A DNA stretch of 64,000 nucleotides, taken from positions 1,302,001 through 1,366,000 of the forward strand of contig NZ_CP014228.1 in NCBI RefSeq assembly GCF_001553565.1. The letters run 5' to 3'. The stretch's first letter is position 1. Every line of letters begins with the position of its first letter. This document shows positions 1 to 64,000 of this stretch, piece after piece. The translations under genes were made by a program, and so were the position numbers. Below the pieces are notes generated by a model that saw nothing but the letters and a program-made list of their open reading frames with translations, was not told where the DNA came from and did no database searches. Source of the DNA: Actinomyces radicidentis. GTDB lineage: Bacteria > Actinomycetota > Actinomycetes > Actinomycetales > Actinomycetaceae.

Positions 1-1705
1 CGTCGGAGTCCTTGATGGCGGAGATGGCGATGGGAGTGCAGTAGGTGCCGTGGGCGGCGAAGGTCGCGTAGGCGTTCGCCATGGCCAGCGGGGTGACCTC
101 CTGGGCGCCGAGGATGATCGAGGGGCGCGGGTCGAGGTTGGAACCGTCGGCCTTGGTCACGCCCAGGTCCGCGGCGAGCTGTGAGACGTCGCAGACGTCG
201 AGCTGGGTGAGCATGCGCGCGTAGCCGACGTTGATGGACAGGGCGGTGTTCTGGATGACGTTGTGCGTGCCGCCCTCGCCGGGGTTCGCGTTGCTGACAG
301 TCCAGGAGTCCGCCATCTCAGGGGCACAGGGGATGGTCCACGACGACCTCGGAAAGGTCGTCTCGCTCGTGTTCATCGTGGTGTAGCCGGAGTGGCCGGT
401 CTGGTACCAGTCCGCGAGCACGAAGGTCTTGAAGGCCGATCCGGGCTGGAAGCCGTTCGAGTCGAGGCCACCGTGCGCAGCGTCCGCCGCGTACGAGATC
501 TGCGTGGCGCTCGCGTCGCTGGCGGAGGCGTCGCCATAGTTCGTGTTCTGGGACATCGCGAGCACCTTGCCGGTGCCTGGCTCTACGGAGACGAGAGCCG
601 CCTTGACGTTCGACGGGTCGTTCGTCGGGACGTACTCCTGAACCGCGGCGTCCGCAGCGGCCTGCTTGGCGGTGTCCAGGGTGGTCGTGATCTCGAGGCC
701 GCCGCGCAGGAGGACCTGCTCGCGCTCGGCCGCCGTCTTCCCGTAGAGGGACGAGCTCTCGATCTCCCCGACGACGTACTGGCAGAAGTAGGCTGCCGAG
801 CCGGCCGTGCCGCAGCCGCCGACGGCGTCCTTGACGTGCAGCATGTCCGCGATCTGGGTGTTGAGGCCCTCGTCGTACTGCTGCTTGGTGATGAACTGCT
901 CCTCGTACATCTTCTGCAGGACCCAGTCCATGCGGGACTTCGCCTTGTCCGGGTTGGAGACCGGGTCGTAGGCGCCGGGGGCGTTCGTCAGGCCCGAGAG
1001 CAGGGCCGCCTCGGGGATGCTGAGGTCCTTGGCGGACTTGGAGAAGTAGTGCTGGGCACTGGCCTCGACGCCGTAGGTCGAGGGGCCGAAGGCCGCGATG
1101 TTGAGGTAGCCCTCGAGGATCTGCTGCTTGGAGTACTTCTGCTCGAGGGTGAGCGCGTACTTGATCTCGCGCAGCTTGCGGGCGACCGTCGGCTCCTTCG
1201 CGGCGACGATGGCGGACTGGTCGTCCTGCTGGAGGGCGGCCTCGACGAGGACGTTGCGGACGTACTGCTGCGTGAGGGTCGAGGCGCCCTGCGTCTCGCC
1301 GGAGTTCGCGTTGGCGACGAGCGCGCGGACGATGCCGGCCGGGTCGACGCCCTTGTGCTCGTAGAAGCGGCGGTCCTCGACGGCGACGATCGCGTTCTGG
1401 ATGTTCGGCGACATGTCCGCCAGCCTCACGACGATGCGGTTCTCCGCGTAGAACTGCGCGAGCTCCGTGCCGTCGGCGGCCTTGATGACGGAGACCTGGC
1501 TCGGCTCGAGGACGTTGAAGTCGCTCGGCAGCTCGTCGAAGAGCTTCTGGGAGGCGTTGGTGACCGCGGCGGCGCCGCCGACGAGCGGTGCGGCGAAGCC
1601 CGCGGTGAGGATGCCGCCCACCCCTGAGAGCAGGAGGAAGACGAGCAGCATCGCGATGACCTGCGCCGGGGAGAGCGACCGGTCTCGGGAGGAGGCGTTC
1701 GACAT
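1..1705 (-). CDS. Bifunctional penicillin-binding protein (transglycosylase/transpeptidase), C-terminus cut by window edge
   Basis: Class A PBP that polymerises and cross-links peptidoglycan at the outer face of the membrane. The reading frame starts at the ATG complementary to 1703-1705 and runs off the window start, so the C-terminus is missing. After a short cytoplasmic tail there is one membrane anchor (about residues 14-40), then a GT51 domain with EDRRFYEHKG and the GASTLTQQ motif, then a transpeptidase domain with the SxxK motif as SAFK and the SxN motif as SIN. A TACCCT hexamer lies 6 nt upstream of the ATG (complement of 1712-1717) with no ribosome binding site, so it is probably translated from a leaderless mRNA. 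The divergent WhiB4/WblA-like gene next door matches the ponA2-whiB4 pairing known in mycobacteria, so this is best called PonA2-like. Confident in family, less so in exact orthology. Confidence 0.93.
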   Translation of the reverse strand, partial: MSNASSRDRSLSPAQVIAMLLVFLLLSGVGGILTAGFAAPLVGGAAAVTNASQKLFDELPSDFNVLEPSQVSVIKAADGTELAQFYAENRIVVRLADMSPNIQNAIVAVEDRRFYEHKGVDPAGIVRALVANANSGETQGASTLTQQYVRNVLVEAALQQDDQSAIVAAKEPTVARKLREIKYALTLEQKYSKQQILEGYLNIAAFGPSTYGVEASAQHYFSKSAKDLSIPEAALLSGLTNAPGAYDPVSNPDKAKSRMDWVLQKMYEEQFITKQQYDEGLNTQIADMLHVKDAVGGCGTAGSAAYFCQYVVGEIESSSLYGKTAAEREQVLLRGGLEITTTLDTAKQAAADAAVQEYVPTNDPSNVKAALVSVEPGTGKVLAMSQNTNYGDASASDASATQISYAADAAHGGLDSNGFQPGSAFKTFVLADWYQTGHSGYTTMNTSETTFPRSSWTIPCAPEMADSWTVSNANPGEGGTHNVIQNTALSINVGYARMLTQLDVCDVSQLAADLGVTKADGSNLDPRPSIILGAQEVTPLAMANAYATFAAHGTYCTPIAISAIKDSD

Positions 1706-2069
1706 GGGGTCAGGGTACGTGCCGCTCGCTCCGGAGCGCTGTGGGGCACGGCATGGCGGACCTGGAAATCGGCTAGGAGCCGCGCCTCCCGGGACTGTGA
1801 GTCCGTGGCGACGCGCCGACGGCGGTCGCCGCCGCGGCGCTCGGGGCGGGCGGCCCGGATGCCGGGCGGGCGGACGGCCTGCGCACCTCGGTTCGCCGTC
1901 GGTGGGACCAATGGGGTGGAGCCGCTGTTCACTACACCACGACGCGGTCGCGACACGCCCAATTGGGACCGTGCCCCGGTGTGGATTTGGTCAAACGGCG
2001 AGTTTGGGCATACCTTCGGGGTGTGACGCGGGTGACAACGTCGTCGCCCGATGCGATATGGGAGAAGTA
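1706..2069. promoter_or_regulatory. Divergent PBP/WhiB intergenic region
   Basis: Non-coding 364-nt region between divergent genes. The left side carries the leaderless -10 of the PBP gene at 1712-1717 (minus strand). The right side is less GC-rich from about 1955 to 2040 and should hold the whiB promoter. A GGAGAAG ribosome binding site at 2061-2067 precedes the whiB ATG. I see no convincing coding sequence. Confidence 0.5.
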
Positions 2070-2396
2070 ATGACGACGATCGATCAGTCCTGGGCCGTCC
2101 GAGCGGCCTGCGCGAACGTCGAGCCCGACCAGCTCTTCGGCAAGGGCGCCGAGCAGCGCGACGCCCGCTCGCTCTGCTTCTCCTGCCCTGTGCGCATGGA
2201 GTGCCTCGCCGAGGCCCTCGACTCCGAGTCCTCCTTCGGCGTGTGGGGCGGCCTCACCGAGCGCGAGCGCCGCGCCCTGCTGCGTCGCTTCCCCGAGGTC
2301 GAGGACTGGGGCGCCTGGCTCCAGCGCGAGGACGACGACCTCGTCGCCGAGATCCACGCCCGCCGGGCCCCGCGCATCCTCGCCCACGTGCGCTGA
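2070..2396 (+). CDS. WhiB-family transcriptional regulator (WhiB4/WblA type)
   Basis: 108-residue iron-sulfur DNA-binding regulator. The four cluster-ligating cysteines are C14, C36, C39 and C45 (spacing C-x21-C-x2-C-x5-C), followed by the turn motif GVWGG and the basic ERERRALLRR stretch that binds DNA in this family. The tail with PEVEDWGAWL resembles WhiB4/WblA, which senses oxygen and nitric oxide through a [4Fe-4S] cluster. The start is set by GGAGAAG at 2061-2067; an in-frame ATG at 2058 is too far upstream of any Shine-Dalgarno. It lies divergent to the PonA2-like PBP, the same neighbour as in mycobacteria. WhiB family is certain; the WhiB4 subclass is inferred from sequence likeness and context. 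Confidence 0.93.
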   Translation: MTTIDQSWAVRAACANVEPDQLFGKGAEQRDARSLCFSCPVRMECLAEALDSESSFGVWGGLTERERRALLRRFPEVEDWGAWLQREDDDLVAEIHARRAPRILAHVR

Positions 2397-2435
2397 GGAC
2401 GGACCCGCCGCGGGCTGCACCGCCCGGGGCGTCCG

Positions 2436-2498
2436 CTGTGAGGTCGCGCTACCCCGGCTCCGCCGTCCCCTGTGAGGTCGCGCTACCCCGGCTCCGCC
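2436..2498. repeat. Two-copy tandem repeat (29-nt unit, 34-nt period)
   Basis: A 29-nt unit beginning CTGTGAGGTCGCGC occurs at 2436-2464 and again, identical, at 2470-2498, in the 239-nt gap between whiB and the small DUF4177-like gene. Function unknown; it could be a regulatory site duplication or a slippage product. Confidence 0.8.
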
Positions 2499-2635
2499 AT
2501 CCGCTGCGCGCCGTCGCACTCGTGGTGCGGGCTCGCACCCTCTGCGCGCCCACGCCGCAAGGCTCGGCCGTGCAACGGGTGCCAAGGTGCGCAAGGGATG
2601 CGAACGTGACGTGAGCGTGCAGGTAGCCTCGACGC

Positions 2636-2797
2636 ATGACTACTTGGGAATACGCCACGCTGCCCCTGCTCACCCACGCGACGAAGCAGATCCTCGACCA
2701 GTGGGGCGCTGACGGCTGGGAGCTCGTCCAGGTCGTCCCCGGCCCGACCGGGTCCGACAACCTCGTGGCCTACATGAAGCGCCCGAAGAACGACTGA
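2636..2797 (+). CDS. Small conserved DUF4177-like protein
   Basis: 53-residue protein with the pattern WEYATLPLLTHATKQILDQW ... GWELVQVV, typical of the short DUF4177-like proteins conserved in actinobacteria. Function unknown. It is too short for many gene callers, but coding is supported by its motif content, by a TAGCCT -10 hexamer at 2624-2629 placed 6 nt before the ATG (leaderless arrangement), and by a terminator-like hairpin just after its stop. It sits between whiB and crp, as a similar tiny gene does in other actinobacteria. No signal peptide or membrane segment. Confidence 0.85.
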   Translation: MTTWEYATLPLLTHATKQILDQWGADGWELVQVVPGPTGSDNLVAYMKRPKND

Positions 2798-2834
2798 CCC
2801 CGCCCGTCGACCACGGGCCGGCGGACGCGACGGA

Positions 2835-2864
2835 GGGCCTGACCACCTCACGGTGGCCAGGCCC
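2835..2864. terminator. Bidirectional terminator hairpin
   Basis: Arms 2835-2847 and 2852-2864 (GGGCCTGACCACC / GGTGGCCAGGCCC, one mismatch) with a 4-nt loop, placed between the convergent DUF4177-like and crp genes. No clear T-run, as is usual in actinobacteria. Confidence 0.7.
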
Positions 2865-2889
2865 TCCTGCTCGTTGTGGGGTGGGCGCC

Positions 2890-3567
2890 TCAGCGGGCGC
2901 GGCGGCGCAGGCGGTCGACGTCGAGGAGCGTGACGGCGCGGCCCTCGAGGCGGATCCAGCCGCGGGAGACGAACTCCGCGAGCGACTTGTTGACGGTCTC
3001 ACGGGAGGCGCCGACCAGCTGGGCGAGCTCCTCCTGGGTGAGGTCGTGCGGGACGTGGACGCCGTCCTCCGTGGTGGAGCCGAAGCGGTCCGCGAGGTCC
3101 AGCAGGGCCTTGGCCACACGGCCGGGGACGTCTGAGAAGACGAGGTCGGCGAGGGCCGTGTTCGTGCGGCGCAGACGCTGGGCGAGGGCACGCAGCATGT
3201 CCTTGGCGAGGGCCGGGTGCGTCTCGATGAAGCTCATGAGCTGGTTGTGCTCGAGCGTGAGCATCTCGGTCGGCGCGACGGCGGTCGCGGTCGTGGAGCG
3301 CGGGCCCGGGTCGAAGAGGGTCAGCTCGCCGACGATCTCGCCCGGGCCCAGGACGGCGAGGAGGTTCTCGCGCCCGTCCGGAGAGGCGTGGCCGAGCTTC
3401 ACCTTGCCGGAGAGGAGGATGTAGAGGCGGTCGCCCGCGTCCCCCTCGTTGAAGAGGGTCTCGCCGCGACGCAGGGTCGTCTGCGTCATCATGGAGCGGA
3501 GCTCCTCCAGCTCCTCCGGGCTCATCCCCTCGAAGAGCGGGATCCTGGAGATGATGCTGTCTTCCAC
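2890..3567 (-). CDS. crp: Crp/Fnr-family cAMP-responsive transcriptional regulator (Crp/GlxR-like)
   Basis: 225-residue global regulator. The N-terminal cyclic-nucleotide-binding beta-barrel has the phosphate-binding cassette GEIVGELTLFD...PRSTTATA, with the Arg-Ser pair that holds the cAMP phosphate. A dimerisation helix follows, then a C-terminal winged helix (LTQEELAQLVGASRETVNK). Length and motifs match mycobacterial Crp and corynebacterial GlxR. The start is a GTG preceded by AGGAGGA. It is divergent from nth, the same neighbour as in M. tuberculosis. A weak Crp-like half-palindrome at 3645-3660 in the shared promoter region suggests autoregulation. Confident. Confidence 0.95.
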   Translation of the reverse strand: MEDSIISRIPLFEGMSPEELEELRSMMTQTTLRRGETLFNEGDAGDRLYILLSGKVKLGHASPDGRENLLAVLGPGEIVGELTLFDPGPRSTTATAVAPTEMLTLEHNQLMSFIETHPALAKDMLRALAQRLRRTNTALADLVFSDVPGRVAKALLDLADRFGSTTEDGVHVPHDLTQEELAQLVGASRETVNKSLAEFVSRGWIRLEGRAVTLLDVDRLRRRAR

Positions 3568-3644
3568 GAAGTCTCCTCCTGGTGGTCGTCGTCGGGGTCT
3601 CTCCGGTGCCCGGAGACGGCCCGCAGGTCTATCCTGCCACGGTC

Positions 3645-3660
3645 TGTGACCTGTGGCACG
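3645..3660. promoter_or_regulatory. Possible Crp-binding site between crp and nth
   Basis: TGTGACCTGTGGCACG partly matches the TGTGA-N6-TCACA operator of actinobacterial Crp/GlxR: the left half is perfect, the right half keeps CAC. Its position in the crp/nth divergent region fits autoregulation, but the match is imperfect. Confidence 0.35.
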
Positions 3661-3732
3661 CCGTCGAGCATTGTAGTCTCGGAGTGCGCCAGGTCAAACG
3701 GCTGCGCGCTCGATCACGCTCTCGGAGGACCC

Positions 3733-4407
3733 GTGCCACGACGCCGCCAGGACCCGGCCGCGGCCCCGGACCCCGCGCTCGTCGCCCGGGCCGCCGCCGT
3801 CGACGACGAGCTCCGCGTCCTCTACCCCGACGCCCGCTGCGGCCTCGACCACGACGGCCCCTTCCAGCTCCTCGTCGCCACGGTCCTGTCCGCCCAGACC
3901 ACCGACGCCCGCGTCAACACCACCACCCCGGGCCTCTTCGAGCGCTACCCCGACGCCGCCGCGCTGGCCGGCGCCGACCGCGCCGAGCTCGAGACCGCGC
4001 TCAAACCGCTGGGCATGCAGCGCACCCGCGCCGAACGGCTCCTCGGCCTCGGCGAGGAGCTGAGCACGCGGTTCGACGGCGTCGTCCCGAGCACCCGAGA
4101 GGAGCTCGTCAGCCTGCCCGGCGTCGGCCGCAAGACCGCCAACGTCGTCCTCGGCAACGCCTTCGACGTCCCCGCCATCACGGTGGACACCCACGTCGGT
4201 CGGCTGTCGCGGCGGCTCGGCTGGACCACTCAGAAGGACCCTCTCAAGGCCGAGCGCGACATCGCGGCGCTCTGGGACCCCGAGCGCTGGACTGACGGCT
4301 GCCACAGGCTCATCGAGCACGGCCGCGCCGTCTGCCACGCGCGCTCGCCGCGATGCGAGGAGTGCCCGCTGCTCGACGCCGGCCTGTGCCCGCAGGTCGG
4401 GGTCTAG
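3733..4407 (+). CDS. nth: Endonuclease III (DNA glycosylase/AP lyase)
   Basis: 224-residue base-excision repair enzyme that removes oxidised pyrimidines and nicks the abasic site. The helix-hairpin-helix LPGVGRKTANVV carries the catalytic lysine, and TVDTHV gives the catalytic aspartate. A C-terminal [4Fe-4S] loop has the form C-x6-C-x2-C-x7-C; the last spacing is two residues longer than the x5 I know from E. coli. Start GTG at 3733 is chosen for the GGAGG at 3724-3728; the open frame extends further upstream but without homology. Convergent with the following hydrolase gene. Confidence 0.95.
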   Translation: MPRRRQDPAAAPDPALVARAAAVDDELRVLYPDARCGLDHDGPFQLLVATVLSAQTTDARVNTTTPGLFERYPDAAALAGADRAELETALKPLGMQRTRAERLLGLGEELSTRFDGVVPSTREELVSLPGVGRKTANVVLGNAFDVPAITVDTHVGRLSRRLGWTTQKDPLKAERDIAALWDPERWTDGCHRLIEHGRAVCHARSPRCEECPLLDAGLCPQVGV

Positions 4408-4459
4408 GAGCGAGGGCGCCGGGCCAGACGTGCGTCGCCGTACTCAGCCGTCCTCACCG

Positions 4460-4534
4460 CGCCGAGCTCGTACCTTTCGCCCTGAGACCCACGGCAGGGC
4501 TGATGGTCTCGGAACGAGAGGTACGAGCTCGGCG
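4460..4534. terminator. Long imperfect hairpin between convergent genes
   Basis: Arms 4460-4479 and 4515-4534 pair at 19 of 20 positions (core CGCCGAGCTCGTACC / GGTACGAGCTCGGCG). Inside them GAGACC (4484-4489) pairs with GGTCTC (4505-4510), making a two-tier stem between nth and the convergent hydrolase. Most likely a bidirectional terminator; similar in design to the hairpin at 20931-20993. Confidence 0.65.
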
Positions 4535-4572
4535 TACTGCGACGGTCGGTCCGGAGGGGTGGGCGTCCCTGC

Positions 4573-5502
4573 TCAGGCGTTCTCGGCGAGGAAGGGCAGG
4601 AGCGCGTCGGCGAAGGCCTCCGACGCCTCCAGCTGCGGGAAGTGCCCCACGCCCTGCACCGTCACCTGAGCCAGCGGCCCGGCCACGTGGTGCGTGTCGC
4701 GGGCGTAGGCCTGCGCCGGCTGCACCGGGTCGAGCTCGCCCTGGATCGCCATGACGGGCACCTCCACGCGCCGGTCGAGGGCTGCGATCTCCGTGCGCGA
4801 GAGCATCGAGCGGCGCATCGTCTCCAGCGCCGAGTGCGCGGCGCCCGGGCGGTCCATGAGGGAGGCGTAGTAGCCGGCGGGCTCCGCCGCGAGGTCCTTG
4901 GTGCGCGGCCCGGCCCAGGAGCGCAGGATGCGGTCGACGCTCGCGCTCGAGCGCAGGCGCCGCTCGGCGACGACCGGCGTCTTGAAGCCCAGGTACTGGA
5001 AGGCAGCGCCGGACAGGGCCCGCCCGCGCAGCGAGCGCACGGCGAGCGGGTGCGGGGCCCCCACGGGCACGATCCCGTTGAGCATCCCCGCGTGCGTCCC
5101 GGCCATCGTCCAGGCGACCTGACCACCGATGCCACCGCCGACGACGAGCGCGCGCTCGTGGCCCAGTGCGCGGACGACGGCGGCGACGTCGTCGGCCAGG
5201 GTGACGAGGTCGTAGCCGGTCGGCGGGCGGTCGGAGCCGCCGAAGCCGCGCAGGTCGACGGCGGCGGTGCGGTAGCCGGCGTCGCCGAGGACGGGCAGGA
5301 CCTCGTGCCAGGACCACCAGCACTCGGGGAAGCCGTGGAGGAGGACGACGAGCGGCGGGGTGCGGTCGGGCGCGCCCCCGTCGGCGGCGACCTCCTGGCT
5401 CAGCGGCGACTCGGGGCCCGCGAGGGCGACGTGGAAGCGCGTGCCACCGGCGGTGACGTCGCGGTGGGTCCAGGGGCCGGGGCGGTTGACGATGACGGGC
5501 AC
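4573..5502 (-). CDS. Alpha/beta-hydrolase, epoxide-hydrolase-like, nucleophile replaced
   Basis: 309-residue alpha/beta-hydrolase fold resembling epoxide hydrolases. The oxyanion motif HGFPE, the RGFGGSD motif, the acid region GELDP and the C-terminal histidine in VGHFPQLE are present. However the nucleophile elbow reads VVGGGIGGQ where the family has VGHD-x-G-G, so the His-Asp pair is Gly-Gly and no nucleophile is visible. It may be a non-catalytic protein or use a different mechanism. The GTG start is preceded by TAGGGT (complement of 5509-5514) at 6 nt, a leaderless arrangement. An EphE-type hydrolase lies near nth/crp in mycobacteria, so context fits. Substrate unknown. Confidence 0.88.
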   Translation of the reverse strand: MPVIVNRPGPWTHRDVTAGGTRFHVALAGPESPLSQEVAADGGAPDRTPPLVVLLHGFPECWWSWHEVLPVLGDAGYRTAAVDLRGFGGSDRPPTGYDLVTLADDVAAVVRALGHERALVVGGGIGGQVAWTMAGTHAGMLNGIVPVGAPHPLAVRSLRGRALSGAAFQYLGFKTPVVAERRLRSSASVDRILRSWAGPRTKDLAAEPAGYYASLMDRPGAAHSALETMRRSMLSRTEIAALDRRVEVPVMAIQGELDPVQPAQAYARDTHHVAGPLAQVTVQGVGHFPQLEASEAFADALLPFLAENA

Positions 5503-5538
5503 GGGCTCACCCTAGCGACGCTCGGCGGCGGGTCCCTC

Positions 5539-5862
5539 CTACGCCAGCAGGAGGCTCGCGACGACGTACACGGCCGTCCCGCCCACGAGGGACAGTCCGA
5601 TCGAGCGGCGCCACAGGTGCAGGCCCGCCGTCGAGGCGATCCCGGCGAGGGCCGGCACCCACGTGGCCGGGGCGGTGGTGACGTCGTCGAGGGTGTAGGC
5701 GACGAGCACGATCATGACGCCCAGCGGCATCGTGCGCGCCAGGAAAGCGATGAGGGGACTGCGCTCGCGGCCGCGCATGAGTGCGAAGGGCGCGATCCTG
5801 CAGGCGAAGGTGATGACCGCGACGACGACCACTGCGATCGCGATCTGGCTGTTCGTGAGCAT
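5539..5862 (-). CDS. azlD: Branched-chain amino acid exporter small subunit (AzlD)
   Basis: 107-residue integral membrane protein with four hydrophobic segments and the CRIAPFALM signature near residue 21 typical of AzlD. With AzlC it forms a two-component exporter for branched-chain amino acids and analogues. It follows azlC by 41 nt on the same strand; GAGGGGG lies upstream of the ATG at 5862. Family assignment is firm; the substrate is inferred from the family. Confidence 0.9.
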   Translation of the reverse strand: MLTNSQIAIAVVVVAVITFACRIAPFALMRGRERSPLIAFLARTMPLGVMIVLVAYTLDDVTTAPATWVPALAGIASTAGLHLWRRSIGLSLVGGTAVYVVASLLLA

Positions 5863-5903
5863 CAGACGGCCGCCCCCTCGTGGGAGGAGCCATTGGAACG
5901 GCG

Positions 5904-6686
5904 CTACGTGTACAGGCCGATGAGCCCGAGGGCGAGGACGCCCAGCGCGCTCAGCAGCGCGGCGGAGCCGCCCACGGCCAGCCCGACGACGCCGGCGACG
6001 AGGCCGATGGCGAGCGCCGCGACGTCGGGGTGGGAGCGCCAGTTCTCGATGGCGAGGACGACGAAGAGCGCGGTGAGGACGAAGCCGAGGAGGCTGGTCC
6101 GGGCCCCGACGAGACTCGCCAGGCCCGTCCCGGCGAGGGCGCCCGCCGTCGTCCCGAGCGTCCAGGAGGACTGGGAGACCGCCTCGACGGTGAGCAGGTA
6201 GGTGCTCGACATCCGCGTGCGGTCCTTGGAGGCCAGGAGGGCGTAGACCTCGTCCGTGATCGCGTGGACCGCGTAGAGGCGCGTCAGGGCGTTCCCGCGG
6301 ATGCGGTCCAGGGGGAAGCCGAGTCCGTAGAAGATGTGGCGGCCCGAGACGAAGGCGGCCGAGGCGGCGATCGCGGCCAGCGGCTCCCCGGCTCCGGCGA
6401 GCGGGACGAGCAGCATCTGCATCGTGCCGGAGTAGATGACGAGGCTCCACACCGGCGCCCACCACCAGGACAGGCCCTCGGCGACGAGGAGCATGCCGGC
6501 GGCGAGGCCGAGGGTGATGTAACCGATCATGATCGGCGTCGCGTCGCGAAGACCGTCGCGTGCGGAGGACATCGTCGCGGGCTGGGGTGCCGGGGCGCCC
6601 GGGACGGCCGGGTCCGGACGGGGGCCCGGAGCGCCGTCGGGGAGGTCGGCGCCGTCCAGGGGCGCGGGGGAGTCGGGGGTGGGCAC
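5904..6686 (-). CDS. azlC: Branched-chain amino acid exporter large subunit (AzlC)
   Basis: 260-residue permease with the AzlC hallmarks SGTMQMLLV, FVSGRHIFYG and AITDEVYAL and several transmembrane helices; pairs with AzlD downstream. I place the start at the GTG complementary to 6684-6686, because TACCCT (complement of 6694-6699) lies 7 nt upstream and there is no ribosome binding site, the pattern of leaderless genes in this window. This gives a proline-rich 38-residue cytoplasmic N-terminus. The alternative ATG at 6572 begins directly at the conserved domain (MSSARDGLRDATP). Function firm, start moderate. Confidence 0.9.
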   Translation of the reverse strand: MPTPDSPAPLDGADLPDGAPGPRPDPAVPGAPAPQPATMSSARDGLRDATPIMIGYITLGLAAGMLLVAEGLSWWWAPVWSLVIYSGTMQMLLVPLAGAGEPLAAIAASAAFVSGRHIFYGLGFPLDRIRGNALTRLYAVHAITDEVYALLASKDRTRMSSTYLLTVEAVSQSSWTLGTTAGALAGTGLASLVGARTSLLGFVLTALFVVLAIENWRSHPDVAALAIGLVAGVVGLAVGGSAALLSALGVLALGLIGLYT

Positions 6687-6838
6687 GGCGAACAGGGTAG
6701 GGGCGGCCCGAGGACCGGGCCGACGGCGGTTGCGTCCTGAGACCGGCCGGGCACGACGGCGCCCGCCGTCCCCGGCGGGAGAGGGCGGGCGCTGTGCGGT
6801 GCGTGCGCTCGGCGGTGCCTGGTCGCGCGGTGCGGGTC

Positions 6839-8293
6839 TCAGGCGCGGCGCACGCGGTCGACGACCTCCTGCTCCCGGCGTCCAGCGCGGCGCGAGGAGT
6901 GGGAGATGACGCCGACGACGATGAGCGCGAGGCCGATGACGGCGAAGCGCCCGGTGGCGGCGTCGGTCCAGAAGTAGGTCGCGAGGGCCGAGCCGAGGCT
7001 CGAGTGGTCGGACAGGTCCGACAGGAAGGGCGTCACGGTCTGGTTCGCCCAGTCCGGGACCGCCAGGCCGAGGACGCCCACGGCGAGCGTGAGGACGCCC
7101 ATGACGAAGGAGCCGACGGAGGATCGGCGGGCCGTCCACAGCGCGATGGCGAGGACGAGCGCCCCGATGCCGAGCTCGACGAGCCCGCGGGTGTCACGGC
7201 CGAAGAAGTAGGCCTTGACGGACTCGCTGAGGATCCCCTGCCCGTGGTGGATGAGGAACCAGGCGGCCGGCAGCAGCACGATCGACAGGAGGATCCCGGC
7301 CCAGTGCGCGCCGGCGCGCGAGGCCGGCTTCCCGACGACGCTCGAGCCGTCCAGGATGACGTCGTCCTCGGTGCGCGGGCGCTCCGAGCGGGCGGGCTTG
7401 GACGTGGAGCCGGTGGCGGCGGCCCCGGTTGCCGCGGCGGTCCCGACGGCGACGGCGCCCGCCGCGCCGGAGCCCGGCTCGATGGTCGTCGTCGGCGCGG
7501 GGTCCTCGCTCTGGCGCTGGGCGGGGAAGCTCGAGGTCGGCTCGACGTCCTCCGTGGCGGCGACGGGGAGCGCGGAGGTGGGGGCGCCGTCGTCGACGCC
7601 CTCGGCGGGCAGGGCGGTCGTGGCGGCGGCGTCCTCGGTTTCGTCCTGGGTGGAGAACAGGGAGCGGCGGCGCAGGGCCGTCGGGGTGAGCGCGGCCGTG
7701 GCGACGTCGTCGCCCTCGGTGCCGTCCTGCTCGAGGACGTCGGGCTCCCCCTCGCGGGGGCTGGCCGTGGGCTGGACCGGGCCGACCTGCTCGAGCGGGC
7801 CGTTGCTGTAGTCCCAGGAGCGCTCGGACTCGCTGGGCTCGCGGAGGGACTCGACGTCCAGGTCCTCGTCGGCGGCGAGGTCCTCGACGACGTCCTCCTC
7901 GATGATCGGGTCGGCGGCGGGCTCGGCGACCTCGTCGGAGGCGGCGTCCTCCGCCTCGACGCGGTGGCTCAGGCCAGCGAGCTCGGCGAGCTGCTCGTCG
8001 GTGTAGCGGCTCGAGCCGGTGCTGCGGGGCGCGGAGGCCGCGATGGCCTCGTAGGGGTCCTCGTCGCCGCCGGCCGGGGCCTCGTCGGCCTCGCCGGTGA
8101 GGGCGGAGCCGTCGGAGGCGCCGGTGACGACCTCCGGGTCCTGCTCGACGGCCGCGACGGGGTCGTCGTGCACGGACACGACCTCGCCGTCGTCGGCGAC
8201 GACGGGGGTCGGCTCGGGCATCTCGAGGGAATCGCCCTGGGCGGGCTCAGGGAACCGGGCGTCGTCCGGCCGTGGGGTGTTCTCAGTGGTCAC
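6839..8293 (-). CDS. Membrane protein with long acidic disordered N-terminus
   Basis: 484 residues: roughly the first 320 are acidic, Ala/Pro/Thr/Glu-rich and probably disordered, and the last 150 hold four predicted membrane helices. The membrane part contains ARRSSVGSFVMG and RRAGRREQE, matched by ARRSSLGSLVAG and RRAGRTEAR in the neighbour at 8359-9378, so the two are paralogues. The start is a GTG with GGAGAAGGAGG upstream. It lies 65 nt after its paralogue on the same strand, probably co-transcribed. No enzymatic motif is seen; function unknown. The acidic tail may bind partner proteins, but that is speculation. Confidence 0.8.
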   Translation of the reverse strand: MTTENTPRPDDARFPEPAQGDSLEMPEPTPVVADDGEVVSVHDDPVAAVEQDPEVVTGASDGSALTGEADEAPAGGDEDPYEAIAASAPRSTGSSRYTDEQLAELAGLSHRVEAEDAASDEVAEPAADPIIEEDVVEDLAADEDLDVESLREPSESERSWDYSNGPLEQVGPVQPTASPREGEPDVLEQDGTEGDDVATAALTPTALRRRSLFSTQDETEDAAATTALPAEGVDDGAPTSALPVAATEDVEPTSSFPAQRQSEDPAPTTTIEPGSGAAGAVAVGTAAATGAAATGSTSKPARSERPRTEDDVILDGSSVVGKPASRAGAHWAGILLSIVLLPAAWFLIHHGQGILSESVKAYFFGRDTRGLVELGIGALVLAIALWTARRSSVGSFVMGVLTLAVGVLGLAVPDWANQTVTPFLSDLSDHSSLGSALATYFWTDAATGRFAVIGLALIVVGVISHSSRRAGRREQEVVDRVRRA

Positions 8294-8358
8294 GGGGCCT
8301 CCTTCTCCACCTCAACCGTAGTGGGAGGGCGCCCCGCCCGCGCGGAGGCGTGCCGCGC

Positions 8359-9378
8359 TCAGACCACGGGCGTCTCGTGGAGGAGCCGCTGCTCGGAGGT
8401 GCGGCCCTGGCGGCGGGCCAGGTGGGCGCCCCACCCGAGGGCGGACAGGAGCAGACCGGTCGCCACGAGGCTGATGCCAGCCGGGTCCTGCGGGAGGAGG
8501 TCCGCGAGGAGGCCCGCCAGCGGCATCCCCGGGATCGCGCCGTGGAGGAAGGCGGGCAGGCCCGCGACGACGAGGACCGGCCCGACGGTGCGCACGCCCA
8601 GGGTGGAGCGGCCCGAGGAGGCAGCCGCGAGGAGCAGGAGGACCCAGGCGACGACGGCCGGGGTCGCGCCGGCGGCCGTGGATCCGTCGGGGCTGACCAG
8701 CTCGGCGTAGCCGTCCTGGAGGAGCACGAGGGCGAGGACGACGAGTACCGCGACGATGACGAGGCTGGCGACGTGGTCGTGGCGGCGCGAGGGCGGCGGC
8801 GTCGGGGTGGAGCCCAGCTCGCGGTCGGACTCGCCCAGCCGGGCGGCGGTGCGGGCCTCCGTCCGGCCCGCCCGGCGCGCCATGCGCATCCCCCAGGAGC
8901 CGCCCGTGAGCAGGGCCGAGGCGATGAGGACGAGGCCGGTGGGGATGAGGAGGCGCGCCCACTCGAAGGGGGCGCCGTGCCCTCCGTGGGCGGCCAGCAG
9001 GATGACGCCCTGCGCGAGGAGGGCGATGAGGCCCGCCACGAGGCTGCCGAGCGAGGAGCGGCGGGCGAAGAGGGCCTGGGCCGCGACGGCGACCACGACG
9101 ACAACGACCGCGTGGGAGACCGCCAGCGGCAGCCGCCCGGCCACGCTCATGCGCGAGGCGACGCCGGACAGGACGAGGAGGGCCGGGGCGAGGACGACGC
9201 CGACACCCGCGACGGTGAGGTGGTCCCGACGGCGGCCGCGCGGGGCGACGGGGACGCCGCCTCCCGGGGTGCTCGGGCCGGTCTGACGGCGGCGCAGGGA
9301 GTGCGTCGGGCGGCTCTGCCGCCCCCGGCCGGAGGTCTCGCTCGGGTCGGTCGCGCTGGCGGGGGAGTGCTCACTCAC
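8359..9378 (-). CDS. Multi-pass membrane protein, paralogue of the next gene
   Basis: 339-residue protein with a basic, proline-rich N-terminus (about 55 residues) and around eight hydrophobic segments. It shares the RRSS-x-GS-x-V-x-G block with the gene at 6839-8293. The GTG start (complement of 9376-9378) is preceded by TAGGCT (complement of 9386-9391) at 7 nt without a Shine-Dalgarno, a leaderless arrangement. Function unknown. Only about 186 nt of its upstream DNA remains before the IS481 element begins at 9565. Confidence 0.8.
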   Translation of the reverse strand: MSEHSPASATDPSETSGRGRQSRPTHSLRRRQTGPSTPGGGVPVAPRGRRRDHLTVAGVGVVLAPALLVLSGVASRMSVAGRLPLAVSHAVVVVVVAVAAQALFARRSSLGSLVAGLIALLAQGVILLAAHGGHGAPFEWARLLIPTGLVLIASALLTGGSWGMRMARRAGRTEARTAARLGESDRELGSTPTPPPSRRHDHVASLVIVAVLVVLALVLLQDGYAELVSPDGSTAAGATPAVVAWVLLLLAAASSGRSTLGVRTVGPVLVVAGLPAFLHGAIPGMPLAGLLADLLPQDPAGISLVATGLLLSALGWGAHLARRQGRTSEQRLLHETPVV

Positions 9379-9388
9379 GGCGGGAAGC

Positions 9389-10534
9389 CTAGTGGCTGCG
9401 CGGGTCGGGCGTGGCCGGGCCGCGGGGTGGGCGGTACGCGCCCGGATCCCGCCCTGACCTGGGGTGACCCGCCCTTGGGCCGGGGAGAGCCGCGCGGGCG
9501 CCGTAGGGACGACGCCGGACGTGGTCGGAACGGAGTCGGGCCACCGCTGCGCGGGCCGGGCCGGTGTTCTGTCCACGGAGGTTAGGTGCGAGGTCGGCGG
9601 GTGAGTGTCCTTTGAGGGCGGTGTGTGGGCGGTGGTGATTGTAGGTGTGGAGCCACTGGGGGAAGGCGGCGGCTCGTTCGTCCTCGCTGGCGTAGGGGCG
9701 CGCGTAGGCCCACTCCTGGACCAGGGTGCGGTTGAAGCGCTCGACCTTGCCGTTGGTCTGGGGCCGGTAGGGGCGTGTGCGTGAGTGCTTGATGTCTCCC
9801 AGCGCGTCGTTGAAGACCGCTGAGCGGTAGCAGTTGCCGTTGTCGGTCAGCACCCGCTTGACGGTGATCCCGGCCGACTGGAAGTAGTCGTTGGCGCGCG
9901 CCCAGAACGCGGCCGCGGTCTCCTTGCGCTCGTCCTCGAGCAGCTCGCAGTAGGCCAGGCGGGTGTGGTCGTCGACGGCGTTGTGGATGAACCAGTAGCC
10001 GTGCTTGAGGCCCTTCCTGTTGCGCACGCCCTGGGCGCGGCCGGTGAAGCGGTGTCCTCCGCCGGGTGGGATGCGTCCGAGCTTCTTGACGTCGACGTGG
10101 ACCAGGTCCCCGGGCAAGGGGTGCTCGTAGCGTCTGGGCCGGCTGCGGTGGGCTCTCAGGGGCGCCCCGGTGGTGGGGTCGGTGTAGGACAGGGGCACGC
10201 AGTGGTAGCGGGACAGGATCTTGTGGACCGTTGAGGGGTGCATGCCCAGGTGGTAGGCGATGCGTGCTGGCCCCCACCGGCGGGTGACTCTCAGGGCGAT
10301 GACGCGTCGCTCGGTCCTCCTGGGGGTCTGGGTCGGGCTGTGGTGGGGGCGGCTGGAGCGGTCGGTCATGGCGGTGGTGCCGCCGGTGCGGTAGCGGGTG
10401 GCCCAGCGTCGGGCGGTGGTGGGTGAGCAGCCCATGCGTTCGGCGGCCCTGGCCGGGGGCCATCCCTTCTCGACGATGAGTCGGGCCAGGCGCAGCCGAC
10501 CCGTTGGGGTCAAAGAAGCGTTAGCGTGGGTCAT
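9389..10534 (-). CDS. IS481-family transposase with read-through C-terminal extension
   Basis: DDE transposase: N-terminal helix-turn-helix region (SPTTARRWATRYR), then an rve core with the first Asp in LVHVDVKK, the second in VLTDNGN and the Glu in NGKVERFNR. The start at the ATG complementary to 10532-10534 is chosen by likeness to the second IS481 copy (MSHANAALTP there, MTHANASLTP here). The frame crosses the left inverted repeat (ending in NLRGQNT) and continues for 57 residues of unrelated Arg/Pro-rich sequence into flanking DNA, because the CTAG target sequence that should provide its stop codon is absent on this side. The catalytic core is intact. Confidence 0.9.
   Translation of the reverse strand: MTHANASLTPTGRLRLARLIVEKGWPPARAAERMGCSPTTARRWATRYRTGGTTAMTDRSSRPHHSPTQTPRRTERRVIALRVTRRWGPARIAYHLGMHPSTVHKILSRYHCVPLSYTDPTTGAPLRAHRSRPRRYEHPLPGDLVHVDVKKLGRIPPGGGHRFTGRAQGVRNRKGLKHGYWFIHNAVDDHTRLAYCELLEDERKETAAAFWARANDYFQSAGITVKRVLTDNGNCYRSAVFNDALGDIKHSRTRPYRPQTNGKVERFNRTLVQEWAYARPYASEDERAAAFPQWLHTYNHHRPHTALKGHSPADLAPNLRGQNTGPARAAVARLRSDHVRRRPYGARAALPGPRAGHPRSGRDPGAYRPPRGPATPDPRSH
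9565..9588 (+). repeat. IS481 copy 1 left inverted repeat
   Basis: 24-nt repeat exactly complementary to 10615-10638. The transposase frame passes through it without a stop. Confidence 0.9.
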
Positions 10535-10614
10535 GAAGGCCTTCATTGGTTGGGGAGTGGATGCTTGGTCGCTTCACACCTCACCCGGAGGCCTTCCCCC
10601 TTGTCCAGCCCCAG

Positions 10615-10638
10615 CACCTAACCTCCGTGGACAGAACA
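10615..10638 (-). repeat. IS481 copy 1 right inverted repeat
   Basis: 24-nt repeat exactly complementary to 9565-9588, followed directly by CCTAGG at 10639-10644. Confidence 0.9.
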
Positions 10639-10640
10639 CC

Positions 10641-10652
10641 TAGGGTGGGGTC
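10641..10652 (+). promoter_or_regulatory. Leaderless -10 element of the Fic-like gene at the IS border
   Basis: TAGGGT at 10641-10646 followed by 6 nt to the GTG at 10653. The IS ends at 10638, so any -35 contact now falls inside the inverted repeat of the element. The 17-mer 10642-10658 recurs identically at 12883-12899 upstream of the Ssd-like gene. Confidence 0.65.
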
Positions 10653-11666
10653 GTGACGAGGATGGCAGTGAGCATCGGATCCGGCCCAGGCGCGCCCCTA
10701 CCCGTCGGCGGGCCCAGCCGGTCCGTGCGGCCCGCTGGGGCCCGGGGCCGGCGAGGAGCCGCTGCTGAGAACGGGACCGGTGCCGGGACCACCGACCCCG
10801 CCGTCGCCGCCCTGCGGGTCATCGCCGCCGACCAGCGGGTCGTCGACGCCGAGGAGGCGCTGCGCGAGGCCTCCACAGAGCTGCGCTGGAACGAGGCCCT
10901 GCGCCGCCGCTGGCGCGAGGCCCGTGCCGAGGCCGCCGTCCGCGGCGCCATCGCCTCCGGCGGCGTGGAGGGCGCCGTCCTGCCCGCGGCAGTCCTGCGC
11001 GACGCTGTCGCCTCCCGCTCCCTCACCGAGGCCAGCACCGGCGACCCCTCCCTCGACGCCGTCGCCGGCCTCTGGCGCGCGGGCACGCGCCTCAGCACCT
11101 GGATGCCGGACCTGCGCGGTGAGGGCCGTCCCGCCCAGCCGAGCCCGCGCGCGCTCCTCACCGCGCTGCACCGCGACGTCGCCGGCCCCCTCGCCGTCAC
11201 CGGCACGATCCCTCTCGACGACGTCGCCGCGCCCCGCCGCGGTGACCGGGCGCCCCTTGAGGGCGGGCCGGGGGAGGCGCCGACCGGCGACGCCCTCGAC
11301 GCCCGCCTCGACGGCCTCCTTCGCCTCATCGACGTCCCCGGCGCGCCGTCGCTCGTGCGCGCCGCCGTCGTCCACGCCGAGATGGTCTGCGCCCGTCCCT
11401 TCACCGCCGGGAACGCCGCCGTCGGCCGTCTCCTCGTGCGTCACCTCATCACCCGTGACGGGCTCGAGCCCACTGGCGTCGCCGTCGTCGACCAGTACGC
11501 CGGGCGGGTCCCGGTGGCCTACGCGGACGCGCTCGCGGCCTACGCGACCGGCACCCTCGACGGCGTCGTCGCCTGGGTCGTGTGGCAGGCCGAGGCCGTG
11601 CTGGTCGGCATCCAGGAGGCGCAGGCGATCTGCCGCTCCGTCCAGGCGGGGACGACGCGGGCCTGA
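10653..11666 (+). CDS. Degenerate Fic-like protein
   Basis: 337 residues. The C-terminal half is helical and holds ARPFTAGNAAVGRLL, which aligns to the Fic core HPFxxGNGRxGR but has Arg for the catalytic His and lacks the acidic residue and one Arg. Canonical AMP transfer is therefore unlikely; it may be a pseudoenzyme. The N-terminus (about 45 residues) is Gly/Ala/Arg-rich and low in complexity. Fic-like proteins next to the SerB-type HAD and ssd/tad genes are common in actinobacteria, which supports the call. GTG start, no Shine-Dalgarno, TAGGGT 6 nt upstream. Expression may be altered by the adjoining IS481. Confidence 0.75.
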   Translation: MTRMAVSIGSGPGAPLPVGGPSRSVRPAGARGRRGAAAENGTGAGTTDPAVAALRVIAADQRVVDAEEALREASTELRWNEALRRRWREARAEAAVRGAIASGGVEGAVLPAAVLRDAVASRSLTEASTGDPSLDAVAGLWRAGTRLSTWMPDLRGEGRPAQPSPRALLTALHRDVAGPLAVTGTIPLDDVAAPRRGDRAPLEGGPGEAPTGDALDARLDGLLRLIDVPGAPSLVRAAVVHAEMVCARPFTAGNAAVGRLLVRHLITRDGLEPTGVAVVDQYAGRVPVAYADALAAYATGTLDGVVAWVVWQAEAVLVGIQEAQAICRSVQAGTTRA

Positions 11667-11768
11667 GACGCCGCGCCTCGGGCTCCGGGCGGTCTGGGAC
11701 CCTTGAGGACGGGAGAGGCGGCCCGCACGGGACCGGCCGGCCCCCGCACGGGCGCTGTCGGGGACTGG

Positions 11769-12662
11769 TCAGCGCCGGAGGCCGGCCGCTGCGATGGCCG
11801 CGAGCGCACCGACTCCCGCGAGCAGCCCCGTGTTGACGATGAGCTCCCATCGCAGGGGGAGCACCGTCGAGGGGATGGCGCGCACGGGTGCCAGGTTCGG
11901 GCGGGGGATCGTCGGCTGCAGAGGGTTGCGCAGGTTGACCGGTCGCTCGAGGTCGCGCACCGGCCAGTCCAGCTCCGCGGCCAGGCGGCGCAGTTCCCGG
12001 TCCGGGTTGACGGCCACCGGGTGCCCGACCGCCTCGAGCATGGGGCGGTCCGAGATGGAGTCCGAGTAGGCCCAGGAGCGCGCGAGGTCGATCCCGTGCT
12101 CGGCGGCGTCGGCCTCGAGGGCCTCGACCTTGGCACCGTGGAGGAGGGAGCGCTCGATGCGCCCCGTGAAGCGCCCCTCGTCGTCGGTCTCCAGACGGGT
12201 GGCGACGGCGCGGTCGGCACCGACGAGGGCGGCGATGGGCTCGACCACCTCGATGACGGAGGCCGAGACGATGACGACGTCGTGACCGGCGCGGTGGTGC
12301 CCCTCGATGAGGTCGAGGGCCTCGGCGTAGACGGCCGGCTCGATGGCGGTGGCCATGGTGTCGGCGACGACCTCCTGGAGGCGGGAGCGCTCGACGCCGG
12401 CGTTGAGGGCGGCGAGCTGGTCCATGAGGCGGCTCGTGTGGTCCTCGTCGGCGCCGAGGAGGAGGTAGGGGAGCTGGGCGACGACGCCCCGGGCGAGGGC
12501 GGTCGTGGAGATGAGGCCCGAGCGGTGCATCGGCGTGCCCAGGGCGAAGGTCGTCGAGGTGGCGAGGACCGTCTTGTCGAGGTCGAGGTAGGCGGCGGTG
12601 CGCCGGGCGGGGCTCGTGGGGGCGGTGGATGTCGTCGAGCCGGGCTCGGTGGTGTCGGTCAT
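11769..12662 (-). CDS. HAD-IB family phosphatase (SerB-like) with C-terminal membrane anchor
   Basis: 297 residues. Motif I is YLDLDKT (nucleophile Asp), motif II is in IVSAS, and motif III is YSDSISDRPML, the phosphoserine-phosphatase-like HAD-IB set. A cap domain lies between motifs I and II. The C-terminus ends in a single hydrophobic helix (about residues 275-293) followed by RR, so it is probably tail-anchored in the membrane. GGGAGG precedes the ATG. It lies divergent from the ssd/tad operon, the arrangement known in mycobacteria and streptomycetes. Substrate uncertain: phosphoserine or a phospholipid-type monoester. Confidence 0.88.
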   Translation of the reverse strand: MTDTTEPGSTTSTAPTSPARRTAAYLDLDKTVLATSTTFALGTPMHRSGLISTTALARGVVAQLPYLLLGADEDHTSRLMDQLAALNAGVERSRLQEVVADTMATAIEPAVYAEALDLIEGHHRAGHDVVIVSASVIEVVEPIAALVGADRAVATRLETDDEGRFTGRIERSLLHGAKVEALEADAAEHGIDLARSWAYSDSISDRPMLEAVGHPVAVNPDRELRRLAAELDWPVRDLERPVNLRNPLQPTIPRPNLAPVRAIPSTVLPLRWELIVNTGLLAGVGALAAIAAAGLRR

Positions 12663-12994
12663 CGGTGGCCTCCCTCTCCTCGGGCTGCGGGCGCCCCTCC
12701 GGTGCGGCGTCCGTGACAGGGGGAATGGTATCGGCGGCGGCGCCCTCACGGCAGGGGGCCGGATGCTCCACCGGCCGGGCTGGGAGGAGGTGCACGAGCG
12801 GGTCGGACGGGGCGCACGCGCGCCTGGGGGAGAGCGACGCGGGCCGGGGCGGAGCCGGGCTGCGTGCGCGGTGCGGCTCCCCAGGGTGGGGTCGTGACGG
12901 GGCCGCCCACAGGTCCCGCCTGCACCGGAGCGCCGACGACCTCCCACCGGGCAGTCTCGACGGCGTCCCCGCCCGCCGGTCCCAGGAGGTCCTC
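12663..12994. promoter_or_regulatory. HAD/Ssd divergent intergenic region
   Basis: 332 nt without a supported gene. CAGGGT at 12882-12887 is followed by the same 17-mer (12883-12899) seen at the Fic-like gene start. Here the GTG at 12894 is not in frame with the Ssd-like gene, so this block may act as its promoter and transcription start. AGGAGG at 12984-12989 is the ribosome binding site for the GTG at 12995. Confidence 0.5.
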
Positions 12995-13855
12995 GTGCTC
13001 ACCACCATCCGCCCCAACGCCAGGCGCAGCGCCGCACCGCCGGCCGACGCCTCCCGCGAGCCCACGGGGCGACCGCCGTCGACGGACGCGCGGGGCTCCG
13101 CGCAGGTCGTCGCCCTCACCGGCGCCGTCGGAGGGCTGGGCGTGAGCGCCCTCCTCCTCCACCTCGCCCGCGCCAGCGCCGCCCTCGGACGCCGCGTCGC
13201 CGTCCTCGACCTCGATCCCGCCGGCTGCCTCGGCACGCTCCTGGGCGACGAGTCCCGGCCCGGCCTGCGCTGGGCGGACCTGCCCGTGGACGAGACCGCC
13301 TTCCGGGCGGACCTCCTCGTCGCCGCCCTGCCCACCTGGATCGGCATGCCCGTCCTCACCGGTGACGAGCGCGGTGGACCGGTGCGCCCGGAGCAGGCGG
13401 GCCCCGCGCTCGCGGCCCTCGCCGAGGACCACGACCTCGTCCTCGTCGACCTGCCCCGCGGGGCGACGCCTCCGACGGGCGCACGCGTCCTTCTCGTCAC
13501 CGGAACGGACCTCCGCACCGCGGTCGCCGCACAGGCGATCTCCGCCAGGTTCGAGGAGGCTCAGGACCCCGCCGCGCCCGGTGGCACGGCGCCGCCCCTC
13601 AGCCTCGTCCTGCGCGACGGAGCCCAGGACCTCGACGAGGCCGACCTCGTCACCATGACCGGCGGCGACGTCCTCGCCCGACTGCCCACCGACCGCTCCG
13701 TCCCGCAGCACGTCGAGCGCGGCGACGATCCCACGCGCGGCCGCGGCGGGGTGCGGCGCTGCGCCCGCGTCCTCGCCGCCCTCCTCGCCGAGGAGCACGA
13801 GGACAGCGCCCGCCCTGGTGCCGGCCCGGACGCCCGGACGCGGAGCCGGCCGTGA
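12995..13855 (+). CDS. Ssd/CpaE-like septum-site/pilus-localisation ATPase homologue
   Basis: 286-residue MinD-superfamily protein. The P-loop region reads GAVGGLGVSALLLHLARA, a deviant Walker A without the usual lysine pair, followed by VAVLDLDPAGC and LVLVDLPRG. This matches actinobacterial Ssd (septum-site determining) and CpaE-like proteins, which direct Tad machinery or affect division. The start GTG is fixed by AGGAGG five nt upstream. Its GTGA end overlaps the start of tadA by 4 nt, so the genes are translationally coupled. Confidence 0.85.
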   Translation: MLTTIRPNARRSAAPPADASREPTGRPPSTDARGSAQVVALTGAVGGLGVSALLLHLARASAALGRRVAVLDLDPAGCLGTLLGDESRPGLRWADLPVDETAFRADLLVAALPTWIGMPVLTGDERGGPVRPEQAGPALAALAEDHDLVLVDLPRGATPPTGARVLLVTGTDLRTAVAAQAISARFEEAQDPAAPGGTAPPLSLVLRDGAQDLDEADLVTMTGGDVLARLPTDRSVPQHVERGDDPTRGRGGVRRCARVLAALLAEEHEDSARPGAGPDARTRSRP

Positions 13856-15171
13856 GCGCCCGTGCCCTCCCGCTCCCGCGTGCGGGAGCCGACCGGACGG
13901 GGTGGGGCTCCGGCGCCGCCCGAGGCTCCACGGCCGACGGGGCGGGCAAGGCAGCGCGGACGCGCCCGTCGGCAGGATCGCCCCTGCCTGACGCGGCGGA
14001 CGGCGAGCTCGAGCGCGTCCGCAGCGCCCTCGCCCGGGGCTCCGATCTCGCCGTCGCCCTCGCGGTCGGAGCCGGCGCGGCCACCGGCGCCACGGGCCTC
14101 GCCCGTCTCGAGGGAGCCGTGCGAGCCGACGTCGAGGGCGCCGGCCCCGTCCTCCAGCCCCTCCTCGAGACCGACGGCGTCACCGACGTCCTCGTCGGAG
14201 GGGGCGTCAGCTGGATCGACCGCGGCGCCGGCCTCGAACCGGTCGAGGACGCTGCCCTCACCGAGGCCGAGGCCCGCGCGCTCGCCGTACGCATGGCCGC
14301 CGCGTGCGGGCGACGGCTCGACGATGCCAGCCCCGTCGTCGACGCCACCCTCCCCGGCGGCACCCGCCTCAACGCGGTGCTCCCGCCGCTGTCCGCCGAC
14401 GGCACCCTCATCTGCCTGCGCACCTCGCGGCGACGCGCCTTCACCCTCGCCGAGCTCAGCGCCGACGGCACCCTCGCACCCGGCCTCGAGCCCGTCCTCG
14501 CCGCGCTCGTCGCACGGAGGGCCTCCTGCCTCGTCACCGGCGCCACCGGCACCGGCAAGACGACGCTCCTGGCGGCCCTGCTCGGTCTCGTGCCCGCCAC
14601 TGAGCGGATCGTCTGCATCGAGGAGGCCAGTGAGCTGCGCCCCGCCCACCCCCACGTCATCCATCTCCAGGAGCGCGGCGAGAACGTCCAGGGCGTCGGT
14701 GCCGTCCCCATGACCGCGCTCGTGCGCACCGCCCTGCGCATGCGTCCCGACCGGATCGTCCTCGGCGAGTGCCGTGGCCCCGAGGTCCGTGACGTCCTCA
14801 CCGCCCTCAACACGGGGCACGAGGGCGGCTGGGCCACCCTTCACGCCAACTCCCCGGCAGACGTCCCCGCCCGCCTCACGGCCCTCGGCGCGCTCGCGGG
14901 CATGGACGAGCGCGCGGTCGCCGCCCAGGCGGCCAGCGCCCTCGACGCCGTCGTCCACCTCGTCCGCGTCCCCGGCCGACGCCGCACCCGCCGCGTCGTC
15001 GCCTCCGTCGGGGTCCTGCGGCGCGAACCCGGGCGCGACGGCGCGCTCCTGTGCGAGGACGCGCTGCTGAGGGCACCGGGCGGTCGACTCTCCGCGGGGC
15101 CGGCAGCGGGCCGACTCGCCGAGCGCCTCGGCGGCGGGGTGGTCGAGGCGGCGCTCGGAGGCGCTGCATGA
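13852..15171 (+). CDS. tadA: TadA/CpaF type secretion ATPase
   Basis: 439-residue hexameric ATPase of the Tad (Flp pilus) type IV-like secretion system, cytoplasmic. An N-terminal domain precedes the RecA-like core, with Walker A GATGTGKTT, the Asp box region IVCIEEASELR, Walker B DRIVLGECRG and a His box near GHEGGWATLHANS. Its start overlaps the ssd stop (GTGA) and its stop overlaps the TadB/C start (ATGA), so ssd-tadA-tadB/C is one operon. About 100 N-terminal residues are less conserved. Confidence 0.93.
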   Translation: MSARALPLPRAGADRTGWGSGAARGSTADGAGKAARTRPSAGSPLPDAADGELERVRSALARGSDLAVALAVGAGAATGATGLARLEGAVRADVEGAGPVLQPLLETDGVTDVLVGGGVSWIDRGAGLEPVEDAALTEAEARALAVRMAAACGRRLDDASPVVDATLPGGTRLNAVLPPLSADGTLICLRTSRRRAFTLAELSADGTLAPGLEPVLAALVARRASCLVTGATGTGKTTLLAALLGLVPATERIVCIEEASELRPAHPHVIHLQERGENVQGVGAVPMTALVRTALRMRPDRIVLGECRGPEVRDVLTALNTGHEGGWATLHANSPADVPARLTALGALAGMDERAVAAQAASALDAVVHLVRVPGRRRTRRVVASVGVLRREPGRDGALLCEDALLRAPGGRLSAGPAAGRLAERLGGGVVEAALGGAA

Positions 15172-16445
15172 CGGGGGAGTGGGCCGGGACCGCGCTCCCC
15201 GTCGCGCTGCTCCTCGCGCTCGCGACGGCCGTCCTGCTCCTGCCGCCGCGTCGGGAGCGACCCGTGGCGGGTCGTCGTCCGCGGGGAGGCGGAGCCTCGG
15301 CGGAGGACGGCGCACGCCGCGGTACGGACGCGTCCGGGTCGGATTCGAGCCACGCGGTCCCGGAGCTCGCCGGTGAGCTCGACATCGGTCTCGTCCTCAC
15401 CGAGGTCGCGACCCTCCTGCGCGCCGGCGCGACCCCGCAGCGCGCCTGGGAGAGGGCCCTCGGGCGGGCCGGCGTCCGCGCCGGCGTCGAGCCCGGGGAC
15501 GACGGCGTCCCGCCGGTCCTCCGTGCCCTCGGCGAGGCGCCGGTGCCCTCCTGGCTGCCGTCCTTCTCGCGCTCGGAGGGCTCCACCGGCGCTCCGGGCC
15601 GTGGACGTGGGAGCCGGCGCGGCCTCCCGCTGCCCGATCCGGCAGCGGCCCGTCGCGCCCGCGCGGCACGGGCGGCGGCCCCGGGCGCCGTCGCCGCCTG
15701 CCGTCTCACCGCCGAGCTCGGCGCCCCGCTCGCGGGGATCCTCGAGACGGTCGCGGACGGCGTCGCCGAGGCCGGCCACGCCGACTCCTCGCGCCGCACC
15801 GCCCTGTCCGGTCCCCGTGCGACCGCTCGGCTGCTCGCCTGCCTGCCGCTCCTCGGGCTCCTGCTCGGCCAGGCGGTCGGTGCGCACCCCTCCGAGGTGC
15901 TCCTCGACGGAGGCTGGGGCAGCGCCCTGGGTCTCCTCGGGATCGGCCTCATGGCCCTCGGACAGCTCCTCACCGTGCGTCTCGTCCGCGCCGCGGAGGG
16001 GGAGGCCGACGTCGTCGACGAGGCCCTCGTCCTCGACCTCGCCGGCGCCGCCCTCGGTGCGGGAGCCTCCCTGCCAGGAGCGCTTCAGGCGCTCGGGGCC
16101 GCTCTCGACGAGGAGCCGCTCGCCGTCGTCGGCCGCGCCCTTCTCCTCGGCGCCTCCTGGGGCGCCGCCTGGCGGGCGCCCGAGGACGCCGGCTGGCGGG
16201 CGCGGCGGGCCCGGCTCGAGCAGAGCCTGCGCCCCGGCTGGGAGGACGGCGCCTCGCCGGGCCCGCTGCTCGCCGGGACAGCGCGGGCGCTTCGGGCCGG
16301 ACGCGCCGCACGGGACGAGGAGGCGGCCGAACGCCTCGCCGTGCGCCTTGTCGTGCCTCTCGGCCTGTGCTTCCTACCCGCCTTCGTCGTCCTCGGGATC
16401 GTCCCCGTCATCGCCGGCGTCGGTCTGGACCTCCTCGCGGCCTGA
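15168..16445 (+). CDS. Fused TadB/TadC-like Tad secretion membrane protein
   Basis: 425 residues. It looks like a fusion of the two inner-membrane platform proteins. The first half carries LDIGLVLTEVATLLRAGATPQRAWERAL and a membrane segment. The second half repeats the theme as VLDLAGAALGAGASLPGALQALG and ends in the membrane segment LVVPLGLCFLPAFVVLGIVPVI typical of TadC. In related actinobacteria tadB and tadC are two genes. ATGA overlap with tadA. The next genes are not the expected prepilin (DUF4244) and TadE genes, which makes this Tad cluster incomplete here. Confidence 0.85.
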   Translation: MTGEWAGTALPVALLLALATAVLLLPPRRERPVAGRRPRGGGASAEDGARRGTDASGSDSSHAVPELAGELDIGLVLTEVATLLRAGATPQRAWERALGRAGVRAGVEPGDDGVPPVLRALGEAPVPSWLPSFSRSEGSTGAPGRGRGSRRGLPLPDPAAARRARAARAAAPGAVAACRLTAELGAPLAGILETVADGVAEAGHADSSRRTALSGPRATARLLACLPLLGLLLGQAVGAHPSEVLLDGGWGSALGLLGIGLMALGQLLTVRLVRAAEGEADVVDEALVLDLAGAALGAGASLPGALQALGAALDEEPLAVVGRALLLGASWGAAWRAPEDAGWRARRARLEQSLRPGWEDGASPGPLLAGTARALRAGRAARDEEAAERLAVRLVVPLGLCFLPAFVVLGIVPVIAGVGLDLLAA

Positions 16446-16469
16446 GCCCCCGCCGGGCACAATGGCCCC

Positions 16470-17282
16470 GTGAGCAGCCCGGAACCGCGCAGCGACACCG
16501 GCCCCGACGCAGCGCCGGAGAGCGCTCCGCCCCCGGTCCTTCCCGTCGCCCCCGACGGCACCGTCCACCTCGGCGCCGATGTCCGAGGCATCCTCGTCGA
16601 CATCGACGGGGTCCTCGCCGACCACCGCACGGCCGCCGACGCCGCGGTCTACTCCTGGGCGTCCACACTCCCCGGCTGGGCCCTCGGCCCCGCCGAGACC
16701 GCCGACCTCTGGGAGCGCCTCGACCGCAAGCACTTCCTGCGCTACCAGCACGGCGAGCACACCTTCAACGGCCAGCTGCTCGCCCGCGTGCGGGAGTTCG
16801 TCCCCGGCGCCGCCGACCTCGACGACGACGCGGCCCAGGCGCACATCGACGACTACTACGCCCACTACCGCGCCCGTCTCGTCCCGTACCCGGACGTCGC
16901 CGGCTTCATCGCAGGGCTCCGCGACGCCGTCGCCCGACGCGGCGCCGCGGGCGAGCGGCTCGCCGTCGCCTACGTGACCAACGGGGACGAGGAGTCCCAG
17001 CGGATCAAGCTCGACGCCGTCGGCGCCCTCGTCGAGGACTGGCCCCTCATCGCCTCCGCCGAGGTCGCGGCCTCCAAGCCGGATCCACGGATCTTCGCCC
17101 TCGCCTGCGAGAGCATCGGCACCACGCCCGACGTGACCGTCATGGTCGGCGACGACCCCTGGTCCGACGTCGACGGCGCCACCGGGGCCGGGTTGCGGTG
17201 CGTGCACCTGCGCCGCTCGCCGTCGGCGCCCTCCCGACCCGTCGCCACGATCGACACCCTCGCGCGCCTCGTCGTCGACTGA
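16470..17282 (+). CDS. HAD-IA family hydrolase
   Basis: 270 residues with motif I VDIDGVLAD, motif II VTNGD, the lysine in SKPDPRIF and motif III VGDDPWSDVDGA, all HAD subfamily IA features. Likely a small-molecule phosphatase; substrate unknown. About 40 proline-rich N-terminal residues precede the domain. GTG start at 16470 with CACAAT (16458-16463) 6 nt before it, a variant of the leaderless pattern seen across the window. It lies 24 nt after the TadB/C gene. Confidence 0.88.
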   Translation: MSSPEPRSDTGPDAAPESAPPPVLPVAPDGTVHLGADVRGILVDIDGVLADHRTAADAAVYSWASTLPGWALGPAETADLWERLDRKHFLRYQHGEHTFNGQLLARVREFVPGAADLDDDAAQAHIDDYYAHYRARLVPYPDVAGFIAGLRDAVARRGAAGERLAVAYVTNGDEESQRIKLDAVGALVEDWPLIASAEVAASKPDPRIFALACESIGTTPDVTVMVGDDPWSDVDGATGAGLRCVHLRRSPSAPSRPVATIDTLARLVVD

Positions 17283-17424
17283 GCGACGCGGGCCCGTCGG
17301 TCCCTCCGCAGGTCGCCCGCGGCAGGCCTCGCCCCCCCGCACCGCCCTTGCGCGAGGCCCGGGCCTCCGGCCCGGGGCGGTCCCCGCCCGAGCCAGGCCG
17401 CGGCCGTCGTGGCACCATGGGCGC

Positions 17425-17937
17425 ATGGCACTGCCCAAGAAGCTCCTCAGCCGGGACGAGGTCGTCGTCCGCCACATGCGCACGCACCCCAAGGTCCTCA
17501 TCGGCCGCACCCTCCTCGAGGCGCTCCTCCTCGTGGCCGCCGTGGTCGGCACCGTCTACGCGCCCGAGTCCTGGAACCCGTGGGGCTACGTCGCCATCTG
17601 GGTCGTCTGGCTGCTGGTGACGATCCCGCTGCTCCTCGTCCCGTGGATGCGCTGGATGTCGATCACGTACACGGTCACGACGAAGCGCGTCATCACTCGC
17701 TCCGGCATCTTCAACAAGACCGGCCACGACCTGCCGCTGTCCCGCATCAGCGACGTCCAGCAGGACCGCTCGGCCGTCGACCGGCTCTTCGGCGCCGGCA
17801 CCCTGCGCCTGCAGACCTCGGCCGACGACCCGCTCACCCTCACCGACGTCCCCCAGGTGGAGACCGTCCAGGTCGAGATCGCGAACCTCCTCTTCCACGA
17901 CGTGCAGGGCGCCATCGACGCCGACCCCGACGACTGA
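17425..17937 (+). CDS. PH-domain (DUF304, YdbS-like) membrane protein
   Basis: 170-residue protein with two membrane helices (about residues 30-75) followed by a bacterial PH domain (YTVTTKRVITRSGIFNKTGHDLPLSRISDVQQ). Function of the family is unknown. Start ATG at 17425; CACCAT at 17413-17418 lies 6 nt before it and no Shine-Dalgarno is seen. Confidence 0.88.
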   Translation: MALPKKLLSRDEVVVRHMRTHPKVLIGRTLLEALLLVAAVVGTVYAPESWNPWGYVAIWVVWLLVTIPLLLVPWMRWMSITYTVTTKRVITRSGIFNKTGHDLPLSRISDVQQDRSAVDRLFGAGTLRLQTSADDPLTLTDVPQVETVQVEIANLLFHDVQGAIDADPDD

Positions 17938-18219
17938 GCGGCGCCGCCCGCGCACGCGGCCCCGTCTCCGCGCGGCCCGCGCTCCGCACGCCTGAGCGTC
18001 TGAACCACTTCCCATCGTCTGGACCGCCTGAGCCGCCGGTGGTCCAAACCGTTCCAGGTGGTCCAAACCCGGGGTGGGGGGGCAGAGGCGGGGATTCGCG
18101 GCCTGCCGGATGAAGGCGTCCGCGCGCTGTTCACCTCGTCACGCCACCGATCGTCGCTCGCCCCGCTCCCGCGGCATTCCGCCGAATAGGACCTCGGTCC
18201 CGGTATTCCGTGACGCCAT
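17938..18219. other. Intergenic region with 13-nt direct repeats
   Basis: No gene found. GGTGGTCCAAACC occurs at 18038-18050 and 18057-18069 (19-nt period), with a partial relative near 18003. They may be protein-binding sites. The strong tetR operators begin downstream at 18220. Confidence 0.5.
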
Positions 18220-18269
18220 GTGCTGAAGAGCACCATTCCTGCACTTGGTGCAAGTCTGCACTCGGTGCA
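18220..18269. promoter_or_regulatory. Duplicated TetR operator
   Basis: Two 13-bp palindromes of form TGCAC-N3-GTGCA lie at 18240-18252 and 18257-18269 (17-bp period), just before the tetR ATG at 18281. A third, looser palindrome GTGCT-N4-AGCAC is at 18220-18233. They are best read as operators for the TetR protein encoded immediately downstream, which would repress itself and the transporter. Confidence 0.75.
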
Positions 18270-18280
18270 GGATGTTGGTC

Positions 18281-20811
<2,531 letters not shown>

Positions 20812-20930
20812 CACGCACTGACGCTCTCGGGCCCGCCGTCGTCGTACGAGGGGTGGCGCCGGCACCGTGCATGCTCCATCGCGCCCCTCCTGCTCCGCCC
20901 CGCCCGCTCCCGCCCCGCCCTTCGCCCCAA

Positions 20931-20993
20931 AGGCAGACATCCTCGGCAAAGTGCGACGCCGTCGGCGTCGTACTCTGCCGAGGATGTCTGCCT
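20931..20993. terminator. Long two-tier hairpin between convergent genes
   Basis: Perfect 18-bp outer arms at 20931-20948 and 20976-20993 (AGGCAGACATCCTCGGCA and its complement), with an inner perfect stem 20954-20960/20964-20970 (CGACGCC/GGCGTCG). It sits between the convergent transporter and ahpD genes and is a likely bidirectional terminator. The remaining DNA in 20812-21173 shows no gene. Confidence 0.75.
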
Positions 20994-21173
20994 CTGTTGA
21001 TCGGCTCGGGAGCGCGCCGCACACGACGACGGCCGGCCGCCCCGGAGGGCGACCGGCCGTCTGCGCGAACCGGGCGCTCAGTGGCAGGGCGTGCGGCCCA
21101 CGGCTGCACGGTTCGCCGATGAGTGCCCGGTCCGTGGTGCGGGGCCAGCGCTGCGCTGCGGCGGCGCTGCGGC

Positions 21174-21704
21174 TCAGCCGAGCGTCTCGACGACCTGGAT
21201 CGCCTGGGCGGCGGCCTGGACGGTCGCCGCGATGCGGACGGCCTCCCAGACCTGCTCGGTGGACAGGCCCTCGCCGCGGACGGTCGCGTCGTGGGCGGTG
21301 ACGCAGCGCTCGCAGCCGTTGATGGTGGAGACCGCGAGGGACCAGAGTTCGAAGTCGACCTTGTCGACGCCGCCGGACGTGCCGATGATGTTCATCCGCA
21401 GGCCCATGCGCTCCTTCTCGTAGTCGCCGCCCAGGAAGTGGCGGGCGCGGTAGGCGACGTTGTTCATCGCCATGATGGAGGCGGCGCCGAGCGCGGCGGC
21501 CTGGGCCTCCTCGGACAGGTGCTCCTTGGCCTCCTCGGCGACCTGGACGAGCACGGACTCGTTGCGGGTCGCGGCGGCGGCGGCGAGGAAGGTGCCCCAC
21601 TGCTGCTGCTCGGTCAGCGTCGTCGTGCGGGCGAGGCTGGAGAGGTTGAGGGAGAGGTCCTTGGCCCAGTCGGGCAGGGCGGAGCGGAGGTTCGCGATCG
21701 TCAT
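21174..21704 (-). CDS. ahpD: Alkylhydroperoxidase AhpD
   Basis: 176-residue carboxymuconolactone-decarboxylase-like peroxidase/reductase. The catalytic C131-x2-C134 with H138 (CERCVTAHD) matches M. tuberculosis AhpD, where the pair relays electrons from dihydrolipoamide systems to AhpC. It follows ahpC by 5 nt on the same strand, forming the ahpCD operon. Confidence 0.95.
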
Positions 21705-21709
21705 GCGGC

Positions 21710-22294
21710 TCAGGCCTCCATCTCGTGAAGGGCGTCGATGGTGGCTGCGCCGGCCTTCCAGTTGCAGGCGCAGAGCTCGTCGGACTGGAGGGCGTCGAGC
21801 TGGCGCAGGACCTCCTCGGTGTTGCGGCCGACGGAGTCCGCGGTGACGGAGACCGACTGGATGGCGTTGTGCGGGTCGACGATGAAGGTGGCGCGGTCGG
21901 CCTCGCCGGTGGCGCGCTTGATGCCGAGGGCGGTCACGAGGTCCCGGTTGAGGTCGGAGGCCATGACGAAGGGGAGCTCCTGGAGCTTCTCGTGGCTGCG
22001 GCGCCAGGCGTAGTGCGTGTACTCGTTGTCGACGGAGACTCCGATGACCTCGCAGTCGCGGTCCTTGAACTCCTCGTAGAGGTCGCCGAAGGCGGCGATC
22101 TCGGTGGGGCAGACGAAGGTGAAGTCCTTCGGCCAGAAGAAGACGACGCGCCAGGTGCCCTCGGGGACGTCCTCGGAGGAGACGGTCGTGAAGTAGTCCT
22201 CGGGCTGGTCGGCCTCGACGTTCTTGAGGTTGCCGGGGATGAGGCCCGTCATCTTGTAGGCGGGGAACTGGTCGCCGATGGTGAGAACGGCCAT
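21710..22294 (-). CDS. ahpC: Alkyl hydroperoxide reductase AhpC (2-Cys peroxiredoxin)
   Basis: 194 residues. The peroxidatic cysteine is C62 in FTFVCPTEI, and the resolving cysteines lie in LCACNW (C175/C177), as in the mycobacterial AhpC group. Reduces H2O2, organic peroxides and peroxynitrite in the cytoplasm. AGGAGG precedes the ATG. A clear promoter lies at 22372-22400. No oxyR gene is adjacent, so the regulator is not identified. Confidence 0.96.
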
Positions 22295-22371
22295 GGTTGC
22301 CTCCTAAAGGCTCGGAAGGGGTGGTGCGGGCGCGGGTCCAGGGAGGGCGCCCGACCACGTTGTCGGGACCA

Positions 22372-22400
22372 ACGCTAGGTCGTCCATCCAATAACAACAA
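22372..22400 (-). promoter_or_regulatory. ahpCD promoter
   Basis: On the minus strand TTGTTG (complement of 22395-22400) is spaced 17 bp from TAGCGT (complement of 22372-22377). It lies in an unusually AT-rich patch (about 22385-22440) flanked by the inverted pair CCAATAA (22388-22394) and TTATTGG (22433-22439), which could bind a redox regulator. Confidence 0.6.
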
Positions 22401-22584
22401 GTAAGTAACGAAGTGGTTTTCCGAAGGGTACATTATTGGTAGTGCTGTCCTCGTCCGTCGACGTCGACCGGCCCGCCCGGTTCTGTCTGGTCGGTAGGAA
22501 TGACGGGATCGGCCACGCACCGCCGTCGTCCCGTCACCGTCAGACGGCCGCCGGGCCCCGCCGTCGTCCCGAGGAGGAGGCCCC

Positions 22585-23518
22585 GTGTCCATCGCCGACC
22601 AGCTCACCGACGCCCAGCGCGAGCGCGTCGAGGGGGTCCTGTCCTCCCTCACCTGAGAGGAGCACCTCAACCGGGTCCAGATCGTCTCCCTCTTCGACGC
22701 CGACGACGCCCGCGCCGCCGCGGCGAGCGGCATCGGCTCCCTCTTCTGGGCCGGCTCCGCCGAGGCCGCCGGCGAGCCGGACCCCGAGCTCACCGTCCTC
22801 GGCGACCAGGCCCCCTCGGCGTCACCCTCGAGGGCGGCGACGCCGTCGCCGCCGCAGGGGACGCCGACCTCGTCGTCCTCGCCCTCACCGAGCCCGGCCG
22901 GATCGCCGGCGAGGTCTCCTGTTGCGCCGGCCTCCGACTGCCCGGGAACCAGGTGGCCCTCGTCCACGCCGTCGTCGCCGCGGGAGCCCCGCTGGCCGTC
23001 ATCATGACCAACGGGCGCCCCCTCGTCATCGGCGACTGGTGGAGCGAGCCGGACGCCGTCCTCTCGGCCTGGCACCTGGGTGCCACCGGCCCCGAGGTCG
23101 TCGCCGACGTCCTCGCCGGCGCTCTCAACCCCTCCGGCCGCCTCCCCATGAGCTTCCCCCGCACCGAGGGTCAGCTGCCCGCCGCCTACGACGCCGCGGA
23201 GAGCACGGGCCGCCCGGTCACCCGCGGCGGCGCCGAGCGCGAGACGGTCCTGGACGCCTTCCTGGCCGGGCCGCATAACGTCGACGAGTACTTCACGAGC
23301 AGGTACCGCGACGTCGCGGAGCTCGGCCCTGAGCTGCGGGTCGGGCACGGTCTGTCCTACTCGGGCCTTGGGCACGAGGGGCCCGCCCTGTCTCAGGAGG
23401 CGATCAGCCTGGCCGAGCTCGCCGTGGGGGCGAGTGTCGGGTGGAGTCCGGGGTGTTCTACGTCAGCCTCGGCGGGTACCCCGAGACGACCCCCGCGCTC
23501 CTCGCCGTCACTGGGTGA
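22585..23518 (+). pseudogene. Remnant of a GH3-family beta-glycosidase
   Basis: Starts with GTG after GAGGAGG and reads an N-terminal GH3-like segment (VLSSLT, then an in-frame TGA, then [13 protein letters not shown] ... [14 protein letters not shown]). Most of the catalytic barrel is missing, and the homology resumes in another frame with [19 protein letters not shown] ... [19 protein letters not shown] ... YFTSRYRDV ... GHGLSYS, the typical GH3 C-terminal domain. The end shifts frame again to a fibronectin-III-like tail ([23 protein letters not shown], residues continuing to the TGA at 23516-23518). A stop, at least two frame changes and a large deletion make it non-functional. Confidence 0.8.
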
Positions 23519-23850
23519 GCGACCCCCTCAAGCGGGTGAATCACCCTCACCCCCAGAGGGGGTATGCGCCCCAGGTGCGTGGCCATCCTTGGAATTATGC
23601 GGCTTTCCCGGTGCGGGTGAGGGGGTGGGTGAGGGCGAGGGGTGAGTGACCCACCCGTGGGGTGGGTGAGGGTGTCACCCGCTCGCTGGGTGAAGGTGGG
23701 GGCCCTGGCGGACCCCCGGCGGGTGCAATTCTCAATGCCCCCACACTTATAGGTGACTCTCGCTCGATCACCGTGTTTCCTAGTGGCGACACGACCGGAC
23801 CACGCGGTCCGCTCCTCGAAGAACCGGGAACATGAGAGCAGGTACGCCAC
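23519..23850. other. Repeat-rich intergenic region
   Basis: 332 nt without a gene. The first 180 nt are crowded with GGGTGA / TCACCC short words that can form several G/C hairpins, for example around 23644-23690. The last 100 nt are more AT-rich, with CTTATAGG near 23747 as a possible promoter for the small membrane protein. Confidence 0.45.
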
Positions 23851-24132
23851 ATGAGCACGATGACGCTGACGCAGTCCGCGGCCCCCACCCAGGTCGCGGT
23901 CCGTCGTCCCGCCACCGTCCGCCGCGAGAGCAACCTCCGTGCCGCGATCATGCCGGCCGTCTCCGGTCTCCTCCTGGTCCTCGCCGTCCTCGTCAGCGTC
24001 GGCGTCCTCTCCGCCGCCGTCGCCGTCGTCCTCGCCGGCGACTCCGCCCTCGCGACCACCGTCGTCGGCGTCGCGGGCATCGTCCTCGTCGGCGTCGGCT
24101 GCCTCGTCGCGATCCGCTCGCGCTCCTACTGA
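23851..24132 (+). CDS. Small two-helix membrane protein
   Basis: 93 residues: a polar, basic N-terminus (about 33 residues), then two hydrophobic helices (about 34-60 and 66-87) and a short SRSY tail. Not recognised as a known family. Strong third-position G/C bias, an isolated position with its own upstream region and a downstream terminator at 24186-24231 support a real gene. Confidence 0.6.
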   Translation: MSTMTLTQSAAPTQVAVRRPATVRRESNLRAAIMPAVSGLLLVLAVLVSVGVLSAAVAVVLAGDSALATTVVGVAGIVLVGVGCLVAIRSRSY

Positions 24133-24185
24133 GCCTCGCGCTCACCCGTGGCGCCCGGAACTCCGGATGCCGCCGACCCAGACTT

Positions 24186-24231
24186 CCGGGCCGGCTCACC
24201 CTTCTTCCTGGCTTGGGGTGAGTCGGCCCGG
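24186..24231 (+). terminator. Terminator after the small membrane protein gene
   Basis: Arms 24186-24201 and 24216-24231 (CCGGGCCGGCTCACCC / GGGTGAGTCGGCCCGG) pair with one mismatch around a 14-nt loop. Confidence 0.7.
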
Positions 24232-24346
24232 TGCCCTTAACGGGGCGGTGTGGAACGCCCGACCCGGAATGCCGACGACGGCGTCGGCGTTGCTCACCAC
24301 GGGTGGGTGGGAACCCTGCCCTGACGCGACGGAGACAAGGAGCAGC

Positions 24347-25330
24347 ATGAAGCTCAGTGCACTCGAGCAGATCCCCCTCTTCGAGGGGCGCACTCCCAGG
24401 GAGGGCCTCGAGCAGACGGTCCGCCTCGCCCAGGGGGTGGAGGAGCTGGGCTTCGAACGCTTCTGGGTGGCCGAGCACCACAACACGAGCGCCTTCCTCT
24501 CCAGCGCCCCCGACCTCGTCATGATGCACGTCCTGGACGCGACGAGGACGATCCGTGTCGGCTCGGGCGGCGTCATGGCGATGCACTACGGCAGCCTGCA
24601 GATGGCCGAGCGCTTCGCGACCCTCGCCACGCTCCACCCCGACCGCGTCGACATGGGCCTGGGCCGCGCCCCGGGCGGCGACATGCTCGCCTCCCACGCC
24701 CTCAATCAGAACCGTGTCATCGACCCGGACTCGATCAACACCCTCATCGACGAGACCAAGGCGCTCGTGCTCGACGAGCTGCCGGTCGACCACCCCTACG
24801 CCTCTCTCGAGGTCCACCCGACGCCGGCCGTCCTGCCGCAGTTCTGGCTCCTCGGCTCCTCCGGCCAGTCGGCCGCCTGGGCCGCTCAGCACGACATGAA
24901 CTACGCCTACGCCCAGTTCTTCTCGGGCCGGCAGTCCGTCGACGTCATGGACCACTACCGCTCCCACCTGCCGGAGGGGGCGACGGCGGGTCAGACCCTC
25001 TCCGCCCTGTGCGTCTCCGCCGCGTCGACCCGCGAGGAGGCCTGGGAGCAGGCCCTCGTGGCCGGGGCCTTCCGGCTCGGACTGCGCACCGGCCGCTCTG
25101 GCGGCTTCCGCTCCCCGAGCACCTTCACCCCGGAGTTCCGGGAGCAGGTGGAGCAGTACCTCACCCTGGATCCCTCGGTCATCATCGGCACCTACGACGA
25201 GGTCGCCGAGGTCGTGAGCTCCTTCGCGACGAATCATCGCACCGACGAGGTCATGCTCATCAGCTACATCGACGACGTCGAGGTCAAGGTCAACCAGTAC
25301 CGCGAGCTCGCGAAGCGCCTCCGCGACTGA
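24347..25330 (+). CDS. Luciferase-like flavin monooxygenase (LLM family)
   Basis: 327 residues with a TIM-barrel bacterial-luciferase-like sequence: FERFWVAEHHN, TRTIRVGSGGVM, ERFATLATLHPDRVDMGLGRAPGG, and a C-terminal VIIGTYDEVAEVV segment. Such proteins use reduced FMN or F420 to oxidise small organics; the substrate is unknown. It resembles the single-chain MsnO8/YvbT-type group. AAGGAG at 24337-24342 precedes the ATG at 24347. Monocistronic. Confidence 0.9.
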   Translation: MKLSALEQIPLFEGRTPREGLEQTVRLAQGVEELGFERFWVAEHHNTSAFLSSAPDLVMMHVLDATRTIRVGSGGVMAMHYGSLQMAERFATLATLHPDRVDMGLGRAPGGDMLASHALNQNRVIDPDSINTLIDETKALVLDELPVDHPYASLEVHPTPAVLPQFWLLGSSGQSAAWAAQHDMNYAYAQFFSGRQSVDVMDHYRSHLPEGATAGQTLSALCVSAASTREEAWEQALVAGAFRLGLRTGRSGGFRSPSTFTPEFREQVEQYLTLDPSVIIGTYDEVAEVVSSFATNHRTDEVMLISYIDDVEVKVNQYRELAKRLRD

Positions 25331-25760
25331 GGTCCTGGCAGGGGCCGCGCGTGCGTCTCTCACGGATCGACTCAACGGCGGTGATTCGGGATGCTTCGGC
25401 GTTCTGGGGCGCCGCTGTTTCGGGCCTAAAGTCCTGACTTCGGGTGCCCGGAGGGGCTTCGCAAGGAGATTTCATCGAGCCTGGCGTCCAGATCGTGACC
25501 ATGCTTTACGGATCATTGTGGCGCCAGGGTGTTTGTGCAGGTCAGGGGTTGTTTCGGGTTCTTCCGGGGCCGCAATAGGGCAGCCTGGGGATAGGTAGTA
25601 ACGATGAGATGTGGACTAGCCGACTCTCGTTGACGCCTCAACGAGCGCGCGATGGTGGGGTTTTCGGCCAGTTTTCGGTGCAAACAGGCATGCTAATCCT
25701 TTATTAGAACGACAGTGGAATATCGCTGGTCGGGATCGTGGGATCTGGGTACCGTCACAC
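25331..25760. other. Upstream region of the first surface protein gene
   Basis: About 430 nt without a gene and clearly less GC-rich than its surroundings from 25500 to 25740, as expected for a promoter region. TACCGT at 25750-25755 lies 5 nt before an in-frame GTG at 25761. I cannot pick a -35 with confidence. Confidence 0.4.
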
Positions 25761-25826
25761 GTGACTGAGGGATCGCTGTGGGCCCCGCACCGTGTCCCCG
25801 CCCCTTCCACTGGCAAGGCCCCTCCC

Positions 25827-28682
25827 ATGTCCTCCTCCGCACCCAGGCCGCTGACGGCCGCGCGGTACGACGGTGTGCCGCGGCGACTGCTCGCACTCCT
25901 GGCGGCGCTCGCCATGGTGTTCTCGACCGTCGTCGCCGGTGTCGTCGCGGCGCCGCGCGCCTCGGCCGCCGAGCTCGCCGGCCAGCTCACCAACGTCAGC
26001 GTGACGACCACGAAGACGACCGTGACCGACGGCGCCTTCATCACCTCCACGATCAACTTCTGCCTGCCGTCGACGGCCGTCGCCGGCGACACGATCACGA
26101 TCACGCTGCCCTCGCAGACCCAGAAGTGGACCCGCACCTTCACGGTCAACGGCTCCAGCGCGGCTCGAGCGAACACCGTCTTCGGCGAGGGCGTCGTCGA
26201 CAACAACCAGAGTCCCGCCGCCGCGACCATCACGCTCATGGACGCGTGCTCGGACCTCGCTGGACGCGGTGACCTGTGCGTCTCGCTCGACCTGTCGGGG
26301 TACGTGACCACGACGCAGGAGGCCGGCACGGAGCTCCTCATGGACTACAAGATCGGCTCCGAGACGGTCACTCCCACCAACCCGCCGGTCATCGTCAATC
26401 CGAACCCCGCCGGCAAGGACGTTCCCCCGGTAACCCCGCAGAAGAACGGCCGATTCACGAACGACGGCGACCGCTGCCAGCAGGCGGACACGAAGGAGGG
26501 GTGTCTCGCGTGGGACATCACCGTCCCGCTCGTGGCCACCGATGAGAACGGCACGCCGAACGACCTCACCGACGACACCCCGCGGGTCGACGCGAACGGC
26601 AATCCGGTCATCGCCGACGAGATCACCGTGACGGACACCGCCCGCTCCGCCAGCTGGCAGTGGTACTGCGCCAGCACCACGAGCCGCGTCACGGTCAACA
26701 CCTACAACGCCGCGGGCACCGCGCACGCGACGGGCACCCAGTACCTCACCGCCACCGGTGCCAAGGACCCGGTCACCTACCCGGGTCTCGTCAAGAGCGT
26801 CTCCTGAACGCCCGACCAGCTCTCCGTCACCTTCGACACGACGGTCCTCGATGACCCGACGACGGCGACGGACGAGCGCGCCATGATCTCGCTGACCCTC
26901 ACCTGGCGGGCCACCCCGGTCAACGTCACGCAGGCGCAGACCACCTACAACAACGACGTCTCGATCACGTCCAACCGTGGCACCTACCAGCGTCGCACCG
27001 AGTACTCGAACACCCGCGTCGGCGGCAACATCACCGGTGACGGCATCACCGTCTCCGAGCACGACCGCGAGACCGGTGCCGAGGCGGACACCGCCGCGGA
27101 CGCCATCGACCTGCCCTCCGGCACGACGTCCCGTCCGATCGTCATCCAGGTGACGAACTCCGGCACGACCTCGCTGCGCAACTTCACCGTCACCGACTCC
27201 ATCATCGAGGGGTCGGGCGAGCTGAGCGGTCTCTACTGCGACTTCTCCGCCTGGGGCGGCTCCGACCACGTCGACGCCACGACGGACGCCAACGGCGAGC
27301 TCGTCGTCTCCAGCCTCACCGCGGCCGAGGCCGCCGCGGTGGCCGCGGGCACGACGCCGGTCGCCTCGAAGTCCTTCGCCGTCGCCGTCCCGGCCGGCGA
27401 GCACTTCAGCTGCTACGCGACCGTTGAGGGCATCGTCGGCGTCCACGGCGACAACGTCACGGTCACCGCCTACGGCAATGCCAAGGTCCAGGGCGACAAC
27501 CCCTTCTACGCCAAGGGCGACGAGCCCGCCTTCGCGGTCTCCAAGGTCTCCACCGACAAGACGGCCGACAACACGACGGGCCTCGTCAAGCTCGCCGGCG
27601 GCCAGACCACCCTCGACCGCTCCTACACGGTGACGGTCAAGAACACCGGCTCAGCGGACGGCACCTCGGCCCCGGTCTACGACACCCCAGCTGCCCACGA
27701 CGGCTTCACCATCACGGGCGTGACGGTGAACGGTCAGCCGGCGGAGATCGCCGACGGCAGGGTCGCCCTCGCCAAGGACGGGGCCACCCTCAAGGCGAAC
27801 GACGGCAAGGATGGCGGTGATGACGAGAAGACCTACACGATCGTCGTCTCCTAGGCCATCGACTACTCCGTCATCACCTCCGAGGGCTGGATGGCCCTGG
27901 GTGAGTGCGCCGCCGCCGGCTCCACCTCGGACTCCGTTTCCGACAAGGGCGTCGCCAACGTCGTCACCATGGAGGGCGACTCCGACGCCGAGCAGACCAC
28001 GAACAACTGGGACTGCACCCCCGTCACCCCGCCCACCCCGTCGATCGACATCGAGAAGATCGATGAGAAGGGTCACGACGCGGACACCGCCAAGGAGACC
28101 GTCGGCCTCACCAAGACCAACGGCGTCATCGGCCTCGACGTCCCGGTGACGAACGCGGGCTCCGTGGACCTCACCAACATCGTCATCACCGACCAGCTCC
28201 TCGCCGGCTCCGGCAACGTCACCGAGCTGACCTGCGACATGACGAACTACGGCGGCAAGGTCGTCACCGACGACCTCTCTGACGGCAAGATCCGCATCGA
28301 GGGTGGCCGCGACGTCGTCCTTCCGGTCGGCAAGGTCATCGACTGCACCGCCAAGCTCTCCGGCGTCACCGCCGTGGTCCACTCCGACCGCATGTCGGTC
28401 ATCGCGGACGGCATCATCATCGGCGTCGACAAGGACGGCAAGAAGACGGAGAAGCTCGTCCCGGTCAAGGACCACGACGACTACTTCGCCAAGACGACCG
28501 TCCGCCCGACGCCGAGCACTCCGGCCACCCCGGTCAAGCCCGGTACGCCGAGCAAGCCCGGTAAGCCGACGCACTCCCTGGCCCACACGGGTACGGACTC
28601 CCTCGCCGCGATCGTCCTCGCGGCCGGGGCCCTCACCGGAGGCGCCGTCCTCGTCGGCTCCCGCCGTCGCAAGGACGCCTGA
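25827..28682 (+). pseudogene. Cell-wall-anchored surface protein gene with two in-frame premature stops
   Basis: One continuous frame of about 950 codons is broken only by TGA at 26805-26807 and TAG at 27852-27854. Before, between and after these stops the same frame encodes a matching surface protein: signal peptide (LLALLAALAMVFSTVVAGVVAAPRASA split by cleavage near ASA-AEL), repeated beta-rich DUF11-like domains (ITGDGITVSEHDRETGAEAD and DIEKIDEKGHDADTAKE are related units), and a C-terminal sorting signal LAHTG, hydrophobic helix and RRRKDA tail. It would be anchored by sortase if read through. An alternative start GTG is at 25761. It looks recently inactivated, though sequencing error or read-through cannot be excluded. 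Confidence 0.8.
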
Positions 28683-28728
28683 GCGACCATGGACCGCCTG
28701 AGCCGGCCCGCCGGCTGAGCGCCTGACC

Positions 28729-28761
28729 GACTGCCCGCCACCACCGCGGTGGCGGGCAGTC
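28729..28761 (+). terminator. Terminator after the interrupted surface protein
   Basis: Perfect 14-bp arms 28729-28742 and 28748-28761 (GACTGCCCGCCACC and complement) with a 5-nt loop. Confidence 0.8.
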
Positions 28762-28837
28762 GTGCGTCCCGGGGGCGGCGGCCCCGAGGGCCCCGGCGTC
28801 GTCGGCCTGGCCGGGCGCCCCGCGATAGCGTCGGGCC

Positions 28838-30421
28838 ATGACCTCGACGCCCCCGCCCACCGCCACCGCCCAGCAGGCCGCCGACCTGCGCAAGGACCTC
28901 GAGGCCTCCGGCTGGGGCGTCGACACCGTCAAGCATGCCCTCGGTGAGGTCGCCGACGCGGCCCTGCGCCGCGAGATCCGCTTCCCCGCCCTCCTCGCCG
29001 TCCGCGCCGGCCTGGCCGAGGACCGCGCCGCCGGCGCCACTCCGAGCCCCATCGCGATCCTCACGGCCCTCTTCATGCTCGGCGAGCCCGTCGCCGCCGC
29101 CGAGCTCGACACCGCCCTGCGCCGCACCCGCACCCGCGACGCCGTCGCCATGGGCCTCGTCACCGCCCCGGACGACGAGGGCATGGTCCGCGCGCTGGTC
29201 GACCTGCGCCCCCACGAGTCGAGCGACGCGGAGGGGGACGTGCGCTGGTGGGTCGCCTCCGACCTCGGCGAGCTCACCACCGGCCGCGCCCTCGAGCCCG
29301 ACCACGTCCTCGGCATCGGCGGCGCCGGCCTCACCCTGGCCGCCCTCACCCCGCGCACCCCCGTCGCCACCGCGCTCGACCTCGGCTGCGGCTGCGGCAT
29401 CCAGACCCTCTACCTCCTGCGACACGCCCAGCACGTCGTCGCCACCGACATCTCCGAGCGCGCCCTCGCCTTCACCCGGTTCAACGCGGCCCTCGCCGGT
29501 ACGGAGGAGGGACGCCTCGAGCTCCTCGCCGGCTCCTTCCTCGAGCCCGTCGCGGGGCGGCGCTTCGACCTCATCGCCACCAACCCGCCCTTCGTCATCA
29601 CTCCGCCCGCCGTCCGCGAGGCTGGGCTGCCGCTCATGGAGTACCGCGACGCCGGCGGCCCGGTCCTGCCGAACCTCGTCCCCGTCCTCGGCGAGCACCT
29701 CGAGCCCGACGGCACGGCCGTCATGCTCGGCAACTGGGAGCGCCACCGCTTCCAGGACTGGCGCGAGCGCGTCGAGTCCTGGGTCCCCGACGGACTCGAC
29801 GCCTGGGTCGTCGAGCGCGAGGTCCAGGACCCCGTCGAGTACGCGACCATGTGGCTGCGCGACGGCGGTGAGACCCCCGAGCGGGACCGCGCCGGCTTCG
29901 AGGCGGTGCTGGCCGCCTGGATCGGCGACTTCGCCGCCCGCGACGTCGAGGAGATCGGCTTCGGCTACCTCATGCTCCACCGCCCCGCCGCGGGGGAGGG
30001 GCGCGAGCCGTGGCGCGTCCTTGAGGAGGTCGCCACCATGGGGGAGGGGCCGCTCGGCCCCCACGTCGCCGAGTCCATCGCCACCCGCTCGGGCCTCGCC
30101 ACCATGAGCGACGACGCCGTCGCCGACCTCTACCCGACCGTCGCCCCCGACGTCACCGAGGAGCGCCACCTTCGCCCCGGCGAGTCCGAGCCGAGCGTCA
30201 TCCTCATCCGCCAGGGCGGCGCCTTCGGCCGATCCGTCCAGGCGGACACCGCGCTCGCGGCCCTCATCGAGGTGGCGGACGGCGAGCTCACCGTCCGCCA
30301 GATCGCGACCGCTGTCGCCGCGCTCACCGGCGTCGACGCCGAGGCGCTCACCGTCGACATGGTGGCCGCGACGCGCGGTCTCGTGGCGGACGGCTTCCTG
30401 ACGCTCGCCACCGACGAGTAG
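28838..30421 (+). CDS. Class I SAM-dependent methyltransferase (HemK/RlmG-like MTS domain)
   Basis: 527 residues. An N-terminal helical domain (about 130 residues, DUF7059-like) precedes a Rossmann methyltransferase core: SAM-binding motif I ALDLGCGCGIQTLYLL, acidic motif DIS in VATDISERAL, and motif IV NPPF in IATNPPFVITP, as in N-methyltransferases acting on rRNA, protein glutamine or DNA. The C-terminal 170 residues have a winged-helix feel. Substrate not known. TAGCGT at 28826-28831 lies 6 nt before the ATG without a Shine-Dalgarno, so it is likely leaderless. An actinobacterial housekeeping-type gene sitting between two surface-protein genes. Confidence 0.9.
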   Translation: MTSTPPPTATAQQAADLRKDLEASGWGVDTVKHALGEVADAALRREIRFPALLAVRAGLAEDRAAGATPSPIAILTALFMLGEPVAAAELDTALRRTRTRDAVAMGLVTAPDDEGMVRALVDLRPHESSDAEGDVRWWVASDLGELTTGRALEPDHVLGIGGAGLTLAALTPRTPVATALDLGCGCGIQTLYLLRHAQHVVATDISERALAFTRFNAALAGTEEGRLELLAGSFLEPVAGRRFDLIATNPPFVITPPAVREAGLPLMEYRDAGGPVLPNLVPVLGEHLEPDGTAVMLGNWERHRFQDWRERVESWVPDGLDAWVVEREVQDPVEYATMWLRDGGETPERDRAGFEAVLAAWIGDFAARDVEEIGFGYLMLHRPAAGEGREPWRVLEEVATMGEGPLGPHVAESIATRSGLATMSDDAVADLYPTVAPDVTEERHLRPGESEPSVILIRQGGAFGRSVQADTALAALIEVADGELTVRQIATAVAALTGVDAEALTVDMVAATRGLVADGFLTLATDE

Positions 30422-30666
30422 GGGATCGGGTCGCGCGAGCGGTCTGTGGACGTCACCCCTACGTCCCATCCATGCAACCTCGGCGCTTCGTGGATGCTCG
30501 CTGTGAGAACGGCGTCGCGTTGTTGCGGAGCCGTTACCAACGTGGGTGAATCCACGAAGTTGAGGGTTCTGTGGTCTGCGGCGTTATTGGGACCGCGGGG
30601 TAGGGTTATCGCACTGCGAGTGCCTTCCTGGCCCCCGTGATCCCAACCCCTTCCCCCTGGAGCATC
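30422..30666. promoter_or_regulatory. Fimbrial operon upstream region
   Basis: Non-coding and locally AT-richer. TAGGGT at 30601-30606 is a candidate -10 element, giving a leader of about 50 nt before the chosen start. GGAG at 30659-30662 is the likely ribosome binding site. No convincing -35. Confidence 0.45.
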
Positions 30667-33600
30667 GTGGCCCCTCAGCCAACCGGCTCCCCCGCCGGAA
30701 AGCAGTCCGCCGGGACGCGCCTCGCCGCCGTCCTCGTCTCCGTCGCGCTCGTCCTCATGACGGCCGTCGGAGCCTTCGTGCTGCCCCAGACCACCCCGCC
30801 GGCACAGGCGGCAACGGAGCAGACGGCGGGCGTGACCCTGAACATCACCTCGAACCGAGGGATGATCGGTGCGAGCTACGCCAACAACGCCAAGGATGAC
30901 ACCACCAACCAGGACAATGACTGGGCGTGCTTCCGGTGGACCACGTACTTCGACGGCAGCAGGGCGTGCACGCAGTACCAGAAGGACACGATCCGGTACG
31001 GCCTCATTCAGGGGAAGTCCGCCTACAGCGGCTCGCCGGAGCGGTCCTCGATGACGCAGCAGTTCTGGGTCACGGGCGCGCAAAAGGCTCAGGACATGTG
31101 GTCGTACGTCGCACGCGGCGTCCCGTACAAGGGCCGCCTCGGGACCTACATCCAGGTCGACACCCAGTCCTCGATCGGGTTCCAGGCGAACAACCCCACG
31201 ACCGTCCAGGCCAATGAGCCCTTCCTCATCGGCACGATGCGGCACAACAACTACCCGATCAGCACGGAGAACACCTGGCTGCACTCCTCGCTCAGCCTCG
31301 ACTTCAACGGCGTGACCGAGGAGTTCCCCTTCGTCCAGGAGGAGACCAGCAACAACACCTACACGATGGTCGTCAAGAACACTGACAACCACGGAACCGC
31401 CAAGAGCGTCGACTGGTCGTACTGCGGTAGGGGACTCTCTGGCTACTACTACGAGTACACGTACACCAACGGCGTCCAGGGCTCCGCCGTGTGCTTCCAG
31501 AACGTGCCGGACGGCGGCGACTACGACCTCTACACCGACTCCAACTACTACACGTACAAGGACGGCAACGCGAACCAGACGCCGGCGTCAGATGACCAGG
31601 TGACCATCCAGAAGGTCAACTCCGAGAACATCGTCATCGTCAAGGACGGCGTCCCGTACCGTCTCAAGCTCCTCGGCTTCTACAACAACGGCACCAGCCA
31701 GAAATGCTCCGCGACCCCGACCGGCGGCGCAGGAGACACCGTCACCTACTTCCGCACCAAGGAGGGGCAGGACACCTTCGGCTGCCTCTACGGCGAGTTC
31801 GAGCAGGAGCGATACGTCACCATCACCAAGAAGACGACGGCGGACGCGAACTCGCAGAACGTCACCGTCCCCGCCTTCTCCTTCACCACGGACGCAGACT
31901 CGCAGGCGAGCTACTTCTACGACAACCACGTCACGAACGACACCTCTCTCTTCGCGGGTGCTACCAAGCAGATTGACGGCGTCCACGCCGGTTTCATCAA
32001 CGACAACGCCTTCACCAACACGCTTAAACCGACCACGGCAGCCGGCTCCGGCGGTACCGACGACTACGACCTCGCCAACGGCAAGCAGACCGGGCAGGAC
32101 GCCTACTACGCCTTCGGTGTCGGCTCGAGCGGCTTCAAGATCACCGAGCAGAACCCCGACACCTCGGCGAACAGGACGAAGTCCGGCTGGAAGCTGACAG
32201 ACATCACCTGCGTCAACGGCAAGGGCGAGGACGTCGCGGTCAGTACCAACCTCAACGCGGGAAGCGTCGACTTCTCGAAGGTCGGGGCGGTGACCGACGC
32301 CAAGGCGGTCCCGATCCGGTGCACCTTCACCAACCGGTACGAGGCGAAGTCCACCCTGACCCTCAAGAAGGCGGTCTCCGGCGGGACCGCGGCAGCCAGC
32401 AGCTGGACGCTCACCGGCACCGGTACCGACGCCGTCACCTCGAAGACCGTCGTCTCCGGTGCCGGCAACTCGGACCAGGTGACCTCCGCCGTCGTTCCCT
32501 CCGGTGACTACAGCCTCACCGAGGCCCTCAACAACCAGAACGTCTACGGGTACGAGCTCACAGGGCTCACGTGCCGCAACGCGGCAGGGACCGTGCTCAC
32601 CATGACGAACGCGGACGGTGACGCCACGAACCTCGCTGAGAAGGTCACTCTGGCGCCCGACGCCAACGTCACCTGCACCTTCACGAACACGTACAAGACT
32701 GGCCGCATCGCCGCCAGGAAGGTGCTCACGGGCAGCACCGAGGGCCTCAAGGACGACGGCCAGACCTTCGACTTCACCTACACCTGCAACTCCGGCCAGA
32801 CGGGCGACATCACGGGTGTCAAGGCCGGCGGCGACGCCGTGCTCGCCAGCGCCGCGATCCCGATCGGAGCGACCTGCAGCATCACGGAGAAGGACGCGTC
32901 CATCGCGGCCTCCCGACTGGTCAACAGCTCGTACAAGTGGGCCACTCCGACCTACTCCACGCCCGTCACCGTGACGTCGGCGAACACCGCCACCGCGCCC
33001 GCGGTCCTCACCGTCACCAACACGATCACCCAGGACACCGGCGTGCTCCAGCTCGCCAAGACGGTCAAGCCCGACAACGGTGTCCAGGCCGGCTACACGG
33101 GTGGTACCACCCGCACCTTCCCCCTGACCTACACCTGCACCCTCGACGGCCAGACCGTCGCCCAGGGAACGAAGGACGTCACGGCGAACGGCCAGAGCGT
33201 CCAGGTCGAGGTCCCCGCCGGCGCGGCCTGCACCGTGACGGAGCCCAAGCAGACCGTTCAGGCCGGCGACTTCTCCGCCTCCTACTACGACTGGTCGACG
33301 ACCACCTACACGGGCAATGGCACGACGGTCGGCGAGGGCGAGACCAAGTCGATCACCGTCACGAACACCTACAAGATCGTCACGGTGCCCCTCACCGTCA
33401 AGAAGACCGTCGTCGGGCCCGGTGGCACGCAGGCCTCCCCCGGGACGAGCGGCTACCTCAGCTCCGCGGCCGACTACGAGTTCACCGTCACCTACACCTG
33501 CGGTCCCGTCACCGGAACCCTCAAGGTCAAGAACGGGCAGACCGCCACGGTGCAGGTGCCGCGCCAGACCTCCTGCCTCATCTCAGAGGACACCAGCTCC

Positions 33601-36600
33601 CTCTCCGAGGACGCGCTCAGTGCCGACTTCGACTGGGACACGGCTCAGACGCGTTACGAGGACACCAACGGCGCGGCCCTCGCCAGCCAGTCCGTCGCCG
33701 TCGGCACCACGGGCGGCGCCGGTGTCGTCGTCAACCCGACGAAGCGCTCCTTCGGCGGCATCGCCATCGCGAAGACCGTCACCGACACCACCGGCCTCAC
33801 CTCTGACGCCCGCTTCACCTACAGCGTCCAGTGCTACGCCCCCGGTGTCGACCCGCAGAACCCGGGCGGCGCGCAGACCACCTACACCAACGACGCGGTC
33901 ACCATCGCCCTGGGCGAGGTGTGGCGCATGCCCGAGGACACCGTGCCCGCCGGCTCGAACTGCCTCGTCACCGAGACCTCACCGACCGCAGGGACGAGCG
34001 ACGGGTTCACCGACTCCTCCTACGCCTGGACCACCACGAGCTGGAGGATCCAGTACGGGCAGGAGCACAACAACACCGGCGACACCGGTCGCTCCACGGT
34101 CATCACCGCCCACGCGAAGTCCACCACGGACAAGGACCATCCCTATCCTCGCGTCACCTTCACGAACAACTTCGAGCGCAAGTACGTCACGCTCCAGGTC
34201 TCCAAGATGATCGACCTGTCCAAGGTCGACCTCACCTCCATCGACGCGCAGACGTACACGGGCACCTTCACCTGCTACCTCGGCAGCGAGGCCATGCTCG
34301 GCACCTGGTCCCAGTCTCGCGACGGCGGGACCGGCCAGGACGGGGTCGCGACCCTGACCCTGACCACCAACGGTCAGGGCATCGACCAGACCTCCGCGGA
34401 CACCCTGACCCTCTTCCGGGGATCCTGGTGCCAGGTTCAGGAGGACAGTCCGTCCGCACGCCCCTACGCCGCCGACGCCCACTACATCTGGGGCGCCCCG
34501 TCCATCAGCCCGGGAACCGTGACCTGGCCCCAGGACCAGACCGCTCAGACCGTCATCGTCACGAACCCCGTCCAGAAGACCGAGGCGAACCTCCTCATCT
34601 CCAAGGCCGTCTCCGGTGGTGAGGAGGGCTCCCAGTTCGAGACCGGGACGACCTTCGACTTCCAGTACCAGTGCTGGACCGACGCCACGAAGGCGGAGAA
34701 GGTCACGGTGAACGGGGTGACCGCCGAGGGCACACGCTCCATCACCGCCGGCACCACCGCGGAGCTGGCGGACGTCACGCTTCCCGCGGGCGCCTACTGC
34801 GAGCTCTTCGAGACGACCGGCGCCAAGCACGGCATCAAGATGGACCCCTGGATCTGGGACCCGGTGAAGTACACCAACGCGACCTCCACCGGCGAGACCC
34901 GGAGCGTCGGTCAGGGGGCGGACGCCGTGACGACGCCCGTCGTCGCCGTCACCGTGCCCGCTGACGGGTCCTCCGTCACTGTCCAGGCCAACAACCACCT
35001 GAACAACCGCCTCACCGAGGTCAAGGTCAGCAAGGTCGTCACCGATGAGACCGCCGGGCTCGCCTCGGACGTCACCTTCACCTTCAACCTCACCTGCACG
35101 CCGGAACCCGGCTCCCTCGTGGCCGGGTACAGCGGCACCGTCCAGGCGACGGTTCCGAAGGGATCGACCACCGCGACGGTGAGCACCGGCAAGCTCGTCC
35201 CGGTCGGCCAGCACTGCTCGGTCACCGAGTCGCCCGCCTCCGGGGGGCTCGTCGACGACTCCTACGCCTGGGGTACCCCCACCTACGCTGAGGTGACCCA
35301 CGGCGAGGGCAAGACCCCGGCCGTGGTCACCGCGGACATCGACGGTGCCGCCGAGCTCAAGGTCACCAACCCGATCAAGCGCGTCTACGGAGCCGTCGGA
35401 CTGGTGAAGTCCATCGCCGGCGAGGGCGCCGCCGCCAGCCAGGGCCGCACCGCCACCTACTCCGGAACCTTCACCTGCACCTACAACGGTGCAGCGGTCA
35501 CCGCCGTCGGCACCGGCACCTGGACCGTGACCGGCCCGGGCCGTGCGACCGTCAAGGCGGAGGACGGCACGGACCTCAGCACCGGCAACTCGCTGCTCCC
35601 TCTCGGCTCGGTCTGCGCGCCGAGCGGGGAGTCCATCAACGGCGCGCCCAACACGGACGACCCCCAGTACCGCTGGGAGAACGGCGACGGTGCTCCGGCC
35701 TACGGAACCGCCACCGTGCACGCCGAGGCTCGCGCGGACATGACCGTGACGAACACGGTGGAGCAGAAGCACGTCCCGGCCGAGCTGTCGAAGACCGTCG
35801 TCGACGAGAACGGCAACGTCACCACGGACATCCTCAAGGACGCCACGCAGTCCTTCGCCATCACCGTCCAGTGCGCACCCGACCTCGCCTTCGACAACAT
35901 GGTGACCGTCCACCGTGAGCTCGCGTCCGGTCAGACCTACGACCGCGACGTCCCGAGCGGCTGGTTCTGCCGCATGAGCGAGGACTCCCCGAGCGATGAC
36001 TGGCTCAAGGACTCCTCCTACACCTGGAAGACCCCGACCATCACCGTCCTCAACGGCGACACCCCGCTCGCTGCCGTCGACGGGCAACCCGGCGTCTACC
36101 AGCTCACCGACGACGTCACCGACCTCAAGGTCCAGGTGACCAACTCCGTGGATCGAGTGACCGGCCCGATCTCTCTGACGAAGTCCCTGACCCCTCAGGC
36201 GCAGGGCGCCGTCAAGGACGCGACCGCCGCCTTCAACGGCAGGTACACCTGCACCTACGCCGGTGCGACGATCTCCGCCGGCACCTGGTCCGCGGCGCCG
36301 GGAGGCACCGCGACCTTCACCGAGGACGCCGTGTACCTCCTGGACAGCTGGACGCCCGCTCGCAACGGCGTCGACGCCACCGGCGGGCTGCCGCTCACGA
36401 CGTCGTGCTCCTTCAACGAGACCGCGCCGACCTCCGACTCGCTCAAGAACGCCTCGTGGGCGTGGACGCCGCCCGTCCTCGACCGCGGCACCGCGGACAC
36501 CCCGGTAACGATCACGAGCACCACGGGTGCGCACACCGTCACCGTCACGAACGACGTCACGCAGGTGTACTCGACGCTGAAGGTCGTCAAGGACCTCAGC

Positions 36601-39600
36601 GAGGACACCAACGTCGCCTCCATCGCCGACGGCTCCTCCGTCGGTGTCCAGCTCGTGTGCACCGACCCCAACGGTGGTCGTGACATTGCGCAGAGCTTCG
36701 GCCTCAACGCCCGCGGCAACACGGCCAACGCGGCCGACCCGACCCTGTCGACCGTGACCGTCGACGGCACCGTCCAGACGGTCAACGGCACCCAGGTGAC
36801 CACCGTGCACGTGCCCGCTGGCGCCGCCTGCACCATCGCCGAGGACACGCTCTTCACCAAGATCGAGAAGCCGGACTCATCGCAGCTCGCCGACACCTCC
36901 TGGGCGTGGGACACGGAGACCTACACCTCGCAGCTCGGGTCCGCCGCACCAGTGACCCAGGACGGCACCTGGTCCGTCGCCACCTCCGCGGACGAGGTCC
37001 TCACCCTCACGGTCACGAACCGGACGCACCGCGTCTACGGCTCCGTGGACGTCGAGAAGATCGTGCCCGACGCGACGACGACGGACACGAACACCTACGC
37101 CGGTCGCTGGACCTGCACGGATGAGGCGGGTGCTACCTACTCCGGTGCCTGGACGCGCGTCGGCTCCGGCTCCGCCTCCCTGCAGTCGGATCAGGACTAC
37201 GACGGCGACGGGGTGCGCAACAACCACGTGCCCGTGGGCTCCTCGTGCACCGTCACTGAGACGGACCGACCGGACCAGCCCAACGCCTCCGACCCCTCCT
37301 ACGAGTGGATGACCGCGCTCGCCGACGTGCCCGTCGGCGCGGTGAACAACGCCGTCGACGCCACGCACTCCAAGGTCGCCACGACCGGATCGAACGCGTC
37401 CCTCACCGTGACCAACGACCAGACGCGCCACTTCGGCTCCTTCACGATCACGAAGCAGGTCGCCGGTGCTACCGACGGCGCGGACGCGGACGGCAAGTAC
37501 GCCGTGAACTACACCTGCACCTCGCGCAGCGGTGAGAGTGTCAGCGGTCTCGTCTGGCTCAAGGCCGGTGCTGAGAACACGGTGACGGTCGGCGACGCGA
37601 GCGTCACCGGCGACGATCTCGTGGTCGACGACAAGCACAGCAACATCCCGCTGGGCTCGAACTGCTTCCTGTACGAGATGCCTCCGGGGTCGGCGTATGA
37701 GGGAGTCACCGCCCCGGTCAACCTGACCGATCCCTCCAGCTTCACCTGGCGCACCTCCATCGAGTACTACGCCACCAACGCATCGGGCGACGGGGACCAG
37801 GACTCCGAGGTCAGCAACAGCGGTTACAGTTTCGTCATCTCCGCCGGCGGTACGGACACCACCGTCGTCAACACGGTCGACGCGATCGCCCAGGTCGAGA
37901 AGACCTTCACCGGCACGACGCAGCACCTGGACGCTAACGGCGCCTGGGACGGGACCTGGGACGTCGCCTACACGATCAAGGTGACGAACCCGTCGACGAA
38001 GGCGGCCCTCAGCTACGGCCTCGTGGACACCCCGTCGGCCCCGGAGAAGAACACGATCAACTCGGTGACCTGGACCGGCCCGGACCGCACGTCCCACGTC
38101 GTGGGCAGCGCCGACGAACCGGTCGAGGCCGGCACGGCGATCACCATGGTGAGCAAGCTTCCTGAGGGTGCTACCAGGATCGCCGGTAAGTGGTACACGA
38201 AGGATGGTGCTGAGCTCGTCGTCAGGATCCCTGAGGGCTTCACTGACGACGACAAGGACGGCGTCTACACGAAGGACGGGGAGACCACGACCTACGCGCT
38301 CGACCCGCGGGCCCAGCTCGCGGCCAGCGCGGAGAACGCCCCCTCGGTCCACGAGTACACCGTGGTCCTCAACGTCAAGGCCGCGGAGGACGGCACCGGC
38401 GTCGCCAAGCCCTCGGACGCCGCCTGCACGGCCGAAGCGCCGGGCAGCTCGGTGGACACGATCCACAACCAGGCGGACGTGACCACGAACGAGGCCACGC
38501 GCACCTCCGAGGCCTGCGGCGACATCCCCGACTCGCCGACCTTCTCGGTGACGAAGACGAACGCCGGCTCCGACACGGTCGTGTCCAACGGGAAGGGCGC
38601 CGACGGGACGTTCTCCTACACGTCGACCTACACCGTCACGGTGACCAACACGTCGACCACGGCGTCGAAGATCTTCAACGACGTCACCGACGCCCTCACC
38701 CTGCCGACGGGCGCCACCCTCACGGCGGCGACCGTCAAGGAGGGCGACGGCTCGGCCACGAACCTCACTCCGCTCGACCCCTCGAGCTGGACGCTGGCCA
38801 AGGCCGGCTCCGGCAGCGAGCTCGCCGCGGGCACGAAGGACGCCAACGGCAACGTCACCGGTGGCGGTACCCGCACCTTCGTCGTCACCGTGACCTTCGA
38901 GGTCGACCCGGCGACGACCGGCTACGACGCCGCCGCCTACCAGTGCGCCGGCAATGCGACCGACGGCTACACCGCCGGCATCGTCAACACCGCCGCCATG
39001 GACGAGGACACGACGACGGGCGACGACACCGCCTGCCAGTCGCTCACGCCCAGGCTCAACGTCGTCAAGACGATTGCCGAGGGCGACAACGGCGGCCTCA
39101 CCGGTGCCGCCACCTTTGACGTGACCTACACGATCACCGCGACGAACGACGGTGCCCTCGCCCAGTCCACGGGCGAACTCACGGACACGCCGGCCTTCGC
39201 CGCCGGCCTGACCATCAACGCGGTCAAGGTGGCCACGACGAAGGACGGGCTCGACACCGCCACTGCGGCGACCGCCGAGAACGGTGCGTACAAGCTCACC
39301 GACGGCGTCGTCGTCGACCCGGGCGCGAGCACGGTCTTCTACGTCCGCGCCAACGTCACCCTCAACACGGCCGCGACCGGCTACAGCGCCGCGAACCTCG
39401 CCTGCCAGACCGGCGGGGACGGGACGTACACGACGGGTCACGGCCTCTTCAACACGGTCGCCATGACCAACGAGGCCGCCGACGCGTCCAAGACCGACAA
39501 CATCGCCTGCGGCCCCGTCGGACCGCGCACGATCACGATCTTCAAGACCGGCACGCAGCCGAACGGTCAGGCCAACGCCGACGGGTCCTACCCGCTGGCC

Positions 39601-40074
39601 GGTGCCACCTTCGCGATCTATGACGCGGACCCGACCGCCACGGACTTCGACGGTCGCCAGCCCGTCCAGACCCTCGCCAACCCCGACGGGACCCTCACGT
39701 CCTTCACGACGGAGACCCTCGAGCTCGGCAAGACCTACTGGCTGGTCGAGACGAAGGCCCCGACGGGGCACAACCTGCTCCCGACGCCGGTGGCCTTCAC
39801 CCTCGGCAAGGACGACAGCGGTCTCACGACCATCACCCTCGTGAGCGGTCAGAACCTCGGTTCGACGTCGATCACCGTGGCGAACGCGACCGGCGGGGAC
39901 AGTCCCGTCGCCGCCTCGATCTCGGTCAAGGACACGGAGACCGGCACCCTGCCTCTCTCGGGCGGGAACGGCATCGGCGTCCACGTCATCTGGGCCGCGA
40001 TGCTCCTCGCCGGCTCCCTCGGGCTCGTCGCCCTCAACAAGACTTCCCGTCGTAAGGTCCGCGTCAGGGCCTGA
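30667..40074 (+). CDS. Giant LPXTG-type surface protein, putative fimbrial tip adhesin
   Basis: About 3,135 residues. A signal peptide (hydrophobic core near residues 20-45, cleavage near AQA-A) leads into a unique N-terminal domain of about 500 residues, which could be the adhesive head. Then come about 13 tandem DUF5979-type units of 113-156 residues (starting near nt 32701, 33040, 33384, 33757, 34189, 34586, 35014, 35392, 35776, 36160, 36571, 37040, 37434), preceded by one divergent unit. Each unit starts with a KTV-like strand, has one Cys in YTC and a second in a P-x-G-x-x-C-x-V-x-E motif, and ends in VTN. Three DUF11-like domains (from about 37890) and one SpaA/Cna-B-type domain (from about 39533, with WLVETKAPTG) follow. 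The sorting signal is LPLSG (3095-3099), then a helix and KTSRRKVRVRA. It heads the tip-shaft-sortase operon. Start GTG 30667 follows GGAG; GTG 30637 is possible. Confidence 0.88.
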   Translation: MAPQPTGSPAGKQSAGTRLAAVLVSVALVLMTAVGAFVLPQTTPPAQAATEQTAGVTLNITSNRGMIGASYANNAKDDTTNQDNDWACFRWTTYFDGSRACTQYQKDTIRYGLIQGKSAYSGSPERSSMTQQFWVTGAQKAQDMWSYVARGVPYKGRLGTYIQVDTQSSIGFQANNPTTVQANEPFLIGTMRHNNYPISTENTWLHSSLSLDFNGVTEEFPFVQEETSNNTYTMVVKNTDNHGTAKSVDWSYCGRGLSGYYYEYTYTNGVQGSAVCFQNVPDGGDYDLYTDSNYYTYKDGNANQTPASDDQVTIQKVNSENIVIVKDGVPYRLKLLGFYNNGTSQKCSATPTGGAGDTVTYFRTKEGQDTFGCLYGEFEQERYVTITKKTTADANSQNVTVPAFSFTTDADSQASYFYDNHVTNDTSLFAGATKQIDGVHAGFINDNAFTNTLKPTTAAGSGGTDDYDLANGKQTGQDAYYAFGVGSSGFKITEQNPDTSANRTKSGWKLTDITCVNGKGEDVAVSTNLNAGSVDFSKVGAVTDAKAVPIRCTFTNRYEAKSTLTLKKAVSGGTAAASSWTLTGTGTDAVTSKTVVSGAGNSDQVTSAVVPSGDYSLTEALNNQNVYGYELTGLTCRNAAGTVLTMTNADGDATNLAEKVTLAPDANVTCTFTNTYKTGRIAARKVLTGSTEGLKDDGQTFDFTYTCNSGQTGDITGVKAGGDAVLASAAIPIGATCSITEKDASIAASRLVNSSYKWATPTYSTPVTVTSANTATAPAVLTVTNTITQDTGVLQLAKTVKPDNGVQAGYTGGTTRTFPLTYTCTLDGQTVAQGTKDVTANGQSVQVEVPAGAACTVTEPKQTVQAGDFSASYYDWSTTTYTGNGTTVGEGETKSITVTNTYKIVTVPLTVKKTVVGPGGTQASPGTSGYLSSAADYEFTVTYTCGPVTGTLKVKNGQTATVQVPRQTSCLISEDTSSLSEDALSADFDWDTAQTRYEDTNGAALASQSVAVGTTGGAGVVVNPTKRSFGGIAIAKTVTDTTGLTSDARFTYSVQCYAPGVDPQNPGGAQTTYTNDAVTIALGEVWRMPEDTVPAGSNCLVTETSPTAGTSDGFTDSSYAWTTTSWRIQYGQEHNNTGDTGRSTVITAHAKSTTDKDHPYPRVTFTNNFERKYVTLQVSKMIDLSKVDLTSIDAQTYTGTFTCYLGSEAMLGTWSQSRDGGTGQDGVATLTLTTNGQGIDQTSADTLTLFRGSWCQVQEDSPSARPYAADAHYIWGAPSISPGTVTWPQDQTAQTVIVTNPVQKTEANLLISKAVSGGEEGSQFETGTTFDFQYQCWTDATKAEKVTVNGVTAEGTRSITAGTTAELADVTLPAGAYCELFETTGAKHGIKMDPWIWDPVKYTNATSTGETRSVGQGADAVTTPVVAVTVPADGSSVTVQANNHLNNRLTEVKVSKVVTDETAGLASDVTFTFNLTCTPEPGSLVAGYSGTVQATVPKGSTTATVSTGKLVPVGQHCSVTESPASGGLVDDSYAWGTPTYAEVTHGEGKTPAVVTADIDGAAELKVTNPIKRVYGAVGLVKSIAGEGAAASQGRTATYSGTFTCTYNGAAVTAVGTGTWTVTGPGRATVKAEDGTDLSTGNSLLPLGSVCAPSGESINGAPNTDDPQYRWENGDGAPAYGTATVHAEARADMTVTNTVEQKHVPAELSKTVVDENGNVTTDILKDATQSFAITVQCAPDLAFDNMVTVHRELASGQTYDRDVPSGWFCRMSEDSPSDDWLKDSSYTWKTPTITVLNGDTPLAAVDGQPGVYQLTDDVTDLKVQVTNSVDRVTGPISLTKSLTPQAQGAVKDATAAFNGRYTCTYAGATISAGTWSAAPGGTATFTEDAVYLLDSWTPARNGVDATGGLPLTTSCSFNETAPTSDSLKNASWAWTPPVLDRGTADTPVTITSTTGAHTVTVTNDVTQVYSTLKVVKDLSEDTNVASIADGSSVGVQLVCTDPNGGRDIAQSFGLNARGNTANAADPTLSTVTVDGTVQTVNGTQVTTVHVPAGAACTIAEDTLFTKIEKPDSSQLADTSWAWDTETYTSQLGSAAPVTQDGTWSVATSADEVLTLTVTNRTHRVYGSVDVEKIVPDATTTDTNTYAGRWTCTDEAGATYSGAWTRVGSGSASLQSDQDYDGDGVRNNHVPVGSSCTVTETDRPDQPNASDPSYEWMTALADVPVGAVNNAVDATHSKVATTGSNASLTVTNDQTRHFGSFTITKQVAGATDGADADGKYAVNYTCTSRSGESVSGLVWLKAGAENTVTVGDASVTGDDLVVDDKHSNIPLGSNCFLYEMPPGSAYEGVTAPVNLTDPSSFTWRTSIEYYATNASGDGDQDSEVSNSGYSFVISAGGTDTTVVNTVDAIAQVEKTFTGTTQHLDANGAWDGTWDVAYTIKVTNPSTKAALSYGLVDTPSAPEKNTINSVTWTGPDRTSHVVGSADEPVEAGTAITMVSKLPEGATRIAGKWYTKDGAELVVRIPEGFTDDDKDGVYTKDGETTTYALDPRAQLAASAENAPSVHEYTVVLNVKAAEDGTGVAKPSDAACTAEAPGSSVDTIHNQADVTTNEATRTSEACGDIPDSPTFSVTKTNAGSDTVVSNGKGADGTFSYTSTYTVTVTNTSTTASKIFNDVTDALTLPTGATLTAATVKEGDGSATNLTPLDPSSWTLAKAGSGSELAAGTKDANGNVTGGGTRTFVVTVTFEVDPATTGYDAAAYQCAGNATDGYTAGIVNTAAMDEDTTTGDDTACQSLTPRLNVVKTIAEGDNGGLTGAATFDVTYTITATNDGALAQSTGELTDTPAFAAGLTINAVKVATTKDGLDTATAATAENGAYKLTDGVVVDPGASTVFYVRANVTLNTAATGYSAANLACQTGGDGTYTTGHGLFNTVAMTNEAADASKTDNIACGPVGPRTITIFKTGTQPNGQANADGSYPLAGATFAIYDADPTATDFDGRQPVQTLANPDGTLTSFTTETLELGKTYWLVETKAPTGHNLLPTPVAFTLGKDDSGLTTITLVSGQNLGSTSITVANATGGDSPVAASISVKDTETGTLPLSGGNGIGVHVIWAAMLLAGSLGLVALNKTSRRKVRVRA

Positions 40075-40148
40075 CGGTCGGGAGAAGACCCCACCCCCCC
40101 CGTCCGGCGACCGCCGGGCGGACAGCACGGAATCATCCAGGAGATCCC

Positions 40149-41813
40149 ATGTCATCCCTCAACCTGCGTCGAGGCTCCAGCCTCCTCGCCGCGGTGGCCC
40201 TCGCCGTCGGCGGCCTCGCCGTCGTCCCCGGCGCGGCCTTCGCCGCACCCGCCCCGGCCGTCGTTGCCGCGGACGCCCAGGTCCCCTCGCTCGTCGACCT
40301 CGACACGGACGCGACCGGCTCGATCACGGTCCACAAGTACCAGAAGACTGACGCCAACGGGACCGCGGCCGGAAACGGCCAGCAGGCGACGCCGGACGGC
40401 GCCCCGGTGCAGGGCGTCGTCTACAAGATCGAGAAGCTCAACAACATCGACCTCACGACGCAGGCCGGCTGGGAGAAGCTCGCGAGCTACAGCAACAGCG
40501 TGAGCGCAGCCGTGGCGGGCCAGGGCGTTACGGCCGCCGGTACGAGCCAGACGACCGACGGTAACGGCACCGCGACCTTCTCGAACCTCGCGCTCGGCGC
40601 GTACGTCGTCACCGAGGTCTCAGCCCCTGCGGGCTACACCCTCTCCGCCCCCTTCATCGTCACGGTCCCGATGACCAACGCGACCGACACGACCAAGTGG
40701 GACTACGACCCCGACGTTTACCCCAAGAACGCCAAGACCGAGGTCAAGAAGACAGTCGATGATGCTGCGGCGCACACCGTCGGCGACAACATCAACTACA
40801 CGGTCTCCGCAGACATCCCGAACCTCCCGGCCGATCAGACGCTCGGCTACTACACCATCGTCGACCAGTACGACGCGCGTATGGAGCTCACGGCGGGGTC
40901 CGTCGTCGTCAAGTACGGAGACACGACGCTCGCCGACACTGACTACACGCTCTCCGAGATCACGACCGCCTTCGACGGCGACGGCAACACCGCAACGACG
41001 AACGACTCGGTCAAGCGCGTCTCCGTCGTCCTCACCGACGCCGGTCGCAAGAAGATCCTCGACGCCCGGCGTGCCGGCACGGCCGACAAGGTGACCATGA
41101 CCCTGACGACGACGATCAAGGCACCGATCGCCGGCAATGGCATCGTGCCCAACACCGCCTACGTCCTGCCCAACACCCCGTCGAACGGGTGGGACCCCGC
41201 CACCTCGACGACCCCGCCGCCGGACACCCCGCCGTCGTCGACCGTCACCTCGAAGTTCGGCAAGGTGAAGATCACCAAGACGGACCTATCGAGCAAGGCG
41301 CTCGGCGGTGCTGAGTTCCAGGTCTACCTGTGCACCATGCAGGACGACTCGGCCATCACGCTGACCGATAACTTCACCGCGGGCGACTACAAGCTCGTCG
41401 GCAGCCCGCTCACCGCGTACTCGGTGGCCGCGGACGGCACCGCCACTGCGACCGAGCAGAACACCTTCACGTCGGCGGCTGACGGCACCGTCACCATCGA
41501 CGCGCTCCAGAACAACGACTGGGAGAACAACGCCACGGACACCACCCCGGACGCCTACTGCCTCGTCGAGACCAAGGCGCCGAGCGGCTTCGAGCTCCAG
41601 ACCAAGCCGATCGCCTTCCAGATCACCGCGGACAACTCGACGGCCGACAACAGCTACACGATCGGCACCACCGTCAAGGACGTGCCCTCCAACGGCAGCT
41701 TCAAGCTCCCGCTCACCGGTGCCGCGGGCGTCATCGCCCTCGTCCTCGCCGGCGGGCTCCTCGTGGGAGGCTCCGTCTTCCTCGGGATGCGGAACAAGCG
41801 CCGCAACGCCTGA
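40149..41813 (+). CDS. Fimbrial shaft pilin (FimP/FimA-like, LPXTG)
   Basis: 554-residue major pilin. Signal peptide of about 32 residues; pilin motif YPKN with the cross-linking lysine K193 (WDYDPDVYPKN); Cna-B type domains; E-box YCLVETKAPSGF with E474, which forms an intramolecular isopeptide bond in such pilins; sorting signal LPLTG at 520-524, hydrophobic helix and basic KRRNA tail. Sortase C joins the Thr of one pilin to K193 of the next to build the shaft. AGGAG at 40139-40143 precedes the ATG. It lies between the giant tip protein and its sortase, the same gene order as fimQ-fimP-srtC1 and fimB-fimA-srtC2 of Actinomyces oris. Confidence 0.95.
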   Translation: MSSLNLRRGSSLLAAVALAVGGLAVVPGAAFAAPAPAVVAADAQVPSLVDLDTDATGSITVHKYQKTDANGTAAGNGQQATPDGAPVQGVVYKIEKLNNIDLTTQAGWEKLASYSNSVSAAVAGQGVTAAGTSQTTDGNGTATFSNLALGAYVVTEVSAPAGYTLSAPFIVTVPMTNATDTTKWDYDPDVYPKNAKTEVKKTVDDAAAHTVGDNINYTVSADIPNLPADQTLGYYTIVDQYDARMELTAGSVVVKYGDTTLADTDYTLSEITTAFDGDGNTATTNDSVKRVSVVLTDAGRKKILDARRAGTADKVTMTLTTTIKAPIAGNGIVPNTAYVLPNTPSNGWDPATSTTPPPDTPPSSTVTSKFGKVKITKTDLSSKALGGAEFQVYLCTMQDDSAITLTDNFTAGDYKLVGSPLTAYSVAADGTATATEQNTFTSAADGTVTIDALQNNDWENNATDTTPDAYCLVETKAPSGFELQTKPIAFQITADNSTADNSYTIGTTVKDVPSNGSFKLPLTGAAGVIALVLAGGLLVGGSVFLGMRNKRRNA

Positions 41814-41893
41814 GCAGGTCGGCCCGGTCAGGGACCCGTGAGGGATCCTGGGCCGCACCGGTCCTGACCGAGCAGGTACTGCTCGAACGAGCA

Positions 41894-41933
41894 CGCCGTG
41901 GGCGGCGTCGGACTCCCGACGCCGCCCACGGCG
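41894..41933 (+). terminator. Strong hairpin between pilin and sortase genes
   Basis: Perfect 18-bp arms 41894-41911 and 41916-41933 (CGCCGTGGGCGGCGTCGG and complement) with a 4-nt loop. It lies inside the 202-nt gap between shaft pilin and sortase, so it probably works as a partial terminator or 3-prime stabiliser that keeps sortase levels below pilin levels. Confidence 0.8.
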
Positions 41934-42015
41934 CACCCAGCACCACCACACCCGGGCCGCCCGGACGCAGCCACCACGCCCACCCACCACGGGGCCGACC
42001 ACGAAGGAGACGCCG

Positions 42016-43185
42016 TTGAGCACGAAGGCCACCGTCCAGCCCGAGGCCACCGACGTCGTCGTCGCCCCCGGAGGCGCAGGGGGATCCGGGAAGGGCCACG
42101 GCCCCACCGACCCGCGCAACGACCCCGCTGAGCCGGGCAAGGGCGCTGCCCGCCGCCGCAGCCGCCGCGAGCAGATCCTCACGATCCTGCCCTTCATCAT
42201 GGCCCTCGCCGGCGCTATCGTCCTCGGCTACCCCGTCGTCGCCACCCTCCACAACAACACCGAGCAGCAGCGCATCGCCGACCAGTACCAGGCCAAGCAG
42301 GACGCCGCCGGCCCCGACGCCCTCGCCGCCGAGCTCGTCGGCGCCGAGAAGTACAACTCCACCCTCGAGTCCATGCCGATCCTCGACCCCTGGATCGAGA
42401 CCGAGCGCCCCGACAGCCCCGCCTACAAGGCCTACCTCGCCGAGCTCGACCTCGACGAGGTCATGAGCCAGATCGTCATCCCCAAGATCCACACGGACCT
42501 GCCGATCTACCACGGCACCACCCCGGACATCCTCCAGAAGGGCGTCGGGCACCTCTTCGGCACCTCCCTGCCCGTCGGCGGCGCCGGCACCCACGCCGTC
42601 CTCACCGGCCACACCGGCCTCGGTTCCGCCACCCTCTTCGACCACCTCACCGAGCTGGAGAAGGGCGACGTCTTCTACGTCAACACCGCCGGCCGCTCCA
42701 TGAAGTACAAGGTGACCGACATCCGCGTCGTCCTCCCCGAGGAGACCGACTCCCTGCGCAAGGTCCCCGGCGAGGACCTCGTCACCCTCATCACCTGCAC
42801 GCCCTACGGCATCAACACCCACCGCCTCCTCGTCACCGGCACCCGCGTCCCCCTCGACCCGGTCGAGGCCGAGAAGGAGCAGGCGGACGCCACGCCCGCC
42901 CCCATGCAGACCTGGATGATCTGGCTCATCTGCGCGGTCGTCCTCATCCTCGTGGTGCTCGCCGTCATCCTCCTGCGGATGCTCTGGCGCCGGATCAAGC
43001 GCAAGCGCGAGGAGGAGCGCGCAGCCGGGGCCACCGCCGCGGGCTCCGCCGCGGATGACCCGCACGCGGCAGAGGCTGACCCGCCGGCCGCGGAGCCCGA
43101 CGCCCCCGACGCGCCCGCCGGAGAGGAACGCCCCACGGACTCCTCCGACTCCTCCCAGGAGCCCCCTCGTACGATTCCCGAGTGA
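42016..43185 (+). CDS. srtC: Class C sortase (pilin polymerase)
   Basis: 389-residue membrane-bound transpeptidase that polymerises the adjacent pilin. N-terminal helix (about 55-78), lid motif DPW in ILDPWIE, catalytic H199 (TGHTGL), C261 (TLITCTPYG) and R270 (HRLL). A second helix near residues 300-330 and a long charged, Pro/Glu/Asp-rich cytoplasmic tail end the protein. The start is TTG at 42016, set by AAGGAG at 42004-42009; no ATG or GTG fits. Its stop overlaps the GTG of the PAP2 gene. Confidence 0.95.
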   Translation: MSTKATVQPEATDVVVAPGGAGGSGKGHGPTDPRNDPAEPGKGAARRRSRREQILTILPFIMALAGAIVLGYPVVATLHNNTEQQRIADQYQAKQDAAGPDALAAELVGAEKYNSTLESMPILDPWIETERPDSPAYKAYLAELDLDEVMSQIVIPKIHTDLPIYHGTTPDILQKGVGHLFGTSLPVGGAGTHAVLTGHTGLGSATLFDHLTELEKGDVFYVNTAGRSMKYKVTDIRVVLPEETDSLRKVPGEDLVTLITCTPYGINTHRLLVTGTRVPLDPVEAEKEQADATPAPMQTWMIWLICAVVLILVVLAVILLRMLWRRIKRKREEERAAGATAAGSAADDPHAAEADPPAAEPDAPDAPAGEERPTDSSDSSQEPPRTIPE

Positions 43186-44222
43186 TGAGCACTCCCGCCG
43201 ACGCTCCCGCACCTCACCTCGTGGCCGACGGACGCCCCCAGTGGCGCTCGCGGCTCCTCGCGGCGGTGCTCGCGGTCGTCTGCTTCGGCGGCACCGTCGT
43301 CGACTGGTACCTCCTCGTCACCACCCACACCGGGCAGGTCATGGAGCAGTCCGCCCTGGCCGGCTCGCTCATCGGCGCCCGCTTCGTCTCCGACCACGCG
43401 AGCAACCTCCTGCACGTCATCACCATGCCGGCGCTCGTGGCCCTCCTCCTCGTCATCCTCATCGGCGCGCTGTGGCGCGGATCGAGGCGCCGGGCCCTGT
43501 GGGCCGCCGCCACCGTCGTCGCCACGACCGGGTCCGTGCAGATCCTCAAGCGCTGGGTCTTCACCCGCCCCGACTACGGGCTGTCCTGGCGCTTCGACGG
43601 CGCCAACACCCTGCCCTCCGGCCACACCGCCGTCGCCGCCTCAGCGGCCGTCGCCCTCGTCCTCGTGGCCGGGGCGCGCTGGCGGGGAGCCGCCGCCTGG
43701 TTCGGTGCGATCCTCACCGCCGCCATCGGCTACTCGACGCTGGCCGCCCAGTGGCACCGGCCCGCCGACGTCCTCGCCGCGATCCTCATGGCGGTCGGCT
43801 GGGGCGCGGTCGCCGTCGTGTGCGGCGCCTGGTCCGAGGAGAAGGTCCTCGTCCACGAGGACCACCGTCTGCACTGGATCCACGACGCCGCCACCGGGGA
43901 CGACGTCCTGTCGGGCGCGGCCCCCACGGAGGCCGAGGAGAGCGGCAGCCGACGCCCTCGTGCCGCGAGGCCCACGGCGGCGCCCACCACTGGCGGGCTC
44001 ACGTCGGTCGGGGTCCTCGGTGGCCTCGGCGTGCTCGCAGGCGCGATCGCCGGCTTCCTCGAGCTGTGGACGTACCTGAGCGCCTCGACCCCCGGAAACC
44101 GGGTCGACGACTTCCTCGCCTACGCGGCCGGCTCGGCGGGCACGGTGGCCCTGTCCTTCATCGGGCTCGCGCTGCTCACCGCGCTGTCGCCCGACAGACG
44201 CCGCCGCTCCACGGACGGCTGA
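43182..44222 (+). CDS. PAP2-family membrane phosphatase
   Basis: 346 residues with about eight membrane helices. Phosphatase motif parts: KRWVFTRPDY, PSGHTAVAASA and QWHRPADV. The third usually has an SR at its start, here replaced by TLAA, while the catalytic His is kept. Likely dephosphorylates an isoprenyl or phosphatidyl phosphate at the membrane, for example undecaprenyl pyrophosphate. The GTG at 43182 overlaps the srtC stop and has TACGAT at 43170-43175, 6 nt before it, so it can be expressed both from the fimbrial operon and from its own leaderless promoter. Confidence 0.88.
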   Translation: MMSTPADAPAPHLVADGRPQWRSRLLAAVLAVVCFGGTVVDWYLLVTTHTGQVMEQSALAGSLIGARFVSDHASNLLHVITMPALVALLLVILIGALWRGSRRRALWAAATVVATTGSVQILKRWVFTRPDYGLSWRFDGANTLPSGHTAVAASAAVALVLVAGARWRGAAAWFGAILTAAIGYSTLAAQWHRPADVLAAILMAVGWGAVAVVCGAWSEEKVLVHEDHRLHWIHDAATGDDVLSGAAPTEAEESGSRRPRAARPTAAPTTGGLTSVGVLGGLGVLAGAIAGFLELWTYLSASTPGNRVDDFLAYAAGSAGTVALSFIGLALLTALSPDRRRRSTDG

Positions 44223-44656
44223 GCCGCCACGGCGGTCGGCACCATCGCGGTCGGTGCCAGGACGGGAGCGTCCGCCCTGACCGCCCCGTTGACGGACGAC
44301 GGCGACCGACGGGCACCGGGCCGGGTGCGCTGAGCCGCACCGGACCCAGCCCCGGCGGACCGGGCCGTACCCGAGGGCGCACCGGCGACGACGGCCGTCA
44401 CCGTCGTCCGACGCGGTGCGGGGGAGCGGTGCAGGACGAGCTCACCCGACCACCAGGCCCGCACCGTCAGCAGCGTGACCGCCGCGCACAGCCCGGCGAG
44501 CAGGAACCCGGTCGCGAGCGTCTCCCGCGACGCCGTCGGCGCGACCGCCCGGACGAGCGCCGCGCACAACGACGCCGTCGTGAGGCAGCCCAGCGCCCCG
44601 AGCCCCTGCCCCCGGTGGTCGTGGGCGGCGGGGCGGTGCAGGGCGCGTCGTGTCAT
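44120..44656 (-). CDS. Hypothetical small membrane protein
   Basis: 178 codons with two hydrophobic helices in the first half (GALGCLTTASLCAALVRAV and LATGFLLAGLCAAVTLL), then a low-complexity Arg/Ala/Ser tail. Not recognised. Its last 103 nt overlap the 3-prime end of the PAP2 gene tail to tail, which lowers confidence in the C-terminus. AGGGG lies before the ATG. It is the only plausible gene in the 44223-44778 stretch. Confidence 0.45.
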   Translation of the reverse strand: MTRRALHRPAAHDHRGQGLGALGCLTTASLCAALVRAVAPTASRETLATGFLLAGLCAAVTLLTVRAWWSGELVLHRSPAPRRTTVTAVVAGAPSGTARSAGAGSGAAQRTRPGARRSPSSVNGAVRADAPVLAPTAMVPTAVAAQPSVERRRLSGDSAVSSASPMKDRATVPAEPAA

Positions 44657-44778
44657 GCCCCTATCGAAGGACGGCGGGCTGTGGCGACGAAGGGCCGCCT
44701 CTGTGCCGTACCTGTGGCACGTCGCGACGGGCGCCTCCGCGCGAGGACGCCGCTCGCGGTGGCGCTCAGCGACCTCGC

Positions 44779-46647
44779 TCAGTCCAGGGCCGCCGCGGGC
44801 AGGCTGACGGTGAAGGTCGTGCCGTGCTCGCCCGGTGCGCCGTCGCCCTCGCGGACGGAGTCAACGGTGAGCGTCCCGCCGTGCGATCGGACGATCGCCA
44901 GCGCGATGCTCATGCCGAGGCCGGTCGAGCCGGTGCGGCGCTCACGCGAGGAGTCGCCGCGGGCGAAGCGCTCGAAGAGCCGGTCGCGCACGGCCGGGTC
45001 GATGCCGGGGCCGTCGTCGGCGATGCGGATGACGAGCCGGTCGCCGTCGGCGCCCTGCTCGCGGCTGAGCGTCGTCGTCACGTGCGTGCCGGTGGGCGTG
45101 TGGACGCGGGCGTTGGCGAGGAGGTTGACGACCACCTGCCGCAGCCGGGCCTCGTCGCCGATGACGAGCGGCGGCTCGGGCTCGACGTCCTCGTCGCCGT
45201 CCGCGGTGCCGTCGTCCGTCGCCGCCCCGTCCTCGAGGACGGCCAGGTCGAGGTCCCACTCCTGCTCGGGCCCGGCGGCCCGCGCGTCGGAGACGGTGTC
45301 CAGGAGGAGGCCGACGAGGTCGACCTCCTCGTGGTGCAGCTCGCGCCCGGCGTCCAGGCGTGCGAGGAGCAGCAGGTCCTCGACGAGGGCCGTCATGCGC
45401 AGCGACTCGGAGTGGACGCGCTCGAGGGCGTGCGTCGCCTCCTCGGGCAGCTGGGCGTCGGCGCCCTCGCGCTGGATGAGCTCGGTGTAGCCGCGGATCG
45501 AGGCGAGCGGCGTGCGCAGCTCGTGCGAGGCGTCGGCGACGAACTGGCGCACCTGCGTCTCGGAGCGCTGGCGGGCCGACAGGGCCTCCTCGACGTGCCC
45601 GAGGAGCGTGTTGAGGGCGCCGCCCACCTGCCCGACCTCCTGCGAGGAGGCGAGGTCCTCGTCCTCGACGCGCTCCTCGATGCTCACCTCGCCGCGGGCG
45701 AGGGGCTGGGAGGCGACGCGCTCGGCGGTCGCGGCGACGCGCTCCAGCGGCGCGAGGGAGGAGCGGACGATGAGGCGCCCGGCCACCGCTGCCAGGAGCG
45801 CACCGACGACGGCGATGGCCGCCTCGATGATGAGCTGCTTGCGCACGAGGGCGTTGTCGTCGGCCAGCGACAGCCCCGTGACGACGACGTCGCCGGTCGT
45901 CGAGTCCTTCGTGACGAGGACCCGGTAGTCGCCGAGCGAGTCGATCGCGACGGTGACCGGCTCGCCGGAGGGCTCGAGGGAGAGCAGCGCCTCGCACTCG
46001 GCCGTCGACAGGCTCCGGTACTGACCGGAGTCGTCGATGTAGCCGGCAGTGACCGTCGAGGTGCCGTCCGAGGAGTCGCCGGGGGCGATGAGCGTGAGCG
46101 TGCCCGTGGACTGGCCGGCGGCGTCGAGGCCCGCCGGGACGCCCGGGTCGTCCTTGTCGCCGTCGCCCGGGGCGACGGCCCCCGGCGGCGGGGTCTGTGA
46201 GGTGCCCGACGGCGTCTGCTGGGCGCCGGAGGGCGGCTGCTGGTCGCCCGCCGCCGGGGAGGGGCCGGCGGAGGGGATCGAGGTGGCGGCCGAGGTCGGC
46301 TTGGTGGCGTCGGTGGCGTCGGCGTCCTTCTGGATGCCGGCACGGCGGGTGGCGGCGCGGTCCGAGGCGGCGCTCAGCTGCGTGTCGAGCCGGTCCATGA
46401 GCGTGTGGCGCAGCGTGAGCGTCGAGAAGGCGCCCATGAGCACGCAGACGACGAGGACGAGGCCGAGCACGCCGGCGACGAGGCGGGTGCGCAGGCTGCG
46501 CGGGTGGCGCGCGGCGCCCGGCTGCTCGGCGGCGTGCTGCGCCGTCGTCGGCGTCTGCTGGGCCTCGGTGGAGGACACGGTGGCGGGACCGGAGGGCGCG
46601 GCTGCGCCGTCGGCCCGGCCGGGCTCGGGGGAGGGGGTGGTGGGCAC
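44779..46647 (-). CDS. Sensor histidine kinase (PhoR/TcrY-like)
   Basis: 622 residues. Disordered N-terminus (about 55 residues), first membrane helix near 57-80, an extracytoplasmic sensor domain of about 190 residues rich in Pro/Thr/Asp, a second helix, HAMP domain (VRSSLAPLERVAATAERVA), the H-box ASHELRTPL, N-box VVNLLANARVH and G-boxes DDGPGID and GSTGLGMSIA. Partner of the response regulator at 47808. GTG start with TAGGGT (complement of 46654-46659) 6 nt upstream. The IS481 copy 2 is inserted in this -10 element and separates the kinase from its regulator. Confidence 0.93.
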   Translation of the reverse strand: MPTTPSPEPGRADGAAAPSGPATVSSTEAQQTPTTAQHAAEQPGAARHPRSLRTRLVAGVLGLVLVVCVLMGAFSTLTLRHTLMDRLDTQLSAASDRAATRRAGIQKDADATDATKPTSAATSIPSAGPSPAAGDQQPPSGAQQTPSGTSQTPPPGAVAPGDGDKDDPGVPAGLDAAGQSTGTLTLIAPGDSSDGTSTVTAGYIDDSGQYRSLSTAECEALLSLEPSGEPVTVAIDSLGDYRVLVTKDSTTGDVVVTGLSLADDNALVRKQLIIEAAIAVVGALLAAVAGRLIVRSSLAPLERVAATAERVASQPLARGEVSIEERVEDEDLASSQEVGQVGGALNTLLGHVEEALSARQRSETQVRQFVADASHELRTPLASIRGYTELIQREGADAQLPEEATHALERVHSESLRMTALVEDLLLLARLDAGRELHHEEVDLVGLLLDTVSDARAAGPEQEWDLDLAVLEDGAATDDGTADGDEDVEPEPPLVIGDEARLRQVVVNLLANARVHTPTGTHVTTTLSREQGADGDRLVIRIADDGPGIDPAVRDRLFERFARGDSSRERRTGSTGLGMSIALAIVRSHGGTLTVDSVREGDGAPGEHGTTFTVSLPAAALD

Positions 46648-46655
46648 GGATCGAC

Positions 46656-46661
46656 CCTAGT
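46656..46661. repeat. IS481 copy 2 target site duplication, left
   Basis: CCTAGT, identical to 47765-47770. It overlaps the -10 hexamer of the kinase gene (complement of 46654-46659). Confidence 0.85.
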
Positions 46662-47764
46662 TGTACTGATCGGGGAGGTTGGTTGAAGGACTGCGATCGG
46701 CTTGTATGAGGTGAGGAGAGCACCGGGTGCTGGCAGGGTGGGGCTTGCGACAGTCTCACCGAGCAGTACGAGAGGTGCTCTCCTCATGTCCCACGCTAAC
46801 GCAGCCCTGACCCCACGCGCCCGGCAGCGGGTGGCCCGCCTTGTCGTTGAGGAGGGCTACCCCATCAGCGAGGTCGCCGCCCGATTCCAATGCTCATGGC
46901 CCACCGTCAAACGCTGGGTGGACCGCTACCGCGCCGGGGAGGCGATGACCGACCGCTCCAGCCGCCCCCACTCCAGCCCCAACCGCACCCCCACCACCGT
47001 GGTACGCCGGGTGGTCAGCCTGCGCAGCCGCCTGCGGGAGGGCCCCGTCCAGCTCGCCGCCCGCACCGGCATCGCACCCTCGACGGTGCACCGCATCCTC
47101 AACACGGCCAGGCTGAACCGCCTCTCCTACCTCGACCGCGCCACCGGGCAGGTCGTACGCCGCTACGAGCACGAGAGCCCCGGTTCCCTGGTCCACGTCG
47201 ACGTCAAGAAGGTCGGCAACATCCCCGACGGCGGTGGCTGGAGGTACGTGGGACGCACCCAGGGTGACCACAACCGCCAGACCACCGACGGCGCCAGGCG
47301 CAGGCACGGTCAGCCTCGTCTGGGGTGGGCCTACGTCCACTCCGTGCTCGATGACCACTCGCGCGTGGTCTACTCCGAGGTCCACGACGACGAGAAGGCT
47401 GCCACCGCTGTCGGTGTCCTGCAGCGGGCGGTGGCGTGGTTCGCCGCCCGCGGGGTGGTCGTTCAGCGGGTGCTGTCCGACAATGGGGCCGCCTACAGGT
47501 CACGGGCCTGGACCCAGGCCTGCGAGCGCCTGGGGGTCAAGGCCCGCTACACCAGGCCCTACCGGCCTCAGACCAACGGGAAGATCGAGCGGTACCACAG
47601 GACCCTGGCTGATGGGTGGGCCTACTCCCGCCACTACGCCAGTGAGGCCGAGCGCCGCGCCGCACTGCCGGCATGGACCCACTTCTACAATCACCACCGC
47701 CCCCACACCGCCACCGGCGCCCTCCCACCGATCACGAGGTTGACCAACCTCCCCGATCAGTACA
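46662..47764 (+). mobile_element. IS481-family insertion sequence (copy 2)
   Basis: 1,103-bp element with perfect 22-bp inverted repeats (46662-46683 and 47743-47764, outer bases TGTACTGATC) and a 6-bp CCTAGT target duplication. It carries one intact transposase gene on the plus strand, opposite to the two-component genes it interrupts. A different subtype from copy 1 (distinct repeats, diverged transposase). Confidence 0.93.
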
Positions 47765-47769
47765 CCTAG
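46786..47769 (+). CDS. IS481-family transposase
   Basis: 327-residue DDE transposase: helix-turn-helix (YPISEVAARFQCSWPTVKRW), a second HTH-like segment, then the rve core with LVHVDVKK, VLSDNGAAY and NGKIERYHR giving the D, D and E. The ATG at 46786 follows AGAGG. The last codons read through the right inverted repeat, and the TAG stop (47767-47769) lies in the CCTAGT target duplication, not in the element itself. Intact and probably active. Confidence 0.94.
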   Translation: MSHANAALTPRARQRVARLVVEEGYPISEVAARFQCSWPTVKRWVDRYRAGEAMTDRSSRPHSSPNRTPTTVVRRVVSLRSRLREGPVQLAARTGIAPSTVHRILNTARLNRLSYLDRATGQVVRRYEHESPGSLVHVDVKKVGNIPDGGGWRYVGRTQGDHNRQTTDGARRRHGQPRLGWAYVHSVLDDHSRVVYSEVHDDEKAATAVGVLQRAVAWFAARGVVVQRVLSDNGAAYRSRAWTQACERLGVKARYTRPYRPQTNGKIERYHRTLADGWAYSRHYASEAERRAALPAWTHFYNHHRPHTATGALPPITRLTNLPDQYT

Positions 47770-47770
47770 T
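47765..47770. repeat. IS481 copy 2 target site duplication, right
   Basis: CCTAGT, identical to 46656-46661; its TAG is the transposase stop codon. Confidence 0.85.
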
Positions 47771-47807
47771 GGCCGGTGCTGTGCGGGCCGCGGTCCGGCG
47801 GCGTCCC

Positions 47808-48560
47808 TCAGCGGGACGCCGGCGCGCTCGCGGCCCCCTCGGTGGGCTTGAGGACGTAGCCGACGCCGCGCATCGTGTGGATCATCGGCTCGCGGCCCTT
47901 GTCGATCTTGCGGCGCAGGTAGGAGATGTAGAGCTCGACGATGTTCGCCTGCCCGCCGAAGTCGTAGTTCCACACGCGGTCGAGGATCTGCGGCTTAGAC
48001 AGGACGCGGCGCGGGTTGCGCATGAGGTAGCGGAGCAGCTCGAACTCGGTGGCGGTCAGGTGGATCTCGTCCTGGCCGCGCCAGACCTCGTGGGAGTCCT
48101 CGTCCATCCGCAGGTCGCCGACCTCGAGGACGTTGGACTCCTGCTCCTGGTTCGCGCCGGAGCGGTGCAGGAGGGCGCGCAGGCGGGCGACGACCTCCTC
48201 CAGGGAGAAGGGCTTGGTGACGTAGTCGTCGCCGCCGGCGGTGAGGCCCGCGACGCGGTCCTCGACGGCGTCCTTGGCCGTGAGGAAGAGGATCGGGACG
48301 CCGGGCTGGTGGCCGTGGATCCGGCGCATGACCTCGAGGCCGTCGAAGTCCGGCAGCATGATGTCGAGGACGACGACGTCGGGCTCGATCTCCTTGGCGG
48401 CCTGCACGGCCTTGATGCCGGTGCCGGCGGTCGTCACCTCCCAGCCCTCGTAGCGCAGGGCGGAGGCGAGCAGGTCGGCGAGCATCTGCTCGTCGTCGAC
48501 GACGAGGACCCGCACGGGGGAGCCGTCCGGGCGGGTGAGGGTCTCGTTGGAAGCGGTCAT
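47808..48560 (-). CDS. OmpR/PhoP-family response regulator
   Basis: 250 residues. Receiver domain with D22/D23, phosphoacceptor D66 (VVLDIMLPD) and Lys in TKPFSLEEVVARLR, then a winged-helix domain (LTATEFELLRYLMRNPRRVLS, QILDRVWNYDFGGQANIVELYISYLRRKID, MRGVGYVLK). The wording of the output domain is very close to mycobacterial PhoP. The frame is open further upstream into the IS256 element, but the true start is the ATG complementary to 48558-48560. It is the partner of the kinase at 44779, now separated from it by IS481 copy 2, and has IS256 DNA beginning 46 nt upstream of its start. Confidence 0.94.
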   Translation of the reverse strand: MTASNETLTRPDGSPVRVLVVDDEQMLADLLASALRYEGWEVTTAGTGIKAVQAAKEIEPDVVVLDIMLPDFDGLEVMRRIHGHQPGVPILFLTAKDAVEDRVAGLTAGGDDYVTKPFSLEEVVARLRALLHRSGANQEQESNVLEVGDLRMDEDSHEVWRGQDEIHLTATEFELLRYLMRNPRRVLSKPQILDRVWNYDFGGQANIVELYISYLRRKIDKGREPMIHTMRGVGYVLKPTEGAASAPASR

Positions 48561-48582
48561 GGGAAGGAGTGAACACGAGTTG

Positions 48583-48600
48583 CCTGTGGCGATCCTGTGA
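48583..48600 (-). promoter_or_regulatory. PhoP-like direct-repeat box upstream of the response regulator
   Basis: On the minus strand TCACAGG (complement of 48594-48600), four bases, then CCACAGG (complement of 48583-48589): two 7-mers at an 11-bp period. This is the layout I recall for mycobacterial PhoP sites (TCACAGC-N4-TCACAGC) and suggests autoregulation. A third related word, TCACAAG, lies on the far side of the IS256 insertion. Confidence 0.55.
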
Positions 48601-48605
48601 ACTGC
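48598..48605. repeat. IS256-family target site duplication, left
   Basis: TGAACTGC, identical to 50010-50017. Confidence 0.85.
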
Positions 48606-50009
48606 GGGTGCGTCCCTTAGCGTGGTGGCAATTCCCGCGGGGTCCACGGCGTCGACGGTCTTGTCGTCGGGTGGGCATCGTGGGACCCAGATTCTCGACC
48701 AGGATTCACTAGGAGTGCTCCCACGATGCCCGCCACCAAGTCTGCCGTGTCCACGCTGATCCAGGAAGTGCTGGCCGATCCCGACCTGGCTCACGATGAC
48801 GTCTTCCGCCGTCTGCTGGGCGCGGGACTGCAGGACCTCATTGACGCCGAGGCTGAGGCGGTCATCGGCGCCTCGCGCTACGAGCGCACCCCCGAGCGAG
48901 TCACCCGCCGCAACGGGAAGCGCTCCAAGACGGTTGCGACCACCGCCGGACAGGTGGACCTGGCCATCCCCAAGCTCCGCCAGGGCTCCTTCTTCCCCAG
49001 TCTGCTCAACCCCCGCAAGAGGATCGACAAGGCCCTGTACGCCGTGGTCGCCACCGCCTGGGTCGAGGGGGTCTCCACCCGCAAGGTCGACGACCTGGTC
49101 AAGGCCCTGGGATGCGAGTCGGGGATCTCCAAGTCGTCGGTGTCGCGGATCTGCACCGACATCGACGAGGCTGTCGGCGCGTTCCTGAACCGACCCCTGG
49201 ACCACACGTGGTTCCCGTACCTGTTCGTGGACGCCACCTACCTGGACGTGAGAGTCGGGCATCGGGTCGTCTCCCAGGCCGTCGTGGTCGCCACCGGCGT
49301 CTCAGCCGCGGGGCGCCGCGAGATCCTGGGCATGGCGGTGGGTGACAGCGAGTCCACCGACTTCTGGACCAGCTTCCTGCGGTCCTTGCGCGAGCGCGGC
49401 CTGAAGGCCCCCTCGCCCTCCGACCCCACCGGGGTGGTCATGGTCACCAGCGACGCCCACGCCGGCATCCGCGCCGCCGTCAAGGCGATCCTGCCCGGAG
49501 CGGCCTGGCAGCGCTGCCGCGTCCACTTCGCCCGCAACATCACCTCCCACCTGGGGTCGGTGCGCTCCAAGCCCGTCAATGCCCTGATCTCCACCGTGTT
49601 CGCCCAGACCACCCCCGAGGCCGTGCGCGCCACCTACCACCAGGTCATCGACTCCCTGCGCGCCTCCTTCCCCGACGTCGCCGACATGCTCACCGACGCC
49701 GAGGCCGACCTGACCGCCTTCTCGGTCCTGCCCAGGGAGCACTGGGTCAAGGTGTGGTCCAACAACCCCATCGAGCGCCTCAACCGCGAGATCAAGCGCC
49801 GCGCCGACGTCGTCCAGGTCTTCCCCAACCCAGACTGCGTCACCCGCCTTATCGGCGCCGTCCTGCTCGACCAGCACGAGGAATGGCAGTACGGCGAACG
49901 CCGCTACCTGTCCGAGACCTCCATGCAACGACTCACCCACACCCTCACCAACGACACCCAACCCCTGCCCCTGACGGCCTGAAAGAACACCACAACAAGG
50001 GACTTGACC
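48606..50009 (+). mobile_element. IS256-family insertion sequence
   Basis: 1,404-bp element flanked by the 8-bp duplication TGAACTGC. Imperfect terminal repeats: left GGGTGCGTCCCTTAGCGTGG and right complement GGTCAAGTCCCTTGTTGTGG, sharing GTCCCTT and GTGGTG. One transposase gene fills it. Inserted in the upstream region of the PhoP-like regulator. Confidence 0.92.
48726..49982 (+). CDS. IS256-family (Mutator-type) transposase
   Basis: 418 residues with features of the IS256 DDE group: YERTPERVTRRNGKRSKTVAT near the N-terminus, FVDATYLDVR with the first Asp, SDAHAGIRAAVKAILPGAAWQRCRVHFARN with the second Asp and the C-x-x-H motif, and WSNNPIERLNREIKRRADVV with the catalytic Glu. Uninterrupted and of normal length, so probably functional. 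ATG at 48726. Confidence 0.95.
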   Translation: MPATKSAVSTLIQEVLADPDLAHDDVFRRLLGAGLQDLIDAEAEAVIGASRYERTPERVTRRNGKRSKTVATTAGQVDLAIPKLRQGSFFPSLLNPRKRIDKALYAVVATAWVEGVSTRKVDDLVKALGCESGISKSSVSRICTDIDEAVGAFLNRPLDHTWFPYLFVDATYLDVRVGHRVVSQAVVVATGVSAAGRREILGMAVGDSESTDFWTSFLRSLRERGLKAPSPSDPTGVVMVTSDAHAGIRAAVKAILPGAAWQRCRVHFARNITSHLGSVRSKPVNALISTVFAQTTPEAVRATYHQVIDSLRASFPDVADMLTDAEADLTAFSVLPREHWVKVWSNNPIERLNREIKRRADVVQVFPNPDCVTRLIGAVLLDQHEEWQYGERRYLSETSMQRLTHTLTNDTQPLPLTA

Positions 50010-50017
50010 TGAACTGC
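50010..50017. repeat. IS256-family target site duplication, right
   Basis: TGAACTGC, identical to 48598-48605. Confidence 0.85.
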
Positions 50018-50102
50018 CTTGTGAGCTGCGCCGACGGCGTCGCGTCGGGAACGACGGCGGCTCTCGGACACGCACCTCGAAGGTGCTCGGTATGCTCCTG
50101 GT

Positions 50103-51251
50103 ATGAATCCAGGGCTCGGCACGCTGACCGTCGAAGGCCTGGGGTCGGTCCGTGGGCTCACGCTCGACCTTACGACAGGCGTCACCGTCCTCATTGGTGC
50201 CAACGGGGCGGGCAAGTCCAACCTGGTGAGTGCCTTCGAACTTGTGTCCCGTATCTGGGACGACTCCTTCCAGGATTATCTCTTCCAGCGCGGTGGGGTG
50301 AGCAACGTACTCTTCGAGGGGCCCGAGGGGCCCGCCACCGAGATGAGGATCCGGCTGCTCGCCGATGAGGACGCCGAGGGCAACCGTAGCGGCTACGACG
50401 TCCGGCTCAAGGAGAACCCTGCAGACGCAATGGGTGAAGTGGTGCTCCTGGAGCGCCTCCTCTTCCAGGCGCCCGGGTATCCGAAGCCCTACGACGAAAG
50501 TCTTGGGATCTGGGCTGTAACAAGTCGAGCACGGCGGATCGCCTCCGGTGACGCCAAGGGGAGACGGGCGAACTTCGTAGCGCACGTCCGCCCGCTGCTG
50601 GAGGGTTGTCGTGTCTTCCACTTCGACGACGTTTCGGACAACGCTCCCGTCAAGGGGTGGTCGACGGTGGGTGACGATGTCGAGCTCCGTGCAGACGCTG
50701 AGAATATTGCCGCCTACCTCTACAAGGTACGTGAGGATTATCCACGCCACTACCAACGGATCGTCAGCGCCGTACGAGCGGTGACGCCCTTCTTCGACGA
50801 CTTCGTCCTGGAACCGGGCAGGAACGAGAGGATTCGGCTCCGATGGCGCCAGACGGGACTTGACCGCACCTTCCTCGCCCGCGAGGCCAGTGACGGGACG
50901 CTCCGGTTCATCTGTCTGGCGACGCTCCTGCTCGGCCCGGACCGCCCCGCGACCGTGGTGCTTGACGAGCCTGAGCTGGGCCTCCACCCGGCGGCCATCG
51001 ACATGCTTGTCGAGATGGTGAGGACGGCTGCCGAGCGAGGGCACAAGGTCATTCTCGCCACGCAGTCCGTCCCTCTCGTCTCCCACTTCAGCGTGGAGGA
51101 GATCGCTGTCCTCGAGCGCGATGACGGCGCTACGGTGGTCACCAGACCCGACGCCGAACGTCTGTCCGCCTTCCTCGACGACTACTCCACCGGAAACCTC
51201 TGGGAGATGAACCTCCTGGGAGGTCGGCCCGTGCCGGAGACCGCCGCATGA
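50103..51251 (+). CDS. AAA_21-type ABC/RecF-like ATPase, candidate defence sensor
   Basis: 382 residues of the SMC/RecF-like AAA_21 group. Walker A GANGAGKSN (residues 32-40), a Q-loop-like region after it, signature-like ASDGTLRFICLATLLL, Walker B VVLDEPELGLHP with D288/E289, and a switch region ILATQS. No coiled coil long enough for SMC function. It overlaps the DUF4276 gene by ATGA, which points to a two-protein system such as the ATPase-TOPRIM antiphage modules. TATGCT at 50091-50096 lies 6 nt before the ATG, a leaderless promoter. Base use is somewhat less GC-extreme than its neighbours, consistent with transfer. Confidence 0.9.
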   Translation: MNPGLGTLTVEGLGSVRGLTLDLTTGVTVLIGANGAGKSNLVSAFELVSRIWDDSFQDYLFQRGGVSNVLFEGPEGPATEMRIRLLADEDAEGNRSGYDVRLKENPADAMGEVVLLERLLFQAPGYPKPYDESLGIWAVTSRARRIASGDAKGRRANFVAHVRPLLEGCRVFHFDDVSDNAPVKGWSTVGDDVELRADAENIAAYLYKVREDYPRHYQRIVSAVRAVTPFFDDFVLEPGRNERIRLRWRQTGLDRTFLAREASDGTLRFICLATLLLGPDRPATVVLDEPELGLHPAAIDMLVEMVRTAAERGHKVILATQSVPLVSHFSVEEIAVLERDDGATVVTRPDAERLSAFLDDYSTGNLWEMNLLGGRPVPETAA

Positions 51252-51892
51252 GCCGCATGAACGGCCCGCGCGAGGTGCTCGTCTTGGTCGAGGGACCGAC
51301 TGAGGAGGCGATGATCAAGCGTGTTCTCGCACCGGCAGCGTTCAACGAGGGTCTCATCCTCATTCCCTCCCCGGTCATCACCTCGAAGACCGCGCAGGGG
51401 ACTCACCGTGGCGGAGGAGCCTGGAAGCACTACGACGAGCGTCTCAAGGACATGTTCAAGGCGACCCACTTCACGAAGATCGCCCTACTGATCGACTACT
51501 ACAAGTACCCGTCCAATGCGCCCGGCGCCTCGGGCGACCCCGACGAGTGCGAGAGAGCGCTCGTCGAGGACTACCCAGACCATCGCTTTCGCCCGCACGT
51601 CGTCATGCACGAGATCGAGGCGCTCGTCCTCGCCGCGATCGCGGCCGGTTACGGTGACGAGCGTTTCGATAAGGTTCGCCTGCGTCACCTGCGGCAGGTC
51701 ATCGAGCGTGCGGGCGGGCCTGAGAAGGTCAATAACGGTGAGGCGACGGCACCGTCGAAGAGGCTCAAGATCCTCGATCCCGCTTACGGGAAGATCGCCG
51801 TCGGACCTGAGCTTGTCGCGGAAGCGGGTCTGGGCGCGGTCCTTGAGCAGTGCCCCCGGTTCGCGACGTGGTGGGAGGAGCTGCTGTCCTGA
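51248..51892 (+). CDS. DUF4276 protein (TOPRIM-like), candidate nuclease effector
   Basis: 214 residues. The N-terminus VLVLVEGPTEEAMIKRVL has the TOPRIM-type glutamate (E15), and ALLIDYYKYPSNAPG carries the acidic residue D83 that is typical of DUF4276, followed by ERALVEDYP and HVVMHEIEALVLA (H121, E122, E124). These acidic positions could bind metal as in TOPRIM nucleases. Translationally coupled to the ATPase (ATGA). DUF4276 genes next to AAA_21 ATPases recur in bacterial accessory regions. Enzymatic activity is inferred, not shown. Confidence 0.88.
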   Translation: MSRMNGPREVLVLVEGPTEEAMIKRVLAPAAFNEGLILIPSPVITSKTAQGTHRGGGAWKHYDERLKDMFKATHFTKIALLIDYYKYPSNAPGASGDPDECERALVEDYPDHRFRPHVVMHEIEALVLAAIAAGYGDERFDKVRLRHLRQVIERAGGPEKVNNGEATAPSKRLKILDPAYGKIAVGPELVAEAGLGAVLEQCPRFATWWEELLS

Positions 51893-52052
51893 GGTGCGCC
51901 GACGGATCAATCCCTCTGAGCGACTGACGGGAGCCTGAGCCGGGCACGGATCGGGTCGATTGACGTCCGTGCGTGTCGGCGCCGTGGGTTACAGTCGGCC
52001 CGTCGCCGCGCTCCCGCGGTCTCACGCCGTCTCCGCGAGGAAGAAGGTCCCC

Positions 52053-54902
52053 GTGTCCAAGAAGCTCGTCATCGTCGAGTCCCCGAACAAGGTCCGCTCC
52101 ATCGCGGGCTACCTCGGGTCGGACTTCGACGTCGAGGCCTCCGTCGGGCACATCCGCGACCTCGCCCAGCCCTCCGAGCTGCCCGCCGCGGAGAAGAAGG
52201 GCCCCTACGGCAAGTTCGCCGTGGACACCGAGGACGGGTTCAAGCCGTACTACGTCGTCAACGCGGACAAGAGGAAGACGGTCACCCAGCTCAAGAAGGC
52301 CCTCAAGGAGGCCGACGAGCTCTACCTCGCCACCGACGACGACCGCGAGGGCGAGGCCATCGCCTGGCACCTGCGCGAGGTCCTCAAGCCCAAGGTCCCC
52401 GTCAAGCGCATGACCTTCACGGAGATCACCAAGGAGGCCGTCACCCGCGCGCTGGACAACACGCGCGACCTCGACCTCGACCTCGTCGACGCCCAGGAGA
52501 CCCGTCGTATCCTCGACCGCCTCGTCGGCTACGAGGTCAGCCCCGTCCTGTGGCGCAAGGTCCGCGCCGGCCTGTCCGCCGGCCGCGTCCAGTCCGTCGC
52601 CACCCGCCTCGTCGTCGAGCGCGAGCGGGAGCGCATGGCCTTCAAGGCCGCCGGCTACTGGGGCGTCGAGGCCGAGCTCTCCACCACGCTGTCCAAGGTC
52701 GACGCCGTCGCCGCTCAGTCCAACGCCTTCACCGCCCGCCTCGCCACCCTCGACGGGCGCCGCGTCGCCACCGGCCGCGACTTCACCGACGCCGGCGAGC
52801 TACGCCCCGCCGCCGTCAAGGCCGGCACCGTGCACCTCCACGAGGGCGCCGCCAAGGCCGTCGCCGACGCCGTCCTGCGCGGGGCGCCGCGCGTGGCTGC
52901 CGTCGACGAGAAGCCCTACAAGCGCCGCCCCGCCGCCCCCTTCACCACCTCCACGCTCCAGCAGGAGGCCTCCCGCAAGCTGCGGATGAACCCCCGGGAG
53001 ACCATGCGCGTCGCGCAGGGCCTCTACGAGAACGGCTTCATCACGTACATGCGAACGGACTCCACGGTCCTGTCCTCGCAGGCCGTGGGTGCCGCCCGCT
53101 CGCAGGTGGCCGAGCTCTACGGCGCCGAGTACGTCCCCGCCAAGCCCCGCGTCTACGCCACCAAGACCAAGGGCGCCCAGGAGGCCCACGAGGCGATACG
53201 CCCCGCGGGGGACCACTTCCGCACCCCCGCCCAGGTCTCCGGGCAGCTCTCCGGCGCGCAGTTCCGCCTCTACGAGCTCATCTGGAAGCGCACCGTCGCC
53301 TCCCAGATGGCCGACGCCGTCGGCTCCACGGCCACGGTGCACGTCGACGTCCCGCTCGCCCCGGCCGACGGCGGCTCGCGCGACTCCGGCCTCACCTTCG
53401 GCACGGCCGGCTTCACCGCCTCCGGCACCGTCATCACCTTCCGCGGCTTCCTCGCCGCCTACGAGGAGGGCCGCGACGCCGAGCGCTACGAGGACGCGAA
53501 GTCCTCCAAGGGGGACAAGGACGTGCGCCTGCCCTCCATGATCGAGGGCCAGGAGCTCGCCGCCCTGGGATCGGAGGCTTCCGGCCACGAGACCACCCCG
53601 CCGCCCCGCTACACGGAGGCCTCGCTCGTCAAGGCCCTCGAGGAGCGCGAGATCGGCCGCCCCTCGACCTACGCGGCCACCATGTCCACGATCTCGGACC
53701 GCGGGTACGTCGAGCACCGCGGCCAGGCCCTCGTGCCCACGTGGCTCGCCTTCGCGGTGACCCGCCTGCTCGAGGAGAACTTCGCCGAGCTCGTCGACTA
53801 CGACTTCACCGCGTCTATGGAGCGCGACCTCGACCGCATCGCCGCCGGCGAGGAGGACCGCGTCGCCTGGCTCACCCGCTTCTACGGGGGTGAGGGCGAC
53901 GCCGCCGGCGCCACCCCCATCCCGACGGACGACTCCGGCGAGAACCGCGGCCTCAAGGCCATGGTCGAGAACCTCGGCGAGATCGACGCCCGCGCCGTCA
54001 ACTCCATCGAGATCGGCGAGGGCATCACCCTGCGCGTGGGCCGCTACGGGCCCTACCTCGAGTCCGAGGACGGCAAGCGCGCCAACGTCCCCGCCGACGT
54101 CGCCCCCGACGAGCTCACCGTCGCCAAGGCCAAGGAGCTCTTCGAGCGCGCTGCCGACGACGGCCGTGAGCTCGGCACCGACCCGTCCACCGGCCACACC
54201 ATCATCGCCAAGGACGGCCGCTACGGCCCCTACGTCACCGAGGTCCTCCCCGAGCCCGAGGAGGAGAAGGACGCCGAGGCGGCGGCCGCCGACGGCGAGG
54301 ACGGCGAGAAGCCGAAGAAGAAGCCCGCGCGCAAGAAGGCCGTCAAGGGCCCGAAGCCGCGCACGGCCTCCCTCTTCAAGTCGATGAGCCTGTCCACCGT
54401 CACCCTCGAGCAGGCCCTCGACCTGCTCAGCCTGCCCCGCGTCGTCGGGCAGGACGACGAGGGCGTCGACATCACCGCCCAGAACGGCCGCTACGGGCCG
54501 TACCTCAAGAAGGGCACCGACTCGCGCTCCCTGGAGAGCGAGGACCAGCTCTTCACGGTGACCCTCGAGCAGGCCAACGAGATCTTCGCCCAGCCCAAGC
54601 GCCGCCGCGGCCAGGCCGCCCCCAAGGCGCCGCTGCGCGAGCTCGGCACGGACCCGACCTCGGGGCGCCCCGTCGTCATCAAGGACGGGCGCTTCGGCCC
54701 GTACTTCACGGACGGGGAGACGAACGTGACCCTGCGCCGCGACGACGACCCGGCCACCGTCACCCCGGAGCGCGCCTACGAGCTCCTCGCCGAGAAGCGC
54801 GCCAAGGGCCCGGCCAAGAAGCGCACCACGCGGAAGACGACGGCCAGGAAGACGACGACGCGCAAGACGACGGCCAAGAAGTCGACCACGAAGAAGTCCT
54901 GA
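52053..54902 (+). CDS. topA: DNA topoisomerase I
   Basis: 949-residue type IA topoisomerase that relaxes negative supercoils. TOPRIM domain KKLVIVESPNKVRSIAGYL with DDDREGEAIAWHL; catalytic tyrosine Y332 in ENGFITYMRTDST; four C-terminal topoisomerase repeats marked by GRYGPY or GRFGPY words; and a Lys/Thr-rich tail (about 45 residues) common in actinobacterial TopA. The GTG at 52053 follows AAGAAGG; the frame is open to an upstream TTG at 51960 but without homology. Heads the topA-tmk-holB block. Confidence 0.97.
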   Translation: MSKKLVIVESPNKVRSIAGYLGSDFDVEASVGHIRDLAQPSELPAAEKKGPYGKFAVDTEDGFKPYYVVNADKRKTVTQLKKALKEADELYLATDDDREGEAIAWHLREVLKPKVPVKRMTFTEITKEAVTRALDNTRDLDLDLVDAQETRRILDRLVGYEVSPVLWRKVRAGLSAGRVQSVATRLVVERERERMAFKAAGYWGVEAELSTTLSKVDAVAAQSNAFTARLATLDGRRVATGRDFTDAGELRPAAVKAGTVHLHEGAAKAVADAVLRGAPRVAAVDEKPYKRRPAAPFTTSTLQQEASRKLRMNPRETMRVAQGLYENGFITYMRTDSTVLSSQAVGAARSQVAELYGAEYVPAKPRVYATKTKGAQEAHEAIRPAGDHFRTPAQVSGQLSGAQFRLYELIWKRTVASQMADAVGSTATVHVDVPLAPADGGSRDSGLTFGTAGFTASGTVITFRGFLAAYEEGRDAERYEDAKSSKGDKDVRLPSMIEGQELAALGSEASGHETTPPPRYTEASLVKALEEREIGRPSTYAATMSTISDRGYVEHRGQALVPTWLAFAVTRLLEENFAELVDYDFTASMERDLDRIAAGEEDRVAWLTRFYGGEGDAAGATPIPTDDSGENRGLKAMVENLGEIDARAVNSIEIGEGITLRVGRYGPYLESEDGKRANVPADVAPDELTVAKAKELFERAADDGRELGTDPSTGHTIIAKDGRYGPYVTEVLPEPEEEKDAEAAAADGEDGEKPKKKPARKKAVKGPKPRTASLFKSMSLSTVTLEQALDLLSLPRVVGQDDEGVDITAQNGRYGPYLKKGTDSRSLESEDQLFTVTLEQANEIFAQPKRRRGQAAPKAPLRELGTDPTSGRPVVIKDGRFGPYFTDGETNVTLRRDDDPATVTPERAYELLAEKRAKGPAKKRTTRKTTARKTTTRKTTAKKSTTKKS

Positions 54903-55138
54903 ACCGCGCGCCCCATCTCCGCGAGATCGGGACATCCTGATCGTGACTTCGGCCGATCGGCGCGCTGAGTTCGGTCGCCCCGCCACAGCCCCGGCCGCAG
55001 CGGGGCGACCTGCGTCCCAGGGACCGTGCTCGAGTCGGGCCGGCGCGCGTGCGCCGGTTCGACCGGGGTGGTCCTCACCCCAGTCGCACGCCGTATGGCG
55101 CTCCCATTCGCGTCGCACCGCCCCGCTACCCTGACGAC

Positions 55139-55936
55139 GTGACTCCGACGCCCCCCGCCCCGGTTCCCGCCCAGGTCGACGACGCGCCCCGCCCGGGCCT
55201 GTTCATCACCTTCGAGGGCGGCGACGGCGTCGGCAAGTCCACCCAGATCGACCGCCTCGCCACCCTCCTCGTGGCCGCGCACCTCGACTACGTGCGCACC
55301 CGCGAGCCCGGCGGCACCGAGCTCGGCACGGAGATCCGTCGGCTCCTGCTCGACGGCGGCCACGTCGACCCGCGCGCCGAGGCCCTCCTCTACGCCGCGG
55401 ACCGCGCCCACCACGTCACCACGAAGGTCCGCCCCGCCCTCGAGGCGGGCAGCGTCGTCATCTCGGACCGCTACCTCGACTCCTCCGTCGCCTACCAGGG
55501 CGCCGCGCGGGATCTCGGCCCCGGCGAGGTCCGCGACCTCTCCCTGTGGGCCACCGACGGGCTCCTCCCGGACCTCACGATCCTCCTCGACGCCGAGCCC
55601 GGCCTCGCCGAGCGCCGTCGGGCCTCCCGCGGGGAGAAGGACCGGCTCGAACGCGAGCCCGACGCCTTCCACCAGGCGCTGCGCGAGGAGTTCCTCGCGC
55701 TCGCGGCCCTCGAGCCGGAGCGCTTCGTCGTCATCGACGCCGAGCAGGACCTCGAGACCGTCGCCCGCCTCGTCGCCGTCAACGTCGCCCGCCTCGTCGC
55801 CCGCCGGGGCGGCGGCCTGCGCGGCGAGGACACGGCCGGAGACGGCACGGCCGAGGCCGCCCCGCCCGCCGCCGCGGTCCGCGAGGCCGTCCTGCGCCGC
55901 TACCCTGACCTCCACGCCTCGGAGCTCGACGGATGA
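55139..55936 (+). CDS. tmk: Thymidylate kinase
   Basis: 265 residues; phosphorylates dTMP to dTDP. P-loop ITFEGGDGVGKSTQ, REPGGTELG, DRYLDSSVAYQG, and a LID region with ERRRASRGEKDRLE. About 20 Pro/Ala-rich residues at the N-terminus and 35 at the C-terminus exceed the usual length. GTG at 55139 with TACCCT at 55127-55132 and a 6-nt spacer: leaderless. Overlaps holB by ATGA. Confidence 0.96.
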   Translation: MTPTPPAPVPAQVDDAPRPGLFITFEGGDGVGKSTQIDRLATLLVAAHLDYVRTREPGGTELGTEIRRLLLDGGHVDPRAEALLYAADRAHHVTTKVRPALEAGSVVISDRYLDSSVAYQGAARDLGPGEVRDLSLWATDGLLPDLTILLDAEPGLAERRRASRGEKDRLEREPDAFHQALREEFLALAALEPERFVVIDAEQDLETVARLVAVNVARLVARRGGGLRGEDTAGDGTAEAAPPAAAVREAVLRRYPDLHASELDG

Positions 55937-57270
55937 CCGTTTGGGACGACCTCGTCGGCCAGGAGCAGGTCGTCGAGACCTTCCGCGCCGCCGCCCGCTC
56001 CGCGCGCGCCCTCGCCGAGGCCCGCGAGTGCGGCCCGCGCGCGACGGCCCCCGCCGTCGCGCCGTCGACGGAGGTCGAGGACCTCCCGCCCGGCGTCGAC
56101 GAGCCCCCCACGGGCACCGCGACCGCGGACGCCGCCGGCGACCCGCTCGGCGCGGAGGAGGCCGTGGCCGCGTCCGCCGGAGTCGCATCCGAGGACGGCT
56201 CCGCGATGACCCACGCCTGGCTCGTCACCGGCCCGCCCGGCTCCGGCCGCTCCAACGCCGCCCGCGCCTTCGCCGCCGCCCTCGAGTGCACCGGCCCCGT
56301 GCCCGGCTGCGGGGAGTGCAAGGCCTGCCGCGACGTCATGAGCGGCACCCACCCCGACGTCGTCCGCCTCGCCACCGAGCGCCTCATCATCACCATGGAC
56401 GAGGTCAAGGAGCTCATCGGGGAGGCCCAGCGCCGCCCGTGGACCGGCCGCTGGCGCGTCATCCTCATCGAGGACGCGGACCGCATGGCCGAGCGCACCA
56501 CCAACGTCCTCCTCAAGTCCATCGAGGAGCCCCCGCCGCAGACCGTCTGGATCCTGTGCACCCCCAGCGCCGACGACGTCCTGCCGACCATCCGCTCGCG
56601 CTGCCGCCTCGTCACCCTGCGCATCCCGCCCGCCGACGCCGTCGCCGAGCTCCTCGTGCGCCGCGACGGCGCCGAGCCCGAGCTCGCGGCCCGCGCCGCC
56701 CGCGCCAGCCAGTCCCACATCGGGCTCGCCCGCCACCTCGCCACGGACCCCGGGGCCTGGGAGCGCCGTCGTCGGCTCCTTCTCGCCCCCGTGTCCCTGC
56801 GGAGCGTGGGCGACGCCGTCCTCGCCGCCGCCGAGCTCGTCGACAAGGCGGAGGCCGAGGCCAAGGACGCCACCACCGAGCGCGACGCCCGGGAGAGGGC
56901 CGAGCTCATGCGGGCGCTCGGCATGGAGGGTGAGGCGAAGGTGCCGCCCGCTCTGCGCGCCCAGGTCCGCCAGCTCGAGGAGGACCAGAAGCGCCGCGCC
57001 AAGCGCGCCCGCACCGACGTCCTCGACCGCGCCATGATCGACCTGCTGTCCTTCTACCGGGACGTGCTCGCCACCCAGATGGGCTCCGACGTCGACCGCG
57101 TCAACATCGACCTCGACGAGGCCGTCGACCAGGTCGCCCGCAGCACCCGGCCGGACCAGTCGCTCGCGCGCATCGCCGCCATCGAGGAGTGCCGCGCCCG
57201 CCTGCGCTCCAACGCGGCGCCCCTGCTCGCCGTCGAGTCCCTCATGGTCCAGCTCCGCCCGCAGGCCTGA
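55933..57270 (+). CDS. holB: DNA polymerase III delta-prime subunit
   Basis: 445-residue clamp-loader subunit. Starts MTVWDDLVGQEQVVETFRAAA, then a roughly 60-residue Pro/Glu/Ala-rich insertion, then the AAA+ core with a Walker A variant GPPGSGRSN (Arg for Lys, usual for the non-hydrolysing delta-prime subunit), the zinc-binding cysteines in CTGPVPGCGECKAC, IEDADRM and the sensor-1 region. The C-terminal domain is helical. Coupled to tmk by a 4-nt overlap. Confidence 0.94.
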   Translation: MTVWDDLVGQEQVVETFRAAARSARALAEARECGPRATAPAVAPSTEVEDLPPGVDEPPTGTATADAAGDPLGAEEAVAASAGVASEDGSAMTHAWLVTGPPGSGRSNAARAFAAALECTGPVPGCGECKACRDVMSGTHPDVVRLATERLIITMDEVKELIGEAQRRPWTGRWRVILIEDADRMAERTTNVLLKSIEEPPPQTVWILCTPSADDVLPTIRSRCRLVTLRIPPADAVAELLVRRDGAEPELAARAARASQSHIGLARHLATDPGAWERRRRLLLAPVSLRSVGDAVLAAAELVDKAEAEAKDATTERDARERAELMRALGMEGEAKVPPALRAQVRQLEEDQKRRAKRARTDVLDRAMIDLLSFYRDVLATQMGSDVDRVNIDLDEAVDQVARSTRPDQSLARIAAIEECRARLRSNAAPLLAVESLMVQLRPQA

Positions 57271-57470
57271 TCCTCCAGCTGCAGATCCGATCATCCGCAC
57301 CGGGGTCGACCTGCAATGCACTCCTCGACCGTCTGTTTTCCTGAAATCAGACGGGCGACCGGTGCACTGGCGGTCGACCGCGGCGAGGCGCGCTCGCACC
57401 GCGTCGCCCCGGGCAGCGTCTCCGACCACGGGAGGAGGCCCCGCACCGCCACTGCCCGTAGGCTGCGCGC

Positions 57471-59132
57471 GTGATCACCCCCGAGACCTCACGCTTCCCC
57501 CGTCTCTCCGGCCGACGCCGTCGGGCGCTCGCGGCCACGGGCGCCGCGATCGTGTCCGCCCTCGCCCTCGTCGGCTGCCAGTCGGGAGGCTCCACCGGCT
57601 CCGACGGCGCCGTCCCCGCCGCCACCGCCGCGACCGCGACGGTCACCGCCTCCGTGCCCGCTGAGCTGACCCGCTTCTACGAGCAGAAGGCCTCCTGGTA
57701 CCCCTGCGGGCCCGACGCCGGGATGACCGAGTCCTCCGCCTCCGAGGCCAAGGGCTTCACCTGCGCCACCATCGAGGTCCCGGTCGACTACTCCGACCCC
57801 TCGGGGCAGACCGTCAAGGTCGCCATGAAGAAGCTGGCCGCGACCGGCGGCGACGCCGTCGGCACCCTCTTCATCAACCCCGGCGGGCCCGGCGGCTCCG
57901 GCGTCGACCTCGTCCAGTCCGCCGACGGCTACTTCTCCGACACGCTCCTCAAGAGCTACGACGTCGTCGGATTCGACCCCCGAGGCGTCGGGTCCTCGAC
58001 CGCCGTCGACTGCCTCACCGACGCCGAGCTCGACGCCGAGCGCGCCGGGGACGACGAGGAGCCGATCGCCGAGGAGACCTCCGACGCCGCCGCCCAGGCC
58101 GACGTCGCCGACTACGCGAGCGGCCTCGAGAAGAAGTGCGAGTCCCGCACCGAGCCGGCCGCGCTCCTCGACCACATCGACACGATCTCCGCCGCCAAGG
58201 ACCTCGACGTCATGCGCGCCGTCGAGGGGCAGAGCGCCCTGACCTACCTCGGTTTCTCCTACGGCACCTACCTTGGCGCCACCTACGCCGAGCTCTTCCC
58301 GGGCAACGTCGGTCGCCTCGTCCTCGACGGCGCCATCGACCCCAGCCTCTCCGCCGCGGACCTCACCCTCGGCCAGGCCAAGGGCTTCGAGTCGGCCCTG
58401 CGCGCCTACGTGAAGGACTGCCAGGCCGGCAGCGACTGCCCGCTGGCCGGCAGCGTCGACGACGGCGTCAAGCAGGTGCGCGACCTCCTGGAGTCGACGC
58501 GCACGAGCCCGATCCCCACCTCGGACGACAAGCGCCCGCTCACCTTCTCACTGGCGCAGGACGCCGTCCTCGGAGTGCTCTACCAGTCGGAGTCCTGGTC
58601 CGTCCTCAGCCAGGGCCTCGACCAGGCGATGAACCAGAACGACGGCTCGACCCTGCTCTACATCGCCGACGTCTTCGCCTCGCGCAACGACGACGGCACG
58701 TACTCCGGCAACGGCGACGAGGTCATCAACGCCATCAACTGCCTCGACTACCCGGTCGAGGGGGACGCCGCGACCTGGAACGAGGAGGAGGCGGAGCTCA
58801 AGAAGGCCTCCCCGACCTTCGGCGCGGGCCTGGGCTACTCCGACCTCTTCTGCAAGGCCTGGGGGCACACCTCGACGCGCACCCGCGGGGAGATCCACGC
58901 GAAGGGCGCCGCACCGATCCTCGTCGTCGGCACGACCGGCGACCCCGCCACCCCCTACCCCTGGGCGCAGAGCCTCGCGAAGCAGCTCGACTCCGGTCAC
59001 CTGCTCACCTGGAAGGGCGAGGGCCACACGGCCTACGGGCGCGCCGGGGACTGCGTGACGAAGGCCGTCGACGCCTACCTGCTCGCCGGGCAGCTGCCCG
59101 AGGAGGGCAAGACCTGCGAGGGCTCGGAGTAG
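57471..59132 (+). CDS. Secreted TAP-like (SlpD/E type) alpha/beta-hydrolase lipoprotein
   Basis: 553 residues. Signal peptide with lipobox ALVGC, lipidated Cys36, then a Ser/Thr-rich linker. Alpha/beta-hydrolase with oxyanion region NPGGPGGSG, nucleophile elbow GFSYGTYLG, acid in GTTGDPATPY and His in GEGHTAYG, the layout of tripeptidyl aminopeptidases of streptomycetes. Likely a membrane-anchored extracellular aminopeptidase. GTG at 57471 with TAGGCT (57459-57464) at 6 nt: leaderless. A TAP-like gene after holB is also known in streptomycetes. Confidence 0.92.
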   Translation: MITPETSRFPRLSGRRRRALAATGAAIVSALALVGCQSGGSTGSDGAVPAATAATATVTASVPAELTRFYEQKASWYPCGPDAGMTESSASEAKGFTCATIEVPVDYSDPSGQTVKVAMKKLAATGGDAVGTLFINPGGPGGSGVDLVQSADGYFSDTLLKSYDVVGFDPRGVGSSTAVDCLTDAELDAERAGDDEEPIAEETSDAAAQADVADYASGLEKKCESRTEPAALLDHIDTISAAKDLDVMRAVEGQSALTYLGFSYGTYLGATYAELFPGNVGRLVLDGAIDPSLSAADLTLGQAKGFESALRAYVKDCQAGSDCPLAGSVDDGVKQVRDLLESTRTSPIPTSDDKRPLTFSLAQDAVLGVLYQSESWSVLSQGLDQAMNQNDGSTLLYIADVFASRNDDGTYSGNGDEVINAINCLDYPVEGDAATWNEEEAELKKASPTFGAGLGYSDLFCKAWGHTSTRTRGEIHAKGAAPILVVGTTGDPATPYPWAQSLAKQLDSGHLLTWKGEGHTAYGRAGDCVTKAVDAYLLAGQLPEEGKTCEGSE

Positions 59133-59173
59133 CAGTCGGCCCCGCGCGGACCGAACGCAGCGCGCGGCAGCAC

Positions 59174-59207
59174 GGCGCCCCGGGAACCTGGTGGTTCCCG
59201 GGGCGCC
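59174..59207. terminator. Bidirectional terminator
   Basis: Perfect 15-bp arms 59174-59188 and 59193-59207 (GGCGCCCCGGGAACC and complement), 4-nt loop, between the convergent peptidase and asparaginase genes. Confidence 0.85.
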
Positions 59208-59222
59208 GTCATGCTCCCGGAC

Positions 59223-59263
59223 GTCCCGATCTCGGGGTCAGGATGTCCCGATCTCGGGGTCAG
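59223..59263. repeat. 19-nt direct repeat at the asparaginase 3-prime end
   Basis: The 19-mer starting GTCCCGATCTCGG occurs at 59223-59241 and 59245-59263; the second copy includes the asparaginase stop codon (complement of 59260-59262). Confidence 0.7.
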
Positions 59264-60267
59264 CCGCGGGACTCGGTGAGCTCCCCGGCGATGCTGCGGC
59301 CCATCTGGGCGCTCAGCTCCTTGCCGCGCAGCCCCTGGGACAGGAGGAACTGCACCTTCGCGTAGGTCGCCTCCAGCGTCATGTCGCGGCTGCCGATGGC
59401 GCCCGCGCGGGCGATCGCGTCCCCGGCCTCGTAGTGGCCCAGGAGCACCTCCGCCTCGTGGCACTGCGAGGCGACGACGACGGCCACCCCCGCCCCGATG
59501 ACCTCCTCGATGAGTCCGGTGAGGCCCGGCTCCTCGCTCGGCACGTTGCCGACGCCGAAGGCCCGCAGGACGACGGCGTCGGGCAGCGGCGTGAGCATCG
59601 CGCGCAGCCGGGCCGTCGTGATGCCGGGGGCGAGGTCGATGACGACGACGTCGTGGCGCCGGTACGGCTCGGCGTCGGCCCATCCGCAGCCGGGCTCCGG
59701 GCGCGGCGACCACTGCCACGGTGCGCCCGTCATGGCGAGCGGCGCGACGTTGGGGGAGTCGAAGCCCTTGAAGGCCCACGAGCTCGTCTTGGTCGCCCGG
59801 TTGCCGGCCAGGACGCGGTGACCGAAGAAGAGGCTCACGCCGTCGACCCGCCCGCTCGTCGCGGCGCGCAGGGCCCCGGTGACGTTGGGGGCCGCGTCGG
59901 AGCCGACGAAGCCGAGGGGGAGCTGCGAGCCGGTGATGACGACGGGCGCCCCGAGGTCGGTGAGGGCGTAGGACAGGGCGGCCGAGGTGTAGGCCATCGT
60001 GTCCGTGCCGTGGAGGACGACGAAGGCCTGCTCCGGGTCCTCGGCGTGGTGACGGCGCAGGCCGTCGATGATCGCCTGCCACGACTCGGGAGTCGCGTTC
60101 GAGGAGTCGATGAGCGGGTCGAGGGCGGTCAGCGTGATGCCGTGGCCGAGCTCGGTCCCGTCGACGAGGTCGGCGAGCCAGCCCTCGAGGTCGGCCCCGG
60201 GGACGAGGCCGTGGGGCGAGTCGACCATGCCGATGGTGCCGCCGGTGTAGGTGACGTGGACGCGCAC
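59260..60267 (-). CDS. L-asparaginase (type I-like)
   Basis: 335 residues. Nucleophile motif TGGTIG with T11, second motif VVLHGTDTMAYT, and KTSSWAFKGFDSPN. Cleaves asparagine to aspartate and ammonia. No signal peptide, so cytoplasmic. GTG start behind AGGAGGA. Follows the AnsP-like permease on the same strand, pointing to an asparagine uptake and use unit, although a strong hairpin lies between them. Confidence 0.94.
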   Translation of the reverse strand: MRVHVTYTGGTIGMVDSPHGLVPGADLEGWLADLVDGTELGHGITLTALDPLIDSSNATPESWQAIIDGLRRHHAEDPEQAFVVLHGTDTMAYTSAALSYALTDLGAPVVITGSQLPLGFVGSDAAPNVTGALRAATSGRVDGVSLFFGHRVLAGNRATKTSSWAFKGFDSPNVAPLAMTGAPWQWSPRPEPGCGWADAEPYRRHDVVVIDLAPGITTARLRAMLTPLPDAVVLRAFGVGNVPSEEPGLTGLIEEVIGAGVAVVVASQCHEAEVLLGHYEAGDAIARAGAIGSRDMTLEATYAKVQFLLSQGLRGKELSAQMGRSIAGELTESRG

Positions 60268-60351
60268 GGTTCCTCCTGGGGTCGTGCCGATGGGACTGGG
60301 GTGAGGACGGTTGGTGGGGGCGCGGTCGGTGTCCGCAGTCGGGCCGCTGCG

Positions 60352-60400
60352 CCGCGGGCGCCGTCGTCGGTTCCCGGCGGGGCGACGACGGCGCCCGCGG
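60352..60400 (-). terminator. Hairpin between permease and asparaginase genes
   Basis: Perfect 18-bp arms 60352-60369 and 60383-60400 (CCGCGGGCGCCGTCGTCG and complement), 13-nt loop. Placed just after the permease stop on the minus strand; could end or attenuate the transcript before asparaginase. Confidence 0.75.
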
Positions 60401-60414
60401 CGGGGCGGGGCGCC

Positions 60415-61923
60415 TCAGGAGGCGTCGATGACCTCGTCGAGGAGGTCGCCGCGGATGCGGCCACGCACGGCGTACCAGCCGGCCACCATCATGATGACGA
60501 CGACGGCGAAGAGCGCGAGCGTCCAGCGGCCCGACGTCGAGGTGAGGTTGGACAGGACGACGATCGCGAAGAAGGCGAGCGAGAGGTAGTTCGTGAAGGG
60601 CGCGCCCGGCATCCGGTAGGCGGGGCGCGCCTCCTCGCTGGCCTTGACCTTCTTGAGGAAGGCCAGGTGGGTCACGAGGATCGCGGCCCAGGTCCCGGCG
60701 ATGCCGATGCCGGCGAGGTTCATGACGATCTCGAAGGCGTCGTCGGCGAGGAAGGCGTTGAGGGCGACGCCGATGAGGCCGAGGGCCGAGGTGATCGTGA
60801 TGGCCGCGGCCGGCACGTGGTTCTTGTTGAGGCTCGCGGCGGCCTTCGGGGCCTCGCCCGCGACCGCCATGGAGCGCAGGGTGCGGCCGGTGGCGTAGAG
60901 GCCGGCGTTGAGGGAGGACAGGGCCGCGGTGAGGACGACGACCTGGATGACGTCGCCGGCGTGCGGGATGCCGATGCCGGAGAAGAAGGTGACGAAGGGC
61001 GACTCGTTGGAGGAGTACGCCGTGTAGGGCAGGACGAGGGCCATGAGGATGACGGAGCCGACGTAGAAGACGAAGATGCGCACGATCATCGAGTTGATGG
61101 CCTTGGGCAGGACCTTGACGGCGTCCTTGGCCTCGCCGGCGGCGACGCCGACCATCTCGGTGCCGCCGAAGGCGAAGACGACGCCCAGAGTGAGGGCGAA
61201 GACGGCGGGCAGGCCCTCGGGGAAGAAGCCTCCGTTATCGGTGATGTTGTGGAAGCCCGCGGTGGAGTCGCCGACGGTGTGACCGGTGACGATGGCCCAG
61301 ATGGCGATGACCATGAAGACGAGGATCGCGGTGACCTTGATGAGAGCGAACCAGAACTCCGCCTCGCCGAACATCTTCACGTTGAGCATGTTGAGGGTGA
61401 AGACGAGGGCGAGGGCGATGAGCGCGAGGATCCACTGGGGGATGACCTTGAAGGCGCTCCAGTAGTGCAGGTAGAGGGCGACGGCGGTGATGTCGGCCAT
61501 GACCGTCACGGACCAGTCGAGGAAGAAGAACCAGCCGGTGACGTAGGCGCCCTTCTCGCCGAGGAACTCGCGGGCGTAGGAGACGAAGGCGCCGGAGGAG
61601 GGGCGGCGGATGGCGAGCTCGCCGAGGGCTCGCACCATGAGGAAGGCGAAGAGGCCGCACACGGCGTAGGCGAGGGCGAGGCCGGGGCCGCCCTGGGCGA
61701 GGCGGCCGCCGGCGCCGAGGAAGAGGCCGGTGCCGATGGAGCCGCCGATGGCGATCATCTGCAGGTGGCGGTTCTTGAGCGCCTTGTCGTAGCCGGCGTC
61801 GCCGCGGTCCTGGTGCGGGGCGGGGCCCGCGGACCTGACGGTGTCGGAGATGCGGTTGGCGTTCGCGCCGGCCGCGGCGCCGTTGCCGGGTCCGGACGGG
61901 GACGGGGGTCGGAGGTTCGACAT
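60415..61923 (-). CDS. ansP: Amino acid permease, AnsP (L-asparagine) type
   Basis: 502-residue APC-superfamily transporter with 12 membrane helices. The block KNRHLQMIAIGGSIGTGLFLGAGG (split across the first helix), RALGELAIRRPSSGAFVSYAREFLGEK and GWFFFLDW is very close to mycobacterial AnsP. The neighbouring asparaginase supports asparagine as substrate; GabP/CycA-type specificity remains possible. ATG at 61923 is favoured because AAGGA lies 9 nt upstream; another in-frame ATG is at 61938. Confidence 0.9.
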   Translation of the reverse strand: MSNLRPPSPSGPGNGAAAGANANRISDTVRSAGPAPHQDRGDAGYDKALKNRHLQMIAIGGSIGTGLFLGAGGRLAQGGPGLALAYAVCGLFAFLMVRALGELAIRRPSSGAFVSYAREFLGEKGAYVTGWFFFLDWSVTVMADITAVALYLHYWSAFKVIPQWILALIALALVFTLNMLNVKMFGEAEFWFALIKVTAILVFMVIAIWAIVTGHTVGDSTAGFHNITDNGGFFPEGLPAVFALTLGVVFAFGGTEMVGVAAGEAKDAVKVLPKAINSMIVRIFVFYVGSVILMALVLPYTAYSSNESPFVTFFSGIGIPHAGDVIQVVVLTAALSSLNAGLYATGRTLRSMAVAGEAPKAAASLNKNHVPAAAITITSALGLIGVALNAFLADDAFEIVMNLAGIGIAGTWAAILVTHLAFLKKVKASEEARPAYRMPGAPFTNYLSLAFFAIVVLSNLTSTSGRWTLALFAVVVIMMVAGWYAVRGRIRGDLLDEVIDAS

Positions 61924-62301
61924 GGGGTGTTCCTTCATGACGAGGGACGGTCCGGCCTGCCGGTTCGACGGGCGGCGTCCGTGCGGGCGTCGCGTCGTCG
62001 GGGTCGGGAGGTGGGGCCGAGGCGCCGCGGGTGCGGCACCGTGACGCGCTGACGGTAGCAAGAGGCGCGTTCCGCGCCAGGAGCGGAGGCCCCATGCCAC
62101 CGTCGCTGGGAGGACGTGCAGGGCGTGGCGCCGGGGCCCGGAACCTCGCGGGAGGGTTCCGGGGCGGCGCCCGGCGGCTATGGGCCGCTCGGGACGGGCT
62201 CACCCGCGGCCTGTGTCCAGCACCACGAGCCGACGGCGTCGGGAGCGTTTGCGCGCCCGGCCCGCGGCCCGGTAGCGTATGGCCCGCTGCTCGCGCGGCG
62301 C

Positions 62302-62374
62302 GCCACCTTAGCTCAGTCGGCAGAGCGATTCACTCGTAATGAATAGGTCGTGGGTTCGATTCCCACAGGTGGCT
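62302..62374 (+). tRNA. tRNA-Thr (anticodon CGT)
   Basis: 73-nt cloverleaf. Acceptor GCCACCT (62302-62308) pairs with AGGTGGC (62367-62373). Anticodon stem ATTCA/TGAAT encloses CTCGTAA with anticodon CGT at 62335-62337. The T-loop GGTTCGATTC is canonical. CCA is not encoded. Confidence 0.97.
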
Positions 62375-62762
62375 CGCAGAACCGGAACCGGCAGGACCCC
62401 GCGGGTCCTGCCGGTTCCGTCATTCCCGGGCCCTGCCGGGCGTCGCCGGGGTCCGCCGCCGGCGGGCGCGCGCCGGGGCGTAGGGGCGCGGACGACGCGA
62501 TCCGGCGTCGTCGGGGTCCGACGCCCTCCGTGGCGTATTCGATGAATGCGATGCCGTGCTTCTCTTATTTCCTGTTTCCCGACCGCGGCGCCGCTGCTCG
62601 GGCCCGCAGTGATTCCTCCGCCGGGTTCATCGGTGAACGGTGTCAGGGTGAATTCCGTCGCGTATTGTTGCGCGAATTGACGATCGCTATTACCGTTAGT
62701 CGGGAAACCCCCCCGTGATCCAGGGATCGGGGGTGAGTAGAACGTACAAGGAAATGAGCACC
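62375..62762. promoter_or_regulatory. lsr2 upstream region
   Basis: No gene found. GC falls markedly from about 62530 to 62710. TTGTTG at 62665-62670 is spaced 17 bp from TATTAC at 62688-62693, the best promoter candidate. The AT-rich patch is the kind of DNA Lsr2 itself binds, so autoregulation is plausible. Confidence 0.5.
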
Positions 62763-63092
62763 ATGGCGCAGAAGACCCAGGTCATTCTCGTGGACGACGT
62801 CGACGGCTCCGAGGCCACCCAGACCATCACCTTCGCCCTCGACGGCGTCTCCTACGAGATCGACCTCAACGACGAGCACGCCGCCGCGCTGCGCGAGTCC
62901 TTCGAGGAGTGGACGAGCAAGGCCCGCCGCACCGCCGGCCGCCGCTCCTCCGGCCGCCGCCGCGCCGCCGGGACCCCCGCCTCCGGCGAGACCCAGCGCA
63001 TCCGCGAGTGGGCCCGCGAGAAGGGCCTCGAGGTCTCCGACCGCGGGCGCATCTCCGCCGAGGTCCGTGAGGCCTACGAGGCCGCGCACTGA
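62763..63092 (+). CDS. lsr2: Lsr2 nucleoid-associated protein
   Basis: 109-residue H-NS-like xenogeneic silencer. N-terminal dimerisation domain (QKTQVILVDDVDGSEATQT, FALDGVSYEIDL), a basic Arg/Ser/Ala linker, and the C-terminal DNA-binding domain with IREWAREKGLEVSDRGRIS, where RGR is the minor-groove AT-hook-like motif. It probably represses AT-rich acquired DNA such as the surface-protein and defence loci. ATG 62763 taken; ATG 62754 is an alternative after AAGGA at 62748. Confidence 0.95.
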   Translation: MAQKTQVILVDDVDGSEATQTITFALDGVSYEIDLNDEHAAALRESFEEWTSKARRTAGRRSSGRRRAAGTPASGETQRIREWAREKGLEVSDRGRISAEVREAYEAAH

Positions 63093-63145
63093 GCGCGTCC
63101 GCAGCACCGTCGGCGACTCCCTGACGCCGACGACCAGCACCGCCG

Positions 63146-63185
63146 AGCCCCTCGGTCCGGACCCCGCGTCTGGGACCGAGGGGCT
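63146..63185 (+). terminator. lsr2 terminator
   Basis: Perfect 13-bp arms 63146-63158 and 63173-63185 (AGCCCCTCGGTCC and complement), 14-nt loop. Confidence 0.75.
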
Positions 63186-63221
63186 TGGTCGTGCCCCGAC
63201 GGGTACGGCACAATGAGGGGC

Positions 63222-63956
63222 ATGGCTTACACCCTCGTACTGCTCCGCCACGGCGAGAGCGAATGGAACCAGAAGAACCTCTTCACCGGATGGGTCGACG
63301 TCCCGCTCTCCGCCAAGGGCGTGGAGGAGGCCAAGCACGCCGGCGAGCTCCTCAAGGAGAACGACGTCAAGCCGGAGCTCCTCTTCACCTCGCTCCTGCG
63401 CCGCGCCATCAACACCGCGCACTACGCCCTCGACGCCGCCGACCGCCTCTGGATCCCGGTCCAGCGCTCCTGGCGCCTCAACGAGCGCCACTACGGCGCC
63501 CTCCAGGGCAAGAACAAGAAGGAGATCCGCGACGAGTACGGCGAGGAGCAGTTCATGCTCTGGCGCCGCTCCTTCGACGTCGCCCCGCCGGCCATCGAGA
63601 AGGGCTCCGAGTTCTCCCAGGACGCCGACGAGCGCTACACCGAGGAGGTCCCGGGCTCCGAGTGCCTCAAGGACGTCATCGCCCGCTTCATGCCCTACTG
63701 GGAGTCCACGCTCGCCCCGGCCATCAAGACCGGCAAGACCGTCATGATCGGCGCCCACGGCAACTCGCTGCGCGCGATCGTCAAGTACCTCGACGACATC
63801 TCCGACGAGGACATCGCCGGCGTCAACATCCCGACCGGCATCCCGCTCGTCTACGAGCTCGACGAGGAGACCCTCAAGCCCATCAAGAAGGGCGGCACCT
63901 ACCTCGACCCCGACGCCCAGGCGAAGATCGACGCCGTCGCCAACCAGGGCAAGTGA
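63222..63956 (+). CDS. gpmA: 2,3-bisphosphoglycerate-dependent phosphoglycerate mutase
   Basis: 244-residue glycolytic enzyme interconverting 3- and 2-phosphoglycerate. Phospho-histidine motif [10 protein letters not shown] (H10), [13 protein letters not shown], and the second His in [10 protein letters not shown]. Normal length. CACAAT at 63209-63214 lies 7 nt before the ATG. Confidence 0.97.
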
Positions 63957-63991
63957 GCGCCCGCTGACGCTCCCCGCCTGACCGGGCGCTC
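63955..63991 (+). terminator. gpmA terminator
   Basis: GAGCGCCCG (63955-63963) pairs with CGGGCGCTC (63983-63991), starting inside the stop codon. Confidence 0.5.
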
Positions 63992-64000
63992 CTCCGCCCA

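Follow-up and report, generated by a model that had tools for sequence, protein, structure and literature searches.

A mobile ATPase–DUF4276 gene pair beside topA in Actinomyces radicidentis belongs to the catalogued candidate system HEC-01

The two genes that lie between an IS256-type element and topA in the window (the whole stretch of 64,000 nucleotides of Actinomyces radicidentis DNA that was analysed) form a real, mobile and already catalogued candidate module. They represent no new kind of system. Because both genes are matched over nearly their full length by the HEC-01A and HEC-01B models of PADLOC-DB 2.0.0, the pair is an added member of HEC-01, and the sequence-only reading, which had presented it as a poorly described system, has to be revised on this point. 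HEC stands for Hma-embedded candidate (PMC10855318; PMC12988326). In the parts of the literature drawn on here, several HECs, HEC-06 among them, are described as antiviral in assays (PMC12988326), and HEC-01 is listed as a predicted system. Full-text literature searches, with preprints outside their scope, returned no mention of DUF4276 and no statement on HEC-01 activity. The pair probably acts as a member of this candidate defence system, with an ATPase that restrains a TOPRIM-like nuclease and a phage signal that frees it.

The first gene (50103..51251, forward strand) encodes an AAA_21 or OLD/AriA-like ABC ATPase of 382 amino acids (Pfam AAA_21, 1.2e-31), of which residues 5–376 match the HEC-01A model PDLC04175 at 1.5e-119. 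The second (51248..51892, forward strand) encodes a DUF4276 protein of 214 amino acids (PF14103, 1.4e-34), a TOPRIM-like putative nuclease whose residues 8–213 match the HEC-01B model PDLC04188 at 3.8e-54. The open reading frame list of the window bears out the claim that the two genes overlap by ATGA. GC content is 0.65 across the pair, against 0.68–0.72 in the flanking kilobases on either side. Among the 29 DUF4276 proteins of one alignment (A1), 18 match PDLC04188 and 10 match PDLC04196, as overall counts with members not itemised. Judged by open reading frames and Pfam matches, neither a helicase nor a methyltransferase adjoins the pair in the window, which lies next to topA, whereas some plasmid members of HEC-01 sit within restriction operons. 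Embedding in Hma is treated here as the way in which HEC-01 was found and not as a condition of membership, a requirement stated in none of the sources drawn on.

The ATPase carries the two nucleotide-binding motifs that had been read from its sequence. Walker A, claimed at residues 32–40, is GANGAGKS at residues 32–39 (50196..50219, forward strand), with G32, N34, G35, G37, K38 and S39 invariant in both 14-sequence ATPase alignments (A6 and A10). Walker B (D288/E289; 50964..50969, forward strand) is invariant in the same two alignments. Columns around Walker A have a mean identity of 0.88 and those near the signature and Walker B one of 0.87; across residues 73–166 (50319..50600, forward strand) the mean falls to 0.30–0.33. 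This variable stretch is a candidate trigger-reading region, a sensing use suggested by its low column identity. Searched against solved structures, the ATPase profile (alignment A2) finds OLD (6p74) best, at 2.6e-21, and also PtuA, the OLD protein of retron Eco8, AriA and GajA, with weaker matches to SMC, UvrA and transporters.

The DUF4276 protein is likely TOPRIM-like, on the strength of profile comparison. Aligned by hhalign with the 29 OLD-TOPRIM regions matched by PF20469, the 29 DUF4276 proteins give a probability of 90 (E 1.7e-6, score 46) over positions 5–209 of 219. One hundred column shuffles score at most 14.8, the reversed alignment 10.6, and response regulators reach a probability of 0.4. 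Smaller sets give a weaker link: 81 over 61 columns for group A, 84 over 34 for a set of 14 sequences (A5), and 43 for group B. Among solved structures, no match to DUF4276 was found, the best E values being 0.95 for the single sequence and 0.044 for the profile. The sequence-only reading had named E15, D83 and an HEIEA patch, and all three are upheld by conservation. Seventeen close DUF4276 proteins all share E15, E19, D83, H121, E122 and E124, and D83 is invariant in all 29. On the forward strand, E15-x-x-x-E19 (51290..51304) would be the first acidic motif of TOPRIM, with E15 aligning to the VEG of OLD-TOPRIM; D83 (51494..51496) occupies the place of the first Asp in the TOPRIM DxD; and H121-E122-I-E124-A lies at 51608..51622. 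DxD is the usual TOPRIM motif, and the close DUF4276 group mostly has DYY there: 18 close members of A1 read DYY (15), DFY (2) or DYD (1), and among 11 distant members eight have DxDD and the others DREN, DRET and DSDS. The earlier description of an AAA_21 gene joined to a TOPRIM-like DUF4276 gene is thus sustained by profiles, with the fold itself still a prediction at that level.

An architecture of ABC ATPase plus TOPRIM protein had been likened to OLD, Gabija and PARIS, and the ATPase matches to OLD, AriA and GajA agree with this, as does the alignment of DUF4276 with OLD-TOPRIM. OLD nucleases and the GajA protein of Gabija also combine the two domains, but do so in a single polypeptide, as described in the relevant part of PMC10568477, while the window has two open reading frames and no helicase gene beside them. 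PARIS resembles the window pair in placing ABC ATPase and TOPRIM on separate genes, and the full alignment of DUF4276 with DUF4435 pairs D83 with Asp and HEIEA with EVEN. The effectors nevertheless differ, AriB being a DUF4435 protein: the comparison of all DUF4276 with DUF4435 (8 sequences) gives an hhalign probability of 7, against 90 for OLD-TOPRIM, with a score of 26.5 against at most 19.1 in 60 shuffles; taken singly, group A has a probability of 0.5 and group B one of 0.3. The distinction drawn earlier between DUF4276 and DUF4435 therefore stands. The window ATPase, too, scores 1.5e-119 with HEC-01A versus 9.5e-30 with AriA. AbiL/RloAB (AAA ATPase with RloB/AbiLii) shares the two-gene AAA–TOPRIM architecture, in the account given in part of PMC10440598. 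The AbiLi model matches the window ATPase at 3.6e-19, and RloB, represented by only three sequences, compares with DUF4276 at a probability of 2.3 for all members, 0.2 for group A and 20.5 for group B. The NetFlax AAA(D29)–TOPRIM_OLD pairs are a further likeness, with an AAA protein that neutralises a TOPRIM_OLD toxin; in the same part of that source, toxicity neutralisation assays established three AAA-neutralised toxin–antitoxin pairs, of which two have TOPRIM_OLD toxins (PMC10440598).

A leaderless start of the ATPase gene is credible on grounds of conservation, because a TANNNT box stands 6–7 nt before the start in all 19 of the homologous upstream regions counted (a 20th, L042, was left out for its frameshifted start) and is rare in controls (6/120 control genes, 0/817 shifted upstream positions and, over five loci, 0.43% of all positions). 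In the window this –10 box is TATGCT (50091..50096, forward strand), 6 nt before the ATG. A simple sigma-70 consensus scan of 49900–52100 found no promoter, so the putative promoter rests on conservation. Such a box is not special to the pair, since 36 of 123 neighbour genes, mtnN-like genes included, carry one too.

The order of elements is as claimed, with the pair between an IS256-type element and topA, and the inserted two-gene cargo extends approximately over 50018..51974, next to topA. The closest relative by topA (G011; 96%) lacks the pair and has no corresponding stretch. In its locus L238, positions 13036–13869 match 47765–48603 of the window and positions 13977–16893 match 51975–54872; the gap between these two blocks is 108 bp, as against 3.4 kb in the window, where it includes the IS256 element and the pair. 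The IS256-type element (48606..50009, forward strand; transposase PF00872, 1.5e-124) has ends defined by repeated copies in its own genome, where 14 matches, itself counted, include 12 that are near full length. Its position directly upstream could suggest that the pair is passive cargo moved as part of a transposon, its function being irrelevant. This reading is barely credible, for the element is flanked by its own 8-bp target duplication, TGAACTGC (48598–48605 and 50010–50017), and so inserted alone, as a separate event beside the cargo. Elsewhere, the pair is an insertion by itself: compared with the empty site of the pair-less genome G039 (L194), locus L040 carries about 1.9 kb bearing only the pair (L194 1–2395 corresponds to L040 5032–7435, and L194 2353–3729 to L040 9359–10735). 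The idea of mobile cargo at a core-gene border is accordingly supported by empty sites, patchy presence and transfer between species, and the role of IS256 as its vehicle is rejected. Further upstream, an IS481-type element (46660–47765), which has terminal repeats of 19 bp and is absent from G011, sits between a response regulator gene (47808–48572, reverse strand) and a histidine kinase gene (44779–46647, reverse strand), and may uncouple them.

Distribution and history also indicate that the pair is dispensable. Of 49 genus genomes, 25 have DUF4276, as do 10 of 396 genomes sampled from the phylum, both counts including the window's own genome and partial matches. The group-A ATPase is present in 20 of the 49 genus genomes and was not found in 29; a 21st match (G015), assigned to a distant group, is outside the 20. 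The two genes keep company: all 36 neighbourhoods of other DUF4276 matches have an ATPase gene upstream, on the same strand. A natural ATPase–DUF4276 fusion suspected in L063 proved to be an ATPase open reading frame with an upstream extension. Transfer between species follows from ATPase identities far above those of the mtnN-like gene (0.99 versus 0.77 for G009 and G031; 0.94 versus 0.79 for G012 and G038), the intact mtnN-like copy of G031 having been used and not the interrupted one that adjoins its pair. Vertical inheritance was rejected, as the two sets of identities show a weak correlation across 13 genomes (Spearman 0.24, permutation p 0.10). Being patchy in genus and phylum, the pair is not a universally conserved housekeeping operon, and it is not essential, because its ATPase is not found in 29 of 49 genomes, it has been transferred, and it is repeatedly broken. 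The same three observations make it highly improbable that the pair is a RecF/OLD-like ATPase and TOPRIM couple for DNA processing or repair. Such a cellular, non-defence role would resemble that of Cran1, an archaeal OLD-family protein that is cellular and apparently not antiviral, as the available part of its description has it (PMC12796447), and it would suit the commonest Pfam families among the neighbours in Actinomyces, which are ordinary.

The group-A module lies within 2.5 kb of a PNP_UDP_1 gene, which we take from its motifs to be mtnN-like, in 13 of 20 genomes, and 8 kb away in G038. It is elsewhere in G000, G010, G024, G025 and G034, and in G031 it adjoins an interrupted mtnN-like copy. 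In that genome, two mtnN-like fragments with another open reading frame between them (L048 5861–7512) stand directly upstream of the pair, and the intact copy is about 14 kb off on the other strand. A repeat of about 100 bp (L040 7280–7404 and 10650–10770) flanks variable cargo beside the mtnN-like gene and may aid exchange. ATP-nucleosidase effectors are known, and PNP_UDP_1 genes make up 11 of the 123 neighbours. Since they are so often directly upstream of the ATPase (9 of 11), such a partner was suspected. Every one of the 49 genus genomes, however, has PNP_UDP_1 (a single match each, except for a second, partial match in G031), so it was rejected as a third gene of the module; what varies is the site beside it.

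Most of the few broken copies are broken in the nuclease gene. G009 lacks about 260 bp within the nuclease gene, G047 has lost nuclease residues ~88–185, and G034 has a nuclease frameshift just past the first acidic motif, all with an open ATPase frame. Of the G017 nuclease gene, no more than the last 19 codons were found; its orphan ATPase frame is open and reads DEPG where the family has DEPE. An unrelated open reading frame of 227 amino acids (L241 10641–11324, reverse strand) occupies the position of the G017 nuclease gene. G043 shows the opposite decay, with the ATPase frameshifted and the nuclease open. The frameshifts in G034 and G043 could be sequencing errors. The pattern fits a costly effector, with a small count of four losses against one, too few to serve as proof of toxicity.

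A setting in defence islands, for which the sequence-only reading had proposed a survey, is not supported in Actinomyces. Among the three nearest genes on each side of 21 group-A loci (123 genes), six PADLOC families were found at 1e-20, with eight member hits, against 10 families and 13 member hits in 20 control regions (120 genes); no defence enrichment was seen for Actinomyces and three other loci. Neighbours came from a simple GC-frame caller that missed some genes, and L047 gave three instead of six at a contig end; among the controls, one of two overlapping random G031 regions was replaced by a hand-set place, chosen before fetching. Carriage by phages was set aside, as no DUF4276 relative was found in 50,697 phage records and no relative in IMG/VR by two pattern-based scans; the one phage match of the ATPase is distant (24.9% identity).

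Among the plasmid records that match, 12 in all, ten were opened (all but H5 and H11); the gene directly upstream of DUF4276 is annotated as an AAA ATPase in eight and is an unnamed gene of similar size in two. Four of the ten, which represent three distinct contexts, have the pair in the midst of restriction genes. In Aeromonas veronii pHX3, a type III methyltransferase (9.9e-241) stands on one side of it and a type III restriction enzyme (E 0) on the other. In two Aeromonas media plasmids it follows a DrmD-like helicase (1.5e-202, from a scan of one of them) and precedes a methyltransferase, and an Ideonella plasmid has a helicase and a methyltransferase, then the pair, then an Mrr gene. Next to the type III restriction genes on either side of the pair, pHX3 also encodes an OLD/AriA-like protein (L283 782–2659). 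Other plasmids, of 11–60 kb, carry the pair near vapBC, rep or par genes with no restriction genes beside it. These last contexts, the overlapping two-gene operon and the lack of defence enrichment in Actinomyces would all suit an addiction module, in which the ATPase neutralises a TOPRIM toxin and the pair stabilises its replicon or locus with no real role against phages. We regard this as unlikely, given the plasmids that place the pair among restriction genes, the variable stretch of the ATPase, and the size of that protein, 382 amino acids against the small antitoxin of the usual type II arrangement.

Under the preferred reading of the pair as a defence module, the ATPase, serving as sensor and restraint, would be co-translated with its effector, a TOPRIM-like and likely toxic nuclease that is presumably metal-dependent. 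In the uninfected cell it probably holds the DUF4276 nuclease inactive, and restraint until infection is the most likely arrangement by analogy with PARIS and the AAA-neutralised TOPRIM_OLD toxins. In PARIS, as set out in part of PMC12409363, AriA keeps AriB inactive and a phage trigger frees AriB, which leads to tRNA cleavage. Here, a phage signal, perhaps read by residues 73–166, would release the nuclease to cut nucleic acid. Host tRNA or other RNA is a slightly likelier substrate than DNA, by analogy with PARIS and TOPRIM_OLD, and growth would be halted before the phage multiplies. The lack of neighbour enrichment and of phage relatives, the opposite decay in G043, the DEPG of the orphan ATPase in G017, the DYY motif and the weaker links of the subgroups count against this defence reading. 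So does a screen of the BASEL coliphages with an AAA-neutralised pair that has a different toxin (AarT), which gave no hits, in the part of the source drawn on (PMC10440598).

A guard role for restriction is plausible because the pair is embedded in restriction operons on some plasmids, although the copy in the window lacks a neighbour of this kind. The model is AriA of PARIS, which senses Ocr. By extension, HEC-01 could guard restriction, the variable ATPase stretch sensing phage anti-restriction proteins and unleashing DUF4276, a further TOPRIM effector family, on a substrate of its own, and the Actinomyces guard would be a free two-gene cassette that circulates between species through the hotspot beside the mtnN-like core gene. 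We put this forward tentatively, as a conceivable but doubtful elaboration.

DUF4276, a domain of unknown function, is now tied by profile to the TOPRIM group, with named residues that lend themselves to testing. The genus also provides a natural HEC-01 series: empty sites, copies transferred recently and loci that naturally lack the nuclease. These natural variants make the proposal that HEC-01 is an abortive-infection switch directly testable.
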